Virus record (IMG/VR): IMGVR_UViG_3300032288_001775
Coordinates: 1 to 35,498 of that record
DNA from: a virus
Direction: 5' to 3' (one strand)
Length of the DNA stretch: 35,498 nt
Part shown: in pieces, positions 1 through 35,498 of the stretch
Position numbering within the stretch: the first letter of the stretch is position 1
Layout: every line of letters starts with the position of its first letter
Made by a program: the position numbers and the translations under genes
The notes under the pieces: generated by a model
The model's database searches: none
Seen by the model: the letters and a program-made list of their open reading frames with translations, nothing else
Told to the model about the DNA's origin: nothing

Positions 1-62
1 AAATGTATATTGAATTCTTTCTTGAACGAACATTCTCTACATTCGTATTCGTATGTAGGCAT
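1..62 (-). CDS. FmdB-type zinc-ribbon protein, N-terminus only (cut by window edge)
   Basis: The gene starts with ATG at 62, sharing one base with the stop of the preceding 55-aa gene (TAATG). The 20 visible residues begin MPTYEYECRECSFKKEF. MPTYEYEC-x2-C is the hallmark N-terminus of the FmdB/CxxC_CxxC_SSSS zinc-ribbon family. These are small putative regulatory or metal-binding proteins that are common in bacteria and phages. The second Cys pair would lie beyond the window. It is the last visible gene of the replication operon. The family call is good; the function is unknown. Confidence 0.75.
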   Translation of the reverse strand, partial: MPTYEYECRECSFKKEFNIH

Positions 63-229
63 TAGCCCTTCTTCTTTTTCTTTCGTGCAACTGCAGCGTT
101 GTCTATTAGGTTTGGGTATGGACGACCAGCAGCTTTGGCACGAGCACGTGCCTGAGCTTTCTCTTCTGGTGTCAATGGAGTGGATGTCTTCTTTGGATTG
201 GTTGTTTTCCAGAAAGGTTTCTTCTTCAT
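62..229 (-). CDS. Small basic protein, 55 aa
   Basis: The ATG at 229 overlaps the stop of the sigma-like gene (TAATG) and the stop at 62 overlaps the next start in the same way, so the frame is locked by its neighbours. The product begins MKKKPFWKTT, has a central PEEKAQARARAKAAGRPYPN segment and ends in a run of five lysines and a glycine. It is strongly basic at both ends and probably binds nucleic acid or is largely unstructured. Its position between a sigma-like gene and a zinc-ribbon gene suggests an accessory of transcription or replication, but no function is assigned. Confidence 0.75.
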   Translation of the reverse strand: MKKKPFWKTTNPKKTSTPLTPEEKAQARARAKAAGRPYPNLIDNAAVARKKKKKG

Positions 230-867
230 TAGTATGGTGTTGCCCCTCCGAGATACTCAGTTATATCTCTTAGTCCCTTGTTGATAATCTGCTCCACTCT
301 TTGTGGAGAGATGTCCCATTCTTTTGCAATCTCAGCAAGAGGTGCATCAGTTGAGTATTTAGTTTTTAATATCTGATGTGTTCGTAAGTCTAGCTTCTTC
401 ATTGCTCTGTCTACATCAGCCAGCATAGCCAATAGGTTATTACCTTCACTGGCTTGCCTCTTAGCTTTAACGCCATGGATATCTGGGTCCATCACTTGGT
501 TAGTTAAGTGAGCATCATCAGAACCAATAACCTTAATAAGAGTTTCAATCATAGCCAAGCGGTAGAAGTATTCATCACCTAACTCATAACCAAGCGCACG
601 AGCTTTCTCTTTGCGAGCGTATCGCTCGCCTGCCCTGCGTATGAATGTGCTGAATGCTTTGTATCCTTGCTTGCGTTCTATCTCATCCTCACGCATTAGG
701 TATTCGGATACTTTATCTTTACGCTTCCATGCATATTCATTCATAGCCTGCTTAACATCTTCAAGCTCAACAAACCTGTGATATCTTTTTGCTATACCCC
801 AAGCAATGGTGCTTGTTATGTCATTGATTGCAGACCAAATCTCATGGTCTTTGTCTAGGTCAGTCAA
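229..867 (-). CDS. RNA polymerase sigma-factor-like protein (region 4 HTH)
   Basis: The product is 212 aa. The C-terminal 60 residues contain LDLRTHQILKTKYSTDAPLAEIA followed by EWDISPQRVEQIINKGLRDI. This has the helix-turn-helix layout and sequence character of sigma70 region 4, which binds the -35 element. The N-terminal half is helical and charged (around ELEDVKQAMNEYAWKRK) and may correspond to a reduced region 2. At 212 aa it is the size of a small alternative sigma factor. It overlaps the endonuclease VII gene by 8 bases. It could redirect host RNA polymerase to phage promoters, but a plain HTH regulator is also possible. Confidence 0.7.
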   Translation of the reverse strand: MTDLDKDHEIWSAINDITSTIAWGIAKRYHRFVELEDVKQAMNEYAWKRKDKVSEYLMREDEIERKQGYKAFSTFIRRAGERYARKEKARALGYELGDEYFYRLAMIETLIKVIGSDDAHLTNQVMDPDIHGVKAKRQASEGNNLLAMLADVDRAMKKLDLRTHQILKTKYSTDAPLAEIAKEWDISPQRVEQIINKGLRDITEYLGGATPY

Positions 868-1150
868 GGGATTTCACCAAGTATTCAACAGACCTAAGCA
901 TTAATTTAATATCATCATTGAGTAAACCAAGAGCACGATTGTGATTAGAACAAAGCAAGCCACGCACCTTGCCAGTTGCATGGTCGTGGTCTATATCAAG
1001 AGCTCGCTTGCCTTCTGGTTTCTTGCCACAGATGTGGCAACCACCATCTTGTTCTTCAAGCATACGTTCGTAATCTTCCACGCTAATTCCATACATACGG
1101 ATACGTGAGATACGTTGCTCTTCGTAAGTCTTATTCCGATTTCTTGGCAT
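860..1150 (-). CDS. Endonuclease VII family (HNH, Holliday-junction resolving)
   Basis: The product is 96 aa from the ATG at 1150. It carries C38-x2-C41 (GCHICGKK), the core LDIDHDHATGKVRGLLC (D52, D54, H55, D56, H57, C67) and N69-H70-N71. This is the zinc-bound beta-beta-alpha metal fold of T4 gp49-type recombination endonuclease VII, which cleaves branched DNA before packaging. A GTG at 1168 would add six residues, but it has no ribosome-binding site and lengthens the overlap with the upstream gene, so the ATG is preferred. The gene is small but has the whole nuclease core. It lies beside other recombination nucleases in this operon. Confidence 0.88.
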   Translation of the reverse strand: MPRNRNKTYEEQRISRIRMYGISVEDYERMLEEQDGGCHICGKKPEGKRALDIDHDHATGKVRGLLCSNHNRALGLLNDDIKLMLRSVEYLVKSLD

Positions 1151-1469
1151 ACTTAGCCCACACCCCACGCTGTACCATTAGTGCGATGATGGCGTAATTA
1201 GCCAGGTCAACAAACGAATCTTCAAGAGATTCGTTCTTAGGTTTCTCTGACTTGGGACTATAGATAAGATTCTTTAATCTCTCTAGCTTGTCCGACATAC
1301 GTACCATCAGCCCATTGGTTGCGCCACCTGGTGCATGCCAGATGTTGTATGGACCATAATCAATTTGTTTCTTTACTAGAATCGCAAGCAATTCATCGTA
1401 GATTTTTTGAGCATCCTCTTCGAATTGCAGGATGGTAGTATCTTCAGACAACGAGCTCCCTCTATTCAT
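1131..1469 (-). CDS. DUF1599 / nucleotide-modification-associated (Nmad1-like) protein
   Basis: The product is 112 aa. The diagnostic stretch runs from KKQIDYGPYNI through GLMVRMSDKLERLKNL to ESLEDSFVDLANYAIIALM. This matches the phage DUF1599/Nmad1 family, all-alpha and MazG-like, where the E, D and N side chains could coordinate Mg2+ and a nucleotide. Relatives occur near nucleotide-metabolism or base-modification genes, and a role in the nucleotide pool is inferred. The ATG at 1469 overlaps the TOPRIM gene by 8 bases, and no clear ribosome-binding site is seen, so translation is probably coupled. Confidence 0.7.
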   Translation of the reverse strand: MNRGSSLSEDTTILQFEEDAQKIYDELLAILVKKQIDYGPYNIWHAPGGATNGLMVRMSDKLERLKNLIYSPKSEKPKNESLEDSFVDLANYAIIALMVQRGVWAKYAKKSE

Positions 1470-2109
1470 CCAGTGCGTTAATCAACTTAGTTAACGCTTG
1501 AGCTCCTTGGCTGACAATTATACTATTAACGTCACTATCAGGCGGTAGCGACACGCGGATGGCTTGAGGTATTGCATCAGATAAACGGCGGGCTAGTTCT
1601 TGTCCTGGGTTAGAACCATCTTCCTTGGCATCGTTATCGGTGGCTATAACCACACGACCAATGCCGTCAAAACAACGGCTAAAGTGAGGCTTCCAAGCAT
1701 TAACGCCAGCCACAGCGACAGCAGGATGACCAGCAAGGGTAGCAGATATCGCATCAATCTCTCCTTCTACAATCAATACTTCATGGACAGCATGAAGGAT
1801 AGCACTGACGTTATATAGGTGGTGCTTCTGACCAGTAGGAATCATATACTTTGGGTCGCCGTCATCTATACGGCGGAACTTAAATCCAACTACACCTGAC
1901 TCTGTTATGTATGGGATAGATAGGTGATGCTTCAACCTATCTTCATGACCAGGTGCAGGGTCAACCACATACCCAAGCTTGAACTGTTCGGCTCCGTTAA
2001 GGATGCCACGCTTCTCAAGGTATGCCTCGGCTGGTGAACCAGCAAGGTTGGCATGATATGTGTTGGCTGCTTTAGTCCAAAGGTCTATGAGCTTTTGATT
2101 TGGTTTCAC
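1462..2109 (-). CDS. DNA primase TOPRIM (catalytic) protein
   Basis: The product is 215 aa. A DnaG-like core begins with SPAEAYLEKRGI and the IPYIT segment, followed by the TOPRIM domain: VLIVEGEIDAISA with the catalytic Glu at 115-120, and VVIATDND at 153-160 as the metal-binding Asp motif. It would synthesise RNA primers at the replication fork. It has no CHC2 zinc finger; that domain is encoded separately at 2636-2965, with the HslV-like gene between. The start is GTG and overlaps the preceding stop (GTGA), so translation is coupled. The domain call is secure; activity with the separate zinc-finger protein is inferred. Confidence 0.88.
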   Translation of the reverse strand: MKPNQKLIDLWTKAANTYHANLAGSPAEAYLEKRGILNGAEQFKLGYVVDPAPGHEDRLKHHLSIPYITESGVVGFKFRRIDDGDPKYMIPTGQKHHLYNVSAILHAVHEVLIVEGEIDAISATLAGHPAVAVAGVNAWKPHFSRCFDGIGRVVIATDNDAKEDGSNPGQELARRLSDAIPQAIRVSLPPDSDVNSIIVSQGAQALTKLINALDE

Positions 2110-2639
2110 TTCTTCTCCTGCCTATGCACAACAAATGGAGGGGCAGTATACACATCATTCTTGGCTGCTATCTGCATTGCTTTCTTCCAGTTAGCACCAG
2201 ATGCGAGAGCACCTATGGCATAGGAAGACCCAGAACCTAAGCCATAGATGCCATCGTCGCGTAGGAAGACTGAGTATGTATCATCTACTTCATAGATGGT
2301 TCCATTCACAGCCATTAAAAATAAGAATTCATATTCATCTGTCTTCTCATCGTGAACGAATCCGTTATCACGTAAGCATTCACGCATGTTAGGGATGACA
2401 GTTGTAATCATAAAATGATAGATGTCTTTTGTGTTAGCTGGTATGGCTGGTGGTTTCCATATGTGTTGGACTATGTCACAGGGTTGAGTAGTGCCAGCAC
2501 CAGCGATTAGAAACTTACCGCGTTTAGTAATCTTAGTTACGATTGGATGTGAGTAAGGGCGACCCTTCTCAGTTGTAGTTCTACTATCGGCTGCAATTAA
2601 GCAGCCGTCTGGTTCTTGAATACCAATGATTGTTGTCAT
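2106..2639 (-). CDS. HslV / proteasome beta-like Ntn-hydrolase peptidase
   Basis: The product is 177 aa, the usual HslV size. The N-terminus MTTIIGI would expose Thr2 as the catalytic nucleophile once Met is removed. CLIAADSRTT places an Asp at mature position 17, the canonical HslV/beta-subunit position, and ITKRGKFLIAGAG resembles the strand and Gly-rich stretch around the catalytic Lys (Lys35 here, Lys33 in relatives). YGLGSGSSYAIGAL at about 132-145 matches the conserved G-S-G segment. No HslU-type ATPase is seen in the window, so it may use a host unfoldase or act alone. Both ends overlap primase genes by 4 bases (ATGA and GTGA). The fold call is strong; the substrate is unknown. Confidence 0.85.
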   Translation of the reverse strand: MTTIIGIQEPDGCLIAADSRTTTEKGRPYSHPIVTKITKRGKFLIAGAGTTQPCDIVQHIWKPPAIPANTKDIYHFMITTVIPNMRECLRDNGFVHDEKTDEYEFLFLMAVNGTIYEVDDTYSVFLRDDGIYGLGSGSSYAIGALASGANWKKAMQIAAKNDVYTAPPFVVHRQEKK

Positions 2640-2965
2640 CTAACTGACCGCAATCTAGGTGGAGTCCAACGACTACTGGACTTACGTCCACGTGTCGGAG
2701 CTGGGCTCTTCGACTCCTTACCTATGTTCTTCTCTGCCCATTTACGAGCGTCTGAGTATGTTAAGTTTTCACGAGCCATGACAATCTGTATACCAGCGCC
2801 ACGTCCGCTACATGCATAACATACCCAGACACCCTTCTCCGAATTAACCGAAGCAGACTTATGTGAGTCATCATGTACAGGACAAAAGATGGATTTGTCC
2901 CCACCTAGCGGTAGGTCTAATCCGTAATGACGAAAGACTGCTTCAAGAAATTCGGGTTGGTTCAT
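2636..2965 (-). CDS. DNA primase CHC2 zinc-finger protein
   Basis: The product is 109 aa. Cys28-x2-His31 (CPVHDDSHKSASVN) and Cys49-x2-Cys52 (VWVCYACSGRGAG) form the CHC2 zinc ribbon by which DnaG-type primases recognise template DNA. The tail is basic and Pro/Ser-rich (TRGRKSSSRWTPPRLR). The TOPRIM part follows one gene later at 1462-2109, so the primase consists of two proteins. The stop overlaps the HslV-like start (ATGA), and the ATG at 2965 lies three bases after the transglycosylase stop. A functional pair with the TOPRIM protein is inferred from domain content and position. Confidence 0.88.
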   Translation of the reverse strand: MNQPEFLEAVFRHYGLDLPLGGDKSIFCPVHDDSHKSASVNSEKGVWVCYACSGRGAGIQIVMARENLTYSDARKWAEKNIGKESKSPAPTRGRKSSSRWTPPRLRSVR

Positions 2966-2968
2966 GAC

Positions 2969-3349
2969 CTAATACCAATTCCTTTCCTGATGGAACCTGT
3001 ACGCTTCGCACCAAGTGTCGTATCGATGTAGCACATACTTGTGTGCTTCCTGTGTTTGTTTGAGTAATGACCACCCTGGTTTTGCCCAGAGTAATTGCCA
3101 TACTCCACGTGCTCCACTCGACTTGTTGAGGGAGTCCACGTTGTATCGGCTCTCCTTGTATGCAATGCGAATCGCACACTGAGCCTCGCGTTTGTTGGTT
3201 GTGACTTGTGTTAACGCTAACTCCACTCGTTCCTTTTTGTCCGTGACTACAGACAACCTCTTCTCGAATGTAAGTTCTGGCGATAACGCTTGGGCTGGTG
3301 CTGCTATTGGCAGCATCGTTCCAAGTATAGTCACTAGCACTAACCGCAT
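2969..3349 (-). CDS. Secreted lytic transglycosylase-like protein
   Basis: The product is 126 aa. Residues 1-21 form a signal peptide (hydrophobic core, then APAQA before a likely cleavage site). The mature part has the lysozyme-like SLT signature YKESRYNVDSLNKSSGARGVWQL, with Glu66 as probable catalytic acid, and ends with the aromatic C-terminal segment FHQERNWY. It would cut peptidoglycan glycan strands outside the membrane. The ATG at 3349 has a good AGAGGT site five bases upstream. Its place in the replication operon, far from the lysis genes, is odd and could mean an early wall-remodelling role. Overlapping longer frames on the same strand carry no such motif. Confidence 0.75.
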   Translation of the reverse strand: MRLVLVTILGTMLPIAAPAQALSPELTFEKRLSVVTDKKERVELALTQVTTNKREAQCAIRIAYKESRYNVDSLNKSSGARGVWQLLWAKPGWSLLKQTQEAHKYVLHRYDTWCEAYRFHQERNWY

Positions 3350-3387
3350 AGTTACCTCTTTTCATTTTGTGAAACTCTGTCACAGCT

Positions 3388-3741
3388 TCACTGATGTCCA
3401 TTGTAACCTGCCTGTTTTAGCAGATTCACCCAGAGTTCCGCAGGCATTACTGCATACGACTCTGAGATATTAGATGTGCCACGCTTTTTAATTAGCACAA
3501 CTCCTGTTTCTGCATCCGCATGAATCATCTCATCTTCCAACTCTTTGAGATAACCAGGGATGTTTATTCTTTTTTCATTCTTACATTCTATAACAACACC
3601 ATCGATACCATCAATGTCGCCCACGTCATCGTGACGACCAGCACCGTAAGCTCGCTCAGCACATGGGTAGCCCATGCTGATGAGCCATTTGACTACATCA
3701 CGTTCGTACTGTGAGCCCTTGCGTTTGGATGGTGTAGTCAT
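3388..3741 (-). CDS. Holliday-junction resolvase-like PD-(D/E)XK nuclease (Hjc-like)
   Basis: The product is 117 aa. The order KGSQYERDVVKWL, GDIDGIDGVVIECKNEKR and a later GVVLIKKR strand matches compact Hjc/VRR-NUC-type nucleases: an N-terminal Glu, then D-x(n)-E-x-K with Glu and Lys in the ECK motif. It would resolve branched DNA. The operon also encodes endonuclease VII, so two unrelated resolvase folds may coexist. The start shares one base with the stop of the small 49-aa gene (TAATG). Confidence 0.75.
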   Translation of the reverse strand: MTTPSKRKGSQYERDVVKWLISMGYPCAERAYGAGRHDDVGDIDGIDGVVIECKNEKRINIPGYLKELEDEMIHADAETGVVLIKKRGTSNISESYAVMPAELWVNLLKQAGYNGHQ

Positions 3742-3890
3742 TAGTATTCAATCGAAATCCAGAATGGTCCAAGGTCTATGTTTGCAGAGAACCTATCAAT
3801 ACAAAACCCAACTGCAAACCTAGAAAAACTATATCCAAAATGTAACCATAGTTTACCGACTCTAATCTCTATAGAATTAAAAGCTTTCAT
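3741..3890 (-). CDS. Small hypothetical protein, 49 aa
   Basis: The ATG at 3890 overlaps the WhiB stop as ATGA, and the TAA shares a base with the next start. This double coupling is the main reason to call it. The product starts MKAFNSIEIRVGKLWLHFGY and ends FWISIEY. It is rich in aromatic residues and looks like a small beta-structured protein. It has no Cys-pair motif or clear membrane segment. It is not recognised; being encoded directly after WhiB, it may act with that regulator, but this is only positional. Confidence 0.7.
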   Translation of the reverse strand: MKAFNSIEIRVGKLWLHFGYSFSRFAVGFCIDRFSANIDLGPFWISIEY

Positions 3891-4153
3891 ACGTAATCCT
3901 TTACTAGTATCTCTTGAATAATTATATTTCTTTTACGCCTAATACTTCTGCGTTCCATTGGGGTAGTCCCACCCCACATGCCATAAGCTTCGTGCCTTAC
4001 AGCCCATTCCAGACATTCATTCTTAACCACGCAACTGCCACATATCTTGCGTGAGTATGTATATATATCAGTACCACTTCCTCCTTCTTCTGGAAAGAAG
4101 AACTCAATACCAATCTCTCTACACAACCCCCTGGTCAAGTCTGGAAATTTCAT
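3887..4153 (-). CDS. WhiB-family transcriptional regulator
   Basis: The product is 88 aa. It has the four iron-sulfur ligands Cys11 and Cys38-x2-Cys41-x5-Cys47, the conserved GMWGG turn at 58-62, and a basic tail (ERRSIRRKRN) that binds DNA in this family. WhiB proteins are restricted to Actinobacteria and their phages and usually act with the main sigma factor, so this gene is the strongest host clue in the window. The ATG at 4153 has a good AAAGGGA site. It overlaps the upstream gene by 35 bases. Phage WhiB proteins can compete with host WhiB regulators; whether this one activates or represses cannot be seen. Confidence 0.93.
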   Translation of the reverse strand: MKFPDLTRGLCREIGIEFFFPEEGGSGTDIYTYSRKICGSCVVKNECLEWAVRHEAYGMWGGTTPMERRSIRRKRNIIIQEILVKDYV

Positions 4154-4547
4154 CTGTGTTTCCCTTTCGTAGTAACTTCATTGCGGACAATAAGTTTTCT
4201 ATCGTAACCAAGTAACCTTTACTTCGGTTCGGGGGAATCTCACAAGTAATCTCATGACCCCAGTTCTTGACTACATATCTTACGTAATCTGTCGGAACCA
4301 TAATCACGCCTTCTTCTAAGACGAATGCCCAGTAATCAGCTTGCGTTACTGATAAACCAGATGGTTCCCAAGATTGGGATTTAAGATACCAGCACTCAAC
4401 CTCAATGTAAACATTGTTTGTCTTGTGCCACTTGCGGTCACGCTTTACTTCAACAGTTTTACCATTGGTCAGAAGTTGTTCAACTAGTTTCTCACCTTCA
4501 CGACCATATGAGAAATCTAAATCGAAACTTGATTTAGTTACTTCCAT
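4119..4547 (-). CDS. Putative PD-(D/E)XK-like nuclease of unknown function
   Basis: The product is 142 aa. An N-terminal SYGREGEKLVEQLL helix precedes TVEVKRDRKWHKTNNVYIEVECW. The E-x-K (VEVKRD) and the later IEVEC strand resemble the catalytic strands of PD-(D/E)XK enzymes, with the helix Glu as a further ligand. The C-terminal half (GLSVTQADYWAFVLEEGVIMVP) fits the remaining beta strands. It overlaps the helicase gene by 10 bases and WhiB by 35. It may be a third nuclease of the replication operon; the assignment rests on motif pattern only. Confidence 0.5.
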   Translation of the reverse strand: MEVTKSSFDLDFSYGREGEKLVEQLLTNGKTVEVKRDRKWHKTNNVYIEVECWYLKSQSWEPSGLSVTQADYWAFVLEEGVIMVPTDYVRYVVKNWGHEITCEIPPNRSKGYLVTIENLLSAMKLLRKGNTDEISRLDQGVV

Positions 4548-5371
4548 TGGCTCATCGTCCTTGCTCTAAACAATTCTGTCGATGAGTTATACAGAGTCAT
4601 CTTGCTAGCTTCTGCTGCCAGCGTTATGTACTCTTCAGCATTCGGGTCAGCTTTACCGTGACGATTCTTCACGACAGCCACACGATAAACATTAGATGCG
4701 CTATCCAGCGCCACGGATAAGACGAGTTCTGGTAGGGCTGCAACCTTGCCCATCAGAGCCTTACGTGGCGCTGGGTAGTTTGGCTTAGACATCTTCTCGT
4801 TCTCCGACACATGGTGAAGAACGATGAAGGCAGTTTCATATTCACGAGCCATATAGTGGAACGCTGACATTGCATCACGCAATGCAGTCCACTCATTGTC
4901 GCTTGATGAAGCGACGTTCATTAAGTTGTCAACATACACCGCCACAGGTGCAGCACCGTGCAGTTCAATCCACGCTTCGATTTCTTCCTCGATGTCTTGT
5001 AACGAGGGCGCTGGGTCGAAGGCAAACCGAACATGTCCTGCACCTTCAGCCAATGCATCTTCAAGAAGAACACTGGCTTCAGTATCCATGATTCTCTCAA
5101 CGTCAGACACTTCTCTGTCCATAATGATTGCGCCTGCACGAGTCGCTATTGTTCTTGAATCAGAGTCCGCTGAGATATATAACGCTGGAACTTTGGAGGC
5201 GATGGCATACCACAATGCAATCAGTGTCTTACCGCCACCTGGCTGTCCTGCAATCAAATGCAGTTGAGCCTGACGGAAGGCAACTTGACTTGCGGTAAGA
5301 GCAGGGAGCACCTCTGGTAATTGCTTACCAGCAGGTGACTCCACACCGACTACTTGTAGTAGTGAACGCAT
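4538..5371 (-). CDS. DnaB/RecA-like ATPase, probable replicative helicase
   Basis: The product is 277 aa. Walker A is GQPGGGKT at 42-49. A Walker B-like strand APVAVYVDNL lies near 139-148, and YETAFIVLHH then resembles the DnaB/RecA sensor region (the H4/KaiC-type core). It lacks the N-terminal primase-interacting domain of full DnaB and is shorter than the usual 400-450 aa, so it is a minimal RecA-fold motor. It could unwind DNA at the fork, or be a KaiC/RadA-like recombination ATPase. The primase, resolvase and Cas4-like genes nearby favour a replication role. Confidence 0.75.
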   Translation of the reverse strand: MRSLLQVVGVESPAGKQLPEVLPALTASQVAFRQAQLHLIAGQPGGGKTLIALWYAIASKVPALYISADSDSRTIATRAGAIIMDREVSDVERIMDTEASVLLEDALAEGAGHVRFAFDPAPSLQDIEEEIEAWIELHGAAPVAVYVDNLMNVASSSDNEWTALRDAMSAFHYMAREYETAFIVLHHVSENEKMSKPNYPAPRKALMGKVAALPELVLSVALDSASNVYRVAVVKNRHGKADPNAEEYITLAAEASKMTLYNSSTELFRARTMSQWK

Positions 5372-5373
5372 TG

Positions 5374-5838
5374 TTAGCCTTTAGTCCAGATTGTTTCTGC
5401 TTCAGCAACACCTGGCTTAAATGGCTTTGGTCCCTTGGCTGGGTCAAACCAACCAACGTAAGCCTTACCAGCTTTAGATACGCCCTTCTTCTTGGCGTAC
5501 TTGCCACGTCCATCTGGTAAGTCTGGGGCATCTGGGTGTCCGTATGTCCACTCATTGCCGTACTTGTCTTTGACTACCTCAATTGATTGAGGTGATGATG
5601 ATGTTGGCTGAGGATTCATGCCAGCATCTTGGAGAGCTTGGATAGCCTGCTCCATATTAGGTGCATATGCATTACCTGTTGGTCGATTAACCAACAAAGC
5701 TTGCAGACTTTGCGCTTCACTGATTGCCTCAATAGCTGCATTCAGATTAGCTTTGAATTCGGCAACACTGTTACCTCGGACGGTAAACAAGTCCTGCCCA
5801 TTTAGCTTGCCAGTATATGAAAACGTAGATTCAGTCAT
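5374..5838 (-). CDS. Hypothetical replication-operon protein, 154 aa
   Basis: This protein is not recognised. The N-terminal 55 residues look like beta strands followed by a helix (FSYTGKLNGQDLFTVRGNSVAEFKANL). A Pro/Ser/Gln linker follows near 75-85, and the C-terminal half is rich in Gly, Lys and Trp (GNEWTYGHPDAP, AYVGWFDPAKG). A compact domain plus flexible tail next to the Cas4-like nuclease and helicase genes would suit a single-strand DNA-binding or recombination partner, but no OB-fold signature is evident. The stop lies two bases before the helicase start. Confidence 0.6.
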   Translation of the reverse strand: MTESTFSYTGKLNGQDLFTVRGNSVAEFKANLNAAIEAISEAQSLQALLVNRPTGNAYAPNMEQAIQALQDAGMNPQPTSSSPQSIEVVKDKYGNEWTYGHPDAPDLPDGRGKYAKKKGVSKAGKAYVGWFDPAKGPKPFKPGVAEAETIWTKG

Positions 5839-6513
5839 CTACTTTTTCCTTTCCTTCCCCTTTGTTGTAGGTATTTGCAGAGGGAAATCTTTTGAGCCCA
5901 TTGCTGGACACTTCTCTTGGAATGAACACATCTTACAGTTTTCTCCAACCGATGGTGGGAACCAACCTTTAGACACGGAGTCATTCATCGCACCAAATAC
6001 ATAATCAAAGTAATCAATACTCAAATGCGATAAGTCAAACAGGTCATCGAGCTGACCTTGTCTTGTCATAAAGAATGCACCGAACTTTGGGCGAATGCCA
6101 TATATCTTTTCAATACCGCTGGCATACAAGCCAGCTTGAATCATACCGAACGGTGTCCTAGCACCAGTCTTGAAGTCGACTATTACTAAGTCTTCCCCCA
6201 CTTGGTAAATGACATCAATGACAAAGCGTACAGGTGTGCCTCCGAAATGCACACTTGCATCCCATTCGATGCCAGGACGACCGTCGGGCAGGGTGGCGAT
6301 TTGCCAACCAGATTGAGCATACCACTTCTGATAAGCCTCAACCTGCTTGAGTCCATCGCTCTGCCAGAACGCCAGGTCTTCCCCATCTGGGCGAGCTACG
6401 GTCTTACGACCTGCAGTCTTCCAATCAGAACTGGGAACACCTGTTTGTTCTTCGGTAACTCTAACAGATTCATTAAATACTTCAAGCCATTTTTCAGTTA
6501 AACTCATCATCAT
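5839..6513 (-). CDS. Cas4/RecB-like exonuclease, C-terminal catalytic part
   Basis: The product is 224 aa. FVIDVIY (Asp100) and LVIVDFKTG (Asp113-x-Lys115) are the PD-(D/E)XK catalytic residues, and QAGLYASGI is the Gln/Tyr (QxxxY) motif. Three cysteines near the end (CKMCSFQEKC) match the C-terminal iron-sulfur ligands of Cas4/AddB nucleases. The first ligand Cys and the N-terminal helix are missing and are encoded two genes upstream at 6690-6890. Three successive ATGs open the gene; the third sits best behind AAGGA. The catalytic centre looks complete, so a two-protein enzyme is plausible. Confidence 0.85.
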   Translation of the reverse strand: MMMSLTEKWLEVFNESVRVTEEQTGVPSSDWKTAGRKTVARPDGEDLAFWQSDGLKQVEAYQKWYAQSGWQIATLPDGRPGIEWDASVHFGGTPVRFVIDVIYQVGEDLVIVDFKTGARTPFGMIQAGLYASGIEKIYGIRPKFGAFFMTRQGQLDDLFDLSHLSIDYFDYVFGAMNDSVSKGWFPPSVGENCKMCSFQEKCPAMGSKDFPLQIPTTKGKERKK

Positions 6514-6724
6514 CCTTCGGAGTGTAGTCTGGGTTATCTATGGGGGTGGGGGTAGTCATCGGCGACCCACAGGTCGCACAGAAGGAATCAGTAAACCACA
6601 TAACAAGTTCATAGTCTTGGAAGATGGCACGGATAATCTGTATGTTGGAGCCACAGTTAATACACTCATTGCTGGGTATTCCCCGCTGGTCAATTAGATT
6701 CTTGCTGGGTTCTATAGAGCTCAT
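6494..6724 (-). CDS. Zinc-ribbon protein lodged between two halves of a Cas4-like nuclease
   Basis: The product is 76 aa with two Cys pairs: ECINCGS at about 20-25 and FCATCGSP at about 48-55. This is a typical four-Cys zinc ribbon with a short aromatic beta segment between (DYELVMWFTDS). The tail is acidic (DDDEF). It overlaps the N-terminal nuclease fragment by 35 bases and the C-terminal fragment by 20. The function is unknown. It could be a nuclease cofactor or a small cargo gene that interrupted the nuclease gene. Confidence 0.68.
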   Translation of the reverse strand: MSSIEPSKNLIDQRGIPSNECINCGSNIQIIRAIFQDYELVMWFTDSFCATCGSPMTTPTPIDNPDYTPKDDDEFN

Positions 6725-6890
6725 GGTTCAACCATTCCAGCATCGAGTGGACTGCTGAGCCAGCAGCCAAATAAACAGCTGGTTTCTCTGGGACCATTGC
6801 GACTTTGCTGAGGTAGTATTTCTGCGGGCAGGATTGCCAAGTAGAAAGCTGACTATAAGAACGATGTGGGGGTAGTTGATTCATATGCAT
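6690..6890 (-). CDS. Cas4/RecB-like exonuclease, N-terminal part
   Basis: The product is 66 aa from the ATG at 6890. SYSQLSTWQSCPQKYYL followed by GSAVHSMLEWL is the conserved N-terminal helix-Cys-helix and GxxxH segment of Cas4/RecB-type nucleases, where this Cys is the first ligand of the 4Fe-4S cluster. The protein stops before the catalytic strands, which lie in 5839-6513. The start was chosen for GGAG eight bases upstream; a longer start at 6992 lacks a site and would run through the control hairpin. It is the first gene of the leftward replication operon. Confidence 0.72.
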   Translation of the reverse strand: MHMNQLPPHRSYSQLSTWQSCPQKYYLSKVAMVPEKPAVYLAAGSAVHSMLEWLNHELYRTQQESN

Positions 6891-6904
6891 AGTGTATTCT
6901 CCAA

Positions 6905-6925
6905 GTCGGACAAATCGGGTCCGAC
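6905..6925. promoter_or_regulatory. Perfect inverted repeat upstream of the replication operon
   Basis: GTCGGAC, seven bases, then GTCCGAC form a perfect 7-bp inverted repeat that ends about 14 bases before the ATG at 6890. In RNA it gives a hairpin just ahead of the ribosome-binding site; in DNA it could be an operator. There is no T-tract, so it is not a typical terminator. Confidence 0.55.
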
Positions 6926-6936
6926 ACGCCGTTTGT

Positions 6937-6950
6937 TTTTTAACCAAGTT
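6937..6950 (-). promoter_or_regulatory. Shared operon-head motif, copy 1
   Basis: The plus strand reads TTTTTAACCAAGTT (minus strand AACTTGGTTAAAAA). The same 14 bases occur at 33154-33167. Both copies lie about 45-60 bases upstream of the first gene of a leftward operon. No standard -10 follows at the right distance here, so it may be a phage-specific promoter or an operator rather than a host -35. Confidence 0.4.
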
Positions 6951-6982
6951 CGTGATAAGTTTGAGGGGTGGAGGGCGGGAAA

Positions 6983-7002
6983 GGCTCGCCACAGGGCGAG
7001 CC
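6983..7002 (+). promoter_or_regulatory. Hairpin abutting the start codon of the 49-aa rightward gene
   Basis: GGCTCGCC, four bases (ACAG), then GGCGAGCC form a perfect 8-bp stem that ends one base before the ATG at 7004. In the transcript it would bury the initiation region, so it may control translation; as DNA it is a candidate operator. Confidence 0.5.
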
Positions 7003-7003
7003 G

Positions 7004-7153
7004 ATGAAAGATATAGAAGTATTCATAAACAAAATAGAAGATGCGAAGACGCATCTTCCTGATGGGCATAAGGATAAAGAATGGCTGGAAGGGTTTAACG
7101 CTGGTTTAGATTGGGCAATAAGGATTCTAAACAAAGATAAATCTGCGTATTAA
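7004..7153 (+). CDS. Small hypothetical protein, 49 aa, rightward
   Basis: The product starts MKDIEVFINKIEDAKTHL and continues HKDKEWLEGFNAGLDWAIRIL, a coherent helical, charged protein. It runs opposite to both flanking operons and is followed directly by a strong terminator, which supports a real transcript. The inner ATG at 7004 is preferred over 6968 because the extra residues would be encoded by the GC-rich hairpin. It may be a small regulator of the region between the replication and late operons; no family is recognised. Confidence 0.55.
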   Translation: MKDIEVFINKIEDAKTHLPDGHKDKEWLEGFNAGLDWAIRILNKDKSAY

Positions 7154-7164
7154 AAACAAAAAGA

Positions 7165-7188
7165 AGGGGGAACCGTTTGGTTCCCCCT
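7165..7188. terminator. Bidirectional rho-independent terminator
   Basis: AGGGGGAACC, loop GTTT, then GGTTCCCCCT form a perfect 10-bp stem. Rightward it is followed by a pyrimidine-rich tract (TATCTCTTT); leftward by TCTTTTTGTTTTT. It ends the long late operon coming from the right and the small rightward gene coming from the left. Confidence 0.88.
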
Positions 7189-7202
7189 ATCTCTTTGGCT
7201 CC

Positions 7203-7421
7203 CTACCATTCAGGCGGAGCAACTGCGAGCGCATCCAGCGTGGCTAAGTTGATGCACCCGACTGCTGGAATGGAAAGCGTATGCTGCAAACCCTTAAGCA
7301 CTTCAGCCAGGGGAGCATCTAGCACATCATCTCCAGCTATATTCAGCGCCACTCGAACTTTCTCTACTAGTTCGTGACGCTCACCTGGTGATACCAGGGA
7401 TATTAGTCTGTTCTGTTCCAC
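7203..7421 (-). CDS. Small protein, possible peptidoglycan-binding-like fold, 72 aa
   Basis: This is the last gene of the late operon. Residues 38-68 (LAEVLKGLQHTLSIPAVGCINLATLDAL) resemble the helix-turn-helix pattern of PG_binding_1 domains, which have LQ near the start and a TL-x-AL helix near the end. The N-terminal part is helical and charged. It overlaps the large tail protein gene by one base. It might be a wall-binding accessory of the tail or endolysin, but the similarity is weak and a hypothetical protein is the safe reading. Confidence 0.5.
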   Translation of the reverse strand: MEQNRLISLVSPGERHELVEKVRVALNIAGDDVLDAPLAEVLKGLQHTLSIPAVGCINLATLDALAVAPPEW

Positions 7422-9334
7422 TATGTAATCGGAACTTCTGTATCAATAGTCTGTAATTGAACCGTAACTATTCCACCGAATCCTGCTGCGAATGAGGGTG
7501 GAGAAGTCTGCTCAAATTGGATAGCACGGATTGTACAGACTCGTTCTTCTCCCGAAGAAAAGTCTTGGAATAGTACCGCGCCTCCATTTTGTTCAATGCG
7601 TTCCAGATAGTTAATGCGTTCCCATGGCGCTGATACTCTTGTAACTCCATTGGAATCGCGCTCCTCTTCATAGCATAGTAATGGGATAGTAAGTGTACGA
7701 GAACGAAGTGGTGCTGGTAGAGCACGACACTGCCATTCTTCTACTATTGGACCAACTGTTGCATCACTTGTGCTGCGAGTTAAGGTCAATGTAATTTCAA
7801 AGTGGTCTGCTGGTTGCAAGCTTGCAGATAATTGGAAGTCGGTTGAGCCACCTAGTGGGATAGATTCAATCGCAGAGGTATTTCCATCTTGGTCAGAAAC
7901 AGAGAACCCAATAGTTCCTCCAGTCCCATCTGTTCTTATTGCAAGAGATACTGGTTGTTTATCTTCAGCAGTACCCCAGCGAATCCAACCAGAGCTGATG
8001 GTTCCAGATGTAGCAAGTTCAGTTGCATGCTCAACCCATACGCCAGATGCACCAACCATGAGTTTACGTGCAGTAATTCCAATAAAGCAAACGCCTATTA
8101 CGTCGGAAGAATCGGTAGCTAGGTCAGCAGCGTAGGCATATCCGTTATCTATTGGTTGACCTAAGTCAACACGCCATAATCCTTTAACCGTATTGATGGC
8201 ATAGTTACGAGTCGCGTATATATATCTATTATTGAATGCAATATCCCTGACATCGCCAACAACATTGAGTGGTCCATAAGTAAAACTTAATCCGTCGGTG
8301 CTTTGATTTCCAACACGAAGTCCAGCAGTAGTAGCCATAACTACATACTCATTTAAGTATGTGCGAATCTGGTGCAGGGTTTCACCACGAGGTAGCTCGG
8401 CAATAACAATTGGGTCTTTGATTGCAGCAAGCGGTGATGCATCATCAATAGCAAATGACAAGACACGGCTGATAGCGCCGAGGGTATAGCCAACAATGAT
8501 GGCACTGTTTAGTTCACCAACTGATTCCCATACCAAGTTAGAATCTTTGAATGTGTATCGCTCTTCTGTGTTACCTATAGTTGTTGGGGTAGAAGAAGGA
8601 AACCTAGATAGTTCATAGACTACGCATTGCGTAGTATCTTCTTTAACTCCAATAACAATACGGTCTTTAACAAAGCCAATAGCCTGGACAGTAAATGTAG
8701 TAACACCGTTTGGCTTAGCCCAAAGCTTGGTTACAGCCAGTGAGGTGCTTACTGAATAGATACCATCACTAGCACCAACGATAGCGCTGTTTCCATCTGA
8801 TGATATAACTTGGGCTGTTACTGAAGTTGCAAGAGATGTTGATGTGCTAGCGCCAGTAGAGCCATTGTAATAAAAAACATTACCGCTTTGAATATAGAAT
8901 GCGCCATTGTTTGTTGTGGCAGGCTTAGCGGTGATAGCCGTAGTCGATACCTGTGTAGTTCTAGGTAGAAGCTTTAGTTCGCCAAGATTCCATACATCAA
9001 TATTGTTTGATTCATAGAATCTATATTGGTCAGATGAGTCAGCGTCGTAGTAACGTTCGCCAGCACCATGATGCCAGGATGTAGCAGACCGAAGCCACCA
9101 ATTAGACAAAGAGTTTTCACCAGCGGATGTGCCTTGGTCGATACGTTCCTTCTGATAAGTCGTAGTGATACGACTTATACGGTTCTGGTCAGATGCACCA
9201 GATAACCATGGCGTGTTACCAATTGCATAGCTTGCAGCAAAATCCTCTCGCTTGTATTTAACAAGCGCTGTTGGGATTGCTTGGCTAAGAATAATCGGTA
9301 GGTCGCCAACAAGGTCCTTGTTGCTAGTTGCCAC
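7421..9334 (-). CDS. Large tail protein, probably beta-propeller/beta-sandwich
   Basis: The product is 637 aa. It is dominated by short beta strands with repeated patterns such as VISSDGNSAIVGASDGIYSV, VGFVKDRIVIGVK-like strands and FNNRYIYATRN. These suggest WD/Kelch-like blades over residues of about 100-430, followed by a sandwich-like C-terminal part. The N-terminus (KREDFAASYAIGNTPWLSG) may attach to the tail. No transmembrane segment or catalytic motif is evident. The gene follows the endolysin within the late operon. A tail-tip or receptor-binding role is inferred from size and position. Confidence 0.55.
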   Translation of the reverse strand: MATSNKDLVGDLPIILSQAIPTALVKYKREDFAASYAIGNTPWLSGASDQNRISRITTTYQKERIDQGTSAGENSLSNWWLRSATSWHHGAGERYYDADSSDQYRFYESNNIDVWNLGELKLLPRTTQVSTTAITAKPATTNNGAFYIQSGNVFYYNGSTGASTSTSLATSVTAQVISSDGNSAIVGASDGIYSVSTSLAVTKLWAKPNGVTTFTVQAIGFVKDRIVIGVKEDTTQCVVYELSRFPSSTPTTIGNTEERYTFKDSNLVWESVGELNSAIIVGYTLGAISRVLSFAIDDASPLAAIKDPIVIAELPRGETLHQIRTYLNEYVVMATTAGLRVGNQSTDGLSFTYGPLNVVGDVRDIAFNNRYIYATRNYAINTVKGLWRVDLGQPIDNGYAYAADLATDSSDVIGVCFIGITARKLMVGASGVWVEHATELATSGTISSGWIRWGTAEDKQPVSLAIRTDGTGGTIGFSVSDQDGNTSAIESIPLGGSTDFQLSASLQPADHFEITLTLTRSTSDATVGPIVEEWQCRALPAPLRSRTLTIPLLCYEEERDSNGVTRVSAPWERINYLERIEQNGGAVLFQDFSSGEERVCTIRAIQFEQTSPPSFAAGFGGIVTVQLQTIDTEVPIT

Positions 9335-9343
9335 GATTTACCT

Positions 9344-9859
9344 CTACTTCTTATTAGTTGGACATTCTGGACAGCAGCAATGATGGTGTGGTTTGATAAC
9401 TACTGCAGGTTTTTTATCTGGCAATGGTTTTATTACAGCTTTAATTTGGTTAACCAACTTAGGTTGATTCATCCACCAGAACCAAGGACTAGTATCGTCA
9501 CCAAAACCATCGTTAATAGAAATGTGTAAATGTTTTGTGTGCGGGTTGCTACCAGTATAAGCGCGATTTCCAAGACGAGCTTTGTCTTTTGACCAAATCT
9601 TCTTGTTGAAAATAAGGTACTTAACTCGCTTATCTTCTTTAAGTTTTTCGAATATGTCACTACAATCGACCCCGCTATCAGGGTCATGGGTGAGGTCGAC
9701 TGCTAGCCCAGTATTGTGGTCCGAAGTCGGACTCGCCTTGAGGTGAGCAGCACTGGGCAGGAGCCCATCGCTTGCCTTCTTGCGTTTCGGTGCTAATGCC
9801 GTCGCTTGACGCAGCACAGCAATAGCAGCAGGCGTGGCTTTCTTGGTTACAGGTTTCAT
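9344..9859 (-). CDS. Endolysin, M15-type peptidase, with His/Cys-rich tail
   Basis: The product is 171 aa. SDHNTGLAVDLTHD (His48, Asp55) and HTKHLHIS (His112) supply the zinc-ligand pattern of M15/LAS peptidases, which cut peptide bonds in peptidoglycan. The C-terminus carries PHHHCCCPEC near 157-166, an unusual metal-binding-like cluster and not a known wall-binding domain. There is no signal peptide, so export through the adjacent holin-like proteins is expected. It lies directly after two small membrane-protein genes, a standard lysis cassette. Confidence 0.82.
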   Translation of the reverse strand: MKPVTKKATPAAIAVLRQATALAPKRKKASDGLLPSAAHLKASPTSDHNTGLAVDLTHDPDSGVDCSDIFEKLKEDKRVKYLIFNKKIWSKDKARLGNRAYTGSNPHTKHLHISINDGFGDDTSPWFWWMNQPKLVNQIKAVIKPLPDKKPAVVIKPHHHCCCPECPTNKK

Positions 9860-9864
9860 TCATT

Positions 9865-10059
9865 TCACTTTCCTGCTATGAGTTCAAATAAACTGTCAAC
9901 GCGCTTCTCTAATCTATCGATGGAGTCACGCATACTTGTGCCAGAATTCGGCTTGAGTTCAGCAAGGTAGTGCTTGACCAACCAACGAACTGAGCCAGCA
10001 AAGCTGGCGACTATTGTGGTAACCGCTACCGCGATACCAGCCCATTCGTTGGTGCTCAT
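9865..10059 (-). CDS. Small membrane protein, holin-like, 64 aa
   Basis: One hydrophobic segment near the N-terminus (WAGIAVAVTTIVASFAGSV, residues 6-24) is followed by a charged amphipathic helix (RDSIDRLEKRVDSLFELI). The single membrane span with a coiled tail resembles phage holin-accessory or antiholin proteins found beside endolysins. The gene overlaps the upstream holin-like gene by one base and precedes the endolysin by a few bases. A second holin or a regulator of lysis timing is inferred. Confidence 0.65.
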   Translation of the reverse strand: MSTNEWAGIAVAVTTIVASFAGSVRWLVKHYLAELKPNSGTSMRDSIDRLEKRVDSLFELIAGK

Positions 10060-10268
10060 TATTCTGTCTTACCGAACGCTGAATCTGATGTATCTAAAGC
10101 GCGGAGCACGACGGGCAGCACTGCCACGACTCCTGCTGTGAAGATAGCCTTGGCTCCCGCTGCATCAAGAGTGAAGATATCCCCACCAGTAGCAGTAAAG
10201 GCAGCGAGGCAAGCGCCAATAAAATGGCGCACATAGCTTTTAATAGCCGACACGGTTTTTTCATTCAT
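10059..10268 (-). CDS. Holin-like protein, 69 aa
   Basis: The product has a moderately hydrophobic region at about 14-27 and a clear one at 41-57 (AIFTAGVVAVLPVVLRAL), then ends in LDTSDSAFGKTE. The pattern of two membrane helices followed by a D-x-x-D-SAFG tail is common in small actinophage holins. It opens the lysis cassette (holin-like, second membrane protein, endolysin). Its start faces a divergent rightward gene about 40 bases away. Confidence 0.7.
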   Translation of the reverse strand: MNEKTVSAIKSYVRHFIGACLAAFTATGGDIFTLDAAGAKAIFTAGVVAVLPVVLRALDTSDSAFGKTE

Positions 10269-10292
10269 TTGTTTCTCCTTATTTATACTTTG

Positions 10293-10301
10293 TGGTACAC
10301 T
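10293..10301 (+). promoter_or_regulatory. Extended -10 promoter for a leaderless gene
   Basis: TGGTACACT matches the extended -10 form (TGN plus a TANNNT hexamer). It ends six bases before the ATG at 10308, which puts the expected transcription start at or next to the A of the ATG. No ribosome-binding site precedes that ATG. Leaderless genes of this layout are common in Actinobacteria. The -35 is weak. Confidence 0.6.
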
Positions 10302-10307
10302 GTCACC

Positions 10308-11027
10308 ATGGACAAAAAAATTACATTTATTGCTAAAGACAAATACTCATACGATTTGTGTGAGCGACCATTCCCAGCATTTCAAGCCTTACCTAAGTGG
10401 CATAGAGATATGGTTCCCTATCAAATATCACCAGATAATCCAGATGGTAAAAAGTTTATTGTTGAAGGTAAAATATCTAATGCTACATTTAAGAAATGTG
10501 TTCCTATGTTAGACGCTTTAACTTCTGGTTATATTATTCCTTTATGGTCTGATGTTCAGATTAAGCAAACAATCACTGGTCCAAGAATTACTTGGCGCAC
10601 AACACTCGATGTTTTTGAACAACATGGAGAAAACTCTCAACATGTAGAAACTCCGCCAGGTTACACAAATAATGTATTTAAGTTCATGAACAAGTGGATT
10701 CCAAATACTCCAAGCGGTTATTCGGTTTTGGTTTTGCCTCCAGTTGGTTATAGGAATTTACCTTTTAAGGCTATCGAGGCTGTTCTTGATAGTGATAAAG
10801 CAAGTCTTGAACCTTTATTTCCAATGTGGATTAAGGAAGGCTTTGAAGGGGTAGTTGAAAAAGGAACACCCTTAGTTCAACTAATCCCCTTCAAAAGAAC
10901 CAATTGGAAAGCCGAGTTTGATTACTACGCCGAAGGCGAGCATAAGCTCCTAGAAGATAAAACTTTTAATTCAACCTTAGTTAATCATTACATAAAAAAC
11001 TTTTGGTCTAAAAAGTCTTATCGTTAA
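10308..11027 (+). CDS. Conserved phage protein of unknown function (DUF6065-like), against the late operon
   Basis: The product is 239 aa. Its segments CERPFPAFQALPKWHRDM, KKCVPMLDALTSGYIIPL, NTPSGYSVLVLPPVGY, FPMWIKEGFEGVVEKGTPLVQLIPFKR and NWKAEF resemble a phage protein family seen widely in aquatic phages, which I remember as DUF6065. Its function is not known. It is soluble with no signal peptide. The ATG at 10308 is preferred because an extended -10 promoter sits just upstream. It is the only sizeable rightward gene within the leftward late operon, so it behaves like a moron with its own expression. Its stop shares bases with the stop of the opposing gene (TTAA). Confidence 0.72.
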   Translation: MDKKITFIAKDKYSYDLCERPFPAFQALPKWHRDMVPYQISPDNPDGKKFIVEGKISNATFKKCVPMLDALTSGYIIPLWSDVQIKQTITGPRITWRTTLDVFEQHGENSQHVETPPGYTNNVFKFMNKWIPNTPSGYSVLVLPPVGYRNLPFKAIEAVLDSDKASLEPLFPMWIKEGFEGVVEKGTPLVQLIPFKRTNWKAEFDYYAEGEHKLLEDKTFNSTLVNHYIKNFWSKKSYR

Positions 11028-11356
11028 GCGTTCCAACTATCTATGATGGATTGGATATATTGCCAATTCCATTCGTAACGCGGGACAATTTCAAGATTGA
11101 TTACATCCCATCCTGCTGCTATTGTTTTTGGCAAATCATCAGGATGTGGTGATGTAACTATATGTTCTGGTCGCCAAGCAACTACTGAAGGTAATCCAGA
11201 AACTTTTACATTCAAGAAGTTAAGCAATGTGTTTCTCATTGCTTCTGTATTACTATCCCAACCAAATGGAACTGTAATTACATTATCTGGTTTATTAGCA
11301 ATAAGGTTATCTGCATCACCATAAATATTATGGAATAAGTATACTTGTGTACTCAT
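11024..11356 (-). CDS. Hypothetical protein following a tail-fibre gene, 110 aa
   Basis: The product is mixed alpha/beta: MSTQVYLFHNIYGDADNLI, then PDNVITVPFGWDSN, GLPSVVAWRPEHIV and a Trp-rich C-terminal helix (YEWNWQYIQSIIDSWNA). Its ATG directly follows the fibre gene stop. Small genes in this position often encode fibre-assembly chaperones, so that role is possible, but no known chaperone motif is visible. The 3' end meets the opposing rightward gene with a shared TTAA. Confidence 0.6.
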   Translation of the reverse strand: MSTQVYLFHNIYGDADNLIANKPDNVITVPFGWDSNTEAMRNTLLNFLNVKVSGLPSVVAWRPEHIVTSPHPDDLPKTIAAGWDVINLEIVPRYEWNWQYIQSIIDSWNA

Positions 11357-12610
11357 TTAGACAACTACCAACTTTCTTGCAGTTCCTGCGCCACCGCTTG
11401 GTTGTGAGCCATAAATACCATATCCAGCTCCACCTGCAGCAGAAGGAGTAAAAGATGAACTATCTGCAGGAGCAAGAATTGTTAATGAACCACCACCTGT
11501 TGCACCACCAGGTCGCTCGCTTGCACTTGCTCCAGCAACGCCCTTGGCTTCAATAGCACCAGAACCTCTTAATGTTCCTTCAATAATTACAATCAATACT
11601 CCGCCAGTTCCATTGGGACCAGCATTTTCGCCACCAGTACCACCATTGTTACCACCACCACCAGATGAAGGGTTTGCGGTTGGATAAGGTCCCCCAGCAC
11701 CAAGAGCGTTTCCACCAGCACCGCCGTTAGCAGTTGCAGCAGTTCCACCAATATTAGTAAGACCGCTATAAGTGCGACCGCCACCACCGCCTGAGCCACC
11801 AGAAAATGATGTACCAGCAGCACCGTAACCAAAAGTAGTGTTATCGTTTGTACCTGAGCCACCACCGCCAGTTCCACCTGCTGTGCCAGCAGAACCTGGT
11901 TGAGATGCACTATATGAAGTCGTACCGCCCGCACCGCCATCGGATGGAACTTGTGGATTAGTTACAGATGAGAATGTGCCATCAACAATACGGATAGCAC
12001 CTTTAGTAGTTGCACCACCTGATACGCCAGTACCATTGTGGTTTGCTCCCTTGCCAGTCATTGACAAAGTTCCGCTAACTGTTAAATCTCCAGCTACATA
12101 TAGCACCGTAAATAGTTTGCGGTTACTTGGCTGGAAAGTTACTCCACTGTTGATTGTCATATCTCCTTTAATAACAATCCAAGCAGAACGAGTATCTTCT
12201 GTGGATGTAAACCAATCAGAATTTGTAAACGAAGTAACTGTTTGACTTCCTGATTTAATAGTATAATCGTAAGAACCAAGAGATACGCTATTGATTGTCA
12301 TTGTTCCACCTGCGGTTGGTGCAGATGTGGATGGAGTTGAGTTAGCCATACCTTTAGCAATAACAGCTATTGAACCAGCGCTAATATTTCCAGCAGAAAA
12401 TGTAATAGCGCTATCAGCCCAAGGCATTTTTATTGCAGCAGCAGTGCCGTCAAGATTCTTCCAAGCGCTTCCTGTCCAAATTTCTGGTTTGCCAGATGTA
12501 GAATTAAATCCAATATATCCAGCAGCAAGACCAGATGTTGATGGTCTTGTATCTGTTGTTTGTATTGGATACTCTCCAAAATTTCTATAAGGGTATATAG
12601 TGTTTGCCAT
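11357..12610 (-). CDS. Glycine-rich tail fibre / adhesin
   Basis: The product is 417 aa. The N-terminal 60 residues (MANTIYPYRNFGEYPIQTTD, then AAGYIGFNSTSGKPEIWTGSAW) form the fibre-attachment or short strand-repeat module often seen in phage tail fibres. Residues of about 100-210 are beta-rich. About 210-400 is very Gly-rich with GGTGGGGSG, SGGGGG and GGGGNNGGTGG blocks, like the polyglycine-sandwich tips of T4 gp38-type adhesins and glycine-rich bacterial surface domains. It probably contacts the host receptor. It overlaps the next virion gene by one base (TAATG). Confidence 0.72.
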   Translation of the reverse strand: MANTIYPYRNFGEYPIQTTDTRPSTSGLAAGYIGFNSTSGKPEIWTGSAWKNLDGTAAAIKMPWADSAITFSAGNISAGSIAVIAKGMANSTPSTSAPTAGGTMTINSVSLGSYDYTIKSGSQTVTSFTNSDWFTSTEDTRSAWIVIKGDMTINSGVTFQPSNRKLFTVLYVAGDLTVSGTLSMTGKGANHNGTGVSGGATTKGAIRIVDGTFSSVTNPQVPSDGGAGGTTSYSASQPGSAGTAGGTGGGGSGTNDNTTFGYGAAGTSFSGGSGGGGGRTYSGLTNIGGTAATANGGAGGNALGAGGPYPTANPSSGGGGNNGGTGGENAGPNGTGGVLIVIIEGTLRGSGAIEAKGVAGASASERPGGATGGGSLTILAPADSSSFTPSAAGGAGYGIYGSQPSGGAGTARKLVVV

Positions 12611-12924
12611 TATACAATCTCCACTCCGCTAATGTGAAAATTAACTCCAGTAGTTGATGCCGAGCCAGTAACTGTTTTAGCTGGATTATTTGCTGGTATA
12701 ACTTGTTTGATATCAAAAAACGCAGTTGAATTAGCAAGAAGTGAAACTCCTGATAATACGGCAACTGTGTCTATATTGATGGTAAAAGTAGCAGCAGATG
12801 TGGTTGTATTTGTTACTGCTATGTTTGTAACTACGGCTGTTGCCGAAGTTGATGATACTGTGTACAAAGTGGTATTGGTTGTCGCAGCAGCTGTGCGAGC
12901 CATTACCTTAGAAGTTACAGCCAT
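12610..12924 (-). CDS. Small beta-sandwich virion protein, 104 aa
   Basis: The product is almost entirely Thr/Ala/Val/Ser beta strand (NTTLYTVSSTSATAVVTNIAV, then FTINIDTVAV, ISGVEIV). This is typical of small phage Ig-like or head/fibre decoration proteins. There is no Cys, no catalytic motif and no signal. It is placed between two fibre genes, so a fibre trimer clamp or decoration role is possible. The fold is inferred from strand pattern only. Confidence 0.58.
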   Translation of the reverse strand: MAVTSKVMARTAAATTNTTLYTVSSTSATAVVTNIAVTNTTTSAATFTINIDTVAVLSGVSLLANSTAFFDIKQVIPANNPAKTVTGSASTTGVNFHISGVEIV

Positions 12925-12942
12925 TATTTAGTGTACCTTTCT

Positions 12943-14565
12943 TTAGATATATGCGCCCATCAAGGTCATTACCTCAACGGATTGTGTGTCTATTATTAGT
13001 GTTCCCCAGGAAGCAGCGCTTCCATCTGTTGTTAAATATTTTCCATTATGTCCAGACTGACTTGGCAATACATATACACTTGATGTGTCTAAATTTATAG
13101 TTGCACTACCACTTGTTGCCCCACCCGACAATCCTGTGCCAGCTACTACTGCTGTTATGTCGCCTGATGATGTGAACACTTGCCAAGATGATGTTCCACC
13201 GTTCCAGACATACATATTGTAGTCAGTAGTGTTGTAATAAATAACACCATCGATTAATGGGTTTCCATCATTGTCGGTAGTTGGAGGAGTAGCCTTTGCT
13301 CCGAGGTAACGGTCATCAAACAACTCATAAGATGCAGCAGCGCTAGATGCAGAGGTTGCAGCAGATGCAGCGCTTGTCGCTGCAGCGGATGCACTATTGG
13401 CAGATGCTGTAGCAGAGTTTGCTGCACTTGTAGCAGATGTTGCTGCAGCCGTTGCAGAAGCAGCAGCCGATGTTGCACTTGTGGCAGCAGCAGTTGCACT
13501 TGCAGCAGCGCTTGTAGCGCTGGTCGCAGCAGATGTTTGTGATGTCAAGGCACTTGATGCTGATGTCGCAGCAGAACTTGCACTAGTAGCAGCAGCGGTT
13601 TCACTTGATGCTGCAGCGGTAGCATATCCAGCAATAGAAGCAACAGAAGCAGCAGCGGTAGTTGCACTATTGGCTGCGGAAGTTGCAGAGGTTGCAGCAG
13701 CGGTAGCGCTTGCTGCAGCCGAAGTTGCTGATGTAGCAGCAGATGTCTGGCTAGTTAAAGCAGATGATGCACTGGTTGCTGCTGCAGTAGCAGATGCTGC
13801 TGCAGAGGTAGCAGATGTGGCTGCTGAAGTTTGAGATGTAAGAGCAGATGATGCAGATGTAGCAGCGGATGTTGCCGATGTAGCAGCGCTAGTGGCTGAT
13901 GTGGCAGCAGCAGTTGCTGAGTTTGCAGCAGAGGTTGCATATGATGCAATCGTTGCAACCGAGTTGGCAGCAGATGTAGCCGACGTTGCTGCAGATGCAG
14001 CAGAGGTAGCTGCTGCAGTTGCACTATTAGAAGCAGAGGTAGCAGAAGTTGCAGCAGCAGCTACTTGAGCGTCAGCGAAGTCTTTACGAACAGCATCGCT
14101 AGATGATGTTGGTGTTGCAAGATTTGTAATCTTATATCCACCAGCATCAAGAATAGAACCAAGGGTTGCTGTAGTTAGAGTTTTACCAGTAAGCGTTTGT
14201 GCTCCACCAGTTCCTACAATATCTCCAGTTACTCCGTGTGCATTAGTTGCTGCTTCATGAGAACGGAAGTCAGAGAAGTCCAATGCAGAAACACCGTGTT
14301 CTACAATTGCGCCAACTGAGTGTGCCTTGGAGCTTGTGCCATCAACGCCACGAGTTACCGTATATGCAGTACCAACGAGGGCGGTTACCGTTACGATTTC
14401 TTCGTTAGCGGTATCCTTTTCAAGAATAAGTGTGAATGGATACTGCGATGGTAAACCAGAAGCAGCAGCCAGCGACAAGCTTGTGCTTGCCGTGCTAGCG
14501 TCAATAGCGCTAGACAGTGTTGTCTTAGCAGCGGTTGAGCTATAATAACGTGCAATTGTTGGCAT
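12943..14565 (-). CDS. Tail fibre with long Ala/Ser/Thr repeat shaft
   Basis: The product is 540 aa. Residues 1-165 are globular, with SGLPSQYPFTLILEKDTANEEIVTVTA and TVTRGVDGTSSKAH, a module common at the start of actinophage fibres. A shaft of about 235 residues follows, almost only A, S and T in seven-residue-like ASAATSATSA units broken by VASIAGYAT-type breaks. This is probably a trimeric coiled shaft like that of lambda Stf-type fibres. The C-terminal 140 residues (KATPPTTDNDGNPLIDGVIYYN, then YNMYVWNGGTSSW) are the distal part. The ATG has GAGGT upstream. Confidence 0.8.
   Translation of the reverse strand: MPTIARYYSSTAAKTTLSSAIDASTASTSLSLAAASGLPSQYPFTLILEKDTANEEIVTVTALVGTAYTVTRGVDGTSSKAHSVGAIVEHGVSALDFSDFRSHEAATNAHGVTGDIVGTGGAQTLTGKTLTTATLGSILDAGGYKITNLATPTSSSDAVRKDFADAQVAAAATSATSASNSATAAATSAASAATSATSAANSVATIASYATSAANSATAAATSATSAATSATSAATSASSALTSQTSAATSATSAAASATAAATSASSALTSQTSAATSATSAAASATAAATSATSAANSATTAAASVASIAGYATAAASSETAAATSASSAATSASSALTSQTSAATSATSAAASATAAATSATSAAASATAAATSATSAANSATASANSASAAATSAASAATSASSAAASYELFDDRYLGAKATPPTTDNDGNPLIDGVIYYNTTDYNMYVWNGGTSSWQVFTSSGDITAVVAGTGLSGGATSGSATINLDTSSVYVLPSQSGHNGKYLTTDGSAASWGTLIIDTQSVEVMTLMGAYI
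13335..14060 (-). repeat. Coding repeat of the fibre shaft
   Basis: This is a run of GCA/GCT/TCT/ACT-type codons in imperfect 21-base-like units encoding the Ala/Ser/Thr shaft. The antisense strand shows an open Ala/Val-rich frame across it, which is only a by-product of the repeat. Confidence 0.75.
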
Positions 14566-14568
14566 GTA

Positions 14569-15468
14569 TTACCTCGTATACTGTATTGTGTTTAGGAAGT
14601 TGGCTTGTTGCTTAGCGATTTCTTCTGCTAAACGAACGGTGTAAAGCTGGAACAAATACTTTGCAGCATTGGTAGAAGCACCAGCTTGGACTGGTTGGTC
14701 TAGAGCATCTGCAGATACTGTAGTTGCTGTAACCTTTCCAGGGTCTACTGTTGTAAGTAGGCGATACATAGCACCTAAGCGAACGACATCTTCGCAAGAT
14801 GCTGGAAGACCACTAGCAGTTAACTCTTGGTTATCTGTAATGACTGTTGGGAACTTTGTATATTGAACATTGACTGTACGACCAGGCATTGGAGATTCTT
14901 TTAGAATCAAAGCTTGCTTGATTGTTGAAGTGTCAGTGTCATAATAATTCTTATCGACTCGATAGTTTTTAATAATCTGCCATACGCCTGTTGAGTCTGG
15001 GACATCCCATGAGATACCAGTTATATCTTCTAGCGCATCTGGTAGTAGGTATGAATAATCAGCACCATTAAAAGTAAATGTATGGTATGTAATAACTGGA
15101 AAGTTCATTGCTTTAATGGTTTCGTTAATTGCTCGCTTAACTTGATTGCGAGGAAAGATTGGGTTGTTACGTACAACCGAACCAACCACATGGCTTGTTG
15201 CCGTAGTGCCACGCCAGCCACGACCAATAACATTGCCAGTAGTTCCAAGAACCTGGATAGAACCGCTGGTTGGGATAATTTTCTTTAAGTAGATTAGTTC
15301 ATCATCTATCTCAACGATGCCCTTGCTTAGCGCAGTAGCATCATCAACCAACATGGTTGCGTCGCCAGCGGTTGTAGCGCTGGTAATAACCGTAACGGAT
15401 TCTTGGTTCTTGACATAAGAATTAACTTCGCCAAGGGTCTGTTCGGTCAGCTGGTTTAGTGTTGCCAT
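14569..15468 (-). CDS. Head-tail connector / tail adaptor-like protein
   Basis: The product is 299 aa. The N-terminal helix (LNQLTEQTLGEVNSYVKNQ) is followed by a beta domain (VITSATTAGDATMLVDDATAL, VEIDDELIYLKKI, IGRGWRGTTATSH). It then has a helical adaptor segment FPRNQVKRAINETIKAMNFPV, a further beta part and a C-terminal helix rich in A, E and K. The central segment resembles phage head-completion adaptors, which join portal and tail. It sits between small head genes and the fibres, where a connector is expected. Confidence 0.55.
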   Translation of the reverse strand: MATLNQLTEQTLGEVNSYVKNQESVTVITSATTAGDATMLVDDATALSKGIVEIDDELIYLKKIIPTSGSIQVLGTTGNVIGRGWRGTTATSHVVGSVVRNNPIFPRNQVKRAINETIKAMNFPVITYHTFTFNGADYSYLLPDALEDITGISWDVPDSTGVWQIIKNYRVDKNYYDTDTSTIKQALILKESPMPGRTVNVQYTKFPTVITDNQELTASGLPASCEDVVRLGAMYRLLTTVDPGKVTATTVSADALDQPVQAGASTNAAKYLFQLYTVRLAEEIAKQQANFLNTIQYTR

Positions 15469-15719
15469 TATGCTTGCGCTGCCCTTCCAATAAGGTCAGA
15501 TGCTCTGACCGCCTTTTGAATGTCTTTCATTTTTGTTGAAGCAGGTTGAATTCCTTGCTTGCGAGCGTCACGATATGCGCTCAATTCTTTATCTGTATTT
15601 TTAATATCGGCTGATACATGCTCATTGCTAATACTTAAATTAGCTGCACGAAGACAATCCCCCCAAGACTCATGGTCTTGAGTTGTACATCCACTTCTAC
15701 ACTTCGACAATGTATTCAC
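15468..15719 (-). CDS. Small actinophage-type protein, 83 aa
   Basis: The product begins MNTLSKCRSGCTTQDHESWGDCLRAANL and contains KELSAYRDARKQGIQPAS. I recognise the C-x3-C-x2-QDH-x-SWG-x-C motif followed by the AYRDARxQGIQP helix from small proteins near the capsid genes of actinobacterial phages; their function is unknown. The three cysteines may bind metal. This is a further pointer to an actinobacterial host. It overlaps the upstream gene by 23 bases. Confidence 0.65.
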   Translation of the reverse strand: MNTLSKCRSGCTTQDHESWGDCLRAANLSISNEHVSADIKNTDKELSAYRDARKQGIQPASTKMKDIQKAVRASDLIGRAAQA

Positions 15720-15951
15720 CGTATCCTGCAGCAGTTAACTCTGCTGCCTCTGCGTCAGTAATTGGGTTGTCATATCCACCACGAAGCACCTTGTCATAAT
15801 CAGCCAAGCTACTATCTTGTGGTGAAACTATGGTTGACCAAGTTCCATTCTTCTTAACAACTGTCTTGCCCCATGGATAAGAAACAAACCAAAGGTCATA
15901 TTGAAGACCAAGCTTGATTGTCATGGTTGGTCCACGAAATATTTTTGCCAT
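15697..15951 (-). CDS. Small hypothetical structural-region protein, 84 aa
   Basis: The product from the ATG at 15951 starts MAKIFRGPTMTIKLGLQYDLWFVSYPWG and ends AAELTAAGYGEYIVEV. It is beta-rich with a Trp/Tyr-rich middle and an acidic end. The ATG shares a base with the upstream stop (TAATG); a GTG two codons earlier is less likely. It is not recognised. Its position after the capsid suggests a head decoration, stopper or other completion protein. Confidence 0.6.
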   Translation of the reverse strand: MAKIFRGPTMTIKLGLQYDLWFVSYPWGKTVVKKNGTWSTIVSPQDSSLADYDKVLRGGYDNPITDAEAAELTAAGYGEYIVEV

Positions 15952-16226
15952 TACCACTTCACCTTGTCTGCCCAGTATGCTGCGGACATAACACCCTTGG
16001 CTATGTTCTTAGAGTGACGAGCCTTGAATGATTGGCGACGTTGGCGGTAAGACCTTGTTTCTCCAGCCTTCTTAGGAGAGCCTGATACACCTTGCTGACC
16101 AAACCTAATTGTCTTTACTTGTGAGCCAGACTTGGCTACGACAACATGGGATTTAGTGGGATGGCTGGGTGTGCGCTTGGGTTTATTAAACCCCGCTACT
16201 CCCGCCCTCTTTAGCCTTGGGTCCAT
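15951..16226 (-). CDS. Basic phage protein, 91 aa (DUF6321-like)
   Basis: The product starts MDPRLKRAGVAGFNKPKRTP and contains HPTKSHVVVAKSG, KTIRFGQQGVSGSPKK, SFKARHSKNIAKG and MSAAYWADKVKW. This whole pattern is one I recall from small basic proteins of aquatic phages annotated as DUF6321. It is rich in Lys, Arg and His and is likely to contact DNA or RNA. It overlaps the preceding 56-aa gene by 41 bases. Function unknown. Confidence 0.68.
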   Translation of the reverse strand: MDPRLKRAGVAGFNKPKRTPSHPTKSHVVVAKSGSQVKTIRFGQQGVSGSPKKAGETRSYRQRRQSFKARHSKNIAKGVMSAAYWADKVKW

Positions 16227-16356
16227 TCTTCTTATACTCCCCGACTTTTCCTAGTATCGACTGGATACGTCCATCTTTACGAAGACGAACAATCATTCCA
16301 TCTTTAATCTGTATTGGGTTAAAACTATGTTTTGACTTGTACTTACCAGACGACAT
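16186..16356 (-). CDS. Small basic protein, 56 aa
   Basis: The ATG at 16356 shares a base with the stop of the preceding 53-aa gene (TAATG). The product reads MSSGKYKSKHSFNPIQIKDG, then MIVRLRKDGRIQSILGKVGEY, ending KEGGSSGV. A strand-turn-strand in the middle resembles a small barrel half. The downstream end overlaps the DUF6321-like gene by 41 bases in another frame, which is long for this genome, so the last residues are less certain than the start. Confidence 0.6.
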   Translation of the reverse strand: MSSGKYKSKHSFNPIQIKDGMIVRLRKDGRIQSILGKVGEYKKNGPKAKEGGSSGV

Positions 16357-16517
16357 TACTTCTTCTTTAACTTAGGCTTCTTTACTGCCATCTTCTTGCC
16401 GTATTCAACTTTTCTTTCCATTTTGCCTTCAGTTTTTTCATGCTTCTTTGCAGCTTTCTTGGCTGCAGCAATTCCCTTAGCTGTGTATGGAAACTTCTTT
16501 CCTTCTACCATTGGCAT
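16356..16517 (-). CDS. Small Lys/Ala-rich protein, 53 aa
   Basis: The start and stop both form TAATG overlaps with neighbouring genes. The product MPMVEGKKFPYTAKGIAAAK continues as Lys/Ala helix (KKAAKKHEKTEGKMERKVEYG) and ends KPKLKKK. It is strongly basic and probably binds DNA or is a packaged head protein. VEGKKFPYTAKG is a motif common in small basic phage proteins near the capsid. Function unknown. Confidence 0.68.
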   Translation of the reverse strand: MPMVEGKKFPYTAKGIAAAKKAAKKHEKTEGKMERKVEYGKKMAVKKPKLKKK

Positions 16518-16717
16518 TATTCTTCATCCTTGTCTGTAAATTCTGGTGACTCTAATTCCCAATCGGGCAGATGACGAACCATTAGTTCCCACGCTTCGCC
16601 TTCTGTAAAACCTGCTTGTGCAAAAGAGTTATACAATTCATGTGCTTGATGTGCATACTCTTGGAGTGGCGTAAAGAAATCTAACGGTAGTTCTTCAGCC
16701 TTTTTCTTTTTAGCCAT
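16517..16717 (-). CDS. Small acidic protein after the capsid gene, 66 aa
   Basis: It starts MAKKKKAEELPLDFFTPLQEYAHQAHELYNSF and has GFTEGEAWELMVRHLPDWE, ending in acidic ESPEFTDKDEE. It is helical, with a basic head and acidic tail. The ATG at 16717 has a clear AAGGAG site. It is the first gene past a hairpin that follows the capsid gene, so it may be made in lower amounts than capsid. Not recognised. Confidence 0.65.
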   Translation of the reverse strand: MAKKKKAEELPLDFFTPLQEYAHQAHELYNSFAQAGFTEGEAWELMVRHLPDWELESPEFTDKDEE

Positions 16718-16734
16718 TGTTCTCCTTGCGTGAA

Positions 16735-16756
16735 GAGGGGTGGTTGCCCACCCCTC
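16735..16756 (-). terminator. Hairpin after the capsid gene (attenuator or processing site)
   Basis: GAGGGGTGG, four bases, CCACCCCTC form a perfect 9-bp GC-rich stem between the capsid stop and the next gene. There is no T-tract on the leftward side, so it is more likely a partial terminator or an mRNA-stabilising hairpin that raises capsid over downstream products. Confidence 0.6.
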
Positions 16757-16768
16757 CCACTTTGTAAA

Positions 16769-17746
16769 CTACGCAGTTGCGATGCTTGACTTGGTCTGGA
16801 TGACGTAACGTGCTTCCTTACGGAAGATGTTCCATCCGAGTAGACCCTTCCAACCCGCTGGGCGGAAGCGCATCAACTTATCTGTCACAGGACCGATAAC
16901 TGTCTTTGGCTCGTAAGAAACAGCCTCAAGAAGAGCCTGCTTTCCGAGAAGAACAGTTGCGTATACCTTTGAAGTGCCTGAGCCAGAGATTGACTCGCAG
17001 CGTGGAGATTCGATATAACGAACTTGGTCGTAGATACCGATTTCACCATTCCAAAGGTTGGCAACGCCAGCCTCTGTGTAGGTGTGAGGCAACTGCCATA
17101 CAGCAGAACCAGATGATTGAGCTTCTGAACGAAGGTCATAAGATACATCTGGGTGAATTAGTGCTGTGTAGAGTCCGCCTTCACGTGGCTGTACGTTTGC
17201 GCCACGAAGCTTGGCAACACCCTTACGTGCAAGAGCAGCGGTTAGGTATGCAGCTGTGGTGCTTGAAGATACGTTCTCACCGTTGATGGTTGTTTCATCA
17301 GCAGAAGTTGTACCTGTGTAACGCATTGTTGCAAGAGATGTCAGCTTGCCCCAGACCAAAGAGTCTAGAGAGTCGCGCATGTTGAATGACAACATGTCTG
17401 CAACAGCTGGGTCAATTGCTGAAAGTGACTCAAGAGCCAAGCGCTCAGTTGTGATTACAGCATTGCCGTATTCATCTACTGTAACATTCACCTTGTTGGT
17501 GTTGTTAAGTGTTACTGCGTCTGGGTCTTGTGTCTGAGTTAGTGCAGTAGTTGCACGTGATAGGTCCTGATAGACCTGGAAGACGACGGTGTTACCTGGG
17601 TTTGTTACATCGACTGGGCGCTTGTCCGCAAACTTACGGAACATTGGCTCAGAGCGAAGGTTAAACTCAATGTACTTGTCATACGCCGTCTGAATCAAGT
17701 TCGACATCGTTGATGTCGTTGTTGACGTTGCTGGTGTAGTAGGCAT
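16769..17746 (-). CDS. Major capsid protein, N4-gp56 type
   Basis: The product is 325 aa. MSNLIQTAYDKYIEFNLRSEPMFRKFADKRPVDVTNPGNTVVFQVY is the typical opening of N4-gp56-family capsid proteins (HK97 fold: N-arm, then a beta strand with the PGNTVVF turn). The centre has ALARKGVAKLRGANVQPREGGLYTALIHPDVSYDLR, the spine helix and A-domain region, and the C-terminus has an ALLEAVS...PKTVIGPVTD strand. It follows the scaffold gene, and a good AAGGA site precedes the ATG. It forms the icosahedral shell. Confidence 0.9.
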   Translation of the reverse strand: MPTTPATSTTTSTMSNLIQTAYDKYIEFNLRSEPMFRKFADKRPVDVTNPGNTVVFQVYQDLSRATTALTQTQDPDAVTLNNTNKVNVTVDEYGNAVITTERLALESLSAIDPAVADMLSFNMRDSLDSLVWGKLTSLATMRYTGTTSADETTINGENVSSSTTAAYLTAALARKGVAKLRGANVQPREGGLYTALIHPDVSYDLRSEAQSSGSAVWQLPHTYTEAGVANLWNGEIGIYDQVRYIESPRCESISGSGTSKVYATVLLGKQALLEAVSYEPKTVIGPVTDKLMRFRPAGWKGLLGWNIFRKEARYVIQTKSSIATA

Positions 17747-17780
17747 GATTTCCTTCTAATTGGGGTTGATTGTGGACGTA

Positions 17781-18230
17781 TCAGCCTTTGAGTAGATTAC
17801 TTAATTCCTCTGGCGAACCTACGTTCGCAATCCGAGAAGCTAAGTCCTGACCCACGTATGGGTCAATATCTCCATCATCAAAGTCTGACATTCGCTCATA
17901 TGATTGAGCGTCAGGGGACTCAGTCCCCTCTTCAACGGCTTCGATACCGAATGCATCGCCGTATTCATTTAACCATTGTGCGACAGCATCCTCGTCCGCT
18001 TCAACTTCATCTGGGATGAATTTTGCGATTCGTGGATTGAGTCCGAAACTTTCTAAGATTTCGCCAACGGATGCTTCGTGACTTTGTGTAGTGAACTCTG
18101 CAAGGATTTCATCACGTTCTTTGACTTGCTTAGAAAGTGCGTCAATCTGTTTGCGAAGTTTCTTTACAAGGTCAGTTCCACTGCCATTGTCTTCATCTTC
18201 GTAGTCGTACTCTAGGTATTCTTCTGCCAT
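17781..18230 (-). CDS. Capsid scaffolding protein
   Basis: The product is 149 aa. It is very acidic at the N-terminus (EEYLEYDYEDEDNGSG), followed by a coiled-coil (LVKKLRKQIDALSKQVKERDEILAEF), another acidic central part and a short C-terminal helix (GSPEELSNLLKG). This composition and its place just upstream of the capsid gene are characteristic of phage scaffolding proteins, which guide shell assembly and then leave. A strong AAAGGGAG site precedes the ATG. No protease is seen near it. Confidence 0.8.
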   Translation of the reverse strand: MAEEYLEYDYEDEDNGSGTDLVKKLRKQIDALSKQVKERDEILAEFTTQSHEASVGEILESFGLNPRIAKFIPDEVEADEDAVAQWLNEYGDAFGIEAVEEGTESPDAQSYERMSDFDDGDIDPYVGQDLASRIANVGSPEELSNLLKG

Positions 18231-18371
18231 TGTTTTCTCCCTTTATTAGTAGTTAAACCCTCATCGGGTTCTGCACCACACGTACTCCTCAGCAGGGGTA
18301 CTGATTCGTAGACGTGATGACTTCCAGACTTATACACATCACCAGGGCTGGACGGTCTGGGACGGAATCTA
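18231..18371 (-). promoter_or_regulatory. Intergenic spacer with possible promoter for scaffold and capsid
   Basis: This 141-base gap is long for the operon. Reading leftward it has a -10-like TATAAG (18334-18329) preceded by TG; no good -35 was found. The spacer and a strong ribosome-binding site before the scaffold gene suggest extra expression of head genes. Otherwise I see nothing. Confidence 0.35.
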
Positions 18372-20021
18372 TTAAACGTCAGGTGTTCTTAAACGAGAAC
18401 CTAACGATGCGCGGTCAATTGCTCCACGTTGCTGGAACTTGGCGCGTTCTTTAGAGGCAAGCTTCTTAGTCTTGATACCAACTTCAGTACCACCTGCAAG
18501 ACCAAGTGATTCACGTGCTAAGTCTTCCGTACCAGCGGTTTCGCCATACAGTGACATTAAGCGTCGGTAATCATCTTGTTCGCGGGCTGCACCTTGGAAG
18601 GCACGTTCGGCAGCATCTGCCTTACCTGCCTTGGTAATTTCTTCAGCAAAGCCTCTAGAGATACCTGTATCAAATCCTGCACGAGCAGCAGCTCCACCAA
18701 CTTCAGCAGAGGTATACATTAACTTAGCTTTCTCTGTTGAATACTGGTAACGAGAATTGATAGCATCAAATGCCTTCTCATTATCTAGCAAGTAGGCGAC
18801 AAGGTCGCCAGAGGATAAGTCATAGTAATCTTTAAGTGCTTTAACAATTTGCTGGTCTGCCTTTTGTAGCGCATTTTGTGCAATGTTAACACGTGCTGTA
18901 AATTCACCAACGCTAATTGAGTTGGCAATAAGGTTACCTAAATCTTCTGGTTGGTCGTAGAACATTTCTGGTAATCCTGCTTCTTGCATGATTTCTCTAT
19001 AACCATCTTCAGCAGCAATGTATTCTGCTGGGGCTAGAAGTCTATCACCAGGACGACCCTTACCATCTGCTATACGTTTACGGATAGCTTCATTAGCAGC
19101 AAACCGTGTCTTGTATGCATCGCTTGTATAAATAGTATTTAATACTTGCTCATCGGTTGGCATAATGTTTTCTTCATAGACTTTATCTATGGTATCCATC
19201 AAAGACTTAATAAACGCATCACCAAGTCCTGTGTTCTCAAACATTCTCATAACTGAATCACGAGCACCAAAGTCTTTGTATGATTCAATTAAGTTACCAA
19301 GAGAACCATCAGACATTTGTTGATATACCTCAACAACGCCACCAGTTTTACGAACTGTACGTGTACCAGTAACCTTTGGCTTTGCAGCATCAGCTGCAGC
19401 AGCAGCCTGCATAGATGCAATCTGTGCTGTTAACGCTGCAATCTGGTCAAGAACTGCAGCATTTGCTGCTGCATCAGGACCAGCTCCACCTGCACCTGGT
19501 ATTAAATCTGGGAATGGGTTAGGTGTTGGAGTGGGGGTTGGAGTGGGGGTTGGAGTCGGGGTTGGAGTCGGGGTTGGTGTGGGGGTTGGTGTGGGGGTAG
19601 GAGTCGGGGTTGGCTCTGGCGTAGGCTCTGGTGTAGGGGTTGGGGTTGGGGTTGGCGTAGGTGTGGGGGTAGGAGTAGGGGTTGGTTGCGGAGTTGTTGT
19701 TGTTGTAACTGGTTTATTTTCAAAACCAACCTTTACTGTAGTTCCAGACCAAATCATATTGCCACCCTCGTACTTAGGGTTGGTCTTGAATTTAGGGTTT
19801 AGTGCGTAAAGTTCTGCTAATGATAAATCATTAGCAGCAGCAATTTCTGAGAGCGTATCACCAGGTTGAACTTTAATAATTACTGGAACTTGTTTTGTTG
19901 CAGCTTGAGAAGCAGCATTGGCAGCTTGCATTTGAGAAATACGTGCTCGCTCTGCAGCGTCGGCTGCAGCATCATTTCGTACAGTAATTACTGAATCGTA
20001 AAAATCGTCATATGCTCCCAT
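18372..20021 (-). CDS. Virion protein with LysM domain, Pro-Thr repeat and large C-terminal part
   Basis: The product is 549 aa. Residues 48-99 are a LysM domain ([33 protein letters not shown]), which binds peptidoglycan sugars. About 111-167 is a PT repeat with a few PE units, a flexible linker. The remaining 380 residues form an Ala-rich helical domain with many charged residues, typical of internal or ejected virion proteins. No protease motif, coiled trimer or signal is evident. With two other LysM proteins upstream in the operon, a role in crossing the cell wall during DNA entry is inferred. Confidence 0.65.
19515..19692 (-). repeat. Pro-Thr coding repeat; G-rich on the plus strand
   Basis: On the plus strand, imperfect repeats of GGNGTNGGGGTT-type 12-base units cover about 180 bases. 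They encode the PT linker on the minus strand. Runs of GGGG/GGGGG at short spacing give G-quadruplex potential and likely length variation. Confidence 0.8.
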
Positions 20022-20023
20022 GT

Positions 20024-21388
20024 TTACCCCAGGAATCCAAAGTCTTTAAGAATACGTGAAGCAATAGAAGTCTTCTCCTCTTTTGCTGTTTGGGTATCGT
20101 CCCACTTGGCGCTACGTCGTCCAAGTTTCTTTGTGTCATACAAGTTCATTGTGGTGAAGTTGCCGTCTTTATCTTGCATGTTTATAGCTCTTTGTACATA
20201 ATCATCATTAAGGTCAACTTGGTCAATATCCATTTCCCAAGTATCTGCAAGGGCTTTAAGCCATGGGTCTGCAGCCTCACGAAGAGTCTGACCTTGGTCA
20301 ATAAACTTAGCCAAGCCAGGAGCAAATGATTTTGCTCTAGCCTGCAGGTCATTATCTACATCTTCTGGGTTAAGAGTTCCAGCAACTAGACCCTTCATGC
20401 TTGCCTCGAACCACTTATCAAAGCTTGCATTAGATGTTGTCTGTTGGAATCCGTAATCACGAGCCATGCCGTATAACTTGCTAGCCATGGTTTCTAGCTT
20501 TCCAGCTAGACCAGTGTAGACAACACGACCATCAATAGAGTTTGTCTTAACAAACTTGATTGAATCAGCCATAAGTTTGTTTAGATAGTCTTGGTCAAAT
20601 CTAACAACCTTGCCATCTTTGATGATGGCTTGCTTCATCATATTGTTAGCGTATTCAATAGCCTGGTTTGCCGAGATAGTAAGACCCATTGCAGCATATT
20701 GCTTAACAATGTTACTTGCATTCTTCTGTAAGTCTGCAGCAAACTGACCTGGGTTAGTTGCTCTTGCGTAATCATATGAACGCTGAGTATCTGTCTGGTC
20801 ACGATACCAAGATGTGCCTTTAACAATAGCTTCCATCAAGGCTGGGTCTGTAACCATTGGACCTACGTCATTACCGTTGACATCTTTGCCAAGGATTCTG
20901 TTAAGTGCAGCCAATAGACTTGTGTCATTGTTAATAACAGCAGCAGTAATTCCGAATTGTGCTTGGAGTTGTGCCATAGATAACTTGTCAGTTGCCATTG
21001 GCACTGTAGTTGATGACTTAGCAGATGCATCAGTATTACCACTAAACCAATTAGGGTTATTGTTAACACCAGTCATTGGTACTACGGTTGCACCACCAGT
21101 ATATGGAAGAGTAGTTGTGGTGGCTCCACCAGTATATGGAAGATTAGTTGTTGCAGGCTTATTAGATGTAGTTCCTGCTGTAGCACCAGCCTTGGCTGTT
21201 GCAGTAGCTGGAGCCTTACCAGGAATTGTTAGTTTAGTACCAGCAAAGATTGTGTTACCACCGTTGTACTTAGGGTTTGTTGTAAGTACAGGGTTGGCTT
21301 TCTTAATTGCAGCAACCGTGGTTCCGTTTGCCTTAGCAATAGAGCTAAGAGTCTGACCAGATTTAACCGTTACTTTTGTGTCAGCCAC
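20024..21388 (-). CDS. Virion protein with N-terminal LysM and two LPYTG motifs
   Basis: The product is 454 aa from a GTG that overlaps the previous stop (TAGTG). LysM spans about 5-56 ([41 protein letters not shown]). A Thr/Ala-rich linker follows with LPYTGGAT at 83 and 94; the motif equals the sortase LPXTG signal, but there is no C-terminal membrane anchor. Residues 130-454 are helical and charged (e.g. [23 protein letters not shown]). It shares domain architecture with 18372-20021 and is probably an internal or ejected virion protein. Confidence 0.65.
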
Positions 21389-22203
21389 TAGTCAACCACC
21401 GTTCCGATAGCATTAGGGTCTTTAAGAAGACCCTCGATAATTTTTAAGTAGGTCTTAGTTGCAAAAGATTCTGCAAAGTCGGGACGACTTCTAGCAAAGT
21501 TAGCTGCATAAATAGCAGGGTCAAAAGGAGTTGTTTGAGTTCCTTTAGTTACTGAACTACCTAAAGATGCGCCTTTACCTGGACCAGTAGTAGTCGTTGT
21601 TGACTCAGCAATACCAGGTTCCTTTTTAGCAGCAGCGTTAACACCTTTTGTATAGGCATCAATTTCTTCCTTAGTAGCAGTTCTACCAAGTTCTGCTTCA
21701 AAGTTTTTATTTATATAGTCTGCAGCATTAGAAGCGCCGTATTGGTATGTGGTTTCAGTACGGCTCTTAGTGGTTCCATACTTCTTTGTACTACCAGTTC
21801 CACCTGTATAGCTTGCTGGATTCCATACGTTGAGGTACATCTTTGGGTCACCAGTTGCGCCAGACCCAGGAGTTCCTACCCAATCAACAGCATCATCCCA
21901 TACGGACTGCCACTTGCTTTCTGGAATACCAGCCTTCTTAAGAATTGCAATAAAGCTTTCGTAGTATTTACGAACTTCGCTACCCTTTTTAGCTGTGGCT
22001 GCGCTGTACTTAAACCAAGACTTAGCCTGGACATCGTTGATGCCAGCCTCTGGGTTAATACCAGGAAGCTTGATAGGAGCAATGTTTAACTTCTTTGCAG
22101 CTTCTGCATCCTTGACCGCTTGTTCGTATTCAATCAATGCTGCTTGATACTGCTTGTCGCCTATCTTACCTTTTGGGTAATCCGAACGTTTTGGTTTCTT
22201 CAC
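21388..22203 (-). CDS. Putative internal virion protein, 271 aa
   Basis: The product opens KKPKRSDYPKGKIGDKQYQAALIEYEQAVKDAEAAKKLN, a helical charged segment, then has two further mixed parts: KGSEVRKYYESFIAILKKAGIPESKWQSVW and a Gly/Thr-rich linker before FDPAIYAANFARSRPDFAESFATKTYL. No catalytic motif is visible. It overlaps the 1653-aa gene by 4 bases and the LysM gene by 1, so it is part of the same set of large virion proteins. Function unknown; internal or ejected location inferred. Confidence 0.6.
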   Translation of the reverse strand: MKKPKRSDYPKGKIGDKQYQAALIEYEQAVKDAEAAKKLNIAPIKLPGINPEAGINDVQAKSWFKYSAATAKKGSEVRKYYESFIAILKKAGIPESKWQSVWDDAVDWVGTPGSGATGDPKMYLNVWNPASYTGGTGSTKKYGTTKSRTETTYQYGASNAADYINKNFEAELGRTATKEEIDAYTKGVNAAAKKEPGIAESTTTTTGPGKGASLGSSVTKGTQTTPFDPAIYAANFARSRPDFAESFATKTYLKIIEGLLKDPNAIGTVVD

Positions 22204-25200
22204 TTTGTCACCACGAATTCATTGTCTAGTTCTGGCATGTTGTTTAACCATCTTGTGGCAAATGCATCAAATTCATCAGATGCTGTCTGTAAGAAGTCAT
22301 AATGGAACTGTGAGAACTGTTGCTTGAGCAACAGCTTTCTTTCATCGCTATTGTTTGGTCGGTCATACTCGTCCTTAAAGTTACGAGCCTTACCTGCCCA
22401 GAAAGCGATTTCTTCCCATTTGGTATTGCCAGTTGAGTACGCATACGTTCTCCAATCAAGATTCTTGGAGATGGTTTCGACTGCTGCAATGGTTCCATTC
22501 CAGTAGTCTTTACGTTCTTCGTCGCGTTGCTCTACCCAGCCCTTGTAGTCATTCTCAATGTCATCTACCATGTCGTCAAAGACACGTTTGATGCCAGAGT
22601 ATTCGTACCTAGCTTCATAGGTTGAGGCAATTCCATACTGCTTCATCATGGCGTTGCGCCAATCAACAGCCTTCTGATACTCAGCCCAACCAACACGAGC
22701 CTGTGTTGACTTCTTTAGCTCGTCTTCGTTTTTCTTCTGAGTAATAGGGTTATTAAACCCTCCAGCAAACTTCATTCTTTTATAGATAGAAGCTACTTCT
22801 GTTGAGTAATCATTTGGTCCACTACCAGTACCTGCAATATCACCATAACCAGATGACAACATTCCAGCATACTTTGTATTGGTATTACCAAGTTCCTCTA
22901 GCAACTTTGTGCTATTACGAAGAACTTTAATATCATTCATTGTTGCAGCTACGCCTGCAACGTTCTTTTGGTTAGACCCAACAAGTGCTAGGGAATCCAT
23001 TCCCCACTCTTCAATCATAACCTTCTGTGCGATGTCATAATCGCCATTAGCCATCTCGACTAAGTCTGCATAATATGAGGTAGCAGCACGAGTTACTGGG
23101 TCAAATGTTGCTGAGATAGGTGCATTGAATTGAACAACAGACCTAATAAATGCCATGTTACCTGCTGCCTTAGCAGCTGATTCCATTGTAGGTGGTTGAC
23201 CAACACGACCGTTTGCTACCCACTCAGAGAAACCTTTACGCCATTGGGCGTAAACCTCATCAGTGAATCGCTCACTCTTCTCAAGTCCGATAAGCGAGAA
23301 CGCTGTGCGGATTGGATATGGCAACTTACCTGAGTCAATCAATGATTGAAGGTAAGCTGGAACCATTGTGTTCTTTACCTTCTCGGCAAGATTCTTACCT
23401 TCTACTGGATAACCACCATATAGAATCGTAGATTCATAAACATCATCACCAAGTGTTTCACGTAGAGATGTTGCTACTTGCTCACCATAAAGTTTCCATG
23501 GACCAACACCAAATCCGTTATCAATGATTTCAGATATTGCTGCTGTGCCAAACCAAGAGATAGATGGGTCTGCAACCATAAATTCCATCTGCTTGGGGTT
23601 GAATTTAATTCCACCACCACGAGCATCTGTATATGGCTTTAGCGCTGTCTTAACCCAGTCAGGTAACTTATTTCCAAATGGAAGTGGATACTTAACAGAT
23701 ACTGCTACTCCAGCTGGAACATCCTTGATTGAAGAATAAGTGTTTCCATCTTGGTCTTCATAAGCTTCATACTTGTCGAACGCTTGTTGAATACTGTTAT
23801 ACCAGTAAGCATTCATTGGGTTGCGAGCCAATAGGCGAAGCGCAACTGCTTGGGAGTTGAAGAAAGCCAAGGGGAAGCTCATTGCATAACGCGCCGTATA
23901 CATACCATTGGTAAGACGACGTGATGAGTAAAGCGTTTCTTCAACTCGACTTAGCGCCTTACGGTATGCAACCTGACGAATTTCATTATTTACTACGGCT
24001 TCTGTTACATCAATACCAGACCGTTGTGCTGCACTAATCAGCGTCTTCATTTCGTCACGAGCGTAAGACAAGAACAATGGGTTACGAACTAACCGTGTTT
24101 CAGTAAGTGAAAGAACTTTCCATGCTGCGTTAGTTGCTCCACCTACGCGAGCAAGAACTTGTTCAGCGCCAGTTAAGTCAGAAAGCTTAAGGCTTGGTCC
24201 ATCAATTTCTTTAAGTAGGTCTGTTCTGCCATAAAGCATTGCATCTACTTCTTGGTAAGTTACTGGACGTTCTGTAATAATCTTACGAAGGTCAGGGTCT
24301 GGATACATTGCATAGAGTTTTTCTCTTGTCTGTCCTACCCATGCCTGCATATCATCGCCAAAACGTTCTTCAATACGAAGTCTGTATTCTTTACCAGCTG
24401 GGCTATATAGCCACTCTACGATTTCAGCGTTGGACTTTTCGCCCTTCATCATCCATCCGACTGGTAACTCAAGTTCGTTACGAACCTGGCGGTTGGCAAT
24501 ATGTGCCAACGCATTCATATATTCTTCACGGTTCTTGCGAGGAATCTTTACGAAACGAGCACCATCTGCACGAAGTCTACGTGAAATTTCTGACTGCATT
24601 GATGCTGCATAGAAGTTTGTAGCGGTATCAATCTCTGACATGTATGCGCTAGCACCACGAACATTAGGGTCAGCTAACCCTTGAAGAGTGTATGTCTGAC
24701 CATTAACTTCGATAACTTCAGCCTCTTGACCAAGAAGTTTTTTTTGTTTCAAATCTCCTTGAGCATTGGCAAACTCTGCCCAGTCTTTACGTTCACGCTG
24801 AATAAGTTTAGCAGTGCCGTTAATGTAATCAGCAAGGCGACTCATTTCATCGAATGCGTCATCTACTTTAGTTTGTAACTCTGTTACCTTGTCTTCAAGT
24901 TCATAATATTTATTCTGAACCTCAGCATCATTGCTCTTCATTGCTTTGGCTTTAGCCTTATCACGTGCTGCGGTAAGCTTTGTTAATGACTTATCTAAGT
25001 CATCATAAACTGTTTCAGCTTTTGCGTGTGCTGTAATCTTAGGTTCTAGGTCTGCTCGATACTTTTCTACACGGAACTGTGCAGCCTTAGCTTGCTTACG
25101 AGCATTGGCAGCAGGGCTGCCAGGTATCCATTTTTTAACAGATTCTTTAAGAAGACCAGTATTGTATACAACATTGTCTGCGCCAGGAATTGCATTCTTA

Positions 25201-27161
25201 ACAAGTTCCATTGACTCAAGAGCCATGCTTGCACGAGCAAATGGGTCTACCATCGAGTTCTTTGGTATATATGCAAGACGAAGTAGGTTCAAGTTGCTGA
25301 ATACCATGTTAGCTAAGTCAAGGAACTGACCAACATTCATGGCGGTTCTAGACGCTACCGCGCCATAGAATTGACCTTGGGTAACCTTTGCACCTTTACC
25401 TGCAACGCGACGAGCGTTGAAGATAACTTCAGTTTCAAGTCTACGGAAGTCAAGCATTGGAAGATTCTGTGCTTCATTTGATACAGACAAGAAGTTCTGT
25501 ACGTTGATTCCGCCGTTTTCGTCTGGAACAAAACCATTCTTAACAGCATACTCTTTGATGCTGTCACGACTTTGATTCATACGGATATGCCAGTTTTTAA
25601 TCTGGTTGACAGCGTCCTTGACGTTGCCAACATCTTGCATATCTGTAATGCCATAGTATTTAGCAAGACGACCCATGACGCTTTCTTCAATGCGACCAAG
25701 TGCAATAGCACGTTGGGTATCGCTTTGTGCATCAAGGAACATCTCAACCATACGACGCTTGTACTGTGCGCCTTCTACTCCCTTAAGGAACTGAAGACGG
25801 TTTAAGTCAGACAATAAATCGTTGGCTGCTTCAAACTTACGTGGGTTAGAAATATTAATATACCCTTGTGGACGACCTGAGCCAGTCCATGCAATAAGGC
25901 GTACTGCTCTGTCATAGACACCTGTTTGGTAAACCTGAGTTTTCCAACCACCATCGGCATCTTGACCAAACATCTTAAGGTCACCGTATAAAGCCTGTGA
26001 TTGTATCTTCTTCTTGGCTAAGCCAATCTGCTCTAGCGCTGCGTAACGACCTGGGCGGTAGCTTTCGATAACACCCATCTGCGCCTTCTCCATGAAGTCA
26101 TCTAAAGCGCGAGCAAAGTTAGGGTCTTCTACTTTAACAGCATCAATAATCTTTTGGTATCTTGCTGTAAGACCTGGGTCTAGTGCATCTAATCCGATGT
26201 TTGCAAAGTTATCAATCGGTGCTGTAGCAGTAATTCCATAATTATCAAGATGGTCTGCTGCAAGTGGATTACGTTCAAAGAATCGCTGGAATGCAGCGGT
26301 ATCTCCACGTTCTGCAAGCAAGTAATCTGCTACATCTTGGTGGTTATCTAGACGCGACATGATTGTCGCGGTTCTATATGGGTTAGATGTTTCAGATACA
26401 AGTGGGTTTGATGCAAGCTTGGTTAAATCTGTTTCATTAACCGCATCATCTACAAGAACTGATAGACCAGTCTTGGTCTGTTGCTCTACAGGCAAAGCCT
26501 TCTGTGCAACAATCTCATCTAGTTCGCTTCTGAATACATCCATGTCGTCTGTAGTAGCAAGACGCTTTGGACCAACAACTTTCTTTGCAGTACCACGAAC
26601 GGCAAAACCAGCACCCTTAGTGCCAAGAGCAGCAAGTGCTAAATCGGTAACGCCAGAGGCTAGGATTCCAGCCCACTCGTCACGGAATGCTTTATCACGT
26701 TGACGGTCATCAAATACATCAAAGTCTTTATCAAGGAATGTAGCATTAGTTACGTCGCCAAGAACAGGAGATGTAATCTTACCAACAGCGCTAGCTGCTG
26801 CCTGTCCCATAGAAATCTTTTCAGCTTGTTTCTTTGAAAAACGATAGCTTTCAGTTAAGCCACCCTTGCCTTTAGCAATAGCTTGAGGTGTAAGTAATGC
26901 AGCAGAAACAGTTTGAGTTACTGGTTGTACAATTTTCTCGCCAACAAAACTAAGTGCTGACATGGCTGGATTAATAATCCTGCCAAGAATAGGTTTCTTT
27001 GACCCTGCTTCAATCGCTCCCATTACTTTAGGGACAATTGCTTGTTCTGCTTTTCCTACTTTAGTATTATCTTTTTTGAACTTGTCGACCTTGGAAAGCT
27101 TTGGTTCCTGAGTAGGGTCTTTGACTATAGAAGGGTCATTCCACCATTCTGTTAGGGACAT
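22200..27161 (-). CDS. Giant putative internal/ejection virion protein, 1653 aa
   Basis: This is the largest gene in the window. The N-terminal 120 residues include a hydrophobic stretch (ILGRIINPAMSALSFVGEKIV), then mixed helical domains, a long coiled coil at about 690-800 (AKAAQFRVEKYRADLEPK...ELEDKVTELQTKVDDAFDEM) and helical C-terminal parts with segments such as NGMYTARYAMSFPLAFFNSQAV. No polymerase, protease or lysozyme motif was found. Size and place between portal and capsid resemble the large internal virion proteins of podoviruses; an N4-like virion RNA polymerase is not supported. A strong AAGGAGG lies before the ATG. Confidence 0.6.
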   Translation of the reverse strand: MSLTEWWNDPSIVKDPTQEPKLSKVDKFKKDNTKVGKAEQAIVPKVMGAIEAGSKKPILGRIINPAMSALSFVGEKIVQPVTQTVSAALLTPQAIAKGKGGLTESYRFSKKQAEKISMGQAAASAVGKITSPVLGDVTNATFLDKDFDVFDDRQRDKAFRDEWAGILASGVTDLALAALGTKGAGFAVRGTAKKVVGPKRLATTDDMDVFRSELDEIVAQKALPVEQQTKTGLSVLVDDAVNETDLTKLASNPLVSETSNPYRTATIMSRLDNHQDVADYLLAERGDTAAFQRFFERNPLAADHLDNYGITATAPIDNFANIGLDALDPGLTARYQKIIDAVKVEDPNFARALDDFMEKAQMGVIESYRPGRYAALEQIGLAKKKIQSQALYGDLKMFGQDADGGWKTQVYQTGVYDRAVRLIAWTGSGRPQGYINISNPRKFEAANDLLSDLNRLQFLKGVEGAQYKRRMVEMFLDAQSDTQRAIALGRIEESVMGRLAKYYGITDMQDVGNVKDAVNQIKNWHIRMNQSRDSIKEYAVKNGFVPDENGGINVQNFLSVSNEAQNLPMLDFRRLETEVIFNARRVAGKGAKVTQGQFYGAVASRTAMNVGQFLDLANMVFSNLNLLRLAYIPKNSMVDPFARASMALESMELVKNAIPGADNVVYNTGLLKESVKKWIPGSPAANARKQAKAAQFRVEKYRADLEPKITAHAKAETVYDDLDKSLTKLTAARDKAKAKAMKSNDAEVQNKYYELEDKVTELQTKVDDAFDEMSRLADYINGTAKLIQRERKDWAEFANAQGDLKQKKLLGQEAEVIEVNGQTYTLQGLADPNVRGASAYMSEIDTATNFYAASMQSEISRRLRADGARFVKIPRKNREEYMNALAHIANRQVRNELELPVGWMMKGEKSNAEIVEWLYSPAGKEYRLRIEERFGDDMQAWVGQTREKLYAMYPDPDLRKIITERPVTYQEVDAMLYGRTDLLKEIDGPSLKLSDLTGAEQVLARVGGATNAAWKVLSLTETRLVRNPLFLSYARDEMKTLISAAQRSGIDVTEAVVNNEIRQVAYRKALSRVEETLYSSRRLTNGMYTARYAMSFPLAFFNSQAVALRLLARNPMNAYWYNSIQQAFDKYEAYEDQDGNTYSSIKDVPAGVAVSVKYPLPFGNKLPDWVKTALKPYTDARGGGIKFNPKQMEFMVADPSISWFGTAAISEIIDNGFGVGPWKLYGEQVATSLRETLGDDVYESTILYGGYPVEGKNLAEKVKNTMVPAYLQSLIDSGKLPYPIRTAFSLIGLEKSERFTDEVYAQWRKGFSEWVANGRVGQPPTMESAAKAAGNMAFIRSVVQFNAPISATFDPVTRAATSYYADLVEMANGDYDIAQKVMIEEWGMDSLALVGSNQKNVAGVAATMNDIKVLRNSTKLLEELGNTNTKYAGMLSSGYGDIAGTGSGPNDYSTEVASIYKRMKFAGGFNNPITQKKNEDELKKSTQARVGWAEYQKAVDWRNAMMKQYGIASTYEARYEYSGIKRVFDDMVDDIENDYKGWVEQRDEERKDYWNGTIAAVETISKNLDWRTYAYSTGNTKWEEIAFWAGKARNFKDEYDRPNNSDERKLLLKQQFSQFHYDFLQTASDEFDAFATRWLNNMPELDNEFVVTK

Positions 27162-27312
27162 TAGGTGTAGCCTCCTTAGCCGTTAGTTCCTCTAATAATG
27201 AAATTCGGTCATCGTCGGATTCAAAGGGGAACTTGGCTAAATCCCAAGCAACTGGAGCCATTTCAAATCCAAGATGTTCAAGGTTCTCTTCGAACTTCTT
27301 GAGTATCTTCAT
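27136..27312 (-). CDS. Small hypothetical protein, 58 aa
   Basis: The ATG at 27312 overlaps the preceding stop as ATGA. The product starts MKILKKFEENLEHLGFEMAP and continues VAWDLAKFPFESDDDRISLLEELTAKEATP. It is helical and acidic. Its 3' end carries the AAGGAGG ribosome-binding site for the giant gene, which it overlaps by 26 bases, so it may couple expression. Not recognised. Confidence 0.65.
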   Translation of the reverse strand: MKILKKFEENLEHLGFEMAPVAWDLAKFPFESDDDRISLLEELTAKEATPNVPNRMVE

Positions 27313-27725
27313 TCTGCTTGACTCCGTAAATACTTAACAAAAGCTTTCATAGTTCCAGATGATTCTGGAGAATCCGCAAACTGTGCCATCAATGGCATGT
27401 ATTTAGCCAGCTTTGATAAATCTTTTAATTGATTATCAATTGGGCTTTTTAATCCTAGTATTTCTCTACCAGGACCAGGACCAACGTCCACACCAGCAGT
27501 CACAGGTTCATCTGGACGCTGGGTGGGCGCTGTTAAAGGTACTATGCCTGCCATTGGATTTATCTGTGGCATTTGCGGTGTAGGTGTTTTAGCCATTGGC
27601 GCACCAGCTTGCATATTCTGAAATTCCTTTTGCTCGCCATAGGCAGCATTGGGAAGTTGTTTTGCTCCCTGGCGGTCGGTTCTCTTAGAGAACGGACCTG
27701 GACCCGAAGGTTGCATCATTGACAT
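27309..27725 (-). CDS. Pro/Gly/Met-rich virion-region protein, 138 aa
   Basis: The first 85 residues are low complexity (GPGPFSKRTDRQGAK, MAKTPTPQMPQINPM, PGPGREILGL); the last 50 form a charged helix (IDNQLKDLSKLAKYMPLMAQF, MKAFVKYLRSQ). The composition resembles head or internal proteins located near the portal gene, possibly a scaffold or ejection partner. No motif is recognised. It lies between the histone-like LysM gene and the 58-aa gene. Confidence 0.58.
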   Translation of the reverse strand: MSMMQPSGPGPFSKRTDRQGAKQLPNAAYGEQKEFQNMQAGAPMAKTPTPQMPQINPMAGIVPLTAPTQRPDEPVTAGVDVGPGPGREILGLKSPIDNQLKDLSKLAKYMPLMAQFADSPESSGTMKAFVKYLRSQAE

Positions 27726-27733
27726 TTATTTAC

Positions 27734-29278
27734 CTACTTCTTTGGAATATTAACCTTTGTTCCTGACCAAATCATTGAACCCTGCTTGTACTTTTTCTTC
27801 TTCATAATGTCAGGGTTTGCTGCACGAAGTTCTGATAAAGATAATCCTGCAGTCTTTGCAATACCTGAGAAGGTATCGCCCTTCTTTACGGTGTATTTAT
27901 CGCTAACCTTTGTAGTTGAGCCACCGCCAGTAGAAGCTACTGTTGGTCTTGTCTTAGAACCAGCCTTGTATGCTGCAGTTCCTGGTACAAGTGATGAGCC
28001 ATCTTTGCCGTAGCGAAGTTCTTTAGGCTTGTTTTTCTTTTCAGCCTTAGCAATAAGAGCATTAAGTTCGTCCATACGTTGACGACGAGTCTTACCTACA
28101 ACACCTAAAGTTGCTAGTGATGCAAGTTGAGATACTTGTTGCTGTGCTCCTTGACGACCTGCGGTTGCTCTGCTCTTACCTTTACCAGTAATTTGAGCAA
28201 GCTTATTTTCAAGACGATTAATCTCATCAAAGTCTTTTTTGGTTGAGCCTTTAGCTAAGCTAACTACTTCACCTGCTACTGCGCCAATAACTCCGCCTTT
28301 AGCAGTGCCTTTGATTTTTCTAAACTTTGGCTTAGCAGCTTTAGCCTTAGCTTTAGCACTAGCCTCTGCCTTCATTTTATCTAAAGCTTGCGCTCCAGCG
28401 GTTGGCTTGGATGGTGTAGTTGTTTTTCCATCTACAGTAATTTTAGTACGTGGCTTAGCAGCAGCCTTCTTAGCTTCAACACGCTTCTTAGCTTCTTCAA
28501 GACCTTTAGCTTCATTACGCTTTAAGTCTGCAAGTGTTGGACGCTTTGCAGTTCCAGCTTTTTCAGCCTTAAGTTTCTTTTCTAGTTCTCCACCTTTTGT
28601 AACTGGTGTGTCAACTACTCTTAATGGCTTTGTGCTGCCAAACTTTTTGGTGTTCTTAGCGACTTCTCTATCTGCCGCAGAAGGTGTTGCAGTACCTGGC
28701 TTATTAGCTGACCAGTTCTTGCGCTCTGCAGGTGACATGTTCTTCCATGCAGCCTTATTAGCAGCAGATTTCTCTGCACGAGTCATGCCAGGTTTCTTTG
28801 CAGCCTTGATTGCTTTAGCTTCTTCAACTGCTTTAGCAACGCCTTTAGCGTCTGGCTTCTTTGTAGTTCCAACTGTGCCGACTTTTTTTACAGCAGCTTT
28901 CTTTGCTGGTGCTTTCTTTTCGAGAGCAGCAGCAGCTTTCTTGACAGCAGCCTTTTTCGCTGGGGCTTTCTTAGCAGGTGCTTCCGCTTCTCCTGCTTTC
29001 TTGCCACCGTATTCGCCGAATTCATCAGCCATAGACTGACGGAACTTTTCAAGTTCTCTATTTTGCATAGCGTCATAGTCGGCTCTGCTTAGATAAGCAT
29101 TCTTGCCAAGTTCTTTCTTGGCTGTATCTGCCATATCCTTAAGCGCTAGTCTATCTTCAGCAGTAATTTTGCCTGTGATGTCTTTGCGTACAGCTTTTAC
29201 TTTCCCTGGGAAAGCTCTTTTCGCTGCAGCCTTAGCGTCTTTCTTGGCTTGGCGATACTTATATGGTTTCTTCGCCAT
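27734..29278 (-). CDS. Lys/Ala-rich histone H1-like protein with C-terminal LysM
   Basis: The product is 514 aa. Residues 1-90 are helical and charged. About 90-310 is very Lys/Ala-rich, with KKAPAKKAAVKKAA-type units like the tails of histone H1 or the bacterial Hc1 family, suited to packing DNA. The C-terminal 50 residues are a LysM domain (TVKKGDTFSGIAKTAGLSLSEL, KKYKQGSMIWSGTKVNIPKK) that binds peptidoglycan. The combination suggests a packaged virion protein that touches both DNA and cell wall. The DNA-binding idea is from composition only. Confidence 0.7.
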   Translation of the reverse strand: MAKKPYKYRQAKKDAKAAAKRAFPGKVKAVRKDITGKITAEDRLALKDMADTAKKELGKNAYLSRADYDAMQNRELEKFRQSMADEFGEYGGKKAGEAEAPAKKAPAKKAAVKKAAAALEKKAPAKKAAVKKVGTVGTTKKPDAKGVAKAVEEAKAIKAAKKPGMTRAEKSAANKAAWKNMSPAERKNWSANKPGTATPSAADREVAKNTKKFGSTKPLRVVDTPVTKGGELEKKLKAEKAGTAKRPTLADLKRNEAKGLEEAKKRVEAKKAAAKPRTKITVDGKTTTPSKPTAGAQALDKMKAEASAKAKAKAAKPKFRKIKGTAKGGVIGAVAGEVVSLAKGSTKKDFDEINRLENKLAQITGKGKSRATAGRQGAQQQVSQLASLATLGVVGKTRRQRMDELNALIAKAEKKNKPKELRYGKDGSSLVPGTAAYKAGSKTRPTVASTGGGSTTKVSDKYTVKKGDTFSGIAKTAGLSLSELRAANPDIMKKKKYKQGSMIWSGTKVNIPKK

Positions 29279-29286
29279 GATTATCC

Positions 29287-29436
29287 TTACTTAAGCTTTG
29301 TGTTGTTGCCCTTGATGCCTTTAGGTGTTGGAGCTTTTGCGACTTGACCTAGTCCTACGCCCTTGCCACCAGACTTCTTGCCTGAGTGTCCTGGGTGAAC
29401 TGGAGCCTTAGCTGCCTTTCCTTGCTTTCCAAACAT
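29287..29436 (-). CDS. Small basic Gly/Lys-rich protein, 49 aa
   Basis: It reads MFGKQGKAAKAPVHPGHSGK, then KSGGKGVGLGQVAKAPTPKG, ending NNTKLK. It is strongly basic, with many Gly and Pro, and likely unstructured. A clear AAGGAG site stands eight bases before the ATG. It lies between the portal and the histone-like LysM gene. It is probably a minor virion or DNA-contact protein; not recognised. Confidence 0.7.
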   Translation of the reverse strand: MFGKQGKAAKAPVHPGHSGKKSGGKGVGLGQVAKAPTPKGIKGNNTKLK

Positions 29437-29446
29437 TTTTTTCTCC

Positions 29447-31201
29447 TTATGCTGGTATTTGACGAGTTACTCTTGCTGCTAGATTGGGATTTCCCGAACC
29501 AGTTAGACCTGCAAGAAGTTCTTGCATTGGTGGTCTACCTTGTGGCATCTGTGGCATTCCGCCACCCATACCCATTGGTTGTTCTGGTTGCGCCATCTCT
29601 GGCGCTTGTGGTGCTTCTGGTGCTGGTTCTGGCTTGAACGCTTTGGCTACCGCATCTTCTAGCGGTGTGCCTTTCTTACGCTCTTCAATAACTGTCGCCA
29701 TCTTTTCTACAATCTGCATCGGGTCTTGTCCTTGCGAAACCATTTGTGGTATCGCAGCAGCAAGTTGAGAGATAGACGCTTTCAATGAATCACGCATCTC
29801 TTCGATATCAATTGCTCGCTCTTCTTCTCCAGCGTTGAGCGAAATTGGTAAATTACGACGTAGCATTCCTCGTGAAATGAGCTTATCGCCACGTGCTTGC
29901 AGACCCCATACCAATGCTCGGTTAGGGTCTAAACCTGCCATCAATCCGTATTCAACCGTTACGCCGTAATTGCCGTTGATATCGATTGATGGTTTGTATT
30001 TTAATTTGTATGGAACTCCATTGGCTGTTGCAGATACTTCACGAGATAGTGTTGGGAAGTATGCTTCATCAGTAGCAAACGCAATAGAGATAGCTTCGCC
30101 AATCGCTTCACCAAGGATTGATTGAATAACTTTAATCTGTGAATCGAACCCAGCCATAAGTGCCTTGACACCTTGACCAGTAACGATAGAACCTTCTGCT
30201 TGTCCTGCACGTGCTTGGGGGAAGCGGGTTCCTAGTTTCATTTCATCTGCTAGAACATTGTTCTCCGCAAAAGCGAACTGAGGTACGTCCAGATTGATAC
30301 GACGAATCTTCTCAGGGGAGTTAGAACGTATAACTGAGTCAGGACCAACGGAAAGCTGAGTAACATCAGTGGGAAGAGCAAGAGGAGCTTCAACAGATTT
30401 CTGGACAGCTTCCATAGTAAGAAGCGCAAGACGCGCCTTTGCTGCATAGACTGGTAGTACGTCGTCGAATGAGCCTCGGACTTCGCCATCAAGCGAAGGA
30501 CGCTGAGCAATCGCAACTGGGACTCGACCGATTTTGTTTGGTGTTTCGGCAAGAACTGCACCTCCACGGCTTGGGATAAACATTACGGTGCGATTCTTGT
30601 CAGTCCATCGTACAACTTCTAGAAGTTCATTACCGTCGGTACGACCGAATGCACTTGTCTGTAGAATCTTGTCTGCTAGTTCTGGGAACTTGGCTGCTAA
30701 ATCGCCAGCCTTACGATAATAAGAACGGCAATAGACAGATACTTCTCCGAACCTGTCCATGTCGTAATACGCACCCATAGAGTTTTCTACATGGATGTGT
30801 GGTCTTTTTTCCTTGAAGTTAGGTTCGACTCTGAAAATACAGAAGCCGTAAGTTCCTAACTGGTCTGCGCCACGCAGTAGCTCTGTTCCAAGACGAGATG
30901 AAGCAACATAATAATTTGCAATCTTAGTTCTCTTATCAGCCTTGGTACGCTGTGAATCATCAAGGGATGAATCTCCAGCAGCCGTTATGGTAGGTAGTAC
31001 ACCTGCCTGCTCAGAAACATCACGAGCAACCACGTCAATAAGGTTGGCGATGATAGGTCTAGACCATGTTCCCTCTGGGAACAAACCACGAAATACCTGG
31101 TCGGCGTTACCTGAACGGACCAAGGCGACTTCGCGCATGCGCTTATCGCGCTCAGCATTACGAGTCTTTAATTGCTCGTATGCATGTACAAGTTCTTTCA
31201 T
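29447..31201 (-). CDS. Portal protein
   Basis: The product is 584 aa from the ATG at 31201; a GTG two codons earlier overlaps the terminase stop and cannot be excluded. ADQVFRGLFPEGTWSRPIIANLIDVVARDVSEQAGVLP and the alternating helical/beta layout match phage portal proteins. The middle (AKARLALLTMEAVQKSVEAPLALP) contains the long crown helices, and the C-terminal 80 residues are Pro/Gln/Met-rich. The portal forms the DNA entry ring and motor seat. It immediately follows the terminase gene, as in most phages. Confidence 0.85.
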   Translation of the reverse strand: MKELVHAYEQLKTRNAERDKRMREVALVRSGNADQVFRGLFPEGTWSRPIIANLIDVVARDVSEQAGVLPTITAAGDSSLDDSQRTKADKRTKIANYYVASSRLGTELLRGADQLGTYGFCIFRVEPNFKEKRPHIHVENSMGAYYDMDRFGEVSVYCRSYYRKAGDLAAKFPELADKILQTSAFGRTDGNELLEVVRWTDKNRTVMFIPSRGGAVLAETPNKIGRVPVAIAQRPSLDGEVRGSFDDVLPVYAAKARLALLTMEAVQKSVEAPLALPTDVTQLSVGPDSVIRSNSPEKIRRINLDVPQFAFAENNVLADEMKLGTRFPQARAGQAEGSIVTGQGVKALMAGFDSQIKVIQSILGEAIGEAISIAFATDEAYFPTLSREVSATANGVPYKLKYKPSIDINGNYGVTVEYGLMAGLDPNRALVWGLQARGDKLISRGMLRRNLPISLNAGEEERAIDIEEMRDSLKASISQLAAAIPQMVSQGQDPMQIVEKMATVIEERKKGTPLEDAVAKAFKPEPAPEAPQAPEMAQPEQPMGMGGGMPQMPQGRPPMQELLAGLTGSGNPNLAARVTRQIPA

Positions 31202-31203
31202 TA

Positions 31204-33093
31204 TCACAATCTCGCTATTCGCTGTGCAGCAGCTAAATCATCTAGGTTAACAATGTACCTATCTTCAATTTGCTTCTGAGGTGTAAATTCGTTTTTCAAA
31301 AAGTTTGGCACATTTGCTGAAGTTAATAAAACATCACGGGCTACGATTTCACAGAACCAGAGCGCCATCACAGCGTCCATCTTTAATCTCTTGCCTTGAA
31401 CTCCTGGTTGCCAAACAACCAATTGTTCTATTAACTTTTTAATATGTTCATTACGTGAAGCATCTGGTAACTCAATCATGTTATCGCCAGCATGCTTCAA
31501 GTTGTTATTGTTGCCGTCACGTTTAATAACGGTTCCAAATAACGGAGCCAGAGAAGCTACACCAAACTCTGGGTCTTGTTTATTATTACCTGTGTAGTGG
31601 GGGCGGTAGTTAATACCGCGAGTAGACAAGAAGTTTCTAATCTCCTCGTCTTGGGTTAAGAAAAGCTGAAATGCGTTGGATTCAACGATGACAGTATGAG
31701 GCTTGTAAGCATCCGTCCATTCTCGAATCAAAGACCGAATCGCTGCAGGTGTGGGGCTGCTCATGACGTGAACGTCCATGACATAGCGCTTGTGTGTTCT
31801 GCGGTCGACTGCGTAAGCAACTGCTGCCGTGTCACCAGACATGGCTGGGTCTATACCAATAATGCGATAGAAGTTCTGTGCATTATCAGGATGACCCGCA
31901 GCGCCTGCAACTAACGCACCCGATTTTCTCATTCCGTTGACTGCGCCTCTGACGCACATCGGGTCGAAGATTGCATTTTCTGCGATATCGAGGTTCTGGT
32001 AAACCAAAGACCATTTGGAGGGACCAGCCTCATTGCGGACCGCAGTAAGACGCGGTCCAGTCCATCGGTCAAAGAATCCATTCTCATCTGGGGTATCATC
32101 CTCAGTAAGTGGTTGCTCTGACTTAGCCCAAAGGGTTTTCCAATCCTTTGGATTGTCTGCGTATTCTAATACGGCAGGCATGGACAAATATGACCACGGA
32201 ACAATTCCGTCCGTGTAATGCTGTGTGTTACGAAGTTCTTTATATAGGTCGGTTGCAGATACGCGAGTTCCGACAACAAGAAGCTGACCCCCACCTGGTG
32301 GTAGACGAGAGGCAACTTCTTGTCGAATCCATTCTTGTTGCTTAGCCCACTCTCCAGCGTTAGAGAGAGTGACCACGTCGTCAAGTACGATTAAGTCGGC
32401 GCGAGCGCCGTATACCTGACCGCCCATACCGATAGCTTCAACGGTAGGGTCTTTAGCATCCGATTCGCGGACATCCGCGCCCAGATAAACTTTGTTAGCC
32501 GACCACATGTCGGCGGTAGCTTTGTAACCATCAGTAGGACCAAAGGCTGCTTGTAGGTCTGCATACCGAGGATGAGTCAGGCGTTGCTTGATAGCATAAA
32601 GAAACTTCTTAGCCTGCTCTTGGGTTTTGGAAATAACAATGACATTGATGTTTGGATTTTTGACTACGCGGTAGGTCACGTAGTTAATCGTGATGGTCAT
32701 AGTCTTGGCATGGTTTGGTGGAACATTTACCAAGAGGCGGGACAGACCCGCCGACCCTTTTTCGTATGTCATCGCTGGATGTATCCAACGAGGTTCTTTA
32801 CCTTCCAACATATCGACCACGTTAAGCATGTGGTCCCATACCTTGGCTCCCAGGTATTTTTCAGAAAACTCTGCAAAGTCAGATAGACCAGACCGAGCTT
32901 CATCAGCGAGGTCGGATGTTCTTAACCGAGCGTTATCTATATAGGCAGCGAAGCCTTCAGCTTCGCGCCTCTGGGTGTCATACCAAGAACGAGAACGACC
33001 AATAACCTTAAGGGCATCGGCAATAGTGCGCCCTTGGCGCACCAAGTTGATTAGTTCTTTCCTGGCTTCTTCGGGGGTTAGATTTCTTTCCAA
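31204..33093 (-). CDS. terL: Terminase large subunit with N-terminal HTH
   Basis: The product is 629 aa. Walker A-like VPPNHAKT (124-131), INVIVISKTQEQAKKFLY, Walker B ADLIVLDDVV (about 233-242) and VVGTRV form the packaging ATPase; IIGIDPAMSGDTAAVAYAV and HTVIVESNAF are nuclease-domain strands. The N-terminal 45 residues (RQGRTIADALKVIGRSRSWYD) resemble the HTH found in small terminase subunits. The start is TTG, the only candidate: an in-frame TAG lies about 30 bases upstream and GGAG sits just before it. It cuts and packages DNA through the portal. No separate small subunit was seen. Confidence 0.92.
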   Translation of the reverse strand: MERNLTPEEARKELINLVRQGRTIADALKVIGRSRSWYDTQRREAEGFAAYIDNARLRTSDLADEARSGLSDFAEFSEKYLGAKVWDHMLNVVDMLEGKEPRWIHPAMTYEKGSAGLSRLLVNVPPNHAKTMTITINYVTYRVVKNPNINVIVISKTQEQAKKFLYAIKQRLTHPRYADLQAAFGPTDGYKATADMWSANKVYLGADVRESDAKDPTVEAIGMGGQVYGARADLIVLDDVVTLSNAGEWAKQQEWIRQEVASRLPPGGGQLLVVGTRVSATDLYKELRNTQHYTDGIVPWSYLSMPAVLEYADNPKDWKTLWAKSEQPLTEDDTPDENGFFDRWTGPRLTAVRNEAGPSKWSLVYQNLDIAENAIFDPMCVRGAVNGMRKSGALVAGAAGHPDNAQNFYRIIGIDPAMSGDTAAVAYAVDRRTHKRYVMDVHVMSSPTPAAIRSLIREWTDAYKPHTVIVESNAFQLFLTQDEEIRNFLSTRGINYRPHYTGNNKQDPEFGVASLAPLFGTVIKRDGNNNNLKHAGDNMIELPDASRNEHIKKLIEQLVVWQPGVQGKRLKMDAVMALWFCEIVARDVLLTSANVPNFLKNEFTPQKQIEDRYIVNLDDLAAAQRIARL

Positions 33094-33153
33094 GTCTTCT
33101 CCAGTAGCTGTAGGGGTCTACAGGGGTATAGACAGAAGTATCCCCACTATATG

Positions 33154-33167
33154 TTTTTAACCAAGTT
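33154..33167 (-). promoter_or_regulatory. Shared operon-head motif, copy 2
   Basis: TTTTTAACCAAGTT on the plus strand, identical to 6937-6950, here extended to the palindrome TTAAC-CAA-GTTAA. On the minus strand, TTGGTT could be a -35, and TATAGT or GATACT lie downstream as imperfect -10 candidates before the terminase TTG at 33093. It probably controls the late operon. Confidence 0.45.
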
Positions 33168-33336
33168 AAAGCGGGCGTTAAGCCCGCGTTTACGGCTTCG
33201 TGGAACTCAGCCGTTACACTTATATAGGGGTCTAGAGCGTCGGCGTGTTTCAAGGGGCAAATCAAACTTTTTTTCTTGGTATAACAAAAGTCCTGGTCAG
33301 AGCTGGTTTTCTGGTGAAAATATTTTCGATGATAGT

Positions 33337-33357
33337 GGGGGGCGGGCGGGGGGTGGC
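33337..33357 (+). other. G-rich tract with G-quadruplex potential
   Basis: GGGGGG, C, GGG, C, GGGGGG, T, GG within 21 bases gives four G-runs of three with one-base loops. It is noncoding, between the terminase start and the terminator at 33401. Confidence 0.6.
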
Positions 33358-33400
33358 GTTAAAAAACCCTGGGGTCGTCAAGGGCGCGGGCATAAAAAAA

Positions 33401-33416
33401 GGGGGCAAACGCCCCC
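33401..33416 (-). terminator. Rho-independent terminator for the 89-aa leftward gene
   Basis: GGGGGC, AAAC, GCCCCC gives a 6-bp GC stem. Read leftward it is followed by seven T (TTTTTTT), a classical terminator. It closes the short unit that starts at the promoter near 33846 and keeps it separate from terminase. Confidence 0.85.
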
Positions 33417-33496
33417 ATTCTCCCCACAAAAACAGTCGCCCACACAGGAGAAACCCCTCCCCCACCGCTGTGAGAGAGGGGTGTCCGCTGACTATC

Positions 33497-33766
33497 CTAT
33501 AGAGCGACCCTCTTCAATACTACGCGAAGCGTAGATGAAACTATGCTGACTTCCGCGACCCCGCGATTCTCCGCGATGTCGAACACTACACCTACGCGAC
33601 CCTTACCTAGTGGAACTAGGTCGCCAATCTGTGCGAACCGAACAGGAACTAATTCACAATCGGGCGCACAATCTAGAGAGGGAATTCCATACTCGCGCTT
33701 TGCATCCTGCACATACGCTGTGAGGTTTACGAGTAGGTCATCGTGTGTCCATGCTGTTGCTTCCAT
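33497..33766 (-). CDS. Small protein between early and late regions, 89 aa
   Basis: The start is the ATG at 33766, preceded by AAGGAG. An upstream-extended frame would run into the control repeats and is rejected. The product has a helical start (THDDLLVNLTAYVQDAKREYG), a central PSLDCAPDCELVPVRFAQIGDLVPLGKGRVGVVFDI and a beta-rich end (SIVSSTLRVVLKRVAL), possibly a small SH3-like barrel. It has its own promoter and terminator, so it is a one-gene unit and a candidate regulator; no family is recognised. Confidence 0.72.
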   Translation of the reverse strand: MEATAWTHDDLLVNLTAYVQDAKREYGIPSLDCAPDCELVPVRFAQIGDLVPLGKGRVGVVFDIAENRGVAEVSIVSSTLRVVLKRVAL

Positions 33767-33788
33767 GATTGAACTCCTTGCTAATTCA

Positions 33789-33805
33789 CCGAACCCAGCG
33801 TTCGG
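33789..33805 (-). promoter_or_regulatory. Leader hairpin of the 89-aa gene
   Basis: CCGAAC, CCAGC, GTTCGG form a perfect 6-bp stem in the leader between the promoter and the AAGGAG site. It may stabilise the mRNA or be bound by a regulator. Confidence 0.45.
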
Positions 33806-33816
33806 CGATGGAATAC

Positions 33817-33846
33817 AGAATACACGATGAGCCCAACACCTGTCAA
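33817..33846 (-). promoter_or_regulatory. Sigma70-type promoter, leftward
   Basis: On the minus strand TTGACA (33846-33841), an 18-base spacer and TATTCT (33822-33817). It drives the 89-aa gene and is divergent from the rightward promoter about 140 bases away. Confidence 0.8.
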
Positions 33847-33896
33847 ATCTGGCTGTCTGGCTGAGCGTAAATACGGCGTGTCTAACGTAGCACCTA

Positions 33897-33933
33897 ACAC
33901 ATGACACATGACCCGACACACATGGCACATGAC
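33897..33933 (+). repeat. Phased direct repeats rCACATGrC
   Basis: Four copies of (A/G)CACATG(A/G)C start at 33897, 33904, 33918 and 33925. They form two 16-base units with one mismatch and 21 bases between the start points, i.e. two helical turns. They lie between two divergent promoters, so operator or origin iterons are plausible. Confidence 0.65.
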
Positions 33934-33964
33934 ATACACGCCACACCCACATCACGCGCCTGTC

Positions 33965-34032
33965 TACACGCATAGCGTATGTGCTATTGACAGCTCGCAC
34001 GTGCATGGGCTATTCATTGCGTATACACGCAT
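33965..34032 (+). repeat. TACACGCAT repeats flanking the rightward promoter
   Basis: TACACGCAT occurs at 33965-33973 and 34024-34032, on either side of the promoter at 33987-34016. GCGTAT occurs nearby at 33975 and 34019. This symmetric placement suggests binding sites for a regulator of the early promoter. Confidence 0.5.
33987..34016 (+). promoter_or_regulatory. Sigma70-type promoter, rightward early operon
   Basis: TTGACA (33987-33992), an 18-base spacer and TATTCA (34011-34016). It lies about 90 bases before the first rightward gene and has the same spacer as its divergent partner. Confidence 0.8.
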
Positions 34033-34107
34033 CTCAAGATAGCAGAACGTAGTTCTGCTTATTTATGGGGAGCCAGTCGGAAATCCCGACGGCAGAAAGG
34101 AACCACC

Positions 34108-34353
34108 ATGAGAAAAGTAGCAACCGAAACACTGAACGGTGTCGTGAAGAACGGCACTGTTCACATCTCCAAGGCAGACGACAAGCGCGTCTTCGCCAAG
34201 GTTCGCATCACCACACCAACCGCCAAATCTTCGAAGAAGATTGAGGCAATCCTCAAGGCGATGGGGCAATACCCAAACTTTGACAAGGTTCTCGCAGCCG
34301 TGCTCAAGGTTGAACCAAACGCATACCTAACACTGAAAGGAGGTTCACGCTAA
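34108..34353 (+). CDS. First gene of the rightward operon, hypothetical, 81 aa
   Basis: The product starts MRKVATETLNGVVKNGTVHISKADDKRVFAKVRIT, a beta-rich segment, and continues with a Lys/Ala helix (SSKKIEAILKAMGQYPNFDKVLAAVLKVEP). It is basic and may bind nucleic acid. An AAAGGA site precedes the ATG. Not recognised. It opens the early operon driven by the promoter at 33987. Confidence 0.75.
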   Translation: MRKVATETLNGVVKNGTVHISKADDKRVFAKVRITTPTAKSSKKIEAILKAMGQYPNFDKVLAAVLKVEPNAYLTLKGGSR

Positions 34354-34529
34354 TGAGCAACGACCTAATCCTATCCATCCTGTTCATCTGTTATACAGGA
34401 ATGTGCCTCGGAATCGGGGCTCTCGCTGGCATGATGCGACGCGACACAGAGTGGCGCAGGCATCTCTTGATAGCAGACCAAAGGTCTGCTGATATAGACA
34501 ACCACTGGGAAACCACAGTTCGTGAGTAG
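34353..34529 (+). CDS. Small membrane protein, 58 aa
   Basis: The ATG shares a base with the preceding stop (TAATG) and follows a strong AAAGGAGG site. The N-terminal half is one membrane segment (LILSILFICYTGMCLGIGALAG), followed by a charged tail (MMRRDTEWRRHLLIADQRSADID). It probably sits in the host inner membrane with a cytoplasmic tail. It could be an early host-interaction protein; no family is recognised. Confidence 0.72.
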   Translation: MSNDLILSILFICYTGMCLGIGALAGMMRRDTEWRRHLLIADQRSADIDNHWETTVRE

Positions 34530-34608
34530 CCCAGACCAAACCTCGATGGAGGCAGTCATCACATGCGGTGATTGCCTCCGTCCCGAATGCAAAGGATGTG
34601 AGTACTAA
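34522..34608 (+). CDS. Micro-protein with four cysteines, 28 aa
   Basis: A GTG start overlaps the end of the membrane-protein gene by 8 bases, and its TAA shares a base with the next ATG (TAATG). The product has C-x2-C (TCGDC) and, six residues on, C-x2-C (ECKGC), a possible zinc knuckle. The gene fills the only gap in a tightly coupled operon, which is the main support; it is very short and unproven. Confidence 0.45.
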   Translation: MSSPDQTSMEAVITCGDCLRPECKGCEY

Positions 34609-34835
34609 TGGAAGCAATGCTAATGCTTGATGCAAGTTGCAGATTGTGTAGCGGAATCACGCCGATTTCCTGCACAGTCGCACAGTTGACCGAGTTCTAC
34701 CTGCCACGTCAGCAGCGCAGACTCATGCAAGAAATCTTCCCTGATTTATCTATCGGAGATAGAGAGTTGCTCATCTCTGGCACATGCAATACCTGCTGGC
34801 AAAAGTTGTACGGCAGTGAAGATGAGGAGGCATAA
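34608..34835 (+). CDS. Zinc-ribbon-like early protein, 75 aa
   Basis: It begins MEAMLMLDASCRLCSGITPI and ends with GTCNTCWQKLYGSEDEEA, so two C-x2-C pairs frame a helical middle (VAQLTEFYLPRQQRRLMQEIF). This suggests a single zinc site closing a small helical fold. It is encoded in the early operon after a Cys-rich micro-gene. Role unknown; DNA or protein binding is likely. Confidence 0.75.
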   Translation: MEAMLMLDASCRLCSGITPISCTVAQLTEFYLPRQQRRLMQEIFPDLSIGDRELLISGTCNTCWQKLYGSEDEEA

Positions 34836-34836
34836 C

Positions 34837-35019
34837 ATGGATTACAAAATCAAATTCAACTGGCAGGAAGATGAGAACGCACCTCGCGGTACTCGTTACT
34901 ACATCGACATAGAAAAACTGGACGATTGGAATACTCCAATCGTGGCGGTAAGCGGTACATCATGGAGTCATGTAATGACTCAAGCAGTCGAATCACTGGA
35001 AGAAATGGGAGCAATCTAA
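34837..35019 (+). CDS. Small hypothetical protein, 60 aa
   Basis: The ATG at 34837 sits one base after the previous stop, with a GAGGAGG site just upstream; an earlier in-frame ATG inside the previous gene is less likely. The product MDYKIKFNWQEDENAPRGTR, then YYIDIEKLDDWNTPIVAVSG and a helical end, looks like a small beta-beta-alpha protein. Not recognised. Confidence 0.7.
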   Translation: MDYKIKFNWQEDENAPRGTRYYIDIEKLDDWNTPIVAVSGTSWSHVMTQAVESLEEMGAI

Positions 35020-35381
35020 TGGGAGCACGTATCAACTTCGTATTCAAGGCTTACTCTAACGAGCAAGCACATGTAACGCTTTACTCACACTGGGGGGAAT
35101 CTCGCTGGCGAGATGACCTAGCAGTAGCACTTGACAAGGCTCGCCCACGCTGGGATGACCCAAGTTATGGTGTTCGCATAGTTGTTTCACAACTAATCGG
35201 CACTGATTGGGATAGCCCATTGGGTTATGGCTTGTTCACAAGCACCGACGGCGAAGACTTAGGCGACTTCACTGTCGTTGTTGATTTTACAAATCAAACT
35301 GTCAATGATACAGGCAACGAACATTCGTTCGGTTCTTTCGTCGAGTATCACCAAGAAGTAAGGGAGTTTCACAATGTCTAA
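35019..35381 (+). CDS. Hypothetical early protein, 120 aa
   Basis: The ATG at 35019 forms TAATG with the preceding stop. The product opens MGARINFVFKAYSNEQAHVT and has SHWGESRWRDDLAVALDKARPRWDDPSYGVRIVVSQLIG, then strands rich in Asp and Thr (DGEDLGDFTVVVDFTNQTV). It looks like a mixed alpha/beta domain with no known catalytic motif. It overlaps the next gene by 8 bases. Not recognised. Confidence 0.7.
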   Translation: MGARINFVFKAYSNEQAHVTLYSHWGESRWRDDLAVALDKARPRWDDPSYGVRIVVSQLIGTDWDSPLGYGLFTSTDGEDLGDFTVVVDFTNQTVNDTGNEHSFGSFVEYHQEVREFHNV

Positions 35382-35498
35382 GTATCTCGTATGGCAGAAG
35401 CGCGAGTTCATGTTCTACCAAGAGGTAGAAGCGGACTCAAAAGAAAAAGCAATAGACATCGCCTTCGAAGAAGGTGATTGGGAGCAAGACCAAAACTA
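35374..35498 (+). CDS. Hypothetical protein, N-terminus only (cut by window edge)
   Basis: The ATG at 35374 follows a GGGAG site and overlaps the previous gene by 8 bases. The visible part starts MSKYLVWQKREFMFYQEVEA and continues as an acidic helix (KEKAIDIAFEEGDWEQD). It runs off the window, so the length and fold are unknown. Small early proteins with a strand followed by such a helix are frequent in phages. Confidence 0.65.
   Translation, partial: MSKYLVWQKREFMFYQEVEADSKEKAIDIAFEEGDWEQDQN

Follow-up and report, generated by a model that had tools for sequence, protein, structure and literature searches.

A gene that points against its neighbours inside the late operon of a phage raises two questions: how it is expressed, and what its product does. 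The window (the whole stretch of viral DNA analysed here, 35,498 nt) carries such a gene, which the original prediction described as DUF6065-like, with an apparent leaderless extended -10 promoter from which it may be expressed independently. Our reading, held at a probability of roughly 0.7, is that it is a moron-like cargo cassette with a self-sufficient promoter of this type and a dUTPase-like product whose active site is altered.

Gene layout and the element at the start codon

The locus consists of the following features.

10059-10268, minus strand: divergent 69-aa gene, by eye a small membrane protein and holin-like; its ribosome-binding site adjoins the cassette
10279-10288, no strand: edge of the putatively acquired DNA; blastn matches of 28/80 loci begin inside it
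10293-10301, plus strand: extended -10 element TGGTACACT (TGnTAnnnT), assigned from sequence; recurs at equal spacing in 14/46 representatives
10302-10307, plus strand: six-base gap GTCACC, a distance at which transcription is predicted to begin on the ATG; spacing as in the TANNNT leaderless genes of two studies (PMC3160421, PMC3898074)
10308-11027, plus strand: cargo gene encoding 239 aa; member of phrog_7084, distantly related to DUF6065, with a predicted dUTPase-like fold
11024-11356, minus strand: convergent 110-aa gene, AT-rich, no family match

The cargo gene starts with the ATG at 10308-10310 and stops with the TAA at 11025-11027. Its reading frame is open as far as an in-frame ATG at 10224, which was rejected as the start; 10308 was chosen because the homology of relatives begins at the residue encoded there. 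The neighbouring ORFs counted as genes all lie on the minus strand, opposite to the cargo gene, which bears out the predicted counter-oriented gene with its ATG at 10308. A gap of 39 nt separates it from the divergent ORF, and its stop codon overlaps the convergent ORF. It had also been placed between lysis genes and fibres. The fibre side of this placement stands, with tail-fibre PHROGs matched by 12943-14565; on the other side, the lysis label of 9344-10268 is a reading by eye, and 9344-9859 matches a PHROG without known function. GC content is 35.7% in the cargo gene, 35.4% in the 110-aa gene and 45.0% in the window. The 110-aa gene adjoins the cargo gene in the window and in L016, L018, L003 and L020, and neither gene has a family match in NCBIfam or PADLOC.

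The first T of TACACT lies at 10296, 12 nt before the start codon, which is the leaderless TAnnnT distance. The prediction that TGGTACACT ends six bases before the ATG was exact, with GTCACC filling the gap. Equally, the claimed lack of a ribosome-binding site agrees with the sequence: no Shine-Dalgarno-like match precedes the cargo gene on the plus strand, and the CTCCTT found upstream belongs to the opposite-strand gene, being its ribosome-binding site in reverse complement.

Comparison of upstream sequences in relatives had been suggested as a check. Start codons were compared in 14 viral loci near the window copy and 65 loci from a profile scan (the sets overlap). The 46 representatives are the window, 44 copies left after removal at >93% identity, and L018, which was restored because its upstream sequence differs; the identity filter worked position by position without alignment, and some close pairs stay. 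L059 and L075 were left out for want of a usable start, and L037, truncated upstream, was scored as lacking the element. In 14 of the 46 copies, exactly six nt separate TGnTAnnnT from the start, compared with a mean of 0.13 and a maximum of 3 in 1000 dinucleotide shuffles, and TAnnnT alone at this spacing occurs in 18/46 versus 2.1 in shuffles; these counts take copies inside one clade as separate, and such copies are related rather than independent. Before other ORFs of the same loci the extended element has this spacing in 16 of 449 cases (Fisher p = 2.4e-8 for the comparison with the cargo copies, kinship ignored). Flanking genes vary among the copies that share the element, so its conservation is not merely that of a whole region. 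The promoter bases are thus kept alongside the gene in close relatives, whose sequences support the claim of a recurrent extended -10 with leaderless spacing. Leaderless spacing is not universal, even among close relatives: seven of the 46 have an extended -10 followed by a leader of 14-38 nt and a Shine-Dalgarno-like site.

Probable acquisition, orientation and proposed mode of expression

Leaderless genes with a TANNNT element are described for actinobacteria, and the host was assessed from marker genes of the window. A WhiB-family match (PF02467, E 1.2e-16), a mark of actinophages, lies at 3944-4135 on the minus strand, and WhiB is present in 12 of 21 records searched. A sigma-factor-like protein is encoded at 229-867 on the minus strand (phrog_354, E 6.3e-17), as in the cultured Planktophila phages; their isolation paper gives WhiB, a sigma-70 factor and 44.7-44.8% GC (PMC10202952). 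For the terminase and capsid, the nearest matches are in OX376641 (described as LanE43-AprF5) and OX376640, and then in Streptomyces phages; Bacillus phages are also among the capsid matches. WhiB in the window, together with a terminase and a capsid whose closest matches come from cultured 'Ca. Planktophila' phages, makes a freshwater actinobacterium the very likely host, and the actinobacterial setting assumed earlier is supported.

The cargo gene resembles the actinobacterial leaderless genes, as presented in the two studies (PMC3160421, PMC3898074), in having the first T of TAnnnT about 12 nt before the start and no Shine-Dalgarno site. It differs in standing in a phage cassette and in the frequency of the TGn extension, which is found in 17 of the 28 leaderless-spaced copies (11 lack it); in M. 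tuberculosis only 7% of TANNNT promoters are reported to have it (PMC3898074).

Phage morons are accessory genes with their own promoter and deviating composition that are missing from most relatives. The cargo gene is alike in its putative own promoter, its composition and its absence from most relatives; it differs in that a simple scan (9800-11500; weak evidence) found no terminator downstream of it or on the minus strand, and in that one edge has been determined. Among the loci of the adjacent peptidase-like family (the best 80 of at least 587), one, L221, has the cargo gene. For 28 of these 80 loci, L221 not among them, blastn similarity to the window sets in at 10279-10288, at and just outside the divergent 69-aa gene's ribosome-binding site. 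Since similarity to the gene-less loci begins there, the -10 element falls on the acquired side of the junction. The promoter part of the claim that the gene is independently expressed is therefore upheld, by sequence only. In the gene-less relatives the fibre genes end differently. The 110-aa gene has no copy in the 80 loci and may therefore have arrived together with the cargo gene; with one edge seen, genes at the fibre end next to the cargo gene may have been exchanged along with it. In L078 and L221 the cargo gene comes after the last fibre-type gene and is read the same way as the operon, whereas in the window it is opposed, so both directions are found in the same kind of place. Taken as a whole, the cargo gene appears to be a moron-like cassette.

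Orientation was compared with the upstream neighbour, which a simple ORF picker called in 45 of the 46 representatives (the plus-strand neighbour of L038 is doubtful). TAnnnT at 6-7 nt occurs in 14/22 copies that oppose this neighbour versus 5/23 co-oriented ones (p = 0.007). A held-out set was made from 54 of 80 profile-match loci with L349 and L221 (56 in total), less nine near-duplicates; of the other 26 loci, 21 are on contigs already used and five are partial or at an edge. In these 47 further, mostly more distant copies, a weak trend in the same direction was obtained (4/10 opposing versus 5/37 co-oriented, p = 0.08), and the full TGnTAnnnT at 6-7 nt showed no trend (1/10 versus 1/37). 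With both sets pooled, TAnnnT is present in 18/32 opposing and 10/60 co-oriented copies (p = 0.0002). A perfect TTGACA -35 was found in 5 of the 11 leaderless copies without TGn versus none of the 17 with it (p = 0.005), a threshold picked after the data were seen; at five of six matches the counts are 7/11 and 4/17 (p = 0.053). The orientation and -35 patterns fit a promoter that works without help from its surroundings.

Comparison of the loci at the DNA level establishes the element, its spacing, its recurrence and one edge of the acquired DNA. In the proposed mechanism, the cassette sits where the fibre genes end, within the late operon and pointing the other way. Host RNA polymerase would read the extended -10 without a -35 and would begin at the ATG, and the leaderless mRNA would be translated directly, with no Shine-Dalgarno site required. 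Expression would then be independent of flanking DNA and probably of late transcription, while late-operon transcription would cross the cargo gene in antisense. Cargo transcripts may extend into 11024-11356, because no terminator was found. This arrangement suggests how a cargo gene could remain expressed in either landing direction, because a leaderless extended -10 promoter can do without a -35 and a ribosome-binding site in the flanking DNA.

Two other accounts of the promoter were weighed. The match could be a chance occurrence in an AT-rich gap, and TGnTAnnnT does occur 50 times in the window (both strands summed); against 14 of 46 copies where 0.13 are expected, this explanation is already contradicted by the relatives and is scarcely credible. 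Transcription could instead start further upstream or depend on a phage sigma factor, in which case TGGTACACT would not be a working promoter. The sigma-like protein encoded in the window would suit such a scheme, as would the relatives that have leaders with a Shine-Dalgarno site. Yet the element keeps a fixed distance from the start while the sequence above it differs or belongs to the divergent gene, and a simple sigma-70 scan gave no site just upstream; we regard this account as unlikely.

Protein family and predicted fold

The cargo protein belongs to a viral family without described function, phrog_7084, whose profile it matches over residues 2-235 (E 1.2e-41) and which is matched by all 45 of 45 alignment members. 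Direct membership of DUF6065 by Pfam was ruled out: PF19541 matches neither the window protein nor any of nine close copies (9/9), and its cut-off is passed by 3 of 10 bacterial homologues scanned. Distant kinship is retained from the label 'DUF6065-like', since the alignment of bacterial DUF6065 proteins matches the phage family at 99.9% in hhalign (E 2.9e-36, 195 columns). The bacterial members are thus homologous to the phage family and share its predicted fold, although the Pfam model misses the window protein. Relatives were found in 49 haloarchaeal virus records and three cyanophage records, with distant ones in bacterial genomes (15 loci), and one viral collection holds at least 580 matching stretches for the family. 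Seventeen neighbouring ORFs are of the same family, which places paralogues close together in several viruses; examples side by side or nearby are L021:5288-6720, L067:3478-4934 and L077:3517-6389. A literature search found no paper on DUF6065, phrog_7084 or PF19541, and a sequence search of solved structures with A2 gave 0 matches.

Predicted structures were compared for the phage and bacterial proteins. The AlphaFold2 model of the window protein has a pLDDT of 88.9, and its best PDB matches are dUTPases and dCTP deaminases (Foldseek best E 0.006; none < 0.001). VIA on this model gave Z 10.2 and an rmsd of 2.8 over 118 residues, with dUTPases in all 50 matches shown. In a viral library the best 12 matches of the model are unnamed or uncharacterised proteins, followed by dUTPases. 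A bacterial DUF6065 protein, modelled separately, matched dUTPases at E 1.5e-4, with Z 10.2 and an rmsd of 3.9 over 125. Both proteins are accordingly predicted by modelling to have a dUTPase-like fold, which is new here. Profile comparison with dUTPases was weak (hhalign 5.8% and 0.7%), one dCTP deaminase piece gave no match to the profile, and the Pfam dUTPase model PF00692 does not match the window protein.

The dUTPase motifs are partly retained. In the weak profile alignment, D161 and Q191 align with residues of motifs III and IV; the motif III Asp is kept (D161) and its Tyr is replaced, and P145 and V146 stand in place of the motif II Arg-Ser. The place of the motif I Asp reads GYII by eye, and the profile alignment falls short of it. 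The glycine-rich C-terminal motif V is absent from the window protein sequence. Invariant across a wide alignment are P29, W31, C64, G74, G137, S139, D163, T187, P188 and P194. The protein is thus like the dUTPase/dCTP deaminase superfamily (PF00692) in predicted fold and in the placement of D161 and Q191, and unlike it in missing the motif II Arg-Ser, motif III Tyr and motif V and in having other invariant residues. A standard dUTPase is unlikely because key dUTPase motifs are missing. The product would most likely bind or convert a pyrimidine nucleotide or a similar ligand.

Two other readings of the product were weighed. In the first, the product would be dUTPase-like in fold but would serve in binding or regulation, its target being a host partner or a signalling nucleotide at an early stage of infection. 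Its altered motifs and own invariant residues are in keeping with such a role, as is a stand-alone cargo gene with its own promoter, and the fold matches include Stl-binding phage dUTPases (Stl being the SaPI repressor); however, the analysis turned up no partner, target or link to defence, nor a PADLOC family match, and we treat this role as possible but tentative. It is rather less probable that the product is an active enzyme of dUTPase or dCTP-deaminase type with unusual residues, supplying dUMP or keeping uracil from phage DNA. That would accord with the modelled fold and the positions of D161 and Q191. The PF00692 dUTPase is missing from 17/17 records searched, but several of the contigs are fragments. 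In halovirus HF1 (L080) and cyanophage S-RIM4 (L081), relatives are also situated close to genes for ribonucleotide reductase. Against activity, the glycine-rich motif V is absent, as are the Arg-Ser of motif II and the Tyr of motif III. Under the preferred reading of a cargo cassette with a dUTPase-like product, a family without known function gains a testable fold, and the phage group has cultured members.

Halogenase genes near relatives in other viruses

Neighbouring genes of relatives were compared with those of the window. Nine of 48 records carry a gene of the tryptophan-halogenase family: cyanophage S-RIM4 and eight phage contigs. A dUTPase-like gene lies within 8 kb in 18 of 80 viral halogenase loci versus 1 of 80 peptidase loci, the latter with shorter flanks; many of the halogenase loci are short, and some of their contigs are nearly identical (L108-L110, L119-L121). 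Of 13 bacterial genomes searched, 8 have halogenase-family matches, and L096 is the single one of the 15 bacterial loci in which the match stands beside the gene, a halogenase-family ORF directly preceding the dUTPase-like gene on the same strand (L096:3386-5576). The window has no halogenase, so a link of its own cargo gene to halogenases is not supported.

A broader and quite speculative view, which we consider improbable as a whole, is that phrog_7084/DUF6065 forms an uncharacterised branch of the dUTPase superfamily in bacterial phages and archaeal viruses. Its members would handle modified pyrimidine nucleotides or another small molecule, partly together with flavin-dependent halogenases, and in actinophages the branch would move as a cassette that brings its own portable, leaderless promoter.

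Halogenase-family genes of about 510-540 aa were seen a few genes from phrog_7084 genes in L067, L054, L066, L072 and L073.
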